Assembly (NCBI RefSeq): GCF_001577365.1
Contig: NZ_CP014513.1
Span: forward strand, 2,666,001 to 2,730,000
From: Frondihabitans sp. PAMC 28766
GTDB taxonomy: Bacteria > Actinomycetota > Actinomycetes > Actinomycetales > Microbacteriaceae
Direction of reading: 5' to 3'
DNA: 64,000 bases
Position 1 is the first letter of the stretch, and each line of letters begins with the position of its first letter. Below are positions 1 to 64,000 of this stretch, one piece after another. Made by a program: the position numbers and the translations under genes. The notes under the pieces were generated by a model, which saw nothing but the letters and a program-made list of their open reading frames with translations, ran no database searches and was not told the DNA's origin.

Positions 1-539
1 GCCGTGTGGCGGACGCACTGCTCGGCCACGGCGCGCACCTGCCGCTTGGCCGGCACGATGCCCTCGGCGATGCCGAGCCGCAGGGTCTCGATGTAGCCGT
101 CGAGGGCGGCGCCCAGGCGCTCGAGGCGCGATGCGATGTCGGCCCAGTCGCTCTCGGTCGCGGTCGGCATGAGGTCGAAGACGTCGCGGAGGCCCTGGGC
201 CGGCGAGGCGATCACGTTGAGGTCGCGGAGGTGCGGGCGTTGCGCGTCGTACTCGAGATCGAGGGCGAGCGACGACTCCAGGTCGTCCTTGGTGACCTGG
301 TCGACGGCGTCGACCGGGGCGGCGGAGCGTAGCTCGTCGAGCACAGAGCGCGCGGCCGCGATGTAGGCGTCGTGGCCGGCGGGCGACGTGTCGCCGTACT
401 CGCCGGTGCGACCGGGCCTGCCGAGCCAGGTGGCCCACTGCGGGTCGAGGTCGACGAGCGTGTCGACCCAGCGCTCGGCGATCGCGTCGATGGCGGTCGG
501 GTGCCGGACAGCGGGGGTGATGGTGGCGTCGGTGCTCAT
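1..539 (-). CDS. DUF885 domain-containing protein, 3' end outside window
   Basis: The minus-strand frame opens at ATG 539 and runs off the window at base 1, giving the first 179 residues. The N-terminus (AERWVDTLVDLDPQWATWLG, then a GEYGDTSPAGHDAY stretch) has the pattern of DUF885 proteins, which are about 550 residues long and thought to be metallopeptidase-like, though their substrate is not established. No signal peptide is visible, so a cytosolic protein is likely. It lies 43 bp downstream of the EIIB gene on the same strand. Function is not claimed beyond the family name. Confidence 0.72.
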   Translation of the reverse strand, partial: MSTDATITPAVRHPTAIDAIAERWVDTLVDLDPQWATWLGRPGRTGEYGDTSPAGHDAYIAAARSVLDELRSAAPVDAVDQVTKDDLESSLALDLEYDAQRPHLRDLNVIASPAQGLRDVFDLMPTATESDWADIASRLERLGAALDGYIETLRLGIAEGIVPAKRQVRAVAEQCVRHT

Positions 540-582
540 GCGATGAGCCTAGTGACGACCGCCGACAGGATGCCGACGGGGT

Positions 583-894
583 TCAGACCTCGACCGTCGT
601 GCCGTTCTGGATCGCCTCGACCACGGCTGCGACGGCGGGGTCGCCCATGAAGAGCTGGAAGGGCACGACCGGTGTGCCCGGCGCCACCACTTCGCGCGCC
701 CGGGCCGCGAGGTTGTTCTGGGTCACGACCACATCGGCATCCTGCGGGATGTCGGCGACCGCCGAGTGGTCGACCGTCACGCCGCTTTTCTTGAGCTGCT
801 TCTTGAGGGTTGCCGCGAGCATGATGCTCGAGCCCATGCCCGCGTCGCAGGCGACGATCAGCTTCTTGATGTCGGCTCCATTGAGGGTGGTCAT
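583..894 (-). CDS. PTS EIIB component, mannitol/fructose type, stand-alone
   Basis: A 103-residue single-domain protein. The IVACDAGMGSS loop places the phosphoryl-accepting cysteine at residue 16, which is the P-loop-like active site of mannitol-type EIIB domains. EIIB takes phosphate from EIIA and passes it to the sugar bound by membrane EIIC. The start ATG at 894 is preceded by AAGGAG. No EIIA or EIIC gene is in the window, so the partner and the sugar cannot be read here. It could be an orphan EIIB serving a remote EIIC or acting as a regulatory phosphocarrier. Confidence 0.85.
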   Translation of the reverse strand: MTTLNGADIKKLIVACDAGMGSSIMLAATLKKQLKKSGVTVDHSAVADIPQDADVVVTQNNLAARAREVVAPGTPVVPFQLFMGDPAVAAVVEAIQNGTTVEV

Positions 895-987
895 TCGTGC
901 TCCTTCGTCGGGGCGGGTGAAGACCCTCCCATAGTGCTCCGTGCGAGAGGGGTCGGCCCGAACTCGGGCTCGGCGCCCGAGTCGGCC

Positions 988-3657
988 TCAGTGGGCGGCG
1001 GCGTCCCAGCTCTCGCCGCGGCCGACGGACACGTCGAGCGGCACGCGAAGTTCTGCGGCCGACCCCATTCGTCGCCGCACGATCTCTTCGACCGCGTCGG
1101 CCTCGCCGCCGGCGACCTCGACGATGAGCTCGTCGTGCACCTGGAGGAGCACGCGGGACTGCATCTCGGCTGCGTCCACATCCTGCCTCACCCCCAGCAT
1201 CGCGATCTTCATGATGTCGGCGGCCGACCCCTGGATCGGCGCGTTGAGAGCCGCCCGTTCGGCGTTCTCGCGCAGCACACGGTTCGACGAGGTGAGGTCG
1301 GCGAACGGGCGACGGCGGCCGAAGATCGTCTCGGTGTAGCCGTCCTCGCGCGCCTGCTCGACGACGGCGCGCAGGTAGTCGCGCACCGCGCCGAACCGCG
1401 AGAAGTAGTCGGTCATCAGCTGGCGGGCCTCGGCGGTCTCGATCCGCAGCTGCTTCGACAGCCCGAAGGGGCTGAGGCCGTACGCGAGGCCATACGACAT
1501 CGCCTTGACCTTGGTGCGCATGATCGGCGAGACGTCGGCCGGCTCGACGCCGAAGATGCGCGCGCCGACGAAGCGATGGAGGTCTTCGCCGACGTTGAAA
1601 GCCTCGATCAGCCCGGGGTCGCCCGACAGGTGCGCCATGATGCGCATCTCGATCTGCGAGTAGTCGGCCGTCAGCAGCGTCTCGTAGTCGCGGCCGTGCT
1701 GGAAGGCGGCCCGGATCTCGTGGCCGACCTCGGTCTTGACCGGGATGTTCTGGAGGTTGGGGTCGATCGACGAGATGCGGCCGGTGGTCGTGCCCGTCTG
1801 ATCGTAGGTGGTGTGGATGCGGCCCTCAGGGTCGACCGCCCTGTCGAGCGTCTCGATGATCTGCCGGAGCTTCGTCGCGTCGCGGTGTGTGAGCAGCAGG
1901 TCGAGGAAGGGGTGCGGATGCTTGTCTTGAAGGTCGGCCAGCGAACCCGCGTCCGTGGAGTAACCGGTCTTCATCGCACGGGTCTTCGGCATGTCGAGCT
2001 GCTCGAAGAGAACCTCTTGGAGCTGCTTGGGCGACCCGAGGTTGACCTCGCGGCCGATGACCTCGAACGCCTGCGCTGCGATGGCAGCAGCCGTGTCGCC
2101 GAGGCGCGCGGACAGGCCGCGGAGGGCCGGCTGGTCAGTGGCCACGCCGGTGAGCTCCATGTCGCCGAGGACGCGGACGAGCGGTAGCTCGATGTCGAGC
2201 AGCACCTTTCGAGACCCCTCGTCGAGCGCCTCCGCGAGGGCGTCAGAGACCCGCAGCGAGTACCACGCCTCGAGCGCGGGGCCGCCCGCATCGTCGCTCG
2301 GCACGAGCTGATTGGGGTCGGCCTCGGGCATGCGCTCGCCCAGGTGCTCGTAGACGAGGTCGCCGAGGGCGAACGAGGTGCGGCCAGGGCGCAGCAGCCA
2401 CGCGGCGATGCGGGGATCGCCGACGAGACCGGTCAGCGTGAGACCGACCGTCTTGAGCGCCTTGTAGGCCCGCTTGGCGTCGTGGACGACCTTCGGCGAA
2501 TCGGCGTCGAGCCACTCTTCGAGGGCCACGTAGTCGCCTCGCCCGGCTGCCCAAGGCACGTAGACGGAGTCGCCCGGGGCCGCGATGCCGAGACCGGTCA
2601 CTCTCCCGTCGGCGCCGTATTCGACGGCGACGCCGACCGGCGCCTTGTCGGCGGCCGCGTAGGTGCGGAGCCAGTGCGCCAGCTCTTCGTCGATGAGGGT
2701 GCGCACGACCGGGGCCGTGGGGCCCGTCGGCTCGGCGGGTGCTGCCGGGGCTGCTGATGCCCCGCCGCCCTCGGCCAGCGCGGTGACGCGCTCGAGCAGG
2801 GTGCGGAACTGCAGCCGGTCGAACACTTCGCGGACGGCCGGCACGTCGATGGGCCGGCGCTCGAGGTCGGTCGGGCCGACTGGCAGCTCGACGTCGGTGA
2901 CGAGGCGGTTGAGCTTGCGGTTGCGGACAGCGCGGTCGTACTGCTCGCGCAACTTGTCGCCCACGACGCCCTTGATCTCGTCGCGGTGCTCGATGATCGC
3001 GTCGAGCGAGCCGAACTGGGTGATCCACTTGACGGCGGTCTTCTCGCCGACCTTGTCGATGCCGATCAGGTTGTCGCTGGTCTCGCCGACGAGCGCGGCG
3101 ATCTCGGGGTACTGCGGCGGCTCGATGCCATAGCGCTCGAACACCTTGTCGCGGTCGTAGCGGGTGAGGTCGGTGACGCCGCGGGCCGACGGGTAGAGCA
3201 GGGTGACGTCGTCGTTGACCATTTGGATCGCGTCGCGGTCGCCCGAGACGACGAAGACCTTGAAGCCTTCGGCAGAGCCGCGGCTGGCGAGCGTCGCCAG
3301 GATGTCGTCGGCCTCGAAGTCTTCTTTGGTGATCGTCGTGATGCCCATGGCATGCAGCGCCTCTTCGAGCAGGGGGATCTGCCCCACGAACTCGGGCGGC
3401 GTCTCACTGCGTGTGCCCTTGTATTCGGGGTACTCGCGCGTGCGGAAGGAGTAGCGCGAGATGTCGAACGCCACCGCGAGGTGGGTCGGCTTCTCGTTCT
3501 TGAGGAGGTTGAGCAGCATCGAGATGAAGCCGTGGATGGCATTGGTGTGCTGCCCCTCACGGTTCACGAAGCTGTCGATCGGGAGCGCGTAGAACGCCCG
3601 GAAGGCCAGAGAATGGCCGTCGATCACGAGAAGGGTAGGCTTTGCTGCGTCCGACAC
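988..3657 (-). CDS. polA: DNA polymerase I
   Basis: 889 residues from GTG 3657. The protein has an N-terminal 5' nuclease (about 5-290; LLVIDGHSLAFRAF and EADDILATLA), a central 3'-5' exonuclease-like domain and a family A polymerase (about 500-889) with motif A DYSQIEMRI, motif B KAMSYGLAYG and motif C QVHDELIVEV. The central domain lacks the DxE metal motif of Klenow exonuclease (here VGVAVEYGADG), so proofreading is probably absent, as in other actinobacterial Pol I. Motif B has Tyr where E. coli has Phe762, a position that controls discrimination against dideoxynucleotides. It fills gaps in repair and in Okazaki fragments. It is divergent from the thioesterase gene, sharing a 74-bp promoter region. 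Confidence 0.97.
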   Translation of the reverse strand: MSDAAKPTLLVIDGHSLAFRAFYALPIDSFVNREGQHTNAIHGFISMLLNLLKNEKPTHLAVAFDISRYSFRTREYPEYKGTRSETPPEFVGQIPLLEEALHAMGITTITKEDFEADDILATLASRGSAEGFKVFVVSGDRDAIQMVNDDVTLLYPSARGVTDLTRYDRDKVFERYGIEPPQYPEIAALVGETSDNLIGIDKVGEKTAVKWITQFGSLDAIIEHRDEIKGVVGDKLREQYDRAVRNRKLNRLVTDVELPVGPTDLERRPIDVPAVREVFDRLQFRTLLERVTALAEGGGASAAPAAPAEPTGPTAPVVRTLIDEELAHWLRTYAAADKAPVGVAVEYGADGRVTGLGIAAPGDSVYVPWAAGRGDYVALEEWLDADSPKVVHDAKRAYKALKTVGLTLTGLVGDPRIAAWLLRPGRTSFALGDLVYEHLGERMPEADPNQLVPSDDAGGPALEAWYSLRVSDALAEALDEGSRKVLLDIELPLVRVLGDMELTGVATDQPALRGLSARLGDTAAAIAAQAFEVIGREVNLGSPKQLQEVLFEQLDMPKTRAMKTGYSTDAGSLADLQDKHPHPFLDLLLTHRDATKLRQIIETLDRAVDPEGRIHTTYDQTGTTTGRISSIDPNLQNIPVKTEVGHEIRAAFQHGRDYETLLTADYSQIEMRIMAHLSGDPGLIEAFNVGEDLHRFVGARIFGVEPADVSPIMRTKVKAMSYGLAYGLSPFGLSKQLRIETAEARQLMTDYFSRFGAVRDYLRAVVEQAREDGYTETIFGRRRPFADLTSSNRVLRENAERAALNAPIQGSAADIMKIAMLGVRQDVDAAEMQSRVLLQVHDELIVEVAGGEADAVEEIVRRRMGSAAELRVPLDVSVGRGESWDAAAH

Positions 3658-3731
3658 CCCGTCAGCCTAGCGACAGCCCCCGACACTCGTTTCGTGCTTC
3701 GAGCCTGGCGGCCGCACCGCAAGGAGACACC

Positions 3732-4175
3732 GTGACCGATCCGACCTCCGCCGCCCCCGCCGCTCCCCTCGGCGCCGACGACATCGACTTCTCGGGGCGC
3801 CGCGGCGTGGGAGACCTGGCCGAGAAGATGGGCATCGAGATCCTCGAGCTGAGCGCCGAACGCGCCGTGGGCCGGATGCCGGTCGAGGGCAACACCCAGC
3901 CGTTCGGCATCCTGCACGGCGGTGCCCACGTGGTCCTCGCCGAGTCGCTCGGCTCCATGGCGGCGAGCATGGCGGCCGGCCCCGGCCGAATGGCCATGGG
4001 CATCGAGCTGAACGCCAGCCACAGCCGCGCCGTCACGACCGGCTACGTGACAGGCACCTGCACGGCGATCCACATCGGCCGGACGCTCGCGACGCACGAG
4101 GTCGTGCTGACCGACGACGCCGGGCGGCGGCTCTCGACCGTGCGCATCACCAACTTCCTTCGAGACGCCCTGTAG
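3732..4175 (+). CDS. PaaI-family hotdog thioesterase
   Basis: 147 residues from GTG 3732, chosen because AAGGAG lies 6-11 bases upstream. The open frame extends to 3642 but has no ribosome site there. The single hotdog fold shows the motif FGILHGGAHVVLAES, in which HGG and the acidic residue of LAES correspond to the acyl-CoA binding and catalytic elements of the PaaI/YbgC-like group. The general reaction is hydrolysis of a small acyl- or aryl-CoA. In actinobacteria this position next to polA often holds a gene annotated as a DHNA-CoA or phenylacetyl-CoA thioesterase, but the substrate cannot be read from the sequence. Convergent with pdtaR. Confidence 0.83.
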   Translation: MTDPTSAAPAAPLGADDIDFSGRRGVGDLAEKMGIEILELSAERAVGRMPVEGNTQPFGILHGGAHVVLAESLGSMAASMAAGPGRMAMGIELNASHSRAVTTGYVTGTCTAIHIGRTLATHEVVLTDDAGRRLSTVRITNFLRDAL

Positions 4176-4185
4176 AAAGACGAAC

Positions 4186-4209
4186 GGCCAGGATCCGAAG
4201 ATCCTGGCC
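4186..4209. terminator. bidirectional hairpin between thioesterase and pdtaR
   Basis: Perfect 10-bp stem GGCCAGGATC / GATCCTGGCC with a CGAA loop. It lies 10 bp after the plus-strand stop and 16 bp before the minus-strand stop, so it can terminate both converging genes. There is no long U tract, as is usual in high-GC actinobacteria. Confidence 0.8.
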
Positions 4210-4225
4210 AGTCGTCACGCGTCTT

Positions 4226-4831
4226 CTACTTCTTGACGCTCAACTGTTCGATGATGGCCTGCGCCACATCGTGCATGGTGAGGCGGCGGTCCATCGACGC
4301 CTTCTGGATCCAGCGGAAGGCCTCGGGCTCGGTGAGCCCCATCTTCTCGTTGAGCAGGCCCTTGGCCCGGTCGACGAGTTTGCGGGTCTCGAAGCGCTCG
4401 ACGAGGTCGGCGACCTCGGCTTCGAGCGTGATGATCTGGGTGTAGCGCGAGAGGGCGATCTCGATCGCGGGCAGCAGGTCGTTCGGCGTGAACGGCTTGA
4501 CGACGTACGCCAGGGCGCCGGCCTCGCTCGCGCGCTCGACGAGCTCTTTCTGGCTGAACGCGGTCAGGAGGACGACCGGTGCGATGTGGTTCTTGCTCAG
4601 CTGCTCTGCCGCAGAGATACCGTCGAGCTTGGGCATCTTGACGTCCATGATGACGAGGTCGGGGCGTAGCTCGGTGGCCAGAGCGACAGCGGCCTCGCCG
4701 TCGCCCGCCTCGCCGACGACCTCGAAGCCGTTGTCGCGGAGGATCTCGACGATGTCGAGCCGGATGAGGCTCTCGTCTTCGGCGACGACGACACGTCGGG
4801 GCGCTGCAGGTGTTGCTTCTTGATCACTCAC
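4226..4831 (-). CDS. pdtaR: ANTAR-domain response regulator (PdtaR-like)
   Basis: 201 residues from GTG 4831; the frame continues upstream through the tRNA gene and is not coding there. Receiver domain about 13-130: acidic pair ED (18-19), phosphoacceptor Asp63 in LVIMDVKMP, then LLTAF and the conserved Lys in VVKPF. A coiled linker leads to a C-terminal ANTAR RNA-binding domain (about 145-200; LVDRAKGLLNEKMGLTEPEA). ANTAR regulators bind paired hairpins in nascent RNA and prevent termination. The M. tuberculosis homologue PdtaR works with the kinase PdtaS, which is not in this window. The closest upstream feature is tRNA-Leu. Confidence 0.92.
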   Translation of the reverse strand: MSDQEATPAAPRRVVVAEDESLIRLDIVEILRDNGFEVVGEAGDGEAAVALATELRPDLVIMDVKMPKLDGISAAEQLSKNHIAPVVLLTAFSQKELVERASEAGALAYVVKPFTPNDLLPAIEIALSRYTQIITLEAEVADLVERFETRKLVDRAKGLLNEKMGLTEPEAFRWIQKASMDRRLTMHDVAQAIIEQLSVKK

Positions 4832-4901
4832 GTGGGGAATCCTACCGGTCGATGCGGAACACGGCCGCTCCGTCGCGACTCGAGGCCCCAGAGGGGCCCG
4901 G

Positions 4902-4983
4902 TGCGAATGGCGGGACTCGAACCCGCAAGCCGTGAGGCAGAGCATTTTGAGTGCCCCGTGTATGCCAATTCCACCACATTCGC
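4902..4983 (-). tRNA. tRNA-Leu (anticodon CAA)
   Basis: 82-nt cloverleaf on the minus strand. The acceptor stem GCGAATG pairs with CATTCGC, followed by discriminator A at 4902. The D-arm is GTGGAATTGGCATAC, the anticodon loop CTCAAAA gives CAA (reads UUG), a long variable arm is typical of class II tRNA-Leu, and the T-arm is GCGGGTTCGAGTCCCGC. CCA is not encoded. Confidence 0.96.
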
Positions 4984-5099
4984 GTCGGCGACAATCTTAG
5001 AGGGTCTCGTCATAATGCGGCGATTCTCCCCACTCGCGCGTTCCCTGGGATAGGGTGATGCGCACTGGTTGTTGTGTTACGCATTTGTACTTCGCGATG

Positions 5100-5237
5100 A
5101 GGCACTGTGCTCATGGTCCGCCCTTCGGGCGGCACGTGGGTCTTTGGCTCCTCGTTCTTAGAGGGAGCGGACCAAAAAGCACCGCGACGAGAGATCTCGC
5201 AACGAGATCGAACACCTCTGATTGAAGGAAAAGAAAA
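5100..5237 (+). promoter_or_regulatory. structured 5' leader of the cold-shock gene
   Basis: Between tRNA-Leu and the cold-shock gene lie about 250 bp without a gene. The leader contains two clean hairpins: CCGCCC-TTC-GGGCGG (5118-5132) and GATCTCG-CAA-CGAGATC (5193-5209). It ends with an A-rich ribosome site (AAGGAAAAG, 5226-5234). Long folded leaders are a known feature of cspA-type mRNAs, where refolding at low temperature exposes the ribosome site; that this one acts so is inference. No confident -35/-10 pair could be chosen. Confidence 0.5.
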
Positions 5238-5441
5238 ATGGCAACAGGCACCGTGAAGTGGTTCAACTCCGAAAAGGGCTTCGGCTTCATCACCCCCGAC
5301 GACGGATCCACTGACGTGTTCGCGCACTTCTCCGCGATCGCCGGCGACGGCTACCGCAACCTCGAAGAGAACCAGAAGGTCGAATTCGAGACCGCTCAGG
5401 GCAACAAGGGTCTCCAGGCCGAGAACATCCGCGTCATCTAG
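5238..5441 (+). CDS. cold-shock protein, CspA family
   Basis: 67 residues, the standard family length. A single cold-shock OB domain carries RNP1 KGFGFI and RNP2 VFAHFSAI, with the usual start [13 protein letters not shown]. These proteins bind single-stranded RNA and act as RNA chaperones and antiterminators in the cytoplasm. The gene is monocistronic, with its own long leader and a strong terminator 21 bp after the stop. The ATG follows an A-rich purine tract. Confidence 0.96.
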
Positions 5442-5461
5442 TCTTCAGGACACCACCCGAA

Positions 5462-5490
5462 GGGCCCCGGCAACTTGGTTGCCGGGGCCC
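5462..5490 (+). terminator. intrinsic terminator of the cold-shock gene
   Basis: Perfect 13-bp stem GGGCCCCGGCAAC / GTTGCCGGGGCCC with a TTG loop, 21 bp after the stop, followed by TTCGCATT. It may also serve the convergent gene that ends at 5511. Confidence 0.9.
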
Positions 5491-5510
5491 TTCGCATTGG
5501 TGGCGAGAGC

Positions 5511-6137
5511 CTAGTCGGGCAGCGGCAGGCCGAGCAACTCGGCGACCGGCTCGAAGTCGTGACGAGCGGTGACGTACGCCAGTTCGGCCAGAGCGCTGGT
5601 CGCAGCCGGCGTGATGGTGCTGCCGCCGGAGCGAGCCTGGGCCTCCGTTGCATCCTGCTCGAAGGGGAGGTTCTCGAGGGCGACCCGAGCCGCACGGAAC
5701 CGGCGGGTCAAGATGCTCCAGAGCACGAGCTCGTCGGCCGTCGCATCGCCGGGCGACCGTCGAGCCACATCGACGGGGATCTCGATGGCGGGCAGACGCA
5801 CGGTGATCTCGGCCGGGTGCGACTGCAAGGCACGCCGCATGCCGACGGCCGTGGAGACGCCGACGATCGCGCCGAGGCCGAACAGCATGAGCAGGTCGAT
5901 CGGATCAGTGAGCCCTGACGAGTGCCAGGCCGACGCGTCGAGGAACAGGCCGCCCAGGACGGCACCCAGCAGAGTGCTCCAGTGAAGGGCGAGGCGACTG
6001 CGCACGCGACTGCGCACGAACGACGCGTCGACATAACTGGCGGCCGTCTCGGCGACGGTGTGACCCGAGTCGGAAGGCACCGCGTAGAGGCGGGAGGCGT
6101 GCGCGAAGCACCCCTCGTGCGACGCGTCGACAGCCAT
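5511..6137 (-). CDS. hypothetical membrane protein
   Basis: 208 residues from ATG 6137. Two hydrophobic segments (about 55-68, STLLGAVLGGLFL, and about 83-97, LLMLFGLGAIVGVST) suggest two membrane passes with both ends on the same side. The rest is polar, and the C-terminal half is predicted cytosolic. I recognise no family. It stands alone between the cold-shock gene (convergent) and pyk (same strand, ending 168 bp upstream). No strong ribosome site precedes the start, so the true start may differ. Confidence 0.6.
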   Translation of the reverse strand: MAVDASHEGCFAHASRLYAVPSDSGHTVAETAASYVDASFVRSRVRSRLALHWSTLLGAVLGGLFLDASAWHSSGLTDPIDLLMLFGLGAIVGVSTAVGMRRALQSHPAEITVRLPAIEIPVDVARRSPGDATADELVLWSILTRRFRAARVALENLPFEQDATEAQARSGGSTITPAATSALAELAYVTARHDFEPVAELLGLPLPD

Positions 6138-6262
6138 GTCTCGATCTTAGGATTCGGCAGGAGGCCGGGGCTCGGCTTCCCAGCATCGTCACGGCTGGAC
6201 GGCCGCGAATCGCCCCGGATCGCAGGCTCCTCGCCCGCCGTCGCAGAAACAGAGACAACCGA

Positions 6263-6280
6263 CATCACCCGAGGGTGATG
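6263..6280 (-). terminator. hairpin after pyk
   Basis: Inverted repeat CATCACCC / GGGTGATG with a 2-nt centre (effectively a 7-bp stem with a CGAG loop), 25 bp beyond the pyk stop on the minus strand. Confidence 0.65.
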
Positions 6281-6304
6281 CCGGCCGTCGTGCTCTGCGG
6301 CCCG

Positions 6305-7750
6305 CTAGCCGCGGGCGTAGGCGGGGGCGGCCTCGTTGTGCGCGTCGCCGACGCGGTGCACGCGGAGGTCGTTCGTCGAGCCTGCGATTCCGGGAGGGGA
6401 ACCCGAGATGACGATGACCTTGTCACCGGCCTGCGCGAGGCCGTTGCCGAGGAGGACGTCGTCGACCTGGCTGAACATCGCGTCCGTGTGGGTGACGGGG
6501 TCGACCACGTAGGCCTGGGCGCCCCAGCTCATCGCAATTCGGCGGCGGATGGCGTCGTCGGTCGTGAAGGCGATGATCGGGATGGCGTGGCGGAGGCGGG
6601 CCATGCGACGCACGGTGTCCCCGCCCTCGGTGAACACGCAGACGTAGCTCGCCTGGACGAACTCGGCGACCTCGGCCGCGGCGAGCGTGATGGCGCCGGG
6701 GAGAGTGCGAGGCTTGGTGCCGAGCGCGGGGATGCGCTCGAGGCCGTGCTCTTCGGTCGACTGCACGATGCGGGCCATGGTCTGCACGGTGACCGTCGGG
6801 AACTCGCCGACACTGGTCTCGCCGCTCAGCATGACCGCGTCGGTGCCGTCGAGGACCGCGTTGGCGACGTCGGACGTCTCGGCGCGGGTCGGGATCGGCG
6901 ACGAGATCATCGACTCGAGCATCTGCGTGGCGACGATGACGGGCTTGGCCATGCGACGCGACAGCTCGATGGCGTGCTTCTGGACGATCGGCACGGCCTC
7001 GAGGGGCAGTTCCACGCCGAGGTCGCCGCGGGCGACCATGATGCCGTCGAACGCGTCGATGATGGCTTCGAGGTTCTCGACCGCCTGAGGCTTCTCGATC
7101 TTGGCGTAGACGGGCACCCGGCGGCCGACCTCGGCCATGATCTCGTTGACGCGGTCGATGTCGTCGGAGTTGCGCACGAACGAGAGGGCGATGAAGTCGG
7201 CGCCGAGGTTCAGGCCCCAGCGCAGGTCGGCCTCGTCTTTGTCGGAGAGAGCGGGCACGTTCACCGCGACGCCGGGCAGGTTGATGCCCTTGTTGTTCGA
7301 GACGGTGCCCGCGACGACGACCTCGGTCGTGACGACGGTGCCGTCGGTTTCGAGAACGCGGAGCTTGACGCGGCCGTCGTCGATCAGCAGGGGGTCGCCG
7401 GCCGCGACGTCCTGAGGGAGGCCCTTGAAGGTGGTGCCACAGATGTCTTTGGTGCCCAGGATGTCTTCGGTCGTGATCTTGAAGATGTCACCGACCTCGA
7501 GGTCGTGGGGGCCGTCGGAGAATTTGCCGAGACGGATCTTCGGGCCCTGCAGGTCGACGAGCACGGCGACGGCTCGACCGGAGTCGGCTGCGGCCTTGCG
7601 GACGTTCTCGTAGACCCCCTGGTGCACGTCGTAGGTGCCGTGGCTGAGGTTCATCCGTGCCACATCGACGCCGGCATCGATGATCGCCCGGATGTCGTCA
7701 TAGCTCGATGTCGCAGGCCCGAGGGTCGCGACGATCTTTGCACGTCTCAA
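6305..7750 (-). CDS. pyk: pyruvate kinase
   Basis: 481 residues starting at TTG 7750 (LRRAKIVATLGPATSS), with GAAGG a few bases upstream. It converts phosphoenolpyruvate and ADP to pyruvate and ATP, the last step of glycolysis. The TIM-barrel active-site motifs are present: MNLSHG, KIEKPQAVENL with the catalytic Lys-Glu, MVARGDLGVELP and MLSGETSVGEFP. A B-domain insertion and the C-terminal effector domain are intact, and the length is normal. It lies about 210 bp downstream of gltD but is separated from it by a large palindrome, so it is probably transcribed separately. Confidence 0.97.
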   Translation of the reverse strand: MRRAKIVATLGPATSSYDDIRAIIDAGVDVARMNLSHGTYDVHQGVYENVRKAAADSGRAVAVLVDLQGPKIRLGKFSDGPHDLEVGDIFKITTEDILGTKDICGTTFKGLPQDVAAGDPLLIDDGRVKLRVLETDGTVVTTEVVVAGTVSNNKGINLPGVAVNVPALSDKDEADLRWGLNLGADFIALSFVRNSDDIDRVNEIMAEVGRRVPVYAKIEKPQAVENLEAIIDAFDGIMVARGDLGVELPLEAVPIVQKHAIELSRRMAKPVIVATQMLESMISSPIPTRAETSDVANAVLDGTDAVMLSGETSVGEFPTVTVQTMARIVQSTEEHGLERIPALGTKPRTLPGAITLAAAEVAEFVQASYVCVFTEGGDTVRRMARLRHAIPIIAFTTDDAIRRRIAMSWGAQAYVVDPVTHTDAMFSQVDDVLLGNGLAQAGDKVIVISGSPPGIAGSTNDLRVHRVGDAHNEAAPAYARG

Positions 7751-7865
7751 AATATTCCTTCGTCGGGGGTGATTTCGTCATGACGCCCGTAGTGCGTCAC
7801 CCCACCCTATTCCCGACCGCGCGGGTGGCCGTAACCGGCACCCGACGCGGTCGTGAACGTGTCTC

Positions 7866-7941
7866 CCCGTTTTACCTATAGGTGCGGCTTTGCCGCAGTG
7901 TTGTTTCCTGTCGGGAACGCGCTGCCTATAGGTAGAACGGG
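7866..7941. repeat. dispersed palindrome, copy 1 (after gltD)
   Basis: Outer arms CCCGTTTTACCTATAGG (7866-7882) and CCTATAGGTAGAACGGG (7925-7941) are inverted repeats with one mismatch over 17 bp. Inside, TGCGGC-TTT-GCCGCA (7883-7897) forms its own hairpin. The element begins 17 bp after the gltD stop. The same outer arm recurs at 23790-23863 behind rsmB, so this is a repeat family rather than a one-off terminator, though it may act as one. Confidence 0.85.
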
Positions 7942-7957
7942 TGGGGGCGGGGGTGGG

Positions 7958-9415
7958 TCAGATGGAGAGGGCGCGGTCGGTCGGCTTGACCGGGAACGGC
8001 AGCGACGTCGTGCCCTCGAGGTACTTGTCGACGGCGGCCGCGGTGGCGCGACCCTCGGCGATGGCCCAGACGATCAGCGACTGGCCGCGGCCGGCGTCGC
8101 CTGTCACGAAGACGCCCGGCTCGGCGGTCTCGTACTGGCCGTCGCGCGAGGCGGTGCCCCGGTCGTCGAACGGAACGCCCAACTGGCTCTCGAGAGCCTC
8201 GCTCTCGGGTCCGGTGAAGCCGAGGGCGAGCAACACCAGGTCGGTCGGGATCTCGCGCTCGGTGCCCGACTTCGGCACGCGGCGACCGTTCACGAATTCG
8301 GTCTCGGCCACGCGGATGGCGCGGACCTCGCCGACCTCGTTGCTCAGGAACTCGACGGTGGAGGCGAGGAACACGCGCTCACCGCCCTCCTCGTGAGCGC
8401 TGGAGACCTCGAAGAGAGTGGGCTGCGTCGGCCACGGCTGGTTGTCGGGGCGCTCGGCCGGCGGCTGCTTGCCGATGGCGAGGTTCGTGACGCTGAGGGC
8501 GCCCTGGCGGTGCGCGGTGCCGATGCAGTCGGCACCGGTGTCGCCGCCGCCGAGGACGACGACGTGCTTGCCTTCGGCCGTGATCTGGTCGGCGACCGCG
8601 TCGCCGGCACCGATCTTGTTCTGCTGGACGAGGTACTCCATGGCGAAGTGCACGCCCGAGAGGTCGCGGCCAGGGACGGGCAGGTCGCGGGGCACGGTGG
8701 CGCCGGTCGCGACCACCACGGCGTCGTAGCGCGCGCGAAGGTCGTCCCAGGTGATGTCGCGGCCGATCTCGACGCCGGCGCGGAAGCGGGTGCCCTCGGC
8801 CTGCATCTGAGCGAGGCGCTGCTCGATCTGCTTCTTCTCCATCTTGAAATCGGGGATGCCGTAGCGGAGGAGCCCACCGATCCGGTCGTCGCGCTCGTAG
8901 ACGGCGACGGTGTGCCCGGCGCGGGTCAGCTGCTGCGCGGCGGCGAGGCCGGCCGGCCCCGATCCGACGACCGCGACGGTCTTGCCCGTCAGACGCTCGG
9001 GCGGGTGAGGGGTGACCCAGCCATTGGCGAAGGCCTGGTCGATGATCGACACCTCGACCTGCTTGATGGTCACCGGCGGCTGGTTGATGCCCAGGACGCA
9101 GGATGCCTCGCAGGGCGCCGGGCACAGCCGGCCCGTGAACTCGGGGAAGTTGTTGGTCGCATGGAGGCGCTCGATCGCCTGGCGGCCCTCGCCGCGCCAC
9201 ATCAGGTCGTTCCACTCGGGGATGAGGTTGCCGAGAGGACAGCCCTGGTGGCAGAACGGCAAGCCGCAGTCCATGCAGCGACCGGCCTGTCGCCGGAGCT
9301 CGCCCGACTCCTGCTGCTCGTAGACCTCCTTCCAGTCCATGAGCCGCACGGAGACGGGGCGGCGCTTCGGCAGCTCTCTCGTCTGTACCTTCAAAAAGCC
9401 TTTGGGGTCAGCCAC
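7958..9415 (-). CDS. gltD: glutamate synthase small subunit
   Basis: 485 residues from GTG 9415, which overlaps the gltB stop by 8 bp. The N-terminal region holds two Cys clusters for 4Fe-4S centres (GRCMDCGLPFCHQGCPLG and CPAPCEASC). Two Rossmann motifs follow, VAVVGSGPAGLAAA for FAD and VVVLGGGDTGADC for NADPH. The subunit feeds electrons from NADPH to the GltB flavin, making glutamate from glutamine and 2-oxoglutarate. Order and overlap with gltB indicate translational coupling. Confidence 0.97.
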   Translation of the reverse strand: MADPKGFLKVQTRELPKRRPVSVRLMDWKEVYEQQESGELRRQAGRCMDCGLPFCHQGCPLGNLIPEWNDLMWRGEGRQAIERLHATNNFPEFTGRLCPAPCEASCVLGINQPPVTIKQVEVSIIDQAFANGWVTPHPPERLTGKTVAVVGSGPAGLAAAQQLTRAGHTVAVYERDDRIGGLLRYGIPDFKMEKKQIEQRLAQMQAEGTRFRAGVEIGRDITWDDLRARYDAVVVATGATVPRDLPVPGRDLSGVHFAMEYLVQQNKIGAGDAVADQITAEGKHVVVLGGGDTGADCIGTAHRQGALSVTNLAIGKQPPAERPDNQPWPTQPTLFEVSSAHEEGGERVFLASTVEFLSNEVGEVRAIRVAETEFVNGRRVPKSGTEREIPTDLVLLALGFTGPESEALESQLGVPFDDRGTASRDGQYETAEPGVFVTGDAGRGQSLIVWAIAEGRATAAAVDKYLEGTTSLPFPVKPTDRALSI

Positions 9416-12400
9416 CGGTTACCTCCATGATCCTGTTCCAGACCTCATCGCCGTCGAGGTCCAAGCCCTCTGCAGCCGCTGTCTTGCGGGTCTCCATGAC
9501 CGCCGCGTAGTCGCGCGGCAGCACCTTGACGAACTTGGCGGCGAGTGCGGACGGCGACTCGAGCAGACGCTCGGCCACCTCGGATCCTGTCTCGGCCCGG
9601 TGCCTCTGCAGGAGGTCGGTGACGATCTCGAGGTCGGCGCTGCCGAGCTCCTGCAAGAGGAGCTCGCCGGTCGCCAGGGAGTCGTCGTTCACGTTTTCAC
9701 GCTCGAGGCCCAGCACGTAGGCCGTGCCGCCCGACATCCCGGCGCCGAGGTTGCGCCCGGTCGGGCCGAGGATCAGTGCGAGGCCGCCCGTCATGTACTC
9801 GAGCGCATGGTCGCCCACGCCCTCCACGACGGCGGTGGCACCCGAGTTGCGCACCAGGAAGCGCTCGCCCACGATGCCGCGGATGAACATGCTGCCCTGG
9901 GTCGCGCCGTAGCCGATCACGTTGCCGGCGATGACGTTCTCTTCTGCGACGAACCCGGCGTCGAGCGGCGGTCGCACGACGACGGTGCCCCCGAAAGGCC
10001 CTTGCCGACGTAGTCGTTGCTGTCGCCGGTGAGGCGCAGCGTGATGCCGGACGGCAGGAAGGCGCCGAGCGACTGGCCGGCCGAACCGGTGAGCGAGATG
10101 TCGATCGAACCCTCGGGCAGGCCGTGCTCGCCGTGGCGGACGGTCACCTCGTGGCCGAGCATGGTGCCCACAGCGCGCTCGGTGTTGCGGATCGGCAGGT
10201 CGAGGGCGATCGAGCCGCCGTGCTCGAGCACATCGGACGTCCGGGCGATCAGCTGGTTGTCGAAGTGCTTCTCGAGCTCGTGGTCTTGTGCGCGGCGGTT
10301 GCGGCGCGGCTCGTCGTCGGTGAACGACGGGCCGACCAGCACCGGCTCGAGGTCGAGGCCGGAGGCCTTCCAGTGCTCGACGGCGCGGTCGACGCCCAGC
10401 AGCTCGCTGTGGCCGATCGCCTCGTCGAGCGAGCGGAAGCCGAGCTCGGAGAGGTACTCGCGCACCTCCTGCGCCAGGAACTCGAAGAAGTTGACGACGT
10501 ACTCGGCCTTGCCCGAGAAGCGCGCGCGAAGCTCCGGGTTCTGGGTGGCGACGCCGACGGGGCAGGTGTCGAGGTGGCAGACGCGCATCAGGATGCAACC
10601 GCTCACCACGAGCGGGGCCGTCGCGAACCCGAACTCCTCGCCTCCCAGCAGCGCCGCGACGATCACGTCGCGCCCCGTTTTCATCTGGCCGTCGACCTGC
10701 ACGACCACGCGGTCGCGCATGCCGTTGAGCATGAGGGTCTGCTGGGTCTCGGCGAGGCCGATCTCCCAGGGCGTGCCGGCGTGCTTGAGCGAGTTGAGCG
10801 GGCTCGCGCCGGTGCCGCCGTCGTGGCCGGAGACCAGGACGACATCGGCGAGGGCCTTCGTCACGCCGGCCGCGACCGCGCCGATGCCCGACTGCGACAC
10901 GAGCTTCACGTGCACACGAGCCGTGGGGTTGGCGCGCTTCACATCGAAGATCAGCTGCTTGAGGTCTTCGATCGAGTAGATGTCGTGGTGCGGCGGCGGC
11001 GAGATGAGGCCGACGCCCGGGGTCGCGTGGCGCGTCCGAGCCACCCACGGGTAGACCTTCGACGGGGGCAGCTGGCCGCCCTCGCCGGGCTTCGCACCCT
11101 GCGCCATCTTCAGCTGGATGTCGGTGGCGTGCGTGAGATACATGCTCGTGACGCCGAACCGCCCGGAGGCGACCTGCTTCACGGCGCTGCGCCGCTCGGG
11201 GTCGAGCAGACGGTCGACGTCCTCGCCGCCCTCGCCGGTGTTGGACTTGCCGCCGAGGCGGTTCATGGCGATGGCGAGCGTCTCGTGGGCCTCTTTCGAG
11301 ATCGAGCCGTAGCTCATCGCCCCCGTCGAGAAGCGCTTGACGATGGACGACACCGGCTCGACCTCGTCGAGGGGAACCGGGGTGCGCGTCGAGGTGCGCA
11401 GGCTGAAAAGCCCGCGCAGCGTCATCAGCTGCTCGGCCTGGTCGTCGACCATCCTCGTGTATTCGCGGAAGACGTCGTACCGGCCAGTGCGTGTCGCGTG
11501 CTGCAGCCGGAAAACGGTGTCGGGGTTGAAGAGGTGCGGCGGCCCCTCGCGTCGCCACTGGTACTCGCCGCCGGTCTGCAGGCGCTCGTGCACGCTGGTC
11601 GCACCGTCGGCCGGGTAGGCGCTGAGGTGACGCTCGGCGTTCTCGGCCGCGATGACGTCGATGCCGACGCCGCCGAGGCGCGTCGAGGTGCCCGTGAAGT
11701 AGGTGTCGACGAACTCGTGGCTGAGGCCGACCGCTTCGAAGGCCTGGGCCGCGGCGTAGCTCGACACCGTCGAGATCCCCATCTTCGACATGATCTTGAG
11801 TACGCCCTTGCCGAGCGCCTTGATCACGTTCTTGACGGCCTGCTCGGGCGAGATGCCGGTGATCATGCCGCTGCGGACGAGGTTCTCGCAGGTCTCCATC
11901 GCCAGGTAGGGGTTGATCGCCGAGGCGCCGTAGCCGATGAGGGTCGCCACGTGGTGCACCTCGCGCACGTCGCCGGCCTCGACGATCAGGCCGGTCTTCA
12001 TGCGCTTCTCAGCGCGGATCAGGTGGTGGTGCACGGCGGCGACGAGCAGCAGCGACGGGATCGGCGCGAGATCGGCCGTCGAGTCGCGGTCGGACAGCAC
12101 GATCAGCTCGGTGCCGTTCTCGATGGCCTCGTCGACCTCGCGGCAGATGGCGCTGATGCGCTTCTCCATGGCCCGGGGGCCCTTCTCGATCCGGTAGAGG
12201 CCCTTGATCGTCGCGGTGAGGCGGGATCCGGGGGCTGGGTCGATGTGCTGGATCTTTGCGAGCTCGTCGTTGTCGATCACCGGGAACGACAGGATCACCT
12301 GCCGCGCGTGCTCCGGAGTCGCGTCCAGCAGGTTGCGCTCGGGCCCCAGCCCCATGCCGAGGCTGGTGACGACGGCCTCGCGGATCGAGTCGAGCGGCGG

Positions 12401-13972
12401 GTTCGTCACCTGGGCGAACTGCTGGGTGAAGTAGTCGAACAGGAGGCGCGGGCGCTCCGAGAGCACCGCGATGGGCGTGTCGCTGCCCATGGCGCCGAGG
12501 GGCTCGGCGCCCGTCTTCGCCATCGGGGTCAGCAGGATGCGCACCTCCTCCTCGGTGTAGCCGAACGTGCGCTGACGACGGGTCACCGACGCGGGCGTGT
12601 GAACGATGTGCTCACGCTCGGGAAGGTCTTTGAGGTGGATGCGGCTCGCCTCGAGCCACTCGCCGTACGCCTCCGACGACGCGAGCTCGCCCTTGATCTC
12701 GTCGTCTTCGATGAGGCGACCCGCCTCCGTGTCGACGAGGAACATCTTGCCCGGGCGGAGACGCCCCTTGCGGACGATCTTCGACTGCGGGATGTCCGGC
12801 AGCACGCCGATCTCGCTGGCCAGCACGACGAGACCGTCGTCGGTGACGAGATAGCGGCCGGGGCGCAGGCCATTGCGGTCGAGGGTCGCACCGACGAGCG
12901 CGCCGTCGGTGAAGGTGATGGCGGCCGGGCCGTCCCAGGGCTCCATGAGCATCGAGTGGAACTCGTAGAAGTCGCGGAGCTCGGGGTCGATGCCGACCTG
13001 GTTCTCCCACGCCTCGGGCACCATCATCATGATGGCGTGCGGCAGAGACCGGCCGGTGAGGCTGAGCAGCTCGACGACCTCGTCGAACGACGCCGAGTCG
13101 CTCGCCCCGGGGCTGACGATGGGCAGGAGCGGCCGGATGTCGCCGATCAGCTCGCTCTCGAGCTGCGACTGACGTGCGCGCATCCAGTTGCGGTTGCCGC
13201 GCACCGTGTTGATCTCGCCGTTGTGGGCGATCATGCGGAACGGCTGTGCGAGAGGCCACGACGGGAACGTGTTGGTCGAGTAGCGCGAGTGCACGATCGC
13301 GAGTTTGGAGGCGACGCGCTCGTCGGAGAGGTCGGGGTAGAACGGCTCGAGTTGGAGCGTTGTGACCATGCCCTTGTAGACCATGGTGCGGCTCGACAGC
13401 GACGTGAAATATGAGCCCAGCTCGCGCTCGGCGCGCTTGCGCAGCCGGAAGGCGAGGCGGTCGAGTTCGATGCCGTTCGTGTCGCCGTGAGCGGCCGCGA
13501 CGAACAGCTGCTCGAAGGCGGGCATGGCGTTGCGGGCCAGGTTGCCGAGCTCGTCGGGGCGGACGGGCACGTCGCGCCAGCCGACCAGGCGCAGCGACTC
13601 GGAGACGGCGATGGCCTCGATGGCGGCCCGCATCTCGGCGCGCTCTTCGTCGTCGGTCGGCAGGAAGCCCATGCCGACGGCGTAGTGGCCGGGTTCGGGC
13701 AGCTCGAACTCGACGACCTCGCGGAAGAAGGCGTCGGGAACCTGCATCAGGATTCCGGCGCCGTCACCCGTTCCCGCATCGGACCCGATTGCCCCGCGGT
13801 GCTCGAGGTTGCGCAGGGCGCCGAGCGCGGCATCGATGATGTCGTGACCCGGGGTACCGCGGAGGGTCGCGACCATGGCGAGGCCGCAGGCGTCCTTCTC
13901 GTCGGCCGGGTCGTAGAGACCCTGCTGGGCGGGGATGCTGCTGAAGGTCTGGTGCGCTGGCGTGAGAGCCAT
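9408..13972 (-). pseudogene. gltB: glutamate synthase large subunit, one-base frameshift as sequenced
   Basis: From ATG 13972 the frame encodes a propeptide-like start and the nucleophile Cys29 ([10 protein letters not shown]), then the central and FMN-binding domains and the 3Fe-4S cluster motif CHLDTCPVG. After DYVGKGLSG the frame is lost at a run of five C on the plus strand (9988-9992). Reading continues perfectly one frame over ([17 protein letters not shown]) to the true stop at 9408, inside the gltD start. With one base restored the protein is about 1521 residues, the usual size. The downstream frame has no decay and gltD is intact, so I regard this as a probable base-calling error. 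Strict annotation would list two fragments (9917-13972 and 9408 to about 9990). Confidence 0.9.
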
Positions 13973-13996
13973 GTCGATCCGTCCTCACGATTGTCG

Positions 13997-14016
13997 ACTA
14001 GTAAACGAAAACTAGT
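13997..14016. promoter_or_regulatory. paired ACTAGT palindromes upstream of gltB
   Basis: Two copies of the 6-bp palindrome ACTAGT (13997-14002 and 14011-14016), 14 bp centre to centre, lie 25-44 bp upstream of the gltB ATG in an AT-rich patch (TAAACGAAA between them). This could be an operator or part of the promoter. No regulator is identified. Confidence 0.3.
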
Positions 14017-14049
14017 GCAGGGCGGGGCTTCGCTGGCCCGATTCGCTTT

Positions 14050-14070
14050 CACTCGACAGGAAATCGAGTG
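14050..14070 (-). terminator. hairpin between lgt and gltB
   Basis: 7-bp stem CACTCGA / TCGAGTG with a 7-nt loop. The 224-bp gap between lgt and gltB contains this, the ACTAGT pair, and GGTGC-rich short direct repeats (14116-14165), but no convincing ORF. Confidence 0.4.
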
Positions 14071-14196
14071 CGTGTGGCAGTCGCCGCGGGCTCGGGGTGG
14101 GGCCGTGCGAAGAAAGTGCGGTGCTGTCTGGTGCGCTGCTGTGTCGCGCGGTGCTCGTCGTGCGGTGCTGCGGGGGCGCTGTGTCGGCGCGGGAAG

Positions 14197-15210
14197 TCAG
14201 CGCTGGGGTGTGAGCTCTGACGTCTCGGTGTCGGCGTCGTCGTTGTCGGCTCGATCAACGTCAGAGTCTACCTCAGGGTGGTCGACCTCACCGGTGATGA
14301 CGGGGTGGAACCCGGCTTCGTTCGGGCCCTTGCCCGGCACGTAGGCGCTCGGGACGAGGCCGGTGTGACGTCGCGACTGCACGAAGAAGATCACGATGCC
14401 CAGGACGAAGGCGATGAAAGCGACCCACACGTTGGTGCGGACGCCGAGGAAGAGTTCGCTGTAGTCGGTGCGGATCGTCTCGAACCACATGCGGCCCGAG
14501 CCGTACCAGAGCAGGTAGAGCGCGAAGGTCTTGCCCCACTCCAGCTTGACGTTTCGGTTGATCAGAAGGATGACGGCGAGGCCGAACAGGTTCCAGAGGA
14601 TCTCGTACGCGAACGTCGGGTGGAAGAGCGTGCCGGCGGGCAGGCCCACCGGGTAGGCGGCGTTGCTCGATTCGATCTGGAGGCCCCACGGCAGCGTGGT
14701 GGGCGTGCCGAAGAGCTCGTGGTTGAAGTAGTTGCCGAGGCGCCCGAAAGCCTGGGCGAGCATGAGGCCGGGCACCAGGGCGTCGACGAAGACGCCGAAT
14801 CGGATGCCGGTCTGACGGCAGCCGAGCCACGCCCCGATCGCCCCGAAGATGAGGGCGCCGAAGATCGCGAGCCCGCCCTCCCACACGTAGAAAATGCTCC
14901 AGACGTTCTTGCCGACACCGAAGTAGTCGTCGACGTGGGTCACGACGTGGAAGAGACGCCCGCCGACGATGCCGAACGGCACGCACCAGATCGCGAGGTC
15001 GATGATGACCCAGCGCTCGGCGCCGCGGCGGTTGAGGCGAGCGTTCGTGAACAGGACGGCTGCGACGATGCCCACCAGGATGCAGATCGCATACATGTGG
15101 ATGCGGATGTCGAACGAGGCGTGAGCGTGGAAGACGTCGTTGTAGATCTTGGTCAGATCGAGGTACTGCCACGCGTACGACGGGCTCGGAATGCTCAAGG
15201 GCAACGACAC
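14197..15210 (-). CDS. lgt: prolipoprotein diacylglyceryl transferase
   Basis: 337 residues from GTG 15210. An inner-membrane enzyme with about seven transmembrane helices, it moves diacylglycerol from phosphatidylglycerol to the lipobox cysteine of preprolipoproteins. The Lgt signature GRLGNYFNHELFG is present, as are the upstream GGRLFHVVTH region and the C-terminal YGSGRMWFETIR segment. The last 60 residues form a polar acidic tail (about 280-337) that is longer than in E. coli Lgt, as in many actinobacteria. It follows trpA with a 54-bp gap. Confidence 0.96.
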   Translation of the reverse strand: MSLPLSIPSPSYAWQYLDLTKIYNDVFHAHASFDIRIHMYAICILVGIVAAVLFTNARLNRRGAERWVIIDLAIWCVPFGIVGGRLFHVVTHVDDYFGVGKNVWSIFYVWEGGLAIFGALIFGAIGAWLGCRQTGIRFGVFVDALVPGLMLAQAFGRLGNYFNHELFGTPTTLPWGLQIESSNAAYPVGLPAGTLFHPTFAYEILWNLFGLAVILLINRNVKLEWGKTFALYLLWYGSGRMWFETIRTDYSELFLGVRTNVWVAFIAFVLGIVIFFVQSRRHTGLVPSAYVPGKGPNEAGFHPVITGEVDHPEVDSDVDRADNDDADTETSELTPQR

Positions 15211-15264
15211 GGACAGGCGCCTTTCGGTGGTGCGGGGAGATCAGAGGAGGACGGCGTACCGACG

Positions 15265-16076
15265 CTAGGAGACTCTAGCGCCCGACGCCAAATCGGCCGC
15301 GACCTCGGCGAGGCGCCCGGTGCCGCCCTCGGCGAGGGCGCGGACGAACGCGGAGCCGATGATGGCGCCGTCGGCGTACTCGAGCACCTCTTCGACCTGC
15401 TGGGCGGTCGAGATGCCGAGCCCGACGCAGGCGTTCTCGACGCCGACGTGACGGAGGCGCTCGACCAGCGTGGCCGCGGCCTTGTCGACGTCATGGCGGG
15501 CGCCGGTGATGCCCATGGTGGAGACGGTGTACACGAAGCCGCGGCTGGCGTCGACGGCCTGCTGGAGGCGGGCCTCGCTCGACGACGGCGCCGCGAGGAA
15601 GACGCGGTCGAGGTCGGCGTTCGTGGCGGCGGTGATCCACTCGGACGCCTCGTCGGGGATGAGGTCGGGGGTGATCAGGCCTGCTCCCCCGGCCTCGGCG
15701 AGCGAGTCGGCGAAGCGCTGCGAGCCGAACTGGGTGACCGGGTTCCAGTACGTCATGACGACGACCGGCACGCTGGTCTGCGCGGTGATCTCTTTCACGG
15801 CCTCGAAGATCTGGCGCACGCGGAAGCCCTCGGCCAGGGCCCGCTGCGTGGCGGCCTGGATGACGGGGCCGTCCATGACGGGGTCGGAGTAAGGCAGACC
15901 GAGTTCGATGACGTCGATACCGTTGGCGGCCAGGGCCACCGCCGCGTCGATGCTCGTGCGCAGATCGGGGAATCCGGCGGGGAGGTAGCCGATGACGGCC
16001 CCTGATCCTGCGTCTTTCCGGGCACGGATCGCAGCGGACACTTTGCTCGGCCGGGTGTCGGGGGTGAAGGCGCTGG

Positions 16077-16080
<4 letters not shown>
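15265..16080 (-). CDS. trpA: tryptophan synthase alpha chain
   Basis: 271 residues from ATG 16080, which shares ATGA with the trpB stop. A TIM barrel, it cleaves indole-3-glycerol phosphate to indole, which is channelled to TrpB. The catalytic Glu and Asp are visible in [17 protein letters not shown], and the phosphate-binding end in GLGISTAQQ and AIIGSAFV. The longer frame reaching 16893 is only antisense-free space inside trpB. Confidence 0.96.
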
Positions 16081-17290
<1,210 letters not shown>

Positions 17291-17291
<1 letters not shown>

Positions 17292-18064
17292 CAGACCTCC
17301 AGGAAGGCGGTGAGGGCGTCGACCGGGTCGCCGTGGACGACGAGGGCCTCGCCCACGAGGACGACATCGGCACCGGCGCGCCGGTAGTGGGCGACGTCGG
17401 CCGGAGCCTTGACGGCCGACTCCGCGACGCGGACGACCCCCGAGGGGATCCGGTCGGCGAGTGAGCCGAACAGGTCTTGGTCGAGCGAGAAGTCGACGAG
17501 GTCGCGGGCGTTGACGCCGAGGACGGCGGCGCCGGCGTCGAGGCCGCGTTCGACCTCGTCGGCCGAGTGCGTCTCGATGAGCGCCGTCATGCCGAGCTGC
17601 TGCACGAGCTCGTGGAGCTCGACCAGGCGGGCCTGCTCGAGGCCGGCGACGATGAGCAGCACCAGGTCGGCTCCGACCGCCCGGGCCTCGAAGACCTGGT
17701 AGGGCTCGGCGATGAAGTCTTTGCGCAGCACGGGCACGTCGACGACGTCGCGGACGGCCTCGAGGTCGGCGAGCGACCCTTTGAACTTGCGCCCCTCGGT
17801 CAGCACGCTGATCGCCGAGGCGCCACCGGTCTGGTACGAGAGGGCGAGCGAAGCCGGGTCGGGGATGTCCGACAGGGGTCCTCGCGACGGGCTGGCCCGC
17901 TTGACCTCGGCGATGATCTTGACCTGGTCGGCCGGCTGAAGAGCGGCGCGAGAGTCGAGAGCGGCTGGGCGAGCGAGGGCGGCAGCCTCGACGTCAGCCA
18001 GGGGATGCAGGGAGCGGCGGGCCTCGGCGTCGGCCAGAGCACCCGCGTAGAGATCGTCGAGCAT
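17291..18064 (-). CDS. trpC: indole-3-glycerol phosphate synthase
   Basis: 257 residues from ATG 18064. This TIM-barrel enzyme closes the indole ring of Cd[17 protein letters not shown] carries the catalytic Glu-Lys pair, VPVLRKDFI the second catalytic Lys, and [11 protein letters not shown] and RVAESAVK complete the site. It is the stand-alone form without a fused TrpF; no trpF occurs nearby, consistent with actinobacteria in which the HisA homologue performs that step. Confidence 0.96.
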
Positions 18065-18352
18065 CTAGTTGTGGGCTTTGGGCACGTAGCGGTGACCGCC
18101 GACACCGTAGCCCATCTTCTTCAGGATGCCGCCGATGATGACGCCGATCACGAGGACGCCGGCGGCGATCCACACGACGATCGGAAGCGCGGCGCAGAAG
18201 CCGACGGTGCCGACGGCGAAGGCCACGAGCATGATGACGACGGCCGTCCACGCCGCAATCGAGTTGCCCTCGGCGTCGTGCTCTTCGGCGTTGGCCTGGT
18301 TGGCGTTCGCCGGAACCGTGCTCTTCGAGTCGGTCGAGGTGTTCGTGCTCAC
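18065..18352 (-). CDS. DUF6704-type small membrane protein of the trp operon
   Basis: 95 residues from GTG 18352, with AAGGAG 5 bases upstream. A polar N-terminus (1-30) is followed by two hydrophobic helices (about 33-52 and 57-75) and a basic tail GYGVGGHRYVPKAHN. This small protein, which I match to DUF6704, sits between trpC and the Trp-associated membrane protein in many Microbacteriaceae; its role is unknown. The trpC start follows its stop directly. Confidence 0.78.
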   Translation of the reverse strand: MSTNTSTDSKSTVPANANQANAEEHDAEGNSIAAWTAVVIMLVAFAVGTVGFCAALPIVVWIAAGVLVIGVIIGGILKKMGYGVGGHRYVPKAHN

Positions 18353-18384
18353 AGTGCTCCTTGAAAGACGGGGATGGGTCGAGT

Positions 18385-19062
18385 CTATCGGTTGTCGGAC
18401 GGCTCGGCCGTCGGGTCGGAGCCGGTGGTCAGCGTGTCCCAGGCCACCACCGGGTCGGTCGGCTCGGACGGGTCGACGATCCGGACGGCCTGGTATCGCC
18501 GCGTGTTGCCCTTCGGCCAGCGGCGGGAGGTGACGACCAGCGAGACGCCCACGACCGCCATCGCGACGCCCAGCATGAGGGCGACGAACGGCCACGCGGT
18601 CACGGAGTGCGACAGCACGAGCTCGGCGACAGACTTCCTGCCTGCCACGCCCGTGACCGTGGTGATGGAGGTCTCCGACACCCCGATGGGGTTGCCGATG
18701 GCGAGGGCCGAGGCAAGGACGACGCACGCCCCGAGGATCGCCTCGAGCACGCCCAGGATCACGCGGAAGACGTGCCCGGCGATCGTGACGGCGCCGAACA
18801 GCGCGAGCCCGGCCAATGCGAGGGCCGACAGGGCGGATGCCGCAGCACTGCCGCCGACGGTGACCGTCACCGTGCCGCCGCGGGGAGTCGTCGCGTGAAC
18901 GCTGATCCAGGTCTGCGAGTAGGCGAGGAAGACGAGGCCCGAGAGCGCCAGCCCGATCAGGATCGTGTAGAGCTTGAGTCGCCGGCCCGGGCGAGGCGCA
19001 TCGGCGGTCTCGCCGATCGACTCGGTCTCGTCGACGACGGTGGGGGCGTCCGGGTCGGACAT
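18385..19062 (-). CDS. Trp biosynthesis-associated membrane protein
   Basis: 225 residues from ATG 19062, overlapping the trpE stop by one base (TGATG). After a 30-residue polar head there are about four hydrophobic helices (LYTILIGLALSGLVFLAY; ALSALALAGLALFGAV; VILGVLEAILGACVVLA; WPFVALMLGVAMAVVGVSL). The arrangement and the SQTWISV region after helix 1 match the Trp_oprn_chp family, found only in actinobacterial trp operons. Transport or a scaffold for Trp enzymes has been suggested for the family, without proof. Confidence 0.85.
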   Translation of the reverse strand: MSDPDAPTVVDETESIGETADAPRPGRRLKLYTILIGLALSGLVFLAYSQTWISVHATTPRGGTVTVTVGGSAAASALSALALAGLALFGAVTIAGHVFRVILGVLEAILGACVVLASALAIGNPIGVSETSITTVTGVAGRKSVAELVLSHSVTAWPFVALMLGVAMAVVGVSLVVTSRRWPKGNTRRYQAVRIVDPSEPTDPVVAWDTLTTGSDPTAEPSDNR

Positions 19063-20630
19063 CAGTGCAGGCCCTTCATGGCATTGGCGACTGCGACGGC
19101 GCGCAGCGGGGCGGCGGCCTTGTTGCGGGCCTCCTGGTTCTCGGTGGCGGGGTCGGAGTCGGCGACGAGGCCGGCCCCCGCCTGCACCCGCGCGATGCCC
19201 GGCTGCAGAAGGACGGTGCGGATCGCGATGGCGACGTCGGCCGAGCCCGCGAAGTCGAAGTAGCCGACCACTCCCCCGTACACGCCGCGCTGGGCCGGCT
19301 CGAGGGCGTCGATGATCTCGAGCGCTCTCGGCTTCGGCGCGCCCGAGAGCGTGCCGGCCGGGAACGTCGCCCGGAAGGCGTCGATCGCGTTCTTGCCCGG
19401 GGCGAGGTCGCCCTCGACGCTGGACACGAGGTGCATGATGTGGCTGAAGCGCTCGACGTGCATGAACTCGGTGACCTCGACCGTGCCGGGCGTGCAGACC
19501 TTGAGCAGGTCGTTGCGCGCCAGGTCGACCAGCATCAGGTGCTCGGCTCGCTCCTTGGCGTCGTTCTCGAGCGCCGTCGCCAGGGCCAGGTCTTCTTCGG
19601 GCGTGGCGCCTCGCGGCTTCGAGCCTGCGATCGGGTGCGAGTACACCCGGGTGCCGTCGACCTTGACGAGGGCCTCCGGCGACGAACCGACGATCGAGTA
19701 GGGCGCACCCTCGGTGTCCTCGAGGGCGACGAGGTACATGTACGGGCTCGGGTTGAGCGTCCGCAGCACTCGGTACACGTCGATCGGCGAGGCCGTGAGC
19801 TCGTGGTCGAACCGCTGCGAGATGACCACCTGGAAGACGTCGCCGTCGTGGATGTGCTCTTTCGAGCGGCGGATCGCCTCGGCGTACTCCTCGTCGGTCG
19901 ACCGACGGATCGGCGTCGGCTCGGTGGCCATGTCGACCTCGGCCAGATACGCCTCGGAGGGCCGGGCGAGGCGTCGCTGCAGCTCGTCGAGCTGCGTCTG
20001 CGCGGTGTCCCACAGGGTGTCCGCGTCGTCGACGCCGTCATTGAGCGCCGTGGCGATCAGGAGGGCCGAGCCGGTGCGGTGGTCGATGACGACCAGCTCG
20101 GACACGAAGCTGAGCGCCTGGCCCGGCACGTCGATCTCCACCGGAGGGGCGTCCGGCAGGTTCTCCAGCTGGCGGATCGCCTCCCAGCCGATGAAGCCGA
20201 CGAGGCCGCCGGTGAGGGGCGGGTAGCCGGGGATCGTGGGAGTCTTCCACCGGGCGTGAAGGGCGGCGAGCACCTCGAGCGGGGCACCGGTGACGTCGCC
20301 GAACGCGCGGTCGGCGCTCATGCCGTAGTCGATCCAGGCACTCGACCCGTCGCCTCCTGCGGTCGTCAGCACCCCGAACGACGAGACGCCGACGAACGAG
20401 TAGCGCGACCAGATGCCGCCCTGCTCGGCCGACTCGAGGAGGAACGTGCCCGGGCGCGACGCGGCCAGCTTGCGGTAGATGCCGACCGGCGTCTCGCCGT
20501 CGGCGTAGAGGCTGCGGACGACCGGGATGACGCGATGGCCGTCGAGGAGGGCGTCGAATTCGGGCCGGGTCGTCGAGCGCGGCTCGCCGGAGCGGCTGGT
20601 GGGGGCAGTGGGAGTCGCGGTGTCAGTCAT
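19062..20630 (-). CDS. trpE: anthranilate synthase component I
   Basis: 522 residues from ATG 20630, within the end of hisI (8-bp overlap); an in-frame ATG at 20645 is also possible. It converts chorismate and ammonia to anthranilate. The LLESAEQGG element of the Trp feedback site lies near the N-terminus. The chorismate-binding domain has [29 protein letters not shown] and the [12 protein letters not shown] end motif. No trpG or trpD is adjacent, so the glutamine-dependent partner must be elsewhere. Confidence 0.96.
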
Positions 20631-21033
20631 TGACGAGGTGGTCATGGGAAGAGCCGATCGTTGCGTCGGCGCCCGTGAAGGGCGCCAGGGGGTCGACATC
20701 GAAGCAGGCGTGCTCACCAGTGTGGCAGGCGGCTCCGATCTGGTCGACGGTCACCAGGAGGGTGTCACCGTCGCAGTCGAGGGCGGCACCGCGGACGTAT
20801 TGCACGTGCCCGGAGGTGTCGCCCTTGCGCCAGTACTCCTGGCGGGACCGCGACCAGAACGTGACCCGGCCCTCGGTCAGGGTGCGGCGGAGCGCCTCGG
20901 CATCCATCCAGCCCATCATCAGGACGTCTTTGGTCGACGCCTCTTGGATGATGGCGGGCAGCAGGCCCTTCCCGTCGAACGCGGCTCGCTCGATGACGGG
21001 CTCGACGGTGGCGCGGGTGAGCTGCTCGGTCAT
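20623..21033 (-). CDS. hisI: phosphoribosyl-AMP cyclohydrolase
   Basis: 136 residues from ATG 21033. This zinc enzyme opens the adenine ring of PR-AMP, the third histidine step. The motifs [18 protein letters not shown] and the Cys ligands in [12 protein letters not shown] are present. It is single-domain (not fused to HisE, which is a separate gene here). It lies 28 bp after hisF and overlaps trpE, physically joining the his and trp operons. Confidence 0.96.
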
Positions 21034-21061
21034 GATGTCTTCTTCGTCTCGGGGTGCCGCG

Positions 21062-21868
21062 TCAGCGGACGACGGCACCCGACGCGGCGAGGCTCTTCTT
21101 GATCTCGCCGATCGTCAGTTCTCCATTGTGGAACACACTGGCCGCAAGCACAGCATCCGCTCCCGCCCGGATCGCCGGCGCGAAGTCGTCGAGAGAGCCT
21201 GCGCCCCCGGATGCGATGACCGGCACCGAGCTGTTCTCGCGCATCAGCCGCACCAGCTCGAGGTCGTAGCCGCGCTTGGTGCCGTCGGCGTCGATCGAGT
21301 TGACGAGCAGCTCTCCGGCCCCGCGCTCGACGGCCTCGCGGGCCCAGGCGACGGCGTCGAGCGCTGTCTCGTGCCGGCCGCCGTGAGTGGTCACGACGAA
21401 GCCCGACGGGGTGCGCGACGATCGCTTGACGTCGAGCGACAGCACCAGCGCCTGCGCGCCGAAGCGGTCGGCGATCTCGCCGAGCAGCTCGGGGCGGGCG
21501 ATCGCGGCGCTGTTGACACCGACCTTGTCGGCCCCCGACGCCTGCAGGCGCGCCACGTCGTCGGTCGAGCGCACCCCGCCGCCGACGGTCAGCGGGATGA
21601 AGACCTGCTCGGCCGTCGCGGCCACCACCTCGTACATCGTCGCGCGCTCTTCGACCGTCGCCGTGACGTCGAGGAAGGTCACCTCGTCGGCGCCCTGCTC
21701 GTAGTAGGTCTTCGCCAACTCGACCGGGTCGCCGGCGTCGCGGAGGTTCAGGAAGTTGACGCCCTTGACGACGCGGCCGGCGGCGACGTCGAGGCACGGG
21801 ATGACGCGGACGGCGAGAGTGGAATCGCCGTGCGCAGTGCCGGCGATCGTCTCGCCGGGCCCGGCCAC
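21062..21868 (-). CDS. hisF: imidazole glycerol phosphate synthase cyclase subunit
   Basis: 268 residues if translation starts at GTG 21868, two bases after the hisG stop; the conserved sequence begins only at [11 protein letters not shown], so a few N-terminal residues are extra. This TIM barrel combines PRFAR with ammonia from HisH. The catalytic Asp residues are in [12 protein letters not shown] and [10 protein letters not shown], and the phosphate loops are TVGGGVRS and [10 protein letters not shown]. hisH and hisA are not in the window. Confidence 0.95.
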
Positions 21869-21870
21869 GG

Positions 21871-22749
21871 TCAGAGCCTCGCGGCGTGGATCGGCGTGAC
21901 CAGGATCGCGCGGGCACCCAGGTCGTAGAGGGCGTCCATGATCTGGTTCATGTCGTTTCGGCTGACCATGACCCGCACGGCGGCCCACTCCGGGTCGTGC
22001 AGCGGGGCGACGGTCGGCGACTCGATACCGGGCGCGATGCGGGTGGCCTCGTCGAGCAGCTTGACCGGCAGGTCGTAGTCCATCATCACGTACTGGCGCG
22101 CGACGAGGACCCCGTGCAGGCGGCGGCGCAGGACATCGAGGCCGGGCACGTCGGATCCTGCGGTCTCGTCCGCCTCGGGGCCGGTGGCGGCGCCCGCTCG
22201 CGAGATGAGAACGGCGGTGGAGCGCAGGATGACGGGGCCGAAGATCTCGAGACCGGCGGCGCGCAGCGTCGTGCCCGTCTCGACCACGTCGGCGATCGCG
22301 TCGGCCACACCGAGCTGCACGGCGCTCTCGACCGCGCCGTCGAGGCCGATCAGCTGGGCGTGGACGCCGTGGCTCTCGAGGAATGCGCCGACGAGGCCGG
22401 CGTAGCTCGTCGCGATCCTGACGCCCTCGAGGTCGGTCAGCTCGTGGTATTCGCCCGCGGGCCCGGCGAAGCGGAAGGTCGACGAGCCGAAGTCGAGCGC
22501 CGACACCTCGGTGGCGCTGGAGCCGGAGTCGAGCAGGAGGTCGCGGCCCGTGATGCCGACGTCGAGCGCGCCGGAGCCGACGTACGTCGCGATGTCGCGC
22601 GGGCGGAGGTAGAAGAACTCGACGCCGTTGCGCTCGTCGGCGAGGTAGAGCGACTTGGGGTCGCGGCGGCCGGAGTAGCCGGCCTCGGCGAGCATCTGAC
22701 TGGCGGTCTCGGAGAGCGAGCCCTTGTTGGGGACTGCGACGCGGAGCAT
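21871..22749 (-). CDS. hisG: ATP phosphoribosyltransferase (long form)
   Basis: 292 residues from ATG 22749 ([16 protein letters not shown]). This is the first committed step of histidine synthesis and the usual site of histidine feedback. The length and C-terminal segment ([17 protein letters not shown] to the end) show the long hexameric form with an ACT-like regulatory domain, independent of HisZ. The PRPP-binding loop is in [19 protein letters not shown]. It lies 52 bp after hisE. Confidence 0.95.
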
Positions 22750-22801
22750 GGGGTACCGATTCTGTTATGAGGTGAGCTGCGGGGGTGTCGAGAGTGTCAG
22801 C

Positions 22802-23065
22802 TCACAGATGTCGGTAGATGTCGGCCGGCGTCAGGCCCTTCGCGACCATGAGCACCTGCACGTGGTAGATCAGCTGCGAGATCTCTTCGGCGGTGGCGAC
22901 GTCGCCCTCGTACTCGGCGGCCATCCACACCTCGGCGGCCTCTTCGACGATCTTCTTGCCGATCTGGTGCACGCCCGCGTCGAGCTCTGCGACCGTGCCG
23001 GAGCCCTCGGGGCGCTCGATCGCCTTGGCGGAGAGCTCGGTGAACAGGTCGTCGAAGGATTTCAC
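22802..23065 (-). CDS. hisE: phosphoribosyl-ATP pyrophosphatase
   Basis: 87 residues from GTG 23065 ([11 protein letters not shown]). A MazG-like all-alpha fold, it removes pyrophosphate from PR-ATP. The Glu-rich metal site [15 protein letters not shown] is intact and the length is standard. The gene starts 5 bp after rpe, so rpe-hisE-hisG-hisF-hisI-trpE may be one long transcript. Confidence 0.95.
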
Positions 23066-23070
23066 GTCGA

Positions 23071-23736
23071 CTACGCTACCGTCGCTGCGACCCGGCGAAG
23101 TGCCGCGATGCGTTCGTTCGGGTCGGTGCCGTCGCTGGCGTAGACCGCACTGCCGGCGACGATCGTGTCGGCGCCGTTCTCGATCGCCGTGACGATCGTG
23201 GCGTCGTTGATGCCGCCGTCGACCTCGAGCCACACGTCGCGGCCCGAGTCGTCGATTGCCGCGCGTGCCGCGCGGAGCTTGGGCATGGTCTCGTCGATGA
23301 ACGACTGGCCGCCGAAACCGGGCTCGACCGTCATCACCAGGATCATGTCGAGCTCGTCGAGGTAGTCGAGCACCGGCTCGATGGGCGTGCCGGGCTTGAT
23401 CGCCACGGAAGCCCTCGATCCTGCGCTCTTGATGTCTTTGATGAGTTGGCGGGGGTTCGCGGCGGCCTCGGCCGAGAAGGTGACCGAGAACGCGCCGGTC
23501 TCGGCGTAGCGCGGGGCCCAGCGGTCGGCGTCGTCGATCATGAGGTGAACGTCGAGGGGCAGGGGGCTGACCTCTTGGATGCGCTCGACTATCGGCAGGC
23601 CGAGGGTGAGGTTCGGCACGAAGTGGTTGTCCATCACGTCGACGTGCACGAGGTCGGCCGTGCTGATGCGGTTCAGGTCTCGCTCGAGGTTGGCGAAGTC
23701 GGCGGACAGGATGCTGGGGCTGATGCGGATCGGCAC
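23071..23736 (-). CDS. rpe: ribulose-phosphate 3-epimerase
   Basis: 221 residues from a GTG at 23736. It interconverts ribulose 5-phosphate and xylulose 5-phosphate. The metal ligands and catalytic Asp lie in [24 protein letters not shown] and WLEVDGGI, and [13 protein letters not shown] is the flexible loop. Placement before hisE fits a supply of pentose phosphate for PRPP-consuming pathways, but that is inference. A dispersed palindrome separates it from rsmB. Confidence 0.96.
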
Positions 23737-23789
23737 GCGACCAGCCTATCGGCCCCGTTCGTCCGCCCGTCGTCCCTCCGCTGCCCCTT

Positions 23790-23863
23790 CCGTTTTACCT
23801 ATAGGCGAGCCGTTGCCGCACAGAAATAACTGTGCGGCAGCGGCTTACCTATAGGTAAAACGG
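23790..23863. repeat. dispersed palindrome, copy 2 (after rsmB)
   Basis: Two 34-nt arms (23790-23823 and 23830-23863) pair with only three mismatches around a 6-nt loop AAATAA. The outer 16 bp (CCGTTTTACCTATAGG and its complement) are perfect and identical to copy 1 at 7866. It lies 13 bp beyond the restored rsmB stop and 54 bp before rpe. The core TACCTATAGGTA is itself a palindrome. Confidence 0.9.
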
Positions 23864-23875
23864 GCGGGGTGGGGG

Positions 23876-25257
23876 CTAGGGGCGCTTGCGCAGGAGGGCG
23901 ACGAACATGGCGTCGGTGCCGTGGCGGTGCGGCCAGAGCTGGGCGAAGGGGCCCGGGCCGAGATCGAGGGGGCCGTGGCGATCGCCGCGAGCACTTCCGT
24001 CGCGTCGAGCAGCTCGACAGCGCGACCACCATCGCGAGCCCACCTCTTGAGGCCCGAGTCGACGATGGCGCGGCTTTCGGCCGTGTGCGGCGAGCAGGTG
24101 ACGTAGGCGAGGGTTCCGCCCGGCTTCAGCGCCGCAAGTGCGGAAGCGAACAGTCGTGCCTGCAACCCGGTGAGCTCGGCGACGTCGCGCGGCTGCTTGC
24201 GCCAGCGTGCCTCGGGGCGCCGACGCAGGGCGCCGAGCCCGGTGCAGGGGGCGTCGAGCAGGATGCGGTCGTACGTCTCAGGGTCGGCCGCGCCGATCAG
24301 CGTCGCATCGCCCTGCCGCACTTCGACGTCGTCCGCCCCTGACGCCGCCAGGGCCTGCCGCACGAGCCCCACTCGGGCCGACACGAGCTCGTTCGCGACG
24401 AGCGAGGCGCCGCCGAGGCGGGCTTCGGCCGCGAGCAGTGCCGCCTTGCCGCCGGGGCCGGCGCACATGTCGAGCCACTTCTCGCCGGTGACGATCGGCA
24501 CGACACGCGACAGAGCCAGCGCGGCCAGCTGCGAACCTTCATCCTGCACTCGAACCTTTCCGTCGCGGACCAGGTGCAGGGCGGCAGGATCACCGGGCGG
24601 TGCGGTGACAGCGATCGGCGAGAACCGCCCGGCGTCCGCCCCCGCAACGTCTCGGGGGTCGGCCAGCCCGGGCAGCGCCACGAGACTCACTCGCGGCGGA
24701 ACGTTGTCGGAGGCGAGCAGCTCGTCCAGCTCGTCGGCGCGCCCCTCGGCGGCGAGGGCGCCGCGGAACGCACGGATGATCCACTCCGGGTGGGAGTAGT
24801 CGGCGGCGAGGCGCTCGTCGGCGCTCGTCGTGGCCTCGAGGACGCGCTCGTGCCACTCCTCCGGCGTCGACCGCGTGATCGTGCGGAGGACGCCGTTGAC
24901 GAACCCGGTGCCCGACCGGCTGCCGACCTCGCGGGCCAGCGAGACGGACTCGTCGACGGCAGCGTGCACGGCGACCCGGGTTGCGAGCAGCTGGTGCGAG
25001 CCCAGGCGCAGCACGTCGAGCAGCGCGGGGTCGATCTTGGAGGTGGGCCGCCGGGCGGCGATCTCGAGCACCCGGTCGTAGTAGCCCATCATGCGCAGGG
25101 TGCCGTAGGTCAGTTCGGTGGCGAGCCCGGCATCCTGCGGCGACAGGCGGGCGCGCTGGATGCGCTGCGGCAGGAGGAGATTGGCGTAGGCGTCGTCGTG
25201 CTCCACCGCGCGGATGACGTCGAACGCGACCTGGCGCGCGGGCTGGATGCCGCTCAC
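23876..25257 (-). CDS. rsmB: 16S rRNA (cytosine-C5) methyltransferase, C-terminal frameshift as sequenced
   Basis: GTG start at 25257 shares GTGA with the fmt stop. An N-terminal NusB-like RNA-binding domain (about 1-140) precedes a SAM-dependent methyltransferase: LDMCAGPGGKAALLA for SAM, and DAPCTGLGALRRRPE and VTCSPHTAES with the two catalytic cysteines. It methylates 16S rRNA C967. Near the end a run of five G (23968-23972) lacks one base. As sequenced the frame continues as nonsense to 23845; with one base added it reads PFAQLWPHRHGTDAMF to a stop at 23876, which is the expected end. Coordinates given are for the restored frame. Confidence 0.92.
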
Positions 25258-26236
25258 TGGGCGACTCCGATGCCGGTGCCGGCCGAGGCGCGACCGTCGT
25301 CGTCGTGAGTCGCCGGGTCGAACTGCAGCCCCCCGCGATCCGTCACGCCCCGCAGCCAGTCGGCTGCCGCCATCGCCTTCTTGCCGGCGGGCTGCACCTG
25401 GAGGAGCTCGAGCGGTGTCGTGCCCGTGCCGACGAGCACCCGCTTGCCGTCGAGCACGATCGCGCCGGGCGTCAGCGCGTCTGAAGGGACCGACGCCCGT
25501 CGCGCGGCGAGCACCTTGAACCGAGCGCCGCCGAGCAGCGCGCTGGCGCCCGGCTCGGGCGTCACTCCGCGGAATCGGTTGTAGACCGAGTCGGCCGGCT
25601 GCGTGAAGTCGAGGAGGCCGTCGTCGAGGGAGAGTTTGGGGGCGAGGGTGACGGGGCCCTCCTGCTCGGTGGCGCGACTCGATCCTGCGGCCAGGTCGTC
25701 GACCACGCGCGAGAGCAGCAGTGCGCCCGAGATGGCGAGCTCGCCGAGCAGCTCGCCGGCGGTCTCGTCGCCGTGGAGAGGCTTCGTGATGGCGCGGTGC
25801 ACCACACCGGCGTCGAGCTCAGGCACCAGCTGGAACACTGCTGCCCCGGTCTCGTCGTCGCCGGCGATCAGCGCGCGCTGCACCGGGGCGGCGCCGCGCC
25901 AACGCGGCAGCAGCGAGAAGTGCAGGTTGATCCAGCCGAGACGCGGGGTCGAGAGCAGAGGCTCGCGGAGGAGCGCTCCGTAGGCGACGATCACCCCGAG
26001 ATCGGCCTGCGCGCCGTCGATTGCAGACGTCACGTCGTCGGTGATGCGTCGCGCCTTGATGACGGGATGCCGAGCTCGTCGGCGGCCTCGGCGACCGGCG
26101 TCGGGGTGAGCACACGCTTGCGGCCCTGCGGCGTGTCGTCTCGGGTGAGCACGGCCACCACCTCGTGCTCGCTCGCGGCGAGGGCGCGGAGGGACGGGAC
26201 AGCGGCAGCGGGGCTGCCGGCGAAGACGAGACGCAA
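25254..26236 (-). pseudogene. fmt: methionyl-tRNA formyltransferase, one-base frameshift as sequenced
   Basis: Starts at TTG 26236 ([16 protein letters not shown]). The first 55 residues read up to [11 protein letters not shown], then a base is missing in a GGG run (26064-26066). One frame over the protein continues [16 protein letters not shown] and then the catalytic motif NLHFSLLPRWRGAAP and a full C-terminal OB domain to the stop at 25254. The restored length is 327 residues, normal for Fmt, which formylates initiator Met-tRNA. Since the downstream part is undamaged, a sequencing deletion is more likely than gene loss. Without correction only the fragment 25254-26033 would be called. Confidence 0.9.
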
Positions 26237-26259
26237 ACGAGAGACTTTCTGGTGGGGGC

Positions 26260-28416
26260 TTATTCGGCGAACGGCTCGACGTCGTCGAACCGCACTCTGA
26301 GTGTAGGAGCGGCGAGGCGGCGATTCGCCCCGCGAGGGTCGCCCGGGATGCGGCGCCGGTCGGTGGCCGCCCGGATCACGCGTCCGCGCAGGATGCCGGC
26401 GACCTCGCCTCCGTTCGCGTAGTCGAAGCGGACGATGGCGCGCACGGTGCCGCCCTCGACATCGACCGGCCCCAGGGTCTCGCGCTGAATCGACTCGGGG
26501 AGATCGCCGAGGGCGGTCTCGACCTGATTCGTCTGCCCGGTCAGAGTCGCCACGCGGATCGCGGGCGGGAAGCGGAGGTGCCGGCGTTCGGCGAGCTCGG
26601 CGGAAGCGAAGCGGGCGAGGTTCCAGGTCGACAGCGCCGAGGCGAGGGCACCCCCGACGCCCACGAGGAAGATCGGCGCGCGCCTCGCCGCGAGAGCCGT
26701 CGCGTCGGCCCACCAGCGCAGGCAGTCTTCGGCCACGCGCAGGCTCTCACGGGCGAGCATGCGCTCGCCGTCGAGCAGCAGCACCGCGCGATAGCCGCCG
26801 GGCGCGATCGGTTCGGCGCCGCGGGTGGCGACGACGATCGCGGGCTCGGCGTCGACGCGTGTCACCTGGCGGGCGCCGTCCGAGACGATCACCCTCACCC
26901 CGGGGAAGGCGCGGCCCAACTCGTCGGCTGTGCGGCCCGCGCCGGTACCGACGGTTCGCATCGTGGTGTTCTCGCACGTCTGGCAGTGCCATCCCACCGC
27001 CAGACCCCCGCACCAGGCGCAGGCCGGCACGGCGTTCTGCTCATGCTTCTGCAGCGGGCCGCTGCAGCGCAGGCACCGAGCTGTGTCTCCGCACTCGGCG
27101 CAGGCCAGGCGCGGCGCGTAGCCCGGGTGGGCGACCTGCACGAGCACCGGCCCGAACTCCACCGCCGCCTTCGCCTCGTTCCACGCCGTCGACGGGATCC
27201 GGGCGTTCGCAGCGAACCCCTCACGCGAGCCCTGCTGTGTCGTCGGGATCACCCGGGGCTGATAGCGCGGATCGGGCGATACCTCGGTGAGCCAGCCGAT
27301 CTCGACCAGCCGCTGCACATCCGTCGAGCGGGCGTGCCCGGCGAAGACGAGCGCCGGGCCCTGCTGCTCGGTGCGGAGGAGAGCCGTGTCGCGCGCATGA
27401 ACGTAGGGGGCGAGCGGCTCGGAGAACAGCGGGTCGCCGTCGTCCCACACCGCGACCAGCCCGAGGCGCTCGCTTGGCGCGAGCAGCACCGAGCGGTTGC
27501 CCACCAGCACCAGGGCCTCGCCGCCGCGCGCTCGCAGCAGAGCTCGGTAGCGGTCGGGGTTCGACTGCTTCGAGTCGAGCCGCACGATGCGCTCGGGCGG
27601 CAGCACCGCCTCGAGGGCGAGCACGAGCTGCTCCTGGTCGCGATAGTCCGGCACCGCCAGGATCGCGTTGTCGCCGTCGGCCAGGGCCACCGCGGCGAGC
27701 TGGGCGAGCGCCACGGCCCAGTGGCCGACCCAGAGCGGGCCCTCGTCGTCCCCGTCCGCGTTCTTCCGCGCCGGGCCCGGGCGGGGCGGCAGCTCGACGA
27801 GCAGCGGCACCGCGTCGAGCGCCAGGCGGGCACGCGCGCGCACCGCGCCCGGGAGGTCGGTCGACCGGTAGCCCGCCACGGCGTCGGGTGGGGCGACCGG
27901 GGTGACGGGCGCAGGATGCGGGGCGTCAGGATCCTGCGCCCTCTCGGCTTCGGTCTCGGCGGCGCCGGCCGCGAGCCACTGCTTCTCGACCCGCACCTGT
28001 CGCGTCGGAACCGCCACCCGCAGCAGGTCGCTCGCCGAGCCCCCCGCTCGATCGGCAAGAGCCCGCGCGAGGCGCCAGACCTCCGGCGCGAGGACGGGCA
28101 CCGTGGAGATGAGGTCTTCGACCTCGGAGAGCGAACCGGCGTGCTCGGAGGTCGCGGCGACCTCGACGACGAAGCCGTCGGCCATTCGGCCGGCACTCCG
28201 GAGGGGCACCTTGACGCGCATGCCGGGCCCGATCGTGTCGGCGAGCCGGGCGGGCACGGCGTAGTCGAACAGGCGGTCGAGCTGCGGCAGGGGGGTGTCG
28301 ACGAGCACGCGGGCGACGGCGGCGCGCGGCGCGCCGACGGACGCCGCGGGTACAGCGCTCGGCCCAGCACGGGTCGCAGCGGCTGGCACCGGAGTCGTCG
28401 CTGGCACCTCGGTCAC
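26260..28416 (-). CDS. priA: primosomal protein N' (PriA), helicase motifs absent
   Basis: 718 residues from GTG 28416, 13 bp after the metK stop; the frame upstream of this is non-coding. The N-terminal 3' DNA-binding domain ([19 protein letters not shown]) and the paired zinc fingers ([14 protein letters not shown] and [17 protein letters not shown]) are clear. A Walker A GKT and DEAH box are not found, matching the actinobacterial form of PriA that is predicted not to unwind DNA. Role: loading the replisome at collapsed forks. 23 bp separate it from fmt. Confidence 0.93.
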
Positions 28417-28429
28417 GGGCAGCGCCCGA

Positions 28430-29635
28430 TCAGAGCCCGGCGGCGGCCCGGAGGGCGTCGACGCGATCGAGGTGCTCCCAGGTGAAGTCGGGAAGGTCGC
28501 GGCCGAAGTGGCCGTACGTCGCCGTCGTGCCGTAGATCGGGCGCAACAGGTCGAGGTCGCGGATGATCGCCGCCGGGCGGAGGTCGAAGGTCTCGGTGAT
28601 GGCGCGGGTGATCGTCTCGTCGTCGACGTGGCCGGTGCCGAAGGTCTCGACATAGAGACCGACGGGGGCCGCTCGGCCGATCGCGTAGGCGATCTGCAGC
28701 TCGAGGCGCTCGGCGAAGCCGGCGGCGACGGCGTTCTTCGCCACCCAGCGCATCGCGTAGGCCGCCGAGCGGTCGACCTTCGACGGGTCTTTGCCCGAGA
28801 AGGCGCCACCGCCGTGCCGCGAGGCCCCGCCGTACGTGTCGACGATCACCTTGCGACCGGTGAGGCCGGCGTCGCCCTGCGGCCCGCCGATCTCGAAGCG
28901 CCCGGTCGGGTTGATGATGAACTTCGTACTCGATGTGTCGAGCTGGGGGGCCTCGGCAGCAAGCACCGGGCGGATGACGTGCTCGATCACGTCTCGTTCG
29001 AGGTCGGCCATCGAGATCGACGGCGAGTGCTGCGTCGAGAGCACGACCGTGTCGACCGTCTTGGGCTCGGTGCCGTCGTAGCCGACCGTGACCTGGGTCT
29101 TGCCGTCGGGGCGGAGGTAGGTGAGCAGGCCGTCTTTGCGGACGGCGCTGAGGCGCTCGGCGAGGCGGTGGGCCAGCCAGATCGGCACCGGCATCAGCTG
29201 AGGCGTTTCGGTGGTCGCGTAGCCGAACATGATGCCCTGGTCGCCGGCGCCCTGGAGGCTGAGCGCGTCGTCGCTGCCCGTGCGGGCCTCGAGGGCGATG
29301 TCCACGCCTTGCGCGATGTCGGGCGACTGCGCCCCGATCGACACCTCGACGCCGCAGGTGCGGCCGTCGAAGCTGACCGACGAGTCGTTGTAGCCGATGC
29401 CGGTGATGAGGTCGCGCACGATCGTGGGGATGTCGACGTAGCCGGTCGTCGTGACCTCGCCGGCGACGTGCACGAGCCCGGTGGTGACGAGGGTCTCGAC
29501 GGCGACGCGGCTGTGTGGATCGACGGCCAGCAGGGCGTCGAGGATGCCGTCGGAGATCTGGTCGCAGATCTTGTCGGGGTGGCCCTCGGTGACCGACTCG
29601 GACGTGAACAGGCGAAGGTCGCGGGAAGGCGTCAC
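28430..29635 (-). CDS. metK: S-adenosylmethionine synthase
   Basis: 401 residues from GTG 29635 ([15 protein letters not shown]) with GAGGA upstream; the open frame to 29725 is not coding. It makes SAM from methionine and ATP in a homotetramer. [25 protein letters not shown] and [19 protein letters not shown] are the ATP, Met and metal-binding signatures. In many actinobacteria coaBC lies directly upstream; here a 480-bp gap without genes takes its place. Confidence 0.97.
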
Positions 29636-29762
29636 GGAAATCCTCAAACGTGGTGCGGGGTGGCTGCTGAACTGGCTCCCCCACTCTACCGTCGCCCCTC
29701 CGACACTCCCCGGGGCCGTCGTCACTCCCCGTCATCCGCTTGCGGGCCCGGCCGGCTGGTTC

Positions 29763-29822
29763 GCGCCACGCCGGCCGGGTCGAACCACGGGATCCGGTGG
29801 CTCGACCCGGATCGCGTGGTTC
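29763..29822. repeat. REP-like 26-bp repeat, inverted pair with 8-bp linker
   Basis: A reverse copy (29763-29788: GCGCCAC, 12 nt, GAACCAC) and a forward copy (29797-29822: GTGGCTC, 12 nt, GTGGTTC) are separated by the 8-bp linker GGGATCCG. The heptamer spacing (19 bp) and the linker length and form (GG-N4-CG) are the same as in the five-copy array at 63049-63240. The forward copy shares the spacer core GGATCGC with that array. Confidence 0.8.
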
Positions 29823-29864
29823 GACGAACCTCGGGCGCCGATCGCGCACCAGCGTCGCGGCCGA

Positions 29865-30054
29865 TCCTCCCTGGACGTGACACTTCGGCGAGGTTCCTCC
29901 CCCAGGGACGCGGCGCGGAGATTTTCGGGAGGAACACGCGCGACGGGATCCTCCCGCGGCGACGGCGGCCGGGCGTTTATCCTCCCGGGCGGCCGATCAT
30001 TCGTGCGTTTCCTCCCCGGAGGTCGCCGAGTCCTCCCGAGATCGACTTCCTCCC
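29865..30054. repeat. phased TCCTCCC motifs
   Basis: TCCTCCC occurs at 29865, 29895, 29949, 29980, 30010, 30031 and 30048, with a reverse copy (GGGAGGA) at 29927. Several intervals are 30-31 bp; the last two shorten to 21 and 17. The sequences between are not conserved. Purpose unknown. Confidence 0.6.
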
Positions 30055-30067
30055 GGGGGCACGACGA

Positions 30068-30097
30068 AGGCGGGCCGCCCCGAAGGGCGACCCGCCT
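30068..30097 (-). terminator. terminator after rpoZ
   Basis: Stem AGGCGGG-C-CGCCC / GGGCG-A-CCCGCCT with loop CGAA and one mismatch, 21 bp beyond the rpoZ stop. Confidence 0.85.
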
Positions 30098-30117
30098 GCG
30101 TGACGCGGCAGCGCGAA

Positions 30118-30384
30118 CTACTCGGGGACGACCTCGAGCGGCTTCGACGTGAGCTTGTCCTCGTTGATCTCGTGCATCGCGACGGAGAGCGGCTTGTCGT
30201 CGATGGTGGAGTCGACGAGCGGGCCGACGTTGTCGAAGAGCGAGCCCTCGTGCAGGTCGGCGTAGTAGTCGTTGATCTGGCGAGCGCGCTTCGATGCGAA
30301 GATGACGAGCGCGTACTTCGACTCGACCTTCGAGAGCAGGTCGTCGATGGGCGGGTCGATGATGCCCTTGTTCCTGTCGGCCAT
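30118..30384 (-). CDS. rpoZ: RNA polymerase omega subunit
   Basis: 88 residues from ATG 30384 with a strong AGGAGG site upstream. [32 protein letters not shown] is the omega core that clasps the beta-prime C-terminus (shown here only to identify: [15 protein letters not shown]). The gene lies 8 bp after the mIHF-gmk gene and ends the long pyrimidine-gmk cluster, with a terminator behind it. Confidence 0.95.
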
Positions 30385-30392
30385 GGTGCCTC

Positions 30393-31313
30393 CTAAAGTT
30401 TCGGCTGCCGGGCGGCTCGAGAATGCGCCGCAGGCAATGCCATCAAGTCTACGACCTCCTGGGCCGCTTCGCTGACCTCGTTGTTGACGACTTTCGCGTC
30501 GAACTCGTCCTGCGCAGCCAGCTCGACCTTCGCGGTCTCGAGTCGGCGCTGTTGATCGGCTGTGTCTTCGGTGCCGCGGCCGATGAGGCGGCGCACCAAC
30601 TCCTCCCACGTGGGCGGCAGCAGGAACACGAGGACGGCCTCCGGCATGACCGCGCGCACCTGCCGAGCCCCCTGCAGGTCGATCTCGAGCAGCACGCTGC
30701 GGCCCTTGTCGAGCGCGGCGTCGATCGGCGGCCGCGGCGTGCCGTAGCGGAAGGAGTTGTGCACCGTCGCGTACTCGAGCAGCTCGTGCTCGGCGATCAT
30801 GCGGTCGAACTCGGCGTCGTCGACGAAGTAGTAGTGCACGCCGTCGATCTCTCCGGGCCGCGGCGCCCGCGTCGTCGCCGAGATGGAGAGGTGCACATCG
30901 GGGTAGTTGTCGCGGATGTAGCTCGACACGGTGCCCTTGCCGACTGCGGTGGGCCCCGCGAGCACGACGAGACGCGATTTGAGGCGCCCCTTCGACTCAC
31001 GGTGCTGCAGCCAGTCGCTGAGGGTCGTTCGCTGCCGGACGCCGAGGCCGCCGACGCGCTTGGAGTCGGCGATGCCGAGCTGCTCCATGATGCGGGCGAC
31101 GCGGGTGGGCCCGATGCCGGGGATGCTCGTCAGCAGCTCGCGCACGCGGAGTGTCGCCTCGGGGGCTGTCGGTTCGGCAGCCCAGCCCGACTCGGCGACT
31201 TCGAGGGCGGTGCGAGCACGCTCGGCGACGTCCCGCTTGACGGCAGCGCGGGCCCGGCGAGCAGCGACGGCGGCCTTGGCGGCAGCAGCCCGGTCTACAG
31301 GCGGCGGGGTCAT
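30393..31313 (-). CDS. gmk: integration host factor (mIHF) fused to guanylate kinase
   Basis: 306 residues from ATG 31313, whose ATGA overlaps the pyrF stop. Residues 1-103 are a complete mycobacterial-type IHF: a long basic helix rich in Ala/Arg followed by the DNA-binding region [21 protein letters not shown] and [10 protein letters not shown]. After a short basic linker (104-113) the guanylate kinase begins: P-loop GPTAVGKGT (120-128), [15 protein letters not shown] and YGTPRPPI for GMP, and [14 protein letters not shown] near the end. No stop or internal start separates the parts. GMK makes GDP from GMP; mIHF is a nucleoid protein. In mycobacteria they are adjacent separate genes. The fusion may be cleaved or re-initiated; that is unknown. 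Confidence 0.93.
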
Positions 31314-32208
31314 GCGAGGCACGAGGCCACCTCGTCGTGGGCCGAGCGGATCGCAGCGGCGACTGCGGAGACGGACGCTGCGGCCGTGGGCTGGGAGGCG
31401 CCGGCCTGCAGCAACGACCTCGACGCGGACACGAGCACGCTGCCCGTCGCCGCGCCGAAGAGCTGCTGCACGTCGCCGTAGCGAGCTCCCTGCGCGCCGA
31501 ACCCGGGGGCGAGGATCGGCGTGCCGACCAGGGCGTCGCGCGAGATGCCGTAGTCGGCGAGCTCGACGGTGGCGCCGATCACGAGCCCCACCGAGCCCAG
31601 TGAAGACGAGCCCAGCGACGACGAGCCCAGCGAAGCGGACGGGTCGGACGCGGCGTTGTCGTGGAGCACGTCGTCGACGATACCTGCGGCGACGGTGCGG
31701 CCGTCCGACAGAATCGCCGTCTGGGTGAGACGCGCCTCAGGATTCGACGTGGCGGCGAGCACGAACACCCCGCGCCCCGAGGCGCGCGCCTTCGCGATGA
31801 ATCCGGCGTTGGCGCCGAGCCCCTGGAAGGCGGCCACCGTCACGGCGTCGACACGCAGAGGCGACGCGTCGTCGAGCCAGGCGTCGCCGTAGGAGTCCAT
31901 CGTGGTGCCGATGTCGCCGCGCTTCGCGTCTCCGATGACGAGGAGGTCGGTGTCGCGAGCCGCGGCCAGCACCTGCTCGAGCGCCTCGAATCCTGCCGCC
32001 CCGTAGCGCTCGTAGAACGCCACCTGCGGCTTGATCACCGGGGCGAGGCCTGAGGCCGCCTCGACGACGCGCAGGCCGAACTCCTGTGCTCCGGCCGCCG
32101 AGACCGGCAGCCCCCACTGCTCGAGCAGGTGGGGGTGCGGGTCGATGCCGACGCAGAGCTGCCCGAAGCGGCCGAACGACTCGGCGAGTCGCGAGCCGAA
32201 GGCTGCCG

Positions 32209-32212
<4 letters not shown>
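31310..32212 (-). CDS. pyrF: orotidine 5'-phosphate decarboxylase (type 2)
   Basis: 300 residues from ATG 32212 (ATGA overlap with carB). It decarboxylates OMP to [20 protein letters not shown] and [18 protein letters not shown] (with the catalytic Asp-Lys-Asp set) mark the type 2 family common in actinobacteria. Around residue 205 there is an unusual insertion [17 protein letters not shown], encoded by a 15-bp tandem repeat. The gene is otherwise complete. Confidence 0.95.
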
Positions 32213-35567
<3,355 letters not shown>

Positions 35568-35568
<1 letters not shown>

Positions 35569-36719
35569 TACGCGGAAGCTCCGTTACGGCTGATGACGAG
35601 GGCGCGGAACCGGTCGAAGAGGTGGTTGCTGTCGTGGGGGCCCGCGGCCGCCTCGGGGTGGTACTGGACTGAGAAGGCAGGGATATCGAGGGCGCGGAGG
35701 CCCTCCACCACGTTGTCGTTGAGCGAGAAGTGGCTGACCTCGACGCGGCCGAAGCCGGCCGGCGAGTCGAGCACGCCGTCGATGGGGGCGTCGACCGCGA
35801 AGCCGTGGTTCTGGCTCGTGATCTCGACCGTGCCGGTGGTCTTGTCCCACACCGGCTGATTGATGCCGCGGTGGCCGAAGGGCAGCTTGTAGGTGCCGAA
35901 CCCGAGGGCACGGCCGAGCAGCTGGTTGCCGAAGCAGATGCCGAAGAAGGGCAGCCCGTCGCGGAGGGCGCCCTGCAGCAGCTCGACCTGCGAGTCGGAG
36001 GCGGCAGGGTCGCCGGGGCCGTTCGAGTAGAAGAGCGCATCCGGTGCGATCTCGCGCAGCTCGTCGGCCGTGACCGACTGCGGCAGGACGATCACGTCGA
36101 AGCCGCGCTCGGCGAGGTAGCGCACCGTCGAGGCCTTGACGCCGAGGTCGAGCACGGCGACGGATCCGACGCGCTGCCCCACGGCGGGCACGTCGTAGCG
36201 CTCTTTGGTGGAGACCTCGCTCGAGAGGTTGAGGCCGCGCATGTCACGCCCGGCCTTCACGATCTCGAGCATGTCGGCCTCGGGCAGCTCGGCTTCCGAG
36301 CCGGAGAAGATGCCGGCCTTCATCGAGCCGGTGTCGCGGAGGCGCCTCGTGATCGCGCGGGTGTCGACCCCGCGGATGCCGACGATGCCGTCGTCCACGA
36401 GCTGGTCGTCGAGCGAGCCCCGGGCCCGGTAGTTCGAGACGACGCGGCTGGCGTCGCGGACGACGAAGCCGGCGACCCAGATGCGGCTCGACTCCGGGTC
36501 CTCGTCGTTGACGCCGGTGTTGCCGATGTGCGGCGCCGTCATGACGACGACCTGGCCGGCGTACGACGGGTCGGTCAGGGTCTCCTGGTAGCCGGTCATG
36601 CCCGTGGCGAAGACGGCCTCGCCCAGGGTGCGTCCGGTCGCACCGTACGCGCGGCCGACGAATCGGCTGCCGTCTTCGAGCACGAGCACGGCGGGGGTGG
36701 TGGGGGTGACCGTTGTCAC
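35568..36719 (-). CDS. carA: carbamoyl-phosphate synthase small subunit
   Basis: 383 residues from GTG 36719. The N-terminal CarA domain begins with [16 protein letters not shown]. The C-terminal class I glutamine amidotransferase has the nucleophile in [16 protein letters not shown] and the His-Glu pair at the [13 protein letters not shown] motif. It releases ammonia from glutamine for CarB. The GTGA overlap with the preceding PH-like gene and TAATG with carB show coupling. Confidence 0.97.
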
Positions 36720-37267
36720 GGGGTGGTGTCTCCTCTGGTGGGGGCGGTGCCCGCGGCGTCTGCAGAACCTGCAGGGCCGGTCGCGGGAACGAGTGCCGTG
36801 AGAGCGTCGACGAGCGGCGTGGAGCCTTCGTTGTCGCGCAGGTAGGTGTCGACGGGCGCCTCGCCGAGGCGCCAACCGATGCGGACGAGGCCGCCGTTCT
36901 CGACGACGCGGTCGATCGTCCAGGTGGCGGTGGCGACGCTCGTGATGTCGGCGATCGGGATCAGGAAGGGGCGCACCCCCGCGATGTCGAGCACGAGGCC
37001 CTCGGGGTGCACGGTGGCGACGGCACGACCGCGGAAGCCGAGGCCATGCGTGACGATCCGGTCGAGCTGGTCGCCGGATCGCGTCGTGGCGACGTAGAAC
37101 AGGTCGCGCGAGAGGGCCGCTGTGCCGAGATCGCCCTCGGCGGGGGCGGGCGTCGGGCGGGCGACGTCTGCCTGGCGGCGTCCGCGGCGCTTCCAGCCCC
37201 ACCGCATGACGAAGTAGACACCGACGCACGCGAGCAGGAAGCCCGCGCCGATCACCCAGTCGATCAC
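36716..37267 (-). CDS. PH-like domain membrane protein of the pyr operon
   Basis: 183 residues from GTG 37267, overlapping pyrC by GTGA and carA by GTGA. One N-terminal transmembrane helix ([20 protein letters not shown]) is followed by a basic stretch and a beta-rich region resembling a bacterial PH-like fold (about 55-150), with an Ala/Gly/Pro tail. This conserved actinobacterial gene between pyrC and carA has no proven function. The orientation (N-out, C-in) is inferred from the positive stretch after the helix. Confidence 0.75.
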
Positions 37268-38607
37268 AGGGCGGCCGCCGTCGCGCGCTGCTCGATCAGC
37301 TCGGGGTCGAGCACGCGCCCGTCGAGCACCGTGGCGTAGCCCGAGTGGAAGGTGGCGACGACGCGGCCGGGCAGCTCGCGCTCGAGGTAGGGCGAGTTCG
37401 TGCTCTTGCCGGCGAGGTCGTCGACCGAGAATGTCCTGGTCACACTTCGATCGTAGAGCGTGATCTCGGCAGGTGACCCCACTCCGATCGGCGCCCCGTG
37501 CCCGTCGACCTGCCCGATGCGCGCCGGGGCGGCCGAGAGCACGCGCTCGACGTCGGCCCAGTCGATCAGGTCGGTCTCGACCATCGTCTTGTGCACGACG
37601 CTCAGAGCGGACTCGAGCCCGACCATTCCGTTGGCGGCGTTGTCCCACTCGCAGGCCTTCGCCTCCTTGGTGTGGGGCGCATGGTCGGTGGCGACGATGT
37701 CGATCGTGCCGTCTGCGAGGGCGGCGCGGAGGGCCTCGACGTCTTCGGCGCGGCGCAGCGGCGGGTTCACTTTGTAGCGGGCGTCGTAGGTCGACACGAG
37801 GTCCTCGGTGAGCAGCAGGTGGTGCGGGGTGACCTCGGCGGTCACGTCGAACCCGCGCGACTTCGCCCACCTGATCACCTCGACGCTGCCCGCGGTCGAG
37901 ACGTGGCAGACGTGCAGGCGGGCGCCGACGTGGTGGGCGAGCAGCACGTCGCGGGCGATGATCGACTCCTCGGCGACCGCGGGCCAGCCGGCGAGCCCGA
38001 GCGTCGCGCTGAGCTCTCCCTCGTTCATCTGCGCGCCGATCGTGAGGCGCGGGTCCTGCGCGTGCTGTGCGAGCACTCCCCCGAAGCCCTTGATGTATTC
38101 GAGCGCTCGCCGCATCAGCAGCGGGTCGGCGACGCACTGGCCGTCGTCCGAGAAGACGCGCACCCGGGCCTTCGACCGCGCCATGGCGCCGATCTCCGAC
38201 AGGTGGGTGCCGCCGAGACCCTGCGACACGGCGCCGATCGGGCGCACGGTCACGTAGCCTGCGCGGTCGCCGAGCGCCTGCACCTGCTCGACGACGCCGG
38301 CCGTGTCGGCGACGGGCGACGAGTTCGCCATGGCGTTGACGGCCGTGAAGCCGCCGGCCGCTGCGGCGCGAGAGCCGGTGAGCACAGTCTCGCTGCCCTC
38401 GAAGCCGGGCTCGCGGAGGTGCGTGTGCAGGTCGACGAGACCCGGCAGTGCAAGGAGCCCGTCGGCATCGATTCGAGTCGCGCCCGCTTCGCTGAGGTTC
38501 GTGCCGAGAGCCTTGACGACTCCCCCGCCGTCACGGCCTGCACCGATCAGGATGTCGGTGGTTCGGCCGTCCGAGAGGGTCGCCCCCACGATCAGGTGGT
38601 CGGTCAT
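37264..38607 (-). CDS. pyrC: dihydroorotase
   Basis: 447 residues. A class I amidohydrolase, it cyclises carbamoyl-aspartate. The metal ligands are in [15 protein letters not shown], the active-site loops are [11 protein letters not shown] and [13 protein letters not shown], and [14 protein letters not shown] carries the catalytic Asp. Length is normal. The start shares ATGA with the pyrB stop. PyrC and PyrB of this class may associate, but nothing in the sequence proves it. Confidence 0.96.
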
Positions 38608-39596
38608 TTCGCTCCTTCTGTCACGGTGGGTGCGCTTGTCGCGGCGGGTGTGCTCTCGCCGCCGGCGAGGGTCAGGTAGAGCACGGCCATCCGCACGGCG
38701 ACACCGTTCGTGACCTGCTCGAGCACGGTCGACTGCGGTGAGTCGGCGGCCTCGTCGCTGATCTCCAGCCCGCGGTTCATCGGCCCGGGGTGCATCACGA
38801 GCGTGGTCGGCCGCAGCCGGTGGAACCGGTCGGCCGTGAGACCCCAGGATCGCGAGTACTCGCGCCCGTTGGGGAAGAACGCCTCGTTCATGCGCTCCTG
38901 CTGGATGCGCAGCATCATCACCACGTCGGGGTCGACGGTCGCCAGAGCCTCGTCGAAGTCGTAGTGCACGTCGACGCCGAAGGCGGCGACACCGTTCGGC
39001 AGCAGCGTCGGCGGGGCGACGAACGTCACCTCGGCGCCGAGAGTCTTCAGCAGCCAGGCGTTCGAGCGGGCGACGCGGGAGTGCAGGATGTCGCCGACGA
39101 TCAGCACCTTCACGCCACTGAGATCGCGGCCACGACTGGCCGTGCCGTGGATCCTGCGCCGCATCGTGAACGCGTCAAGGAGAGCCTGCGTCGGGTGCTC
39201 GTGGGTGCCGTCGCCGGCGTTGACGACGCCCGCGTCGACCCACCCGCTCTCGGCCAGCACTCGCGGGGCGCCCGAGGCGGGGTGCCGGATCACGATGCCG
39301 TCGGCCCCCATCGCGGCGAGTGTCTGCGCGGTGTCCTTCAGCGACTCGCCTTTCGAGACGCTCGAGCCTTTCGCGGCGAAGTTGATCACGTCGGCGCTGA
39401 GGCGCTTGGCGGCGGCCTCGAACGAGATGCGCGTGCGGGTGGAGTCCTCGAAGAAGAGGTTGACGACCGTGATGCCCCGGAGAGTCGGCAGCTTGCGCAC
39501 CTCGCGCGTCGAGACGGCGGCCATGTCCTCGGCGATGTCGAGGATACGGAGTGCGTCGTCGCGCGACAGGTCCGCGGTGCTGAGGAGATGCTTCAC
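38604..39596 (-). CDS. pyrB: aspartate carbamoyltransferase catalytic subunit
   Basis: 330 residues ([16 protein letters not shown]). It condenses carbamoyl phosphate with aspartate. The carbamoyl-phosphate loop [13 protein letters not shown] and the 80s-type loop with Lys ([15 protein letters not shown]) are present, as are [11 protein letters not shown] and [11 protein letters not shown]. No PyrI regulatory chain is nearby. ATGA overlaps on both sides (pyrR and pyrC). Confidence 0.97.
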
Positions 39597-40159
39597 CGGG
39601 TGACCTCCTCACGGTCGGGCGGCCCCTCGATGGCGACCTCTTCGCCGTCTTCGAGGTGGTCGACCCCGTCGAGACGCACGAAGATGCGCTCCTGCGCCGA
39701 GGTCGGCAGGTTCTTCCCGACGTAGTCGGCGCGGATCGGCAGCTCGCGGTGGCCGCGGTCGACCAGCACGGCGAGACGCACGATGCGGGGGCGGCCGAGC
39801 GAGCTCAGCGCATCCAGCGCGGCTCGGATCGTGCGGCCCGAGTAGAGCACGTCGTCGACCAGCACGACGGTCTTGCCGTCGATGCCGCCCTCGGGCACGC
39901 TCGTCGGCATGGGAGCCCGGGTGGGCTGGCGGCGCAGGTCGTCGCGGTACAGCGTGGCGTCGACGGCGCCGACGGGCACCGTCTGGCCGCTGATCGTGGC
40001 GAGGGCCGTCGCGATCCTGTCGGCGAGAAGGACGCCTCGGGTGGGGATTCCCATCACCACGAGATCGTCGGCCCCACGGTTGCCCTCGAGGATCTCGTGG
40101 GCGATGCGCGTGAGCGCGCGTGTGATGTCAGCCTGACTCAGCACTGTTCTGGTGCTCAA
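39593..40159 (-). CDS. pyrR: pyrimidine operon regulator / uracil phosphoribosyltransferase
   Basis: 188 residues from TTG 40159 ([12 protein letters not shown]), with AGGAGG at 40165-40170. The PRPP-binding signature [13 protein letters not shown] is intact. PyrR binds operon mRNA when UMP is plentiful; it also has weak UPRT activity in several species. The RNA hairpin just upstream fits its known binding loop, so the gene likely controls its own operon. First gene of pyrR-pyrB-pyrC-PH-carA-carB-pyrF. Confidence 0.96.
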
Positions 40160-40164
40160 TCGGA

Positions 40165-40190
40165 CCTCCTTTCCCGTCTCTCTGGGCGGA
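40165..40190 (-). promoter_or_regulatory. candidate PyrR-binding RNA hairpin beside the pyrR ribosome site
   Basis: On the minus strand, positions 40190 to 40172 read TCCGCC, hexaloop CAGAGA, GACGGGA. The hexaloop fits the PyrR consensus CNGNGA, and the stem has the expected A-containing internal mismatch. The ribosome site AGGAGG (40170-40165) follows directly. Bound PyrR could block ribosome entry, as described for mycobacterial pyrR; no separate terminator was seen downstream of the loop. Confidence 0.7.
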
Positions 40191-40243
40191 TTTGAAGGTG
40201 GTCGTGTCGTTCGACCAGCCTAGCGCTTCCCGCCCATGACAAA

Positions 40244-40303
40244 ACTCCCGCGACCGGCACAGGATCTAGTCCGCGGACTAGATCGTGTGCCGGTCGCGGG
40301 AGT
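40244..40303. terminator. 60-nt near-perfect palindrome after the ohr gene
   Basis: Outer arms ACTCCCGCGACCGGCACA (40244-40261) and its exact complement (40286-40303) enclose a 22-nt perfect palindrome (40263-40284, core CTAGTCCGCGGACTAG). Only one G-G mismatch interrupts 30-nt arms. It lies 14 bp after the ohr stop and upstream of pyrR. It is a likely terminator, though no U run follows. Confidence 0.75.
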
Positions 40304-40316
40304 CGAGGGGGTGAGG

Positions 40317-40760
40317 TCAGGCCTCGAGCTGCGCGTCGAGCGTGATCTCGACACCCGTCAGCGCCTTCGAGACCGGGCAGCCGGCCTTTGCGGTGGCTGC
40401 GGCGTCGGCGAACTGCTCAGCAGTGACGCCGGTGACCTCGCCACGGACGGTGAGCTTGATGCCGGTCAGCTTGAAGCCGCCGTCGGACGAGTCCGGGCCG
40501 AGCGAGACGTCGGCCTTGACGTCGAGCGCCTCGATGGTGCCGCCGGCAGCGCCCAGGATGGCCGAGAACTGCATCGCATAGCAGGCGGAGTGCGCCGCGG
40601 CGATCAGCTCTTCGGGGCTGGTGTAGCCGCCGGCCTCGTCGGCGGCGCGCTTCGGGAAGGAGACGTCGAACGTGGCGAGCTTCGACGAGGTGAGCTCGAC
40701 CTGGCCCGAGCCCTCCTCGAGGGTTCCGTTCCAGGCGGTGCGTGCGGTGCGAGTGGGCAT
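40317..40760 (-). CDS. OsmC/Ohr-family organic hydroperoxide reductase
   Basis: 147 residues from ATG 40760. An alpha/beta dimeric peroxidase with two redox cysteines, Cys60 (AAHSACYAMQF) and Cys128 (AGCPVSKAL), and Arg near the N-terminus. It reduces organic hydroperoxides using dihydrolipoyl or low-molecular-weight thiols. Position directly after an OhrR-type regulator supports a peroxide-stress role. The sequence is closer to OsmC than to classical Ohr in the N-terminal TAWNGTLEEG stretch; either name is defensible. Confidence 0.9.
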   Translation of the reverse strand: MPTRTARTAWNGTLEEGSGQVELTSSKLATFDVSFPKRAADEAGGYTSPEELIAAAHSACYAMQFSAILGAAGGTIEALDVKADVSLGPDSSDGGFKLTGIKLTVRGEVTGVTAEQFADAAATAKAGCPVSKALTGVEITLDAQLEA

Positions 40761-40804
40761 GTGTCTCTTCTTTCGTGTGAGTGAGGCGGGAGAGGTCGGG
40801 CGGG

Positions 40805-41248
40805 TCAGGGGGCCGAGCGCACGCTGTCGGCGATGGCGGTGATCTGCTGCTGAAGAAGGCGGATGGCTTCAGGAGCGAGGCCGGTCGCGGCGCAGACACC
40901 GGCCGGGATCGAGGTGGCCAGCTCTCGGATCCTGCCGCCCTCGGCCGTCGGTACGACCTCGACGACCCGCTCGTCGGCGGTACTGCGGGCGCGCGTCAGG
41001 AGGCCGGCGGTCTCGAGGCGGCGCAACAGCGGCGAGAGCGTTCCGGAATCGAGGTGCAGGCGGTCGCCGAGGTGCGAGACCGAGACGGAGCCTTCCTCCC
41101 ACAGCACGAGCATCACCAGATACTGCGGGTAGGTGATGCCGAGGGGGGCGAGCAGCTCGCGATAGTGCGATGTCAGCGCCCGCGACGCGCTGTAGAGCGC
41201 GAAGCAGATCTGCTCGTCGAGCAGCGGCGTTGCCGGTGCGGTGGCCAT
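40805..41248 (-). CDS. ohrR: MarR-family regulator of OhrR type
   Basis: 147 residues from ATG 41248; the frame extends to 41299 but that part overlaps the operator. The sensing cysteine is Cys15 (LLDEQICFALYSASRAL), the hallmark of 1-Cys or 2-Cys OhrR. The winged helix (about 55-110) reads YPQYLVMLVLWEEG, SVSHLGDRLHLDSGTLSPLLRRLE and ADERVVEVVPT. Oxidation by organic peroxides should release DNA. It is followed by its target ohr gene after 44 bp. Confidence 0.9.
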   Translation of the reverse strand: MATAPATPLLDEQICFALYSASRALTSHYRELLAPLGITYPQYLVMLVLWEEGSVSVSHLGDRLHLDSGTLSPLLRRLETAGLLTRARSTADERVVEVVPTAEGGRIRELATSIPAGVCAATGLAPEAIRLLQQQITAIADSVRSAP

Positions 41249-41265
41249 GCGCTCACAGTACCACA

Positions 41266-41291
41266 TTGTGCACAACCAAGTTGCACGCAAC
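41266..41291. promoter_or_regulatory. candidate OhrR operator
   Basis: Two palindromes stand side by side upstream of ohrR: TTGTGCACAA (41266-41275) and GTTGCACGCAAC (41280-41291), with centres 15 bp apart. They lie 18-43 bp before the ATG, where promoter and operator are expected for an autoregulated MarR gene. Confidence 0.55.
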
Positions 41292-41307
41292 ATGTCCACC
41301 CCACGAT

Positions 41308-41369
41308 CCCTAACCTTTTCGGCTCACTCTGACCGTCCGGACGGTCAGGGCGAGCCGAAAAGGTAAGGG
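41308..41369. terminator. 62-nt nested palindrome after the SDR gene
   Basis: Outer arms CCCTAACCTTTTCGGCTC (41308-41325) and GAGCCGAAAAGGTAAGGG (41352-41369) pair with one mismatch. The inner 20-nt CTGACCGTCCGGACGGTCAG (41329-41348) is a perfect palindrome. It begins 11 bp after the SDR stop on the minus strand, upstream of the ohrR promoter. Confidence 0.75.
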
Positions 41370-41379
41370 TCGGGCGCGG

Positions 41380-42147
41380 TTAGAGGCCGACACTCCCCTG
41401 CATGATGCCGCCGTCAATGAAGACCGTCGTCGCAGTCATGTACGACGCCTTGCCCGACGCGAGGAAGACCACCATCTCGGCGATGTCCTCCGGTTGCGCG
41501 AGCTTGCCGACGGGGATCGAGTCGTCGAGCATCTTCAGCTTGGCGGGGTCGGCCACGGTCTCGGCGTTGATCGGGGTGTCGACGGCGCCGGGAGCCACGT
41601 TCACGACACGGATGCCGTGCGGGCCGAGTTCGACACCGGCGGTGCGGGTGAGCATGCGGGTGCCACCCTTCGAGACGCAGTAGGCGATGTTGCCTGGCAT
41701 CGGCCAGTCTTCGTGCACGCTCGACATGTTGATGACAAGGCCGGGTGTCTTCTGCGTGATGAACTGCTTCGCGGCGAACTGGGTGCCGAAGAATGCGCTC
41801 TTGAGGTTGACCGCCATGATCTTCTCGAACTCCTCCTCTGTGGTGTCGAGGATGCCGGTGCGGTTCTCGATGCCGGCGTTGTTGACGATCACGTCGAGGC
41901 GCCCGTAGGTGTCGACCGCCGTCTTGACCATCGAGTGGATGCCGTCGGCGGTCGAGACATCGGCGTCGACACCGACGGCCTTGCCGCCCGCGGCCTCGAT
42001 CTTGGCGATGATCTGATCGGTGACTTCGCCGTGAGCCACGTAGTCGATGACGATGTTGGCGCCCTCGCGGGCGGCCGCGATGACGATAGCCTCGCCGATG
42101 CCCGAGTTGCCGCCGGTGACGATGATGGTCTTGCCGTCGAGAAGCAT
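41380..42147 (-). CDS. short-chain dehydrogenase/reductase, glucose-1-dehydrogenase-like
   Basis: 255 residues from ATG 42147. Classical SDR: NAD(P) motif TGGNSGIGE, DADVS, NNAG at the adenine site, catalytic Ser in MSSVHE, Tyr-Lys in YCVSKGG, and the PGAVDTPIN segment after the active site. The C-terminal ending FLASGKASYMTATTVFIDGG is that of glucose 1-dehydrogenase and 3-oxoacyl-reductase relatives. The substrate is not deducible. It stands alone between nusB and ohrR. Confidence 0.85.
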   Translation of the reverse strand: MLLDGKTIIVTGGNSGIGEAIVIAAAREGANIVIDYVAHGEVTDQIIAKIEAAGGKAVGVDADVSTADGIHSMVKTAVDTYGRLDVIVNNAGIENRTGILDTTEEEFEKIMAVNLKSAFFGTQFAAKQFITQKTPGLVINMSSVHEDWPMPGNIAYCVSKGGTRMLTRTAGVELGPHGIRVVNVAPGAVDTPINAETVADPAKLKMLDDSIPVGKLAQPEDIAEMVVFLASGKASYMTATTVFIDGGIMQGSVGL

Positions 42148-42228
42148 GCTGCATCCTGTTCTGTGCGACACCCTGTCGCGCCCCACGGAACATACCGCCG
42201 CTCTCGATGTGCCTTCTCAGGCGTGCGG

Positions 42229-42648
42229 CTACCCGGCGGCGGCGGTGGAGGCGATGCGCCCGAGGAGGCCGTTGACGAAGCTCGCGGAGTCGTCGGTCGA
42301 GAGGCTCTGCGCCAGCTCGACGGCTTCGCTGATGGCGACGGCGCTCGGGATCTCGTCGTTGTGCGTCAACTCCCAGATGCCGATGCGCAGGATCGCGCGG
42401 TCGATCGTGGGCATGCGGGCCAGCGTCCAGCCCTGCGAGTAGGTCTCGATGAGCTCGTCGATCTCAGGACGGTTCTCGATGACGCCCTGCACGATGTCGC
42501 GGGCGTAGCCCCAGGAGGAGTTGCGCTCGGGCTCGGCCATCGCGCGCTGGGTCTCGGCGACGAGCGCGTCGTCGATGGAGATCTGGCGGATGTCGGCGAC
42601 GTAGAGGACGTCGAGGGCGCGCTTCCGCGCCTTGGTTCGTGCGCTCAC
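42229..42648 (-). CDS. nusB: transcription antitermination factor NusB
   Basis: 139 residues from GTG 42648. All-alpha RNA-binding protein of rRNA antitermination complexes, binding boxA with NusE/S10. The start ARKRALDVLYVAD and the ending STDDSASFVNGLLGRIA are characteristic. It is 15 bp after efp, a common pair in actinobacteria. Confidence 0.95.
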   Translation of the reverse strand: MSARTKARKRALDVLYVADIRQISIDDALVAETQRAMAEPERNSSWGYARDIVQGVIENRPEIDELIETYSQGWTLARMPTIDRAILRIGIWELTHNDEIPSAVAISEAVELAQSLSTDDSASFVNGLLGRIASTAAAG

Positions 42649-42663
42649 AGGTGTGCGGCGGCC

Positions 42664-43227
42664 TTAGTCGTTGACGCGGCCGAGGTAGCTGCCGTCGCGC
42701 GTGTCGACCTTGACCTTGGTGCCGTTCTCGAGGAAGAGGGGCACCTGGATCTCGTAGCCGGTCTCGACGGTGGCGGGCTTGGTGCCCCCGGTCGAGCGAT
42801 CGCCCTGGAGGCCCGGCTCGGTGTACGTGACCTCGAGGATGACCGAGGCGGGGAGCTCGATGTAGAGCGGGTCGCCATCGTGCAGGGCGACCTGCACGTT
42901 CTGGTTCTCGAGCATGAAGTTCTTGGCGTCGCCCACGACGGTGGCGGGGATGTTGATCTGGTCGTAGTCGGTCGTGTCCATGAACACGTAGCCGTCGGCC
43001 TCGGCGTAGAGGTAGGTGTACTCGCGGCGGTCGACGTTGGCGAAGTCGACCTTCGTGCCGGCGTTGAACGTCTTGTCGACGACCTTGCCAGTCATGACGT
43101 TCTTCATCTTGGTACGGACGAATGCGCCGCCCTTGCCCGGCTTCACGTGCTGGAACTCGACGATGTTCCAGAGCTGGCCGTCGAGGTTGAGAACGGCGCC
43201 GTTCTTGATGTCGTTAGTGGTGGCCAT
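42664..43227 (-). CDS. efp: elongation factor P
   Basis: 187 residues from ATG 43227. Three OB-like domains. The ribosomal tip loop KPGKGGAF carries Lys32, which in actinobacteria is generally unmodified and flanked by a stabilising Pro. EF-P rescues ribosomes stalled at polyproline. Family end motif [20 protein letters not shown] is intact. Downstream partner is nusB. Confidence 0.97.
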
Positions 43228-43355
43228 GCGCGGAAGTCCTTTGTGAAGATGAAGTGAGAGGGGGCCCGGGCCCCCGTGCGTGCGGCCGCTCGGGCCATCG
43301 ACAAGTCTACCCGAGAGTCTACGCGCGCCCCTGAGGTGTGCTCCGGCTCGCGCAA

Positions 43356-43415
43356 CACCCCGCGTTTCGGCCGACCTCCCCGCGCCGCGGCGCTGGCACC
43401 TCGGCCGAAACGCGG
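43356..43415. terminator. 60-nt palindrome after the TPR gene
   Basis: Arms CCCCGCGTTTCGGCCGA (43356-43372) and the exact complement (43399-43415) enclose 26 nt that contain GCGCCGCGGCGC (43380-43391). It starts 5 bp beyond the TPR stop and lies 128 bp upstream of efp. It is a probable terminator separating the accessory block from efp. Confidence 0.75.
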
Positions 43416-43419
43416 GGTC

Positions 43420-44508
43420 TCACATGACTGCGCGCATCACGCCCGCGTAGACGAGACACACGAAGACCAGGGCACTTGCGATGATGGCGGCACCTGCCAG
43501 AACGGCGCCGAGCCCCGGGACGGAAGCCACGAGAAGTACGATCAGCACCACGGTCGAGAGGAGCACCACCGCCTGGAACGCCGCGAGCACCACGAGGCCG
43601 GGGCTGAGCCTCGGCAGGCGTCGCAGGAAGTCGGAGCCGCCCTGGCCGAGACCTCGCCGGTAGCGGCGCCACGCCAGGGCGAGGCCCACGATCATCAATA
43701 CGCCCACACCGGCGATCGCCCCCCGGACTCCCCCGGACAGGTGCGACGACCCGATGCTCATCGCCGCGATGAGTCCGACCAGCATCAGGCCGGAGAGCAG
43801 GATGCCGTTGACCCAGTCGAGCGAGCGCAGCACGGCGCGCCGGAGTCGCCGTGCGATGATGCGCGACCCCGGGTTCTCGGCGAGCATCTCCGCGAACGCG
43901 GCCGTGGCATCCCCCAACTTATTGCTGTCGAGCTTGACCTGCGCCAGCTGTCGCTTCGCATAAGCGTGAGCGGGGTCGAGTCGGAGGACCTCGCGATAGA
44001 AGGTCTCCGCGCCGTCGATGAAGCCCTTCGAGTGGGCGAGCCGAGCACTGACCAGTAAGGCGCCGGGCTCGTTCGGAGCCAGCGCAACGGCCTCTTGGGC
44101 TGCATCCCAGGTGTCCTCCGTCACGCGATTGTTCTCGATGTCGACCTCCACTCGTTGAGCATGGGTGACCCAGTTTCCGGGGGCGAGATCGATCGCCGTC
44201 AGAGCCGCCTTCAGCGCCTCATGATGGTCCCGATTGCGCGAGGCCGATGCCGCGACGAGACGCCACGCCCATTCGTTCGACGGATCGGCCTGGACGGCCT
44301 TTCGGGCCCACTCGAGGGATGCGCGAGTGGCGCGCACTTGCAGGCTGGCCTCGGCCATCAGAAGGACGGTGGCGTGACTGACGTCGCCTTGCCCCGTCAG
44401 TTTCGTCAGAATGCGATGCGCCTCTTTCGGCCGGCCGAGGTCGAGGCACAGCTGTGCAATGGTCACATCGTCGTCGTCCCTCGTCGCCGAGGCCCCCTGC
44501 GTCGTCAT
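43420..44508 (-). CDS. TPR-repeat membrane protein
   Basis: 362 residues from ATG 44508. Residues 10-215 are tetratricopeptide-like helical repeats (LCLDLGRPKEAHRILTKL; ASLEWARKAVQADPSNEWAW; FYREVLRLDPAHAYAKRQLA). They are followed by four hydrophobic segments (about 225-250, 258-278, 305-328, 335-358). The TPR part would be cytosolic and offer a protein-binding surface. No known family name. It lies 4 bp downstream of the PadR-linked membrane gene, so the three genes may form one transcript. Confidence 0.75.
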   Translation of the reverse strand: MTTQGASATRDDDDVTIAQLCLDLGRPKEAHRILTKLTGQGDVSHATVLLMAEASLQVRATRASLEWARKAVQADPSNEWAWRLVAASASRNRDHHEALKAALTAIDLAPGNWVTHAQRVEVDIENNRVTEDTWDAAQEAVALAPNEPGALLVSARLAHSKGFIDGAETFYREVLRLDPAHAYAKRQLAQVKLDSNKLGDATAAFAEMLAENPGSRIIARRLRRAVLRSLDWVNGILLSGLMLVGLIAAMSIGSSHLSGGVRGAIAGVGVLMIVGLALAWRRYRRGLGQGGSDFLRRLPRLSPGLVVLAAFQAVVLLSTVVLIVLLVASVPGLGAVLAGAAIIASALVFVCLVYAGVMRAVM

Positions 44509-44512
44509 GTCG

Positions 44513-45337
44513 TCAGTGTGGCTGGAGGCGCCGTGCCGTGCCACCCCACGATCGGGTGGCGCGCGTGCCCAGGATGCCGGCGGCGAGGCAGCCGACGAAC
44601 GGCACGAGGATCAATAGCCAGCGCAGCCCGAACTGCAGCGTCACGGGCAGGCCGTCGGCGCCCCGGTCGAAGACGGCGATCGACCACGTCACGGCGAAGA
44701 TCGCCACCGGCAGGGCGACGAGCAGCCACCGAACGCCTCGGACCCTGTGTGCGGCGAACCAGATCGCCGTCACAGCGGCGTACGTGATTGCGAACCACAT
44801 CCAGTCCAGCGACGTGAAGAGTCGGAACACCCCGAGCAGCTCGCCCCCGAAGATCGCGATGACGGGCAGGACGGCCGCGCTCGACAGGCCGCGGCGCGCG
44901 CGTCCTGCTCCGTCGATCAGGGCGAGGGCCGCGATGAACGCGAGGCCGGGGACGAGGGAGACGAATGCCGCGCTGACGTGGACGAGGGCGTGGAACCATG
45001 GACTCTGCTCGTACCGGTCGAGCAGATCGAGCAGCACGACGCCGAACACCATCGACGCGAACGCGAGCGCGATGAGAAGCGGCGCCAGGCGGACGGCGCG
45101 CGGGCCGCGGGATCCTGCAGCCACGGCCTCGCCCCAGGTCGAGCGACGACCCGAGCGACGGTGGAAGAGCGCCGTCGTGAACGCGCCCATCGCGAGCCGG
45201 AAGGCGCTCAGGTCGAGGTCGGCTGCGCCGTCGAGGTCGGCGAGCCACTGCTCGCGGCGGGTCTCGCGGTGCGCTTCGGGCGAGAGGGCGACAGCGGCCT
45301 CGACGAGGCGGCGGCTGAGGGGGCGAGCGGCGGTCAC
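44513..45337 (-). CDS. multi-pass membrane protein linked to PadR
   Basis: 274 residues from GTG 45337, sharing GTGA with the padR stop. A soluble N-terminal part (1-55, LSPEAHRETRREQWLADLDGA) precedes about seven hydrophobic helices. Genes of this kind after a PadR regulator are common in actinobacteria and often look like permease-prefix or stress-response membrane proteins. No transport motif is seen, so function is open. Confidence 0.72.
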   Translation of the reverse strand: MTAARPLSRRLVEAAVALSPEAHRETRREQWLADLDGAADLDLSAFRLAMGAFTTALFHRRSGRRSTWGEAVAAGSRGPRAVRLAPLLIALAFASMVFGVVLLDLLDRYEQSPWFHALVHVSAAFVSLVPGLAFIAALALIDGAGRARRGLSSAAVLPVIAIFGGELLGVFRLFTSLDWMWFAITYAAVTAIWFAAHRVRGVRWLLVALPVAIFAVTWSIAVFDRGADGLPVTLQFGLRWLLILVPFVGCLAAGILGTRATRSWGGTARRLQPH

Positions 45338-45720
45338 GAGGTCACCGCCCGACCCGAGCCGCCGGCCGAGCCGCTCGCCGAGTCGCTCGCCGAGCCGCTC
45401 GCCGAGGCGCTGCGCGACGGGCGGGCCGCGGCCACGGCCCGCCGGGCATCCGCGGTCTCGTGCAGCTCCTGTGCGGCGACCCGGCCCTCGGGCGTGAACT
45501 CGTAGAGGCGCCGGCGCGGCCCGCTGCGCTCGCCCTCGGCCTCCCATGAGCCGACGATCCAGCCCTGGCGCTCGAGGCGCTCGAGGATCGGGTAGATCGT
45601 GCCGGACGGCCGCCCGGTCGCCTTGATGACGACAAGGCCCCAAAGCGGCCCGTCGTCGCTGTCGAGCAGCGCCTCGAGCACGTCGAGCGTCGGGGCGGTG
45701 ACGCGTTGGATCGGTTCCAT
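45334..45720 (-). CDS. PadR-family transcriptional regulator
   Basis: 128 residues from ATG 45720. Winged helix about 8-85 (LDVLEALLDSDDGPLWGLVVIKATGRPSGTIYPILERLE; key parts TGRPSGTIYPIL and RRRLYEFTPEGR). It is followed by a Ser/Ala/Gly-rich tail encoded by 12-bp near-repeats (45350-45415). PadR regulators usually repress the gene next to them, here the membrane protein with which the gene overlaps. Confidence 0.88.
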   Translation of the reverse strand: MEPIQRVTAPTLDVLEALLDSDDGPLWGLVVIKATGRPSGTIYPILERLERQGWIVGSWEAEGERSGPRRRLYEFTPEGRVAAQELHETADARRAVAAARPSRSASASGSASDSASGSAGGSGRAVTS

Positions 45721-45808
45721 GGCGCTAACCTAGCTATGTCGATTAGGCGCTGTCAAGAGCGAACGTCCCACGAGCACCATGCCCCCAAGCACAGGGGCCG
45801 TGAGGGGG

Positions 45809-46699
45809 TCAGATGCCGCGGCTGATCCTGGTGCCCGGTTTCGAGCTCGTGTAGTCGGCCTCGTCGAGGATCTCGTCTTCGAGCTCGTCGTCGGCGGGGC
45901 CGCGGCGCGCCCTGCGATACTCCCGGCGCTCGTCGAGCCACCGTCGGTCCTCCTCGTCGCTGTAGCGATTGTCGAACTCGCGGTTGATCAGCGTGAAGTA
46001 CAGCACCACTGCGACGAGGCCGGCCAGCGCGATCGCGATCGCCGTGAAGAGGGTCGGGCCGTAGTCGATGACGGGCTTCAGAATGGCGGCCGGCCGGGTG
46101 GCCACGGCCGGGCTCTCGGAGACCATCTGGCCGTAGGCGCCGGTGTAGGTCGGCAGGTGCAGCTTGCTCTGGAGGTCGGGCAGGCCGATGACGGCGACCT
46201 CGTCGGACCCGGGGATGTCGGTGCGACCGGAGATCTGCGGCTCGGACGCGGCGAGACGCGCCGTGACTGTCACGCGCCCGGATGGAGGGGCCGGGATCGA
46301 GTCGGGGTAGTCGTGCGTCGTGCCGGTGGCGAGCCAGCCGCGGTCGACGATGAACACCGACCCGGATGCCGTCTGCAGAGGCACGAGCACCTCGAACCCG
46401 GGGTTGTCGTTGTACGACCGATCACGTGCGAGGAAGGTCTTCGAGGAGAGGTAGTGCCCCGAGACACTGACCTTTCTGAACTGGTCGTCGGCGGAGTACG
46501 CCTCGCGGTCGGGAAGCAACGCGCCGATCGCGACCGGCCTCTGGTCGTAGTTCTGGTTCTGCAGGTGGAGGGCGGAGACGACCTGGCCGAAGGTGTGCCA
46601 CTGCCAAGCCGACCCGATCACGCAGATGATCGTGAACACGAGGGCGCCTGCCCCGAACTGCAGCCACTTGCGTTCGAGAACGAATCTCCACTGCTGCAC
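45809..46699 (-). CDS. SURF1-family cytochrome oxidase assembly protein
   Basis: 296 residues from GTG 46699 with AGGAGG close upstream. Two transmembrane helices (about 13-35 and 223-247) flank a large extracytoplasmic domain. Signatures are GSAWQWHTF after helix 1, VDRGWLATG in the middle and GPTLFTAIAIALAGLVAVVLYF at the second helix. SURF1 proteins help insert haem a into cytochrome c oxidase subunit I. The acidic C-terminal tail (ERREYRRARRGPADDELEDE) is cytosolic. Confidence 0.88.
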   Translation of the reverse strand: MQQWRFVLERKWLQFGAGALVFTIICVIGSAWQWHTFGQVVSALHLQNQNYDQRPVAIGALLPDREAYSADDQFRKVSVSGHYLSSKTFLARDRSYNDNPGFEVLVPLQTASGSVFIVDRGWLATGTTHDYPDSIPAPPSGRVTVTARLAASEPQISGRTDIPGSDEVAVIGLPDLQSKLHLPTYTGAYGQMVSESPAVATRPAAILKPVIDYGPTLFTAIAIALAGLVAVVLYFTLINREFDNRYSDEEDRRWLDERREYRRARRGPADDELEDEILDEADYTSSKPGTRISRGI

Positions 46700-46779
46700 C
46701 GTGTCTCCTCCTGGCCTCGTCCGAACCGTAGTGGATCCGGCCAAGAGCCACCTGGCCGTGCGGTTGCGGTGCTCGAGGT

Positions 46780-47514
46780 TCAGCGCCGCCGCCGGCCGTC
46801 CCAGATCGCCTGCAGCGGCGGGTACAGCTCGGCGTGGTCGCGCGGCAGGGCCTCCTTCACCCGCCGGCTCTCGTCGTCGGCGAGGATCTCGACCTCGCCG
46901 CGCTCGATCCCGTCGAGAGTCTGCGCGACGACATCCTGCGGGCTGACCTTCGGGGCCCTGACCCGAGTCACCATCTCGGTGTCGATGAAGCCCGCGTGCA
47001 CGGCCGTCACGAGGGTGCCCTGCTCGTGCAGCTCGAGTCGGACCGCGTTGGTCAACGACCATGCGGCCGCCTTCGAGGCACCGTAGCCGCCGCTGGCCAC
47101 GGGGGCGATCCAGCTCGCGACCGAGAGCACGTTGACGATCGCTCCCCCGCCGTTCCGGGCCAGCACCGGTGCGAAGGCCCGGCACAGGCGCAGCGTGCCG
47201 AAGAAGTTCACCTCCATCTCGTCGCGCGCGGCCTCGTCGGTCTCGGCGGCGATGAGCGGGTCGAGTCGCATGATGCCAGCGTTGTTGATCAGGATCTCGA
47301 CGTCACCGCAGCGTTCGGCCGCAGCCGTGACGAGCGCTGCGTCCGTGACGTCGAGCGGGATCGTCACCACGCGTGGGTCGTCGCTCACCGGGTGCCCCGG
47401 CCGAGTGCCGGCGTAGACCCGGGCCGCGCCCCGTTCGAGCAGCGCCTCGACGAAGGCGGAGCCGAGCCCACGGTTCGCGCCCGTGACGAAGGCGACCGAG
47501 TCGGCTACCTTCAC
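46780..47514 (-). CDS. short-chain dehydrogenase/reductase
   Basis: 244 residues from GTG 47514, which overlaps the dienelactone-hydrolase stop by GTGA. TGANRGLGSAFVEALL is the cofactor loop, then NNAG, catalytic Ser in VLSVASW and Tyr-Lys in YGASKAA. The C-terminal half lacks the usual lid motif of the ketoreductase group, as in SDR6-like oxidoreductases. Coupled expression with the hydrolase suggests a shared catabolic task; the substrate is unknown. Confidence 0.85.
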   Translation of the reverse strand: MKVADSVAFVTGANRGLGSAFVEALLERGAARVYAGTRPGHPVSDDPRVVTIPLDVTDAALVTAAAERCGDVEILINNAGIMRLDPLIAAETDEAARDEMEVNFFGTLRLCRAFAPVLARNGGGAIVNVLSVASWIAPVASGGYGASKAAAWSLTNAVRLELHEQGTLVTAVHAGFIDTEMVTRVRAPKVSPQDVVAQTLDGIERGEVEILADDESRRVKEALPRDHAELYPPLQAIWDGRRRR

Positions 47515-48323
47515 GGCGCCACCGGTGCCAGCCGCTCGCGGAGGAAGGCGACCACCCGCTCGCGCGCGGCCAGAGCCGGGTGCCCCTTCACCTCGCGCAC
47601 CTCGTGTGTCAGCACCGAGTGCGCAGACCCGGCGAAGCCCCACTCGTTGCCCGGCGACGAGTCGAGCTGGATCACCTCGAAGGCGTCGCCGAGCTTCCGC
47701 TTGATGGCGTCGAAGCGGGCGGGCGGCACCACGGAGTCGTTGCTGAACCGCAGCCCGATCGCACAGACGGCGCCCTCGTTCGCGCGCTGGGCGATGCGAT
47801 CGAATTCGGCGACCGAGACGCTCGGATCCTGCCTCGCGGCCTTGGAGATCGGGAAGGGCACGCCGGGCTGGCTCAGCACCGAGGCCGCCACCGAGTCGTC
47901 GACCGCCGCGGCCAGGGCGAAGCCGCCGGTGAAGCACATGCCGATCACGCCGACGGACCCGCCGGTGCGGGATGCGAGGTCGGAGGCGACCGCGCGCAGG
48001 TAGTCGGTGATCGGGCGGTGGGCGTTCGTGGCGAAGGCGCGGAACTCGGCGGCGACACAAAGGCGGGCCACGACGCGCAGGGCGTAGCCGGCAGAGACGG
48101 GCCGCCCGGGCTCGCCGAACGGCGACGGGATGACCACGGTGAAGCCCTCGTCGACGAGGTGGTCGGCGAGGCCCAACACCTCGGTCGTGATGCCCGGAAC
48201 CTCGGGGATCAGCACGACGCCGGGGCCGGCCCCCTTCTCGAAGCAGTCGTACGTCAGCCCGCCTCCGGTGAAGGGCGAGCGCACCCAGCCGGTGAGGTCG
48301 GATTCGGGTGCTCTCGTCGGCAT
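47511..48323 (-). CDS. dienelactone hydrolase family protein
   Basis: 270 residues from ATG 48323. Alpha/beta hydrolase: oxyanion region VLIPEVPGITTEV, nucleophile Cys130 in GVIGMCFTGGFA (cysteine as in true dienelactone hydrolases), and the late His in FAGSAHSVLTHEV region. It probably hydrolyses a lactone or ester. There is no signal peptide. Together with the SDR gene it forms a two-gene unit. Confidence 0.85.
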   Translation of the reverse strand: MPTRAPESDLTGWVRSPFTGGGLTYDCFEKGAGPGVVLIPEVPGITTEVLGLADHLVDEGFTVVIPSPFGEPGRPVSAGYALRVVARLCVAAEFRAFATNAHRPITDYLRAVASDLASRTGGSVGVIGMCFTGGFALAAAVDDSVAASVLSQPGVPFPISKAARQDPSVSVAEFDRIAQRANEGAVCAIGLRFSNDSVVPPARFDAIKRKLGDAFEVIQLDSSPGNEWGFAGSAHSVLTHEVREVKGHPALAARERVVAFLRERLAPVAP

Positions 48324-48363
48324 CGTGCGTCCTCTCGGGCGCGGCCGCTCGGCGGCGCCAGGG

Positions 48364-48540
48364 TCAGCGTACGGCTGCGGGGACGGTTGTGGCCGCGGTC
48401 GCCGGCACGGTCGCCTCATGGCGACGGCGGTTCTTGACGGGCTCCAGGATCAGTCGCGCGACGAGATTGCGCGACACGAACCACGCGGTGTCGGCGAGCC
48501 CGAGGGCCAGGCCGAACGCTGCCATCCTGATCTGCTCCAT
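48364..48540 (-). CDS. possible small protein (58 residues)
   Basis: ATG 48540 opens a short frame (MEQIRMAAFGLALGLADTAW) with one amphipathic or hydrophobic stretch followed by a basic and Ala/Thr-rich tail. A GGAGG lies about 15 bases upstream. The region would otherwise be 300 bp without a gene. It diverges from the plus-strand membrane gene. Evidence is only frame and composition; it may be spurious. Confidence 0.3.
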   Translation of the reverse strand: MEQIRMAAFGLALGLADTAWFVSRNLVARLILEPVKNRRRHEATVPATAATTVPAAVR

Positions 48541-48622
48541 GCCGCCAGCCTGCGCCTCCCGCAGCCGCTCGGCGCAGTCCCAGTTCGGGTGCCGCCCGCC
48601 GCCCCGGAGTACGGTCGGCCCC

Positions 48623-49108
48623 ATGAGGGCGAGGAAGCCGCGGCCACCGGTCTGGGAGCAGGGCACGTCTCGCGCCTACCGCGAAGGTCGGCTGCAGGAT
48701 CCCGGTTCGCCGGTTCCGCCCCCGCGGCGGGTGCTCTTCGCGGGCATCTGGGTGCTCCAGACTGCAGCCGTGGCAGCCCTGGTCACGTCGTTCGTGCTCG
48801 ATACCACGACGAAGGTCGACTTCTTCTGGGTCTACTACCCGGGTTACGCCGGCTTCCTCGTCAGCAACGGCTTCTTGCGAGGGTGGTCGAGACGGCGGGG
48901 GCCGTCCACGCGGCGGACGAAAGGTCTTGTCGTGGTGAGCTCGATCGTGCTGGCCGCGTGGATCACCGTGACGATCCTGAACGGCTCGCTCTGGCATGGG
49001 CGCGGCCCCGGGGTTGCGATCCCGCTGGCTGCGGTCGGCCTGGTCGTCGGTCTCGGCTGGGCGGTCTCGCTGTACCGCGCTGGCGGCGCCGGCTGGCGCT
49101 GGCGCTGA
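48623..49108 (+). CDS. hypothetical membrane protein
   Basis: 161 residues from ATG 48623. A basic N-terminus (1-32), then four hydrophobic helices (about 37-55, 62-82, 98-116, 126-146) and a Gly/Arg/Trp tail. No family is recognised. One of the few plus-strand genes, it converges on aroQ with a palindrome between. A longer frame to 48308 overlaps the divergent genes and is rejected. Confidence 0.6.
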   Translation: MRARKPRPPVWEQGTSRAYREGRLQDPGSPVPPPRRVLFAGIWVLQTAAVAALVTSFVLDTTTKVDFFWVYYPGYAGFLVSNGFLRGWSRRRGPSTRRTKGLVVVSSIVLAAWITVTILNGSLWHGRGPGVAIPLAAVGLVVGLGWAVSLYRAGGAGWRWR

Positions 49109-49131
49109 CCGTCTCGGCCGGTGCCGTGCGT

Positions 49132-49200
49132 CGAGGCACCACCGATCAGACGAGAAACGGCCCCGCGGAGGGCGGAATCGGTCGGATCGGAGGTGCCTCG
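49132..49200. terminator. palindrome between the membrane gene and aroQ
   Basis: 20-nt arms (49132-49151 and 49181-49200; common part CGAGGCACC, CCGATC, GAC) pair with two mismatches around a 29-nt loop. It lies 24 bp after the plus-strand stop and 49 bp beyond the aroQ stop, between converging genes, so it is a likely two-way terminator. Confidence 0.65.
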
Positions 49201-49203
49201 GCG

Positions 49204-49245
49204 GCGCCGGGCGCTGGGCGCTGGGCGCCGGGCGCCGGGCGCCGG
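49204..49245. repeat. six 7-bp tandem units next to the aroQ stop
   Basis: GCGCCGG (four copies) and GCGCTGG (two copies) repeat head to tail right up to the aroQ stop codon. Such short G/C tandem repeats are prone to slippage. Confidence 0.8.
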
Positions 49246-49248
49246 GCG

Positions 49249-49755
49249 TCAGCCGGCCGAAGGCGCGGCGGGAGCGGCGGCCGCGGCGCGCAACTGCACA
49301 CGCTCGGCGGCGGCACGCACGGCGAGGCGGTAGGAGTCGACGCCGAGACCCGCGATGATGCCAGTCGACACGGCCGAGATGACGCCGGCGGCGCGGAAGT
49401 CGTCGCGCGACGCCGGGTTGGCGAGGTGGACTTCGATCAGCGGCAGGCCGGTGTCGACCACCAGGGCTGCCGCGTCGCGCAGCGCGTACGAGTAGTGCGT
49501 GAACCCGCCCGGGTCGAGCACGACGCCCCAGCCGTCGTCGGCCGCCTGGTGCAGCCACGTGATGAGTTCGGCCTCGTCGTCGGTCTGCCGGAAGTCGACG
49601 GCGACGTCGACGAGGCCGTCGAGCCCTTCGAGGCCGCGGCGGAGCTCGGCCACCGACTCGTTCGCACCGGAGCCCTGCCCGGCGGCCGCGCCGCCGGGCA
49701 GACGTAGGCCCCGCCGCCCGATGTCGGGGCCGACGACCACGAGGACGGTCGTCAC
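49249..49755 (-). CDS. aroQ: type II 3-dehydroquinate dehydratase, divergent active site
   Basis: 168 residues from GTG 49755 (GTGA overlap with aroB). The fold motifs are present: GPDIGRRGLR, ITWLHQAADD, DPGGFTHYSYALRDA, IEVHLANP with the catalytic His, and STGIIAGLGVDSYRLA. However, the lid that normally reads REPxxYG, with the catalytic Tyr, is LRLPGGAAAGQGSG here and has no Tyr. The Asn of GPN is Asp. Activity may be altered. The position after aroC-aroK-aroB leaves little doubt about ancestry. The Ala-rich C-terminal tail is extra. Confidence 0.85.
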   Translation of the reverse strand: MTTVLVVVGPDIGRRGLRLPGGAAAGQGSGANESVAELRRGLEGLDGLVDVAVDFRQTDDEAELITWLHQAADDGWGVVLDPGGFTHYSYALRDAAALVVDTGLPLIEVHLANPASRDDFRAAGVISAVSTGIIAGLGVDSYRLAVRAAAERVQLRAAAAAPAAPSAG

Positions 49756-50882
49756 GAGCCGATCTCTTGGTAGGCCGCGAAGAGCAGGCTGTTGTCGGGC
49801 GCCTCGAGCACGGTCGGCCGGGCGATGTCGTCGAGCACGATGAACCGGAGGTGCCCGGCGCGCGCCTTCTTGTCGCGCTGCATCGTGGCGAGAAGCGTCG
49901 ACCAGCGGCCGGTCGGGTAGCTGATCGGCAAGCCGAGCGAGGTCAGGATGCTGCGGTGCCGGTCGACGACCTCGTCGGAGAGCCGCCCTGCGAGCCGCGA
50001 CAGCTCGGCGACGAAGACCATGCCGATCGACACGGCGGTCCCGTGGCGCCACTGGTATCTCTCGGCGTGCTCGATCGCGTGCCCGAGGGTGTGGCCGTAA
50101 TTCAGGATCTCGCGGAGCCCGGCCTCGGTGAAGTCCTCGCCGACCACCCGCGCCTTGAGCGCGATCGAGAGCTCGACGACGCGACGGAACTCAGGCGTGG
50201 TGGGGTCGACTACCCGATCGACGGAGGCCTCGATGATGTCGAGGATCTCGGGCTCGGCGATGAAACCGGCCTTCACGATCTCAGCGAACCCGGCCAGGAT
50301 CTCGTTGCGCGCGAGCCCGTCGAGCAGGTCGAGGTCGGCCAGCACACCGGCCGGTGCGTAGAACGAGCCGACGAGGTTCTTGCCCTCGTTCGTGTTGATG
50401 CCGGTTTTGCCGCCGACACTCGCGTCGACCATGCCGAGCACCGTGGTGGGGATCTGCACGAGCTTCACGCCGCGCAGCCAGGTCGCAGCGACGAAGCCCG
50501 CGAGGTCGGTGGTCGCTCCCCCGCCGAGCCCGACGACTGCGTCGGTGCGGGTGAAGTCGGCCTGGCCCAGGATCTGCCAGCAGAAGGCAGCCACCTCGAC
50601 CCGCTTGCCGGCCTCGGCGTCGGGCACCTCGGCCATGAGCGCCTCGTAGCCGGCGGCGACGAGGCTGGTGCGCAGCTGTTCGGCTTTCGCGCCGAGGGGC
50701 GGCGCGTGTACGATCAGCACCTTCTTGACCTTCGGCCCGAGCACGTCGGGAAGCTCGGCGACGAGGCCGCGGCCGACGAGCACGTCGTACGGGGCCGCAC
50801 CCGAGACGGAGATGACGGTGGTGGGCACGCCCACCGTGGGGGCGCCGGCATCGAGTGGCGCTGCGGCGGGGGCGTCGGTCAT
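49752..50882 (-). CDS. aroB: 3-dehydroquinate synthase
   Basis: 376 residues from ATG 50882. NAD and metal-dependent, it converts DAHP to dehydroquinate. VVGLGGGATTDLAGFVAATW, PTTVLGMVDASVGGKTGIN and the metal ligands in LNYGHTLGHAIEH are intact. The first 20 residues are Ala/Pro-rich and probably disordered. It overlaps aroK (ATGA) and aroQ (GTGA). Confidence 0.97.
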   Translation of the reverse strand: MTDAPAAAPLDAGAPTVGVPTTVISVSGAAPYDVLVGRGLVAELPDVLGPKVKKVLIVHAPPLGAKAEQLRTSLVAAGYEALMAEVPDAEAGKRVEVAAFCWQILGQADFTRTDAVVGLGGGATTDLAGFVAATWLRGVKLVQIPTTVLGMVDASVGGKTGINTNEGKNLVGSFYAPAGVLADLDLLDGLARNEILAGFAEIVKAGFIAEPEILDIIEASVDRVVDPTTPEFRRVVELSIALKARVVGEDFTEAGLREILNYGHTLGHAIEHAERYQWRHGTAVSIGMVFVAELSRLAGRLSDEVVDRHRSILTSLGLPISYPTGRWSTLLATMQRDKKARAGHLRFIVLDDIARPTVLEAPDNSLLFAAYQEIGS

Positions 50883-51397
50883 GGCTGGTCCGTTCCGACC
50901 CAGCGCACGATGTCGTCGACGACATGGGCGATGGGCCTGTTCGAGGTGTCGACCGTGAAGTCGGCGAGGGAGGCGTAGATCGGAGCTCGCCGGTCGGCGA
51001 TCTCCTTCCAGGCGGTGAGACCGTCGTGGTGCAGGAGCGGGCGGTCTCTGCCGGTGATCCTGCTCGTGACGGCCTCGGGGGTGACGGTGAGGAGCACTAC
51101 GTGAGCAGTCTGCAGCCGAGAGCGGGTGTCAGGATGCAGGACGGCGCCGCCGCCGACCGAGACGACCGTCTCGGCATCCTGCAACGCCTTCGACACCACC
51201 TCGTGCTCGACCTCGCGGAAGCGCTCTTCGCCGTGGGCCTCGAAGAAGTCGGCGATGACGCCGTGCTCGCGCACGAAGACGCGGTCGGTGTCGACGAAGC
51301 TGCGCCCGAGAGCCTTTGCCAGCTTTTTGCCGACGCTCGACTTGCCCGCGCCCATGGGGCCGATCACGACGACGGGCCGGGTGGTGCGCTCGGCCAT
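50879..51397 (-). CDS. aroK: shikimate kinase
   Basis: 172 residues from ATG 51397, sharing one base with the aroC stop. P-loop GPMGAGKSSVGKKLA, shikimate-binding DTDRVFV and EERFREVE, VSVGGGAVL, and lid RDRPLL. It phosphorylates shikimate at the 3-OH. Normal length. Confidence 0.96.
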   Translation of the reverse strand: MAERTTRPVVVIGPMGAGKSSVGKKLAKALGRSFVDTDRVFVREHGVIADFFEAHGEERFREVEHEVVSKALQDAETVVSVGGGAVLHPDTRSRLQTAHVVLLTVTPEAVTSRITGRDRPLLHHDGLTAWKEIADRRAPIYASLADFTVDTSNRPIAHVVDDIVRWVGTDQP

Positions 51398-52632
51398 CAG
51401 AGCGAGGCCGCAGCGACTCCGGTGCCGGCGGCGACGGTGGACTCGGCGGTCGTGGTGAGCAGGTCGGGGATCGCGTCGAGGTAGGAGGTGAGGTTGCGGC
51501 TGGTCTCGTCGATCGAATCGCCGCCGAACTTCTCGACGACGGCGTTGGCGAGCACGAGTGCGACCATCGCCTCGGCCACGACGCCGGCAGCCGGCACGGC
51601 GCAGACGTCGGAGCGCTGGTGGTGGGCGCTGGCGGTCTCGCCCGTGGCGACGTCGACGGTCGGCAGGGCGTGCGGCACGGTCGCGATCGGCTTCATGCCG
51701 GCGCGGACGCGCAGCACGGTACCCGTCGACATGCCACCCTCGGTGCCGCCGGCGCGATCGGTCTCGCGGGCGATGCCCTGCCCGGTCTGGAGCAGCGCGT
51801 CGTGCGCCTTCGAGCCGCGGCGTGTCGTGGTGAGGAATCCGTCGCCGATCTCGACGCCTTTGATCGCCTGGATGCTCATCAGCGCCTCGGCGAGCTTGGC
51901 GTCGAGCTTGCGATCCCACTGCACGTGCGAGCCGAGCCCCGGGGGGACGTTGTAGGCGAGCACCTCGACGATGCCGCCGAGGGTGTCGCCGTCTTTCTTC
52001 GCCTCGTCGACTTCGGCGACCATGAGGGCGCTCGTCTCGCCGTCGAAGCAGCGCAACGGGTCGGCGTCGAGTGCTTCGACGTCGTCGAGGGTCGGCAGGG
52101 GACGCCCCTCGGGCACGCGGACGGGCCCGATCGAGAGGGTGTGGCTGACGAGTTCGATGCCGAGCTCGGCCAGGAACGACTTCGCGATGGCGCCGAGGGC
52201 GACGCGCGCGGCGGTCTCGCGGGCGCTGGCGCGCTCGAGGATGGGGCGGGCCGAGTCGAAGCCGTACTTCTGCATGCCGACGAGGTCGGCGTGGCCGGGG
52301 CGCGGGCGCGTGAGCGGTGCGCTGCGACCCCGGGAGGCCTCGCTCACCTCGACGGGCTGCGAGTTCATGACCTCTTCCCACTTCGGCCATTCGGTGTTGC
52401 CGACGCGGAGGGCGATGGGGCTGCCGATCGAGCGGCCGTGGATGACACCACCCGAGATGTGCAGTTCGTCTTGCTCGAACTTCATGCGCGAGCCGCGGCC
52501 GTAGCCGAGCTTGCGCCGGGCCAGGTCGGCCTGGATGTCGTCGAGGAGCACGGGCACGCCGGCGGGCAGGCCCTCGAGAACGGCAATGAGTTCGGGGCCA
52601 TGAGACTCACCCGCGGTCAACCAACGAAGCAT
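51397..52632 (-). CDS. aroC: chorismate synthase
   Basis: 411 residues from ATG 52632 ([21 protein letters not shown]). Uses reduced FMN to make chorismate from EPSP. The second signature [14 protein letters not shown] and the [17 protein letters not shown] segment are clear. First of the aroC-aroK-aroB-aroQ operon, 54 bp after mltG. Its product supplies trpE upstream in this window. Confidence 0.97.
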
Positions 52633-52686
52633 GGAGTCGATTCTTCCACACGGGGAGACCCCAGCCTCCCGCCTGTGGACAACCCG

Positions 52687-54275
52687 CTACTGGTACGAAG
52701 GGTGCGCCCGAAGCCAGGTTTGGAACTGCGCCACGGCCTGCTGGTGCTCGGCGTAGGTGGCCGAGAACACGGTCTGGCCGGTCTCGAGGTTGACGGTCAC
52801 GAAGTAGAGCCAGTCGCCAGCGGCCGGGTGGAGGGCGGCGTTCAAGGCGATGTCACCAGGATTCGAGATCGGCCCGACGGGCAGCCCCTTGTGCACGTAC
52901 GTGTTGTAGGGGTTGCTCGCGTCCGCGCGTTGCGCGTCGGTCGTCGTCACGCTGTTCGTCGTGCCGGCGCCGTAGGCGACGGTGGCGTCGGACTGCAGCA
53001 GCATGCCCTGGTCGAGGCGGTTCTGGAAGACGCGCGCCACCTTCGGGTAGTCGGCGGCGAGGCCGGCCTCCTTCTGGATGAGCGACGCGAAGATGATCGT
53101 GTGCTCGTAGTTGGCCGGGGCGACGCCGTCGGCCGCGAGATGCTGTTTCATCACAGCGACCATGTCGGCGAAATAGTCGTGCGCCGTCTTGTGCGGTTGG
53201 AGGTCGTAGGTCGCGGGGAAGAGGTAGCCCTCGAGGCTCGTGGCATTCGACGGCAGACCGTACGACTTGTAGTCGTTCGCCGCGGCCTGGACGGTGGCCG
53301 TCGGGATCTTCGTCACCGACGCCATGAGGCTGACGATGCCCTTCAGGGTCGTGCCCTCGGGGATCACGAGCTTGGTCGTGATGAGGGTCGACGGCTCTTG
53401 CAGCCGGCTGATCGCCGACTGCGCGCTCATGTGCTCGAACATCGAGTAGGTGCCCGGCTGGAACTGGATGTTCTGATCGGCCAGCAGCAGCTTGTAGGGC
53501 GCCTCCGACGACTTGGTGATGTCGGCCTTCGCCAGCTTCGCGGCGATCGTCTCGCCGATGTCGCCCGACACGATCGTGAAGTCGACCTTCTTGCCGTTGC
53601 CCGAGCCGGTGTAGTCGTCGGTCGGCTTCTTGCCGAAGAGGGCGCTCACGCTCGGGCCGTACTGGTGCCAGAGGGTGTAGCCGCCGGCGGTGCCGCCGCC
53701 GAGCACGACGACGAGCACGATCACCAGGATCAGGGCGCCGCGACGATGTCCGTGACGCGCGCGCCGCTCGCGGGGCGGCTTCGGCTCGCGCGGGGCTTTC
53801 CGGACCTGGGCGTCTTCGGGCTGCGGCGCGACGGCGCGCCGGTCGGCGAGACCGTCGTTGTCGGTGCGGTGTCTCCCTGGACGGCGTCCGGCCCCGGCGT
53901 GGGCGCAGGATCTCCGTCGACAGTCGGCGGGGCTGCCGGTGCCGGCTGGGCGGCGGGAGTCGGCGGGGCTGCCGGTGCGGGCCGGGTGGCGGGTGCGACG
54001 GCAAGCCCATCGGCGGGGGCCGACGTCGGGCCCATCGGCGCAGTGGTCTCCGCGGCGGCGGAGGCTGCGGTCAGGCGCTCGCGCTCTCGAAGCTCGCGAC
54101 GCGACATGGGCGCGGGCAGGTCGTCGCCCGTCACCCGGGCTGCGTCATCGCGGTCGCCTGCGGTCTCGTCGGTCATCGCACGGCCGTTGCCGGGTCGCCC
54201 GGGCCGGGCTCGATCCGCTGCTGCGCGATCGGCTGAACCGCTGAAGATGTCGTCCCAGAAGGGTTCGTCAGCCAC
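52687..54275 (-). pseudogene. mltG: endolytic transglycosylase MltG (YceG), one-base frameshift as sequenced
   Basis: The start is GTG 54275 (ADEPFWDDIF), three bases after the ruvX stop. A disordered Ala/Pro-rich cytosolic segment of about 130 residues reads in this frame. Then one base is missing: the frame that holds the basic stretch (PREPKPPRERRARHGHRRG), the transmembrane helix (LILVIVLVVVLGGG) and the YceG domain has no start of its own. The domain shows GYLFPATYDL, SLIQKEAG with the catalytic Glu, and GLPVGPISNPG. The domain ends at 52687. Restored, it is one protein of about 529 residues that cuts nascent glycan strands. As sequenced, two fragments (53730-54275 and 52687-53724) would be called. 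Confidence 0.85.
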
Positions 54276-54278
54276 GTC

Positions 54279-54788
54279 TCATCGTCTTTCGTCGGGGGGC
54301 GCCGGTGCATCGACGAGGAGGCCCGGTGGACGTCCGCTCGATCGTTCGAGGTCGATGGCGTGCTGCACGATGATAACAGCGGCCACCTGGTCCACAACGG
54401 ACCGCTGCTTCCTCGACGATCGCCCCGCCGCGCGGAGGGCGCTCTGAGCCGTCACCGTCGACAACCGCTCGTCGACGAGCCGCACGGGGATCGGTGCCGC
54501 GGCGGCAGCCAGGCGATCCGCGAATCCACGGGCGTCTCCTGTCGACGGAGTGTCGCCGCCCGAGAGCGAGAGCGGCAGCCCGACGACGATCTCGACGGCG
54601 TCGAGCTCGGCCACGTGCGACAGGATGCGACGCATGTCGTCACCGGTCTCACCTGAACGCTGCACGGTCTCGATGGGCGTCGCGATCAGGCCGTCCGGGT
54701 CGGTCCGGGCCACACCGATGCGCACCTTGCCGACGTCGACTCCCACGCGGGCGCCGCGTCGAAAGGCTCCGCCGCCTGTCTCCGACAC
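54279..54788 (-). CDS. ruvX: Holliday junction resolvase-like RuvX (YqgF)
   Basis: 169 residues from GTG 54788, 8 bp after alaS. RNase H-like fold: VGVDVGKVRIGVA with the first Asp, VGLPLSLSG with the strand-4 region, LVDERLSTVTA with the Glu, and VVDQVAAVIIVQ with the last Asp. The family processes the 5' end of pre-16S rRNA and has been proposed as a resolvase. The order alaS-ruvX-mltG is conserved in actinobacteria. Confidence 0.94.
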   Translation of the reverse strand: MSETGGGAFRRGARVGVDVGKVRIGVARTDPDGLIATPIETVQRSGETGDDMRRILSHVAELDAVEIVVGLPLSLSGGDTPSTGDARGFADRLAAAAAPIPVRLVDERLSTVTAQSALRAAGRSSRKQRSVVDQVAAVIIVQHAIDLERSSGRPPGLLVDAPAPPDERR

Positions 54789-54796
54789 TGCCGGGC

Positions 54797-57457
54797 TCAG
54801 CCGCGGACGGCGTCGACGATCGCCGACAGCGCGGTCGGGATGGCCGAGACGTCGGAGCCGCCGCCCTGCGCCAGGTCGTCTTTGCCGCCGCCCCCGCCGC
54901 CGAGGATGGATGCCGCGGTGCGCGCCAGGGCGCCCGCCTTCGATCCTGCGTCGCGGGCACCCTGGGTCGTCGCGACGATGACCGCGGGCTTGCCCTGCAC
55001 GTCGGCCGCGAGGGCCACGACCGAGGTCGAGCCCTGCCCGAGCCGCTCGCGGACGCTCGTGGCGAGGCTGCGGAGGTCGTCGGTCGACTTGAGCTGGCCC
55101 ACGTGCTCGGCGACGAGGGTGACGGTGCCGACGGGCGAGGCCTTCAGGGCGATGGCCGGGACTCGGGTCGAAAGAGCCGCCGACTCGAACTCGGCGATGC
55201 GCTTCTCGGCCGCCTTGAGCTGCGCCGACAGGTCGGCGATGCGGTCGGGAAGCTCGGCGCGCGGCGTCTTGAGCGACGACGTCAGCTGGTTGATCAGGGC
55301 GCGCTCGGTTGCGAAGTCGCGGAAGGCGTCGATGCCGACGAGCGACTCGACGCGGCGGTTGGTCGACCCGATCGAGGACTCCCCCACCAGATTGATCAGT
55401 CCGATCTGCGACGAGTGGCTCACGTGCGTGCCCGCGCACAGCTCGCGTGACCAGGGGCCGCCGATGTCGACCATGCGCACCTCGTCGCCGTACTTCTCGC
55501 CGAAGAGCGCCATGGCGCCCGCCGCCCGCGCCTCGTCGAGGGGCAGGATGCGAGTGGTCACCTCGAGATCGTCGCGGACCTTCGAGTTGGCGATGTCTTC
55601 GATCTCGGTGCGAGTGTCGGTCGACAGGGGGTTCGACCAGTTGAAGTCGAGCCGCATGTAGCCCGCCTTGTTGTACGAGCCGGCCTGGTGCGCCTCCGGC
55701 CCGAGCACCTGGCGGAGAGCCGCGTGGATGAGGTGCGTCGCCGAGTGCGCCTGCGTCGCGCCGCGACGGTAGGTGGGGTCGACGACGCTGGTCGCGCCGG
55801 CACCCACGCCGACCTCACCCGAGCGGACCTGCACGCGGTGGCTGACGAGGCCCTTGACGGGTTTCTGCACGTCGAGCACCTCGAGGTCGAAACCGTTGCC
55901 GACGATCGAGCCCTCGTCGGCGTCCTGCCCGCCCGACTCGGCGTAGAGCGAGGTCTCGGCGAGGATGATCTCGGCGATGTCGCCGGCCACCGCGCGGTCG
56001 ACCGAGGCGCCGTCTCTGATGATGCCGAGGATGGTCGACTCGGTGTTGAGGAACTCGTAGCCGGTGAAGACGGTCTCGCCCTGCGCGCGGAAGGCCGAGT
56101 AGACGCTGAGGTCGGCCAGAGCGGTCTTGCGCGACTTCGCGTCGGCCTTCGCCCGGGAGCGCTGCTCGCTCATGAGGGTGTCGAACGCCGTACGGTCGAC
56201 CGTGAGGCCCGCCTCTTCGGCGATCTCGAGCGTGAGGTCGATCGGGAACCCGAAGGTGTCGTGCAGCAGGAAGGCGGTGTCGCCCTTCAGCTCTTTGCGA
56301 TTGTCGCTCTTCGTCTCGTCGACCGCCGTGTCGAGGATTGTCGTTCCCGCAGCCAGGGTGCGGAGGAACGTCTCCTCCTCGGCGAACGCGAGGCGCGAGA
56401 TCCGGTCGTAGTCGGTCTCGACCTCGGGGTAGGCCGCCTTCATCGCGTCGCGCGACGCCGCAAAGAGCTCGGCGAAGCTCGCGCCGTCGACGCCCAGCAG
56501 GCGCATCGAGCGGATGCTACGGCGCAGGAGGCGGCGGAGGATGTAGCCTCGGCCCTCGTTGGACGGGGTGACGCCGTCGCTCATCAGCATCAGCGACGAG
56601 CGCACGTGGTCGGCGATGATGCGCATGCGCACATCGTCGTCGTGGTTCGCGCCGTAGCTGCGACCCGACAGCTCGGCGGCCTTGTCGAGCACCGGGCGCA
56701 CCTGGTCGATCTCGTACATGTTGTCGACGCCCTGCTTGAGGAAGGCGACGCGCTCGAGACCCATGCCGGTGTCGATGTTCTTGTTGGGCAGCTCTCGGAC
56801 GATGTCGAAGTCGACCTTCGAGGTGACATTGTCGATCTGGTACTGCATGAACACGAGGTTCCAGATCTCGACATAGCGGTCGTCGTCCGTCGCCGGGCCG
56901 CCGTCGATCCCGTAGGCCGGCCCGCGGTCGAAGAAGATCTCCGAGCAGGGCCCCGCGGGGCCCGCCTGACCGGTCGACCAGTAGTTCGTGTCTTTGTCGA
57001 GTCGCTGGATCTTGTCGTCAGGAAGCTGTGCGACCCGCTTCCAGATCTCGATCGCCTCGTCGTCGTCTTTGTAGACGGTGACCCAGAGGTCTGTCGGGTC
57101 GAAGCCGAGGCCACCGTCGTCTTCGCTCGTCGTCAGCAACTGCCAGGCGTAGGTGATCGCCTGCTCTTTGAAGTAGTCGCCGAACGAGAAGTTGCCGTTC
57201 ATCTGAAAGAAGGTGCCGTGGCGCGGGGTCTTGCCGACCTCTTCGATGTCGTTCGTGCGGATGCACTTCTGCACGCTCGTCGCGCGCTTGAAGGGCGACG
57301 GCACGAGGCCCGTCATGTACGGGATGAACGGCACCATGCCGGCCACGACGAAGAGCAGGCTCGGGTCGTCGCTCACCAGCGACGCGGAGGGCACGACGGT
57401 GTGGCCCCGGTCGCCGAAGAACTTCAGCCAGCGGTTGCGGATTTCAGCGGTCTGCAT
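54797..57457 (-). CDS. alaS: alanyl-tRNA synthetase
   Basis: 886 residues from ATG 57457 (MQTAEIRNRWLKFF). Class II core with RTNDIEEVGKTPRHGTFFQMNGNFSFGDYFK region (key parts TPRHGTFFQMNGNFSFGDYF), tRNA-recognition, editing domain with zinc ligands in HSATHLIHAAL and CAGTHV, and a C-Ala domain with a Gly-rich stretch (LGGGGGGKDD) near the end. Complete and of normal length. Confidence 0.97.
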   Translation of the reverse strand: MQTAEIRNRWLKFFGDRGHTVVPSASLVSDDPSLLFVVAGMVPFIPYMTGLVPSPFKRATSVQKCIRTNDIEEVGKTPRHGTFFQMNGNFSFGDYFKEQAITYAWQLLTTSEDDGGLGFDPTDLWVTVYKDDDEAIEIWKRVAQLPDDKIQRLDKDTNYWSTGQAGPAGPCSEIFFDRGPAYGIDGGPATDDDRYVEIWNLVFMQYQIDNVTSKVDFDIVRELPNKNIDTGMGLERVAFLKQGVDNMYEIDQVRPVLDKAAELSGRSYGANHDDDVRMRIIADHVRSSLMLMSDGVTPSNEGRGYILRRLLRRSIRSMRLLGVDGASFAELFAASRDAMKAAYPEVETDYDRISRLAFAEEETFLRTLAAGTTILDTAVDETKSDNRKELKGDTAFLLHDTFGFPIDLTLEIAEEAGLTVDRTAFDTLMSEQRSRAKADAKSRKTALADLSVYSAFRAQGETVFTGYEFLNTESTILGIIRDGASVDRAVAGDIAEIILAETSLYAESGGQDADEGSIVGNGFDLEVLDVQKPVKGLVSHRVQVRSGEVGVGAGATSVVDPTYRRGATQAHSATHLIHAALRQVLGPEAHQAGSYNKAGYMRLDFNWSNPLSTDTRTEIEDIANSKVRDDLEVTTRILPLDEARAAGAMALFGEKYGDEVRMVDIGGPWSRELCAGTHVSHSSQIGLINLVGESSIGSTNRRVESLVGIDAFRDFATERALINQLTSSLKTPRAELPDRIADLSAQLKAAEKRIAEFESAALSTRVPAIALKASPVGTVTLVAEHVGQLKSTDDLRSLATSVRERLGQGSTSVVALAADVQGKPAVIVATTQGARDAGSKAGALARTAASILGGGGGGKDDLAQGGGSDVSAIPTALSAIVDAVRG

Positions 57458-57510
57458 GGTGATCTCTCGTCAGGAAAGGAAGAACGAAGGGGGGACGGCG
57501 TGCGCTTTGC

Positions 57511-57693
57511 CTAGTCGCGATCGCGCAGCTCGGCCTCGCGGGCGCGGTAGCCACCGACGACGGAGTCGCGGAAGAGGCTGAGGCGACTGTCGAGCCCCGT
57601 GAAGAACTCACGCCCGGCCGGTGTCTGGTTGACCCGGTGGGCGACGTAGAAGCCCAGTGCGGTGCCGACGGCCAAGACGAACAGGGATTTCAC
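57511..57693 (-). CDS. small single-pass membrane protein
   Basis: 60 residues from ATG 57693. One N-terminal transmembrane helix (LFVLAVGTALGFYVAHRV) is followed by a charged helix ending AREAELRDRD. A small protein at this place between rpsD and alaS is conserved in related genomes, I believe as a DUF6167-like protein, but the assignment is tentative. 53 bp upstream of alaS. Confidence 0.6.
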   Translation of the reverse strand: MKSLFVLAVGTALGFYVAHRVNQTPAGREFFTGLDSRLSLFRDSVVGGYRAREAELRDRD

Positions 57694-57758
57694 GAAAAGG
57701 TCTCCTTCGGACGAACTGCCCTAAAGCCTACCGGGGCCCGCCTGGCCGCCGGGACGAC

Positions 57759-57795
57759 GAAGGGAGCAGACCCACGTCAGTGGGCTGCTCCCTTC
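57759..57795 (-). terminator. terminator after rpsD
   Basis: Stem GAAGGGAGCAG-A-CCCAC / GTGGG-CTGCTCCCTTC with loop GTCA and one bulged A, 15 bp beyond the rpsD stop. Confidence 0.9.
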
Positions 57796-57809
57796 GAGAG
57801 GCGCTGGGG

Positions 57810-58439
57810 CTAGCGGGCCGCGTAGTACTCGACGACCAGCTGGACCTCGCAGGTCACGGGGACCTCGGCGCGCTTCGGGCGACGCACGAGCTTCGCCTGG
57901 AGCTTGTCGATCTCGACCTCGAGGTAGCCGGGGACCTTGGGGAGCACGTCGAGGTGACCACCGGCGGCGGCGACCTGGAAGGGCTCCATCGACTCCGACT
58001 TGGGCTTGACGTGGATCATCTGGCCCGGCTTCACCCGGAAGGAGGGGCGGTCGACGAGCTTGCCGTCGACCAGGATGTGACGGTGCACGACCATCTGGCG
58101 GGCCTGGGCCGTGGTGCGGGCGAAGCCCGAACGCAGCACGAGAGCGTCGAGACGCTCTTCGAGCAGCTCGACCAGGTTCTCACCGGTCAGGCCACGGCTC
58201 TTGCGGGCCTCTTCGAAGACGATCTTGAGCTGGGCCTCGCGGATGCCGTACTGGGCGCGCAAGCGCTGCTTCTCGCGGAGACGGACGGCGTAGTCGCTGT
58301 CGGTGCGTCGCTTGGTGCGGCCGTGCTCACCGGGAGCGTACGGACGCTTCTCGAGGTAGCGGGCCGCCTTCGGGGTGAGGGCGATACCGAGAGCACGCGA
58401 GAGACGCGTCTTGCTCCGGGTGCGGGACTTGGTGGACAT
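57810..58439 (-). CDS. rpsD: 30S ribosomal protein S4, zinc-free form
   Basis: 209 residues from ATG 58439. RNA-binding S4 domain about 98-160 (LDALVLRSGFARTTAQARQMVVH). The N-terminus lacks the four zinc cysteines of the C+ type (STKSRTRSKTRLSRALG), so this is the C- paralogue. It is encoded away from the ribosomal alpha operon, as usual in these actinobacteria. It is a single-gene unit with its own terminator. Confidence 0.96.
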   Translation of the reverse strand: MSTKSRTRSKTRLSRALGIALTPKAARYLEKRPYAPGEHGRTKRRTDSDYAVRLREKQRLRAQYGIREAQLKIVFEEARKSRGLTGENLVELLEERLDALVLRSGFARTTAQARQMVVHRHILVDGKLVDRPSFRVKPGQMIHVKPKSESMEPFQVAAAGGHLDVLPKVPGYLEVEIDKLQAKLVRRPKRAEVPVTCEVQLVVEYYAAR

Positions 58440-58586
58440 GCTGATTCCTATCGATCTTGTCGGAGTATGGAACGTCTGCCAGGCGCGCGAGCGCCGACAG
58501 GCATAACAAGAGGGGTTGGTCGCCGGCTAAAGGCAACCCGGCAAGCTTACACGACGGGGGGCGTCGTCGCGACGGCAGGATGCGGG

Positions 58587-60029
58587 TCACTCGCCTCGGG
58601 TGATGCGACGCAACTTCTCGAGGCGCGCCGCCACGTCGCGCTCGTTGCCGTTCGCCGTGGGGTCGTAGTAGCTCGTGCCGAGCAGCGTGTCGGGCAGGTA
58701 CTGCTGCTCGACGACGCCGAACTCGGAGTCGTGCGCGTACTTGTAGCCCTTGCCGTGACCCAGCCGCTTGGCCCCGGGGTAGTGCGCATCGCGCAGGTGC
58801 TTCGGCACGCGGCCGGCTTTGCCCGCCCGGACGTCGGCGATGGCCTGGTCGAGCGCCATGTACGAACGGTTCGACTTGGGGGCTGTCGCCAGGTACACGA
58901 CCGCTTCGGCCAACGGGATCCTGCCCTCGGGCATGCCGATCAGCTGCACCGCGTCGGCGGCCGCCATCGCGATGACGAGGGCCTGAGGGTCGGCCATACC
59001 GATGTCTTCGCTGGCCGAGATGATCACGCGACGCGCGATGAAGCGCGGGTCTTCGCCGGCCTCGATCATGCGCGCCAGGTAGTGGAGCGCCGCGTCGACG
59101 TCGCTGCCCCGCACGGACTTGATGAACGCGCTGATCACGTCGTAGTGCTCGTCGCCGTTGCGGTCGTAGCGGAGCAGAGCGCGGTCGACCGACTGGGCCA
59201 CCAGCTCGGCGGTGACGACGGGCGGCTTGTCGCCGCTGCCACCGCCCTCCTCGCCGTCGAGCTCGTCCTCGTCGTCGAGGTCGTCATCAGCCTCGCTGTC
59301 GGCGCCCCCGGAGTCGGCATCGCCGAGAGCCCACGCCGACTGCGCCGAGGCCTCGAGCGCGGTGAGCGCGCGGCGGGCGTCGCCCGACGCGAGCCGGACG
59401 ATCATGGCCAGCGCCTCGTCGTCGAGCACGACCGTGTCGGCGAGACCCCGTGGGTCGTGCACGGCGCGCTGCACCAGCTCGGCGAGGTCGTCGTCGCTGA
59501 GCTGCTCGAGCGTGAGCAGCAGCGACCGCGAGAGAAGAGGAGTGATCACCGAGAACGAGGGGTTCTCGGTGGTGGCCGCGATGAGGATGATCCAGCCGTT
59601 CTCGACACCGGGCAGCAGGGCATCCTGCTGGGCCTTGGTGAAGCGGTGGATCTCGTCGAGGAAGAGCACGGTCGTGGTGCCGTAGAGATCGCGGTTCGAC
59701 AACGCCTTCTCCATCACGCTGCGCACGTCTTTGACGCCGGCGGTCACGGCCGACAGCTCGACGAACTGCCGACCCGAGCTGTGTGCCACAGCCTGGGCGA
59801 GGGTCGTCTTGCCTGTGCCGGGAGGGCCCCACAGAATGACGGACACCGCGCCTGTCTCGCCTGTCCGGTCGGACGCGAGCTGCACCAGCGGCGAGCCAGG
59901 GCGCAGCAGGTGCTTCTGCCCGGCCACCTCGTCGAGCGAGGTCGGACGCATGCGCACCGCGAGCGGAGTCGAGCTCGCCCGCACGCCGCGCAGGCGCCCG
60001 CGCCACTCACTGACCGCCTCGGTGCTCAT
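58587..60029 (-). CDS. rarA: replication-associated recombination protein A (RarA/MgsA)
   Basis: 480 residues from GTG or ATG at 60029. AAA+ ATPase related to clamp loaders: Walker [14 protein letters not shown], Walker [10 protein letters not shown], sensor 1 AATTENPSF, Arg finger SRSLLL. The C-terminal part has [15 protein letters not shown] and tetramerisation helices. An acidic insertion (about 236-268, [20 protein letters not shown]) is lineage-specific. It acts at stalled forks. Divergent from the cyclophilin gene. Confidence 0.95.
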
Positions 60030-60153
60030 GGGAAGTCATGCTAGACCGGACCACCGACAGCCAGACCCCGAGGGAAGGTCCCGCCTGCCTACGAGCCGCC
60101 GGGCGCTCTCCTCCGTTACAGTCGAGGCTGGACCATCGCCCCATGGAGGATCA

Positions 60154-61002
60154 GTGACACCGAGCAAGAACCAGGACCGCGAGGCGCGAGACCGGCTCCG
60201 CAGGTACACCGCTCGACAGAAGGTGCACACCTCGCAGGTGAAGCGCCGCTTCCGCGACAACCTCGGCGCCATCATCGCCGTCGTCGTGCTCGGCGCGCTC
60301 GGGACCGCTGCGCAGATCGTGCACACGAGCGACACGACGCCCGCCGCTCCCTCCTCGTCGAGTGCGAGTGCGAGCGCCAGCGCCTCCGCCTCCGCCTCGC
60401 CGACCGCGACGTCCACCTCGACGGCGGCCGCTGGCAGCAACACGGGCGACGTGCCGGCGAAGACGATCGCGGCGAACCGCACCTGGACGGGCTCGATCAC
60501 GCTCAACAAAGACGTGACCCTCGGCATCTCGCTCGACGGCAAGAAGGCCCCGCAGTCGGCAAGCGTCATGATCGATCTGATCAAGAAGGGCTTCTACGAC
60601 GGCACGCACTGCTGGCGCATGAGCAATGCGACCGGCGCGAAGTTCTTCCAGTGCGGTGCGACGAAGGCCGACGGCACCGGCGACGACGGCTTCCAGTACG
60701 GCCCGCTCGAGAACGTTCCGGCCAGCAACGAGTACAAGACCGGCGTGATCGCCATGGCCCGCTCGACGTCGCCGTACTCGCAGGCCACCCAGTTCTTCAT
60801 CGTCTACGGCGACACCTTCCTCGACGGCTCGACCGGCGGCTACACCGTCGTCGGCAGCGTCACGAGCGGCCTGCCGACCCTCGAGAAGGACATCACCGGC
60901 AAGGGCCTCACGCCGTTCCCCGCGACGGCGACCGCCCCTCTCGACAAGTCGACCGGCTCCCCCAAGGTCGCGACCACGATCACCGGCGCGACGATCAAAT
61001 AG
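60154..61002 (+). CDS. membrane-anchored cyclophilin-type peptidyl-prolyl isomerase
   Basis: 282 residues from GTG 60154 with GGAGG 5 bases upstream; the longer frame to 59731 overlaps rarA. A basic cytosolic head (1-37), one transmembrane helix (NLGAIIAVVVLGALGTAAQ), a Ser/Ala/Thr linker (about 65-100) and a cyclophilin domain. FYDGTHCWRM, FFQCG and SQATQFFIVYGD match the family active-site core. It likely assists folding of exported proteins on the outer face. Confidence 0.9.
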   Translation: MTPSKNQDREARDRLRRYTARQKVHTSQVKRRFRDNLGAIIAVVVLGALGTAAQIVHTSDTTPAAPSSSSASASASASASASPTATSTSTAAAGSNTGDVPAKTIAANRTWTGSITLNKDVTLGISLDGKKAPQSASVMIDLIKKGFYDGTHCWRMSNATGAKFFQCGATKADGTGDDGFQYGPLENVPASNEYKTGVIAMARSTSPYSQATQFFIVYGDTFLDGSTGGYTVVGSVTSGLPTLEKDITGKGLTPFPATATAPLDKSTGSPKVATTITGATIK

Positions 61003-61102
61003 CTTGCGCGGCGCAGGCTCCGAGCTTGTGCAATAGGCTGAACACCCATCGCGAGGGACGGCTGTGCCCTCTTACGACGAGAACATCATGCAAGGTGGAA
61101 TT

Positions 61103-62335
61103 GTGGCTGACAACGACAGTGCGCCCTGGGGCCGAGTCGACGACGACGGAACCGTCTACGTTCGCGAAGCCGAGGGCGAACGCGCCGTCGGCCAGTACCC
61201 CGACGCGACTCCCGAAGAGGCGCTGGCCTACTACCAGCGCAAGTACACCGAACTCGCCGGGCAGGTGACCCTCCTCGAGCAGCGTGTCAAGCGCGGTGCC
61301 TCGGCGTCCGACGTCTCGAAGGCCGTGGCGCACCTGCGCGAGGCCCTCACCGAACCGAGTGCCGTGGGCGACCTCGAGTCGCTGCGCACCCGGGTCGGGG
61401 CTCTCGACACCACCGTGGTCGAGCTAACGCAGCAGCAGAGCGCCGAGGCGCAGGCCGCACAGGCCGAGGCCGTCGAGTACCGCACCACTCTCGTGGTCGA
61501 GGCCGAGACGCTCGCCGCACAGGATCCCGCTCGCGTGCAGTGGAAGCAGGTCACGGCTCAGATCGACGACATCTTCGCCCGCTGGCAGAAGCACCAGCAG
61601 GAGGGGCCGCGCATCCCCAAGGGCGAGGGCAACGAGCTCTGGAAGCGCTTCCGCGCCGCCCGGTCGACGATCGACACGCACCGCAAGGCCTTCTACGCCG
61701 AGCTCGACGCCGTGCACCGCGACGCGCGCTCGCGCAAGCAGTCGCTCGTCGAGCAGGCCGAGGCGCTGGCACCCCGGGGCGCCGACGGCATCCCGACCTA
61801 CCGCGCGCTCCTGGACGACTGGAAGCGTGCCGGTCGCGCCGGCAAGAAGTACGACGACGCCCTCTGGGCACGCTTCAAGGCCGCGGGCGACGTGCTCTAC
61901 TCGGCCAAGGGCGCCATCGTCGCTCAAGACGAGGTCGAGTACACCGACAATCTCGTCGCCAAGAACGCCCTGCTCGACGAGGCTGCGCCGATCCTGCAGA
62001 TCACCGATCGGACGGCGGCGCGCGACGCGCTCATCTCGGTGCAGCAGCGCTTCGACGCGATCGGGCGCGTGCCTCGCGATCAGGTCCGCCCCGTCGAAGA
62101 CCGGCTGCGCGCCATCGAGAACCACGTCCGGAAGCTCGACGACGACTTCTGGCAGAAGAACAACCCCGAGCGGAAAGCCCGGTCAGAGGGGCTCGCCGGC
62201 CAGCTGGAGAGCGCCATCGCCAAGCTCGAGATCGAGCTCGCCGAAGCGCAGTCGGCCGGCGACACCCGCGCGATCAAAGACGCCCAGGAGGCGCTCGACG
62301 CTCGCCGGATCTGGCTGGACGCGCTGGGTTCGTAG
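61103..62335 (+). CDS. DUF349 domain-containing protein
   Basis: 410 residues from GTG 61103, chosen for the AAGGTGG site just upstream; GTG 61064 and ATG 61088 are alternatives. An N-terminal conserved APWGRVDDDGTVYVRE leads into a helical region and several DUF349 units (WKQVTAQIDDIFARWQK; LLDDWKRAGRAGKKYDDALWARF; FDAIGRVPRD), with coiled-coil character throughout. DUF349 proteins are helical, partly RNA- or ribosome-linked in some bacteria; function here is not known. Confidence 0.85.
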   Translation: MADNDSAPWGRVDDDGTVYVREAEGERAVGQYPDATPEEALAYYQRKYTELAGQVTLLEQRVKRGASASDVSKAVAHLREALTEPSAVGDLESLRTRVGALDTTVVELTQQQSAEAQAAQAEAVEYRTTLVVEAETLAAQDPARVQWKQVTAQIDDIFARWQKHQQEGPRIPKGEGNELWKRFRAARSTIDTHRKAFYAELDAVHRDARSRKQSLVEQAEALAPRGADGIPTYRALLDDWKRAGRAGKKYDDALWARFKAAGDVLYSAKGAIVAQDEVEYTDNLVAKNALLDEAAPILQITDRTAARDALISVQQRFDAIGRVPRDQVRPVEDRLRAIENHVRKLDDDFWQKNNPERKARSEGLAGQLESAIAKLEIELAEAQSAGDTRAIKDAQEALDARRIWLDALGS

Positions 62336-62363
62336 TCGTCTTCGACGTCTCGGACCGTGGCAT

Positions 62364-62387
62364 CCTGCCCTCCCCAGGGCGGGCAGG
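62364..62387 (+). terminator. hairpin after the DUF349 gene
   Basis: 7-bp stem CCTGCCC / GGGCAGG with a 10-nt loop, 28 bp after the stop; an alternative GCCCT/AGGGC pairing exists inside. The next 70 bp up to 62455 hold a TTGTCCACA (62396) and nothing else recognised. Confidence 0.5.
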
Positions 62388-62455
62388 GCGCCGGGTTGTC
62401 CACAGGCGGCCACTGACGGGCGGCAGGATCCGGCGGGGTGCGTCACGCTGTCGGC

Positions 62456-63034
62456 ATGACCTCACGCCCTTCCGCTCTGCTGACCTCCGCCGATCTCCCC
62501 TACGTCGAGCTTCAGGCGGCCGCTCTCGACGGCGACGTCTTCCGTGTCGACCGGGCCTTCTGCTCGGTCGCCGAGATCGACGTGCCGTGGCGCCGCGCTA
62601 CGGCGCTGGCGCCCCTCTTCGGGACGGAGTTCGTCGTCGCCGGGCTGTCGGCCGCGTGGGTGTGGGGTGCGCTGGCGGAGGCACCGATCACGCACGAGGC
62701 GTTCGGTGACACCCGGCGCACGCACCGGGACATCCCCGCAGGGACTCGCGTGCGAGCGGCCCGCACCGAGCCGGTCGACCTGGTCGACTTCGGCCCCGTG
62801 CGGGTCACGTCGCCGGTGCGCACTGTCGTCGACCTCGTGCGGCGGGAGGCGTTCGGCGACGAGGCGGCTGAGGTGGTGCGTTTCCTCGTCTCCGAGCACG
62901 GCATCGACCGCGGCTCCTGCGAGGCTCTGCTCACGCGGAGCCCGCACCTGCCGCACAAGCGCCGCGCGCGTCAGCGCCTCGACGCCGCAGGCCTCGCGGA
63001 TGTCGCCGCGGACGGCGCCACGCGGCTCGGCTGA
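62456..63034 (+). CDS. AbiEi-like protein without an evident winged helix
   Basis: 192 residues from ATG 62456. The region FVVAGLSAAWVWGAL, the TRRTHRDIPAGTRVRA stretch and VRVTSPVRTVVDLVRREAF resemble the C-terminal part of AbiEi-type antitoxins and the many solitary actinobacterial proteins of that shape. The usual N-terminal winged helix is not obvious, and no AbiEii nucleotidyltransferase toxin gene is adjacent. It is therefore probably not a working toxin-antitoxin pair. A REP-like array begins 14 bp after its stop. Confidence 0.6.
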   Translation: MTSRPSALLTSADLPYVELQAAALDGDVFRVDRAFCSVAEIDVPWRRATALAPLFGTEFVVAGLSAAWVWGALAEAPITHEAFGDTRRTHRDIPAGTRVRAARTEPVDLVDFGPVRVTSPVRTVVDLVRREAFGDEAAEVVRFLVSEHGIDRGSCEALLTRSPHLPHKRRARQRLDAAGLADVAADGATRLG

Positions 63035-63048
63035 CGCGATGGCTTACC

Positions 63049-63240
63049 GTGGTGCAACGGGCGCCGCGTGGTGCAACGGCTCAAGCCCCTCAGGGTCGCA
63101 CCACGCGATCTCGTTTGCACCACGGGAAGCGGTGGTGCGACGGGGATGCCGTGGTGCGACGTGGGAGGCGGCTCCAGGTGGCACCATGCGATCTCGTTTG
63201 CACCGCGGTCTACGTTAGTGCGACGGGGATCGCGTGGTGC
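63049..63240. repeat. REP-like array: five alternating 26-bp repeats
   Basis: Forward copies at 63049-63074, 63132-63157 and 63215-63240; reverse copies at 63098-63123 and 63181-63206. Each copy is GTGGTGC, 12 nt, GTGGTGC (or complement). Linkers alternate 23, 8, 23, 8 bp exactly, giving an 83-bp period. The 12-nt spacer is GACGGGGATCGC-like in forward copies and GCGATCTCGTTT in both reverse copies. The design is that of bacterial interspersed mosaic elements. It fills the gap between the AbiEi-like gene and rel. Confidence 0.93.
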
Positions 63241-63251
63241 GAGAGCGCGGC

Positions 63252-64000
63252 TCAGCCGCCCGAGACGCGGTAGACGTCGTAGACGGCATCGATGCGTCGC
63301 ACGGCATTGAGCACCCGGTCGAGGTGGGTGGTGTCGCCCATCTCGAAGACGAACCGGCTGAGAGCCAGGCGTTCGGACGAGGTCGAGACCGTCGCCGAGA
63401 GGATGTTGACGTGGTGCTCGGAGAGCACGCGCGTGACGTCCGACAAAAGGCCCGACCGATCGAGCGCCTCGATCTGGATCTGCACCAGGAAGACGCTCTT
63501 CGACGAAGGAGCCCACGAGACCTCGATCATGCGCTCGGGCTCGGCCATCAGGCCCTGCACGTTGTGGCACGACGCCTGGTGCACGCTGACGCCCTGACCG
63601 CGGGTGATGAAGCCGACGATCTGGTCGCCCGGCACCGGCGTGCAGCACTTGGCGAGCTTGACCAGGATGTCGGGCGCGCCGCGGACGAGGACGCCGGAGT
63701 CGCTGTTGCGCAGTGGCCGTGGCCGACCCTTCGACGGGAACTCGAGGTCGAGATCGGTGTCGTCGTCGGCCTGCTCTTGGACCGCGGCGAGGATCTTCTC
63801 GATGACGGACTGCGTCGAGATGTGGCCCTCGCCGACCGCGGCGTACAGCGCCGTGAGGTCGTCGTAGCGCATCGCCGTCGCCACCTCGGCGATGCTGTCC
63901 TGGCTCATCAGCTTCTGCAGCGGCAGGTTCTGCTTGCGCATGGCGCGTGCGATCGCGTCCTTGCCCTGTTCGACGGCCTCGTCGCGGCGCTCCTTGGTGA
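63252..64000 (-). CDS. rel: (p)ppGpp synthetase/hydrolase Rel, C-terminal part, start outside window
   Basis: 249 codons up to the stop at 63252; the frame is open at 64000. Visible are the end of the TGS/helical region (QNLPLQKLM), the conserved-cysteine domain (LAKCCTPVPGDQIVGFITRGQGVSVHQ, key part KCCTPVPGD) and the C-terminal ACT domain (LLSDVTRVLSEHHVNILS). These sense uncharged tRNA on the ribosome and regulate synthesis and hydrolysis. The catalytic domains lie beyond the window. Confidence 0.93.
   Translation of the reverse strand, partial: TKERRDEAVEQGKDAIARAMRKQNLPLQKLMSQDSIAEVATAMRYDDLTALYAAVGEGHISTQSVIEKILAAVQEQADDDTDLDLEFPSKGRPRPLRNSDSGVLVRGAPDILVKLAKCCTPVPGDQIVGFITRGQGVSVHQASCHNVQGLMAEPERMIEVSWAPSSKSVFLVQIQIEALDRSGLLSDVTRVLSEHHVNILSATVSTSSERLALSRFVFEMGDTTHLDRVLNAVRRIDAVYDVYRVSGG

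Follow-up and report, generated by a model that had tools for sequence, protein, structure and literature searches.

Introduction

To our knowledge, RAYTs are the only dedicated proteins known for spreading short palindromic repeats in bacteria. In the sections of the literature drawn on here, REP and REPIN sequences (with their RAYTs) form repeat families that each lie beside one single-copy gene, for which co-evolution with the repeats has been proposed and which is held to be immobile (PMC3116915, PMC3733652). The CGTC-tagged REPs are presented, in part of the second of these papers, as palindromic repeats without a dedicated transposase, drawn from five phyla of which Actinobacteria is not one (PMC3733652). 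On the protein side, extracts of the relevant papers state that AbiEi antitoxins bind inverted repeats and autoregulate (PMC7319586), and describe a Caulobacter DUF559 protein as a Vsr-like PD-(D/E)XK enzyme (PMC12907096). Among the matching passages listed for the open-access literature, a body which leaves most subscription papers and all preprints outside, none connects palindromic repeats dispersed over a genome with DUF559, AbiEi or Vsr.

The locus considered here lies near the end of a 64,000-nucleotide stretch of Frondihabitans sp. PAMC 28766 (C1:2666001-2730000; the genome has four contigs and totals 4.77 Mb), which we refer to in its entirety as the window. Judged by the rel protein, the closest named genome is that of Frondihabitans sp. 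PhB188 (97%). An earlier note, made from the letters of the window, had read it as an actinobacterial counterpart of the enterobacterial BIMEs.

Structure of the array

The five 26-bp copies described in that note were all found, at 63049-63074 (+), 63098-63123 (-), 63132-63157 (+), 63181-63206 (-) and 63215-63240 (+), and the linkers between them measure exactly 23, 8, 23 and 8 bp, as claimed. The two GTGGTGC heptamers attributed to each copy are intact in three of the five, the last two copies carrying two mismatches each. Reading the copies as 26-8-26 inverted pairs yields a 60-bp palindrome of the form box7-12-box7-8-box7'-12-box7', and the natural unit is this 60-64 bp four-box palindrome, an inverted pair linked by 8 bp, rather than alternating REP monomers. 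The array, at 63013-63242, comprises three such palindromes of what we term family A, with a period of 83 bp, the first being recognised through a covariance model. The locus contains the following features:

62456-63034 (+): upstream neighbour gene; AbiEi_1 (PF09407), E 4.6e-5, its sole family match; a neighbour and not the cognate gene
63013-63076 (unstranded): palindrome 1, family A; covariance model E 1.7e-7 / 3.1e-6; 16 of 26 outer pairs; left arm decayed and overlapping the last codons of the upstream gene
63096-63159 (unstranded): palindrome 2, family A; boxes at 63098-63104 and 63117-63123, 8-bp centre at 63124-63131, boxes at 63132-63138 and 63151-63157; E 3.6e-18; in the model-building set
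63179-63242 (unstranded): palindrome 3, family A, one 83-bp period on from palindrome 2; E 2.6e-15; in the model-building set; BLAST match to the flanks of gene C1:93270
63252-63998 (-): 3' part of rel (RelA/SpoT family), convergent neighbour; RelA_AH_RIS and ACT domains on 63252-63941

With up to three mismatches allowed, the heptamer pattern matches the window 25 times, against 13.0 expected (sd 3.7, largest 24), and none of 100 shuffles reached 25. At the rel locus of 80 other records the four-box palindrome was absent under the scan used; a looser scan returned three palindromes in 675 kb versus one in shuffled sequence. The viral contigs scanned for the heptamer motif gave no match.

Family A across the genome

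The earlier note had made its reading depend upon the motif recurring beyond the window. Taken literally, the motif does not recur: the exact heptamer pattern occurs at three places genome-wide, all within the array, and with up to two mismatches there is no enrichment (163 matches versus 156 in a reversed control). The fuller consensus, in contrast, does: the family A consensus arm has 20 matches in the genome and none in the reversed control, and at E values of 5e-5 or lower the covariance model retrieves 27 palindromes, every one of them on C1, the three smaller contigs having none. This model was built from 18 copies, all of which are among the 27, and 11 rows at E 0.01 to 10 were excluded. 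One further copy lies within the window:

29761-29824 (unstranded): fourth family A copy of the window, intergenic; E 7.2e-19; in the model-building set; BLAST match to both flanks of gene C1:93270

By the gene calls made here, twelve of the 27 palindromes are located at nine convergent sites, ten at nine tandem sites and three at divergent sites, while two fall inside one ORF call, which we think is too long. The expectation of an interspersed, mostly intergenic palindromic repeat of fixed geometry was borne out.

Across the 18 copies, information per column is highest in the boxes (1.59 bits), lower in the spacers (1.22) and lowest in the centre (0.86). Covariation between the arms does not exceed what column make-up alone gives, paired cells amounting to 79.8% versus 79.6% in shuffles. 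The symmetry of family A may therefore be explained equally well by four protein-binding half-sites or by a selected hairpin, and a need for the hairpin in this family is unsupported. The consensus starts TCGAACCACG and is near-symmetrical; no GTAG or CGTC tag was seen in it by eye.

A repeat-flanked gene that is not a RAYT

The earlier note suggested looking for a Y1-type RAYT gene flanked by the same repeat. A flanked gene does exist, C1:93270-94271, enclosed by two family A palindromes at C1:93169 and C1:94344, but it is not of the Y1/RAYT kind. Its 318-residue protein (P0001) contains an AbiEi-like region at residues 35-149 (PADLOC AbiEi, E 1e-12), and AbiEi_4 is matched in 21 of 57 homologues. 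Pfam returned no match on P0001 itself, DUF559 and MTES_1575 included; NCBIfam had no match for the partner protein, and a P0001-type profile found none among solved structures. The C-terminal part is assigned to a nuclease domain because homologues are DUF559/REase_MTES_1575 proteins: two paralogues in the same genome match this Pfam domain below the curated cut-off, while the homologues P0107 (DUF559) and P0113 (DUF559 and REase_MTES_1575) exceed it. Residues D237, E248, D250 and G251 of the nuclease-like motif are invariant in all 57 aligned homologues, and the acidic residues D237, E248 and D250 are putatively catalytic. A loose form of the motif is present in 59 of 69 proteins of the genus, the other ten being broken, wrongly framed or variant. 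The cognate protein is accordingly best described as a predicted fusion of an AbiEi-like DNA-binding region and a Vsr/DUF559-like PD-(D/E)XK nuclease domain. The AbiEi_1 gene at 62456-63034, adjoining the array, was considered as the cognate gene and rejected, as it has no nuclease-domain match and is absent from the cognate-type profile matches.

The palindromic and intergenic character of the repeats, their alternating arms and their short and long linkers would all suit classical BIME or REP elements moved by a RAYT, a Y1 HUH transposase, as the earlier note had proposed. Y1_Tnp (PF01797), however, finds no match in this genome or elsewhere among the seven Frondihabitans genomes, and of 60 genomes scanned in total 3 have one; as a positive control, the same model matches E. 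coli and four others of 14 control genomes. Together with a family A consensus devoid of the GTAG tag and a flanked gene of AbiEi-like/Vsr-like type, this leaves movement by a RAYT refuted for these genomes, short of a Y1 protein that Pfam fails to recognise, and with almost no credence. What survives of the BIME-like design is the dispersed palindromes, the fixed geometry and the repeat-flanked gene; what does not is the composition, which is a single four-box palindrome beside a non-RAYT gene. The logic is alike, but we do not class the array as REP/RAYT because the defining Y1-transposase test fails.

Palindromes beside partner-type genes

A first look at fetched loci, a biased sample, placed relatives of the C1:93270 gene beside palindromes. 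A profile of six partner-type proteins gave 73 matches representing 69 loci across all seven Frondihabitans genomes, with 17 matches in the genome under study. Genes were called by a home-made codon score, and a flank was counted as positive when a palindrome with at least 20 of 26 outer pairs lay no more than 450 bp from the gene. By this measure 45 of 69 partner-type genes have a nearby palindrome, compared with 30 of 417 control genes drawn from three of the seven genomes (p 4e-26); without the five seed genes the count is 43 of 64. Two of the 45 positives (L292, L320) score through simple GC-rich repeats, though L292 also has a real flanking hairpin. Palindromes on both sides occur at 8 of 69 partner-type genes versus none of the 417 controls, and far windows, 1020-1470 bp away, contain a palindrome in 3 of 69 cases.

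The association extends to other genera. Within the bacterial family, 17 of 27 genes (one from each of 27 other genera, being the best-scoring gene of the best-scoring genomes among 45 that matched, hence not a random sample) have a palindrome nearby and 0 of 27 have one in the far window. A Curtobacterium gene which helped seed the finding (L324) was left out of this count as already seen; it misses the cut. At class level, the 29 best-scoring loci from 61 matching genomes, again not random, were reduced to 25 by dropping four incomplete loci, and palindromes lie near 10 of 25, while 0 of 25 have one in the far window.

Half of the partner-type genes in the genome under study reach the cut (8 of 16). 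By eye, most of the eight below it are flanked on at least one side by repeats that are longer, weaker or arranged in tandem, L294 being doubtful. Where both flanks contain a palindrome with at least 18 pairs, the two usually agree in sequence type, with a mean similarity of 0.74 versus 0.38 for mismatched pairs; similarity is at least 0.6 in 35 of 41 genes compared with 0.8% of mismatched pairs. Palindromes reaching the cut of 20 number 33 on the 3' side of the gene and 20 on the 5' side, and 19 of the 3' ones are centred 21-47 bp from the end of the profile match.

Inverted-repeat ends and dispersal might equally be expected of miniature inverted-repeat elements of a DDE insertion sequence that has escaped recognition, with the nuclease gene as a passenger between two copies. 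Across many genera, however, the repeats differ while the gene between or beside them belongs to one family, which makes this explanation highly improbable.

Tandem arrays were noted beside two nuclease genes. Beside a nuclease gene with in-frame stops in another Frondihabitans genome (L204, from 9999) there is an array of box repeats with a 19-bp period, and the right flank of another nuclease gene (L285) contains a tandem array of about 80 bp of GCCCGGCAGTTCG units, with a look-alike at L185 12376.

Other palindrome families

Family A is one of several such families in the window, the others being represented by:

7866-7941 (unstranded): second palindrome of the ACCTATAGG family
23784-23869 (unstranded): longer palindrome of the ACCTATAGG family; cognate nuclease gene C1:1280200
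40244-40303 (unstranded): family D palindrome; cognate nuclease gene at about C1:3249711-3250591
41308-41369 (unstranded): family B palindrome (CCTTACCTTTTCGGC arms); an orphan for which no cognate gene was found
43357-43418 (unstranded): family E palindrome; cognate nuclease gene C1:2104110
49129-49203 (unstranded): hairpin of a further family; cognate nuclease gene C1:2403396

Family B is the most abundant family seen, with 98 arm matches in the genome against none in the control. No partner gene was found in 34 loci around family B copies, which represent part of all copies, and no family B core occurs in the 16 nuclease loci of the genome.

Palindromes of 60 bp with other sequences number 31 in 444 kb around family A copies and 11 in 400 kb at round coordinates; among relatives, G002 has 9 in the 220 kb sampled and G001 has 5 in 80 kb. 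Shuffled versions of the stretches from the chromosome, G002 and G001 yielded none each. The 100 kb sampled from the smaller contigs of the genome gave just three AT-rich tandem palindromes; one AT-rich palindromic tandem repeat on the smaller contig C3 (L237 340-440) is unlike the chromosomal palindromes.

The palindromes of six genomes fall into 32 clusters. Across these, the outer 7 bp of the arm recur at an offset of 19 with an identity of 0.50, compared with 0.28-0.33 at offsets 10-18 and 20-23, and the 45 gene-flanking palindromes behave similarly (0.505 versus 0.25-0.36 at other offsets). Box identity at offset 19 is at least 0.65 in 12 of 32 clusters, or 9 of 27 without CCAC-type clusters. 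One geometry is thus common to otherwise unlike sequences, though not to every family. Direct tandem repeats of 19 bp make up degenerate elements at L190 9949-10013 (C1:3416149 of the same genome) and at about L193 9957, giving the impression of a box spacing that is able to grow by tandem repetition.

A probable pairing of one gene with one repeat family

Dispersed palindromes mostly find their closest gene-flanking counterpart in their own genome. Among 72 of them, 52 reach a similarity of at least 0.60 to a palindrome beside a gene, and for 40 of the 52 the best match is in the same genome, compared with 8.0 expected. These palindromes come from a biased set around model matches and a "random" set at round coordinates, the latter hand-picked by the analyst; adding one hand-picked flank palindrome, whose score of 16 is below the cut of 18, gives 40 of 53 instead. 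For the round-coordinate loci the figure is 14 of 16 versus 2.3 expected, and without CCAC types it is 23 of 26 versus 4.1.

Repeats and proteins also diverge together. Where proteins from different genomes are at least 45% alike, their palindromes are 0.482 alike versus 0.398 when permuted (sd 0.006), a value reached in none of 500 permutations, in a set where the reading frames of some protein pieces are wrong or broken (10 of 69 without the motif). The co-divergence is partial: palindromes are at least 0.65 alike in 7 of 74 pairs at protein identities of at least 50%, versus 1 of 1025 pairs below 45%.

Within the window, 7 of 10 palindromes, representing five of six families, have as their best BLAST match the flanks of one nuclease gene each in the same genome, in some cases followed by a second, weaker match at E 0.04-0.05. 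The middle palindrome of the array, 63096-63159, resembles the flanks of its gene by whole-length similarity only (0.72). For 63013-63076 the sole BLAST match in the genome consists of 16 bp near another nuclease gene, and its assignment to family A is consequently made via the covariance model.

Placement and possible turnover at gene ends

An unguided sample of 25 palindromes contained none in coding sequence. Twelve of them lie between convergent, 11 between tandem and 2 between divergent genes, against a background of 60, 190 and 77 (OR 4.1, p 0.0012), and 17 of 25 are no more than 60 bp from a stop codon.

Relatives were compared at two orthologous sites. One is a convergent 3' end where the genome under study has a palindrome of family D, and where palindromes of other sequence, different in each case, stand in G001, G002, G005 and G006; that of G001 resembles one beside a G001 nuclease gene (L260). 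G004 has, by eye, a U-tract hairpin at this site, and the scan used found none in G003. In G006 the site (L356) is a single 847-bp intergenic gap with an array of ten palindromes, in which two types alternate. At the second site, for which G001 and G002 were not comparable, there is another palindrome in G006, a weaker one (17/26) in G005 and a hairpin, seen by eye, in G004. Among the nuclease genes, C1:2442387 adjoins the same neighbour in G002 and G004, two of six other genomes, and lies within 12 kb of it in a third, G005. These comparisons fit recurrent replacement of 3'-end hairpins together with what may be slow descent of the gene, two sites being few. An unsystematic look for target duplications turned up no clean empty site bearing one.

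Placement of this kind raises the question of whether the repeats are simply bidirectional terminators, made similar within a family by ordinary gene conversion in which the nuclease has no part. Proximity to stop codons, the four different palindromes and one U-tract hairpin at a single orthologous 3' end, and strong RNA folds (z -3.8 to -13.0 for eight elements) all agree with such a proposal. It leaves unexplained, however, why one gene family is flanked, why its two flanks match and why repeat and protein co-diverge, and no T-run was seen by eye beside the window array; as a complete account we regard it as distinctly improbable. A terminator role for the window array is nevertheless plausible, since the array lies between convergent genes and relatives have other hairpins at the two other sites.

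The main rival is a regulator-operator relationship, in which the AbiEi-like protein represses its own gene via the palindromes, the dispersed copies act as a regulon or as decoys, and the nuclease-like domain is secondary. The behaviour of AbiEi antitoxins, which according to the portion of the work cited bind inverted repeats and autoregulate (PMC7319586), offers a precedent; the protein contains an AbiEi region, the four-box layout suits a bound protein, and it is the boxes that are most informative while the arms lack covariation. An operator sits less comfortably with the 3' excess of gene-flanking palindromes (33 versus 20), with dispersed copies that favour convergent pairs (12/25, OR 4.1, p 0.001) and occur just twice in 25 between divergent genes, and with family A neighbours whose functions look unrelated by eye from their protein starts. 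We consider this reading unlikely, if less so than the others weighed above.

Proposed explanation

We favour, with a probability of roughly 0.6, an explanation in which the array represents three copies of the dispersed family A palindrome, the family is paired with a repeat-flanked AbiEi-like/nuclease gene, and the protein recognises the boxes and, by cutting, spreads or keeps the copies. The components of this explanation differ in strength. The repeat, its geometry, the flanking of genes, the same-genome matches and the degree of co-divergence are established at the level of sequence. Binding of each palindrome by its partner protein is likely, because of the co-divergence and of AbiEi biology as given in the cited extract (PMC7319586). 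Cutting by the protein, and thereby spread or retention of the repeat, is a further step which we infer.

Mechanistically, the protein would recognise the boxes of its own palindrome, and cutting or nicking would allow copies to spread and be kept. Copies would land mainly at the 3' ends of genes, where a hairpin may be tolerated or even useful, probably as a bidirectional terminator. The logic would be like that of REP and RAYT, yet the system would not be a RAYT system.

A more general proposal, on which we would place even odds, is that repeat spreading free of HUH enzymes occurs across the class Actinomycetes, with AbiEi-like/Vsr-like nucleases each recognising and propagating a private palindrome family, many of them four-box, which moves into 3' gene ends to serve as the terminators of the cell. 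Genome-wide hairpin sets would, if this is true, be replaced lineage by lineage.

Confirmation would have several consequences. Firstly, a second and unrelated protein family would be tied to palindrome families, which would point to more than one origin of the REP way of life. Secondly, a function would be suggested for proteins currently named just AbiEi-like antitoxin or hypothetical. Thirdly, many natural protein-DNA pairs with readable specificity would become available, a part of them with the 19-bp box spacing. The intergenic hairpins of many Actinomycetes, as well as the turnover of terminators, could also find an explanation.

Comparison with known systems

Several described systems share features with the one proposed here. 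Like REP and REPIN sequences with their RAYTs, as portrayed in the sections cited above, the repeats are dispersed intergenic palindromes in families that mostly appear tied to one gene each; unlike them, they are associated with an AbiEi-like/Vsr-like nuclease fusion instead of an HUH Y1 enzyme, consist of a single 60-bp four-box palindrome and lack the GTAG tag. They share with the CGTC-tagged REPs, to the extent that these are covered in the cited part, a palindromic form without a Y1 partner, but differ in having a partner gene of another kind. The AbiE type IV toxin-antitoxin system, so far as the extract on its antitoxin AbiEi describes it, is similar in its AbiEi-like DNA-binding region and in the inverted repeats near the gene, whereas the present proteins have a predicted C-terminal Vsr/DUF559-like domain and the repeats are dispersed through the genome and also found at the 3' side. 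The nuclease-type motif, and the DUF559 and REase_MTES_1575 matches in homologues, recall the Vsr/DUF559 endonucleases, from which the partner proteins are distinguished by fusion to an AbiEi-like region and by their tie to a repeat family. Finally, a stable hairpin at 3' gene ends is common to these repeats and to intrinsic terminators, from which the window array differs, by eye, in its missing T-run.
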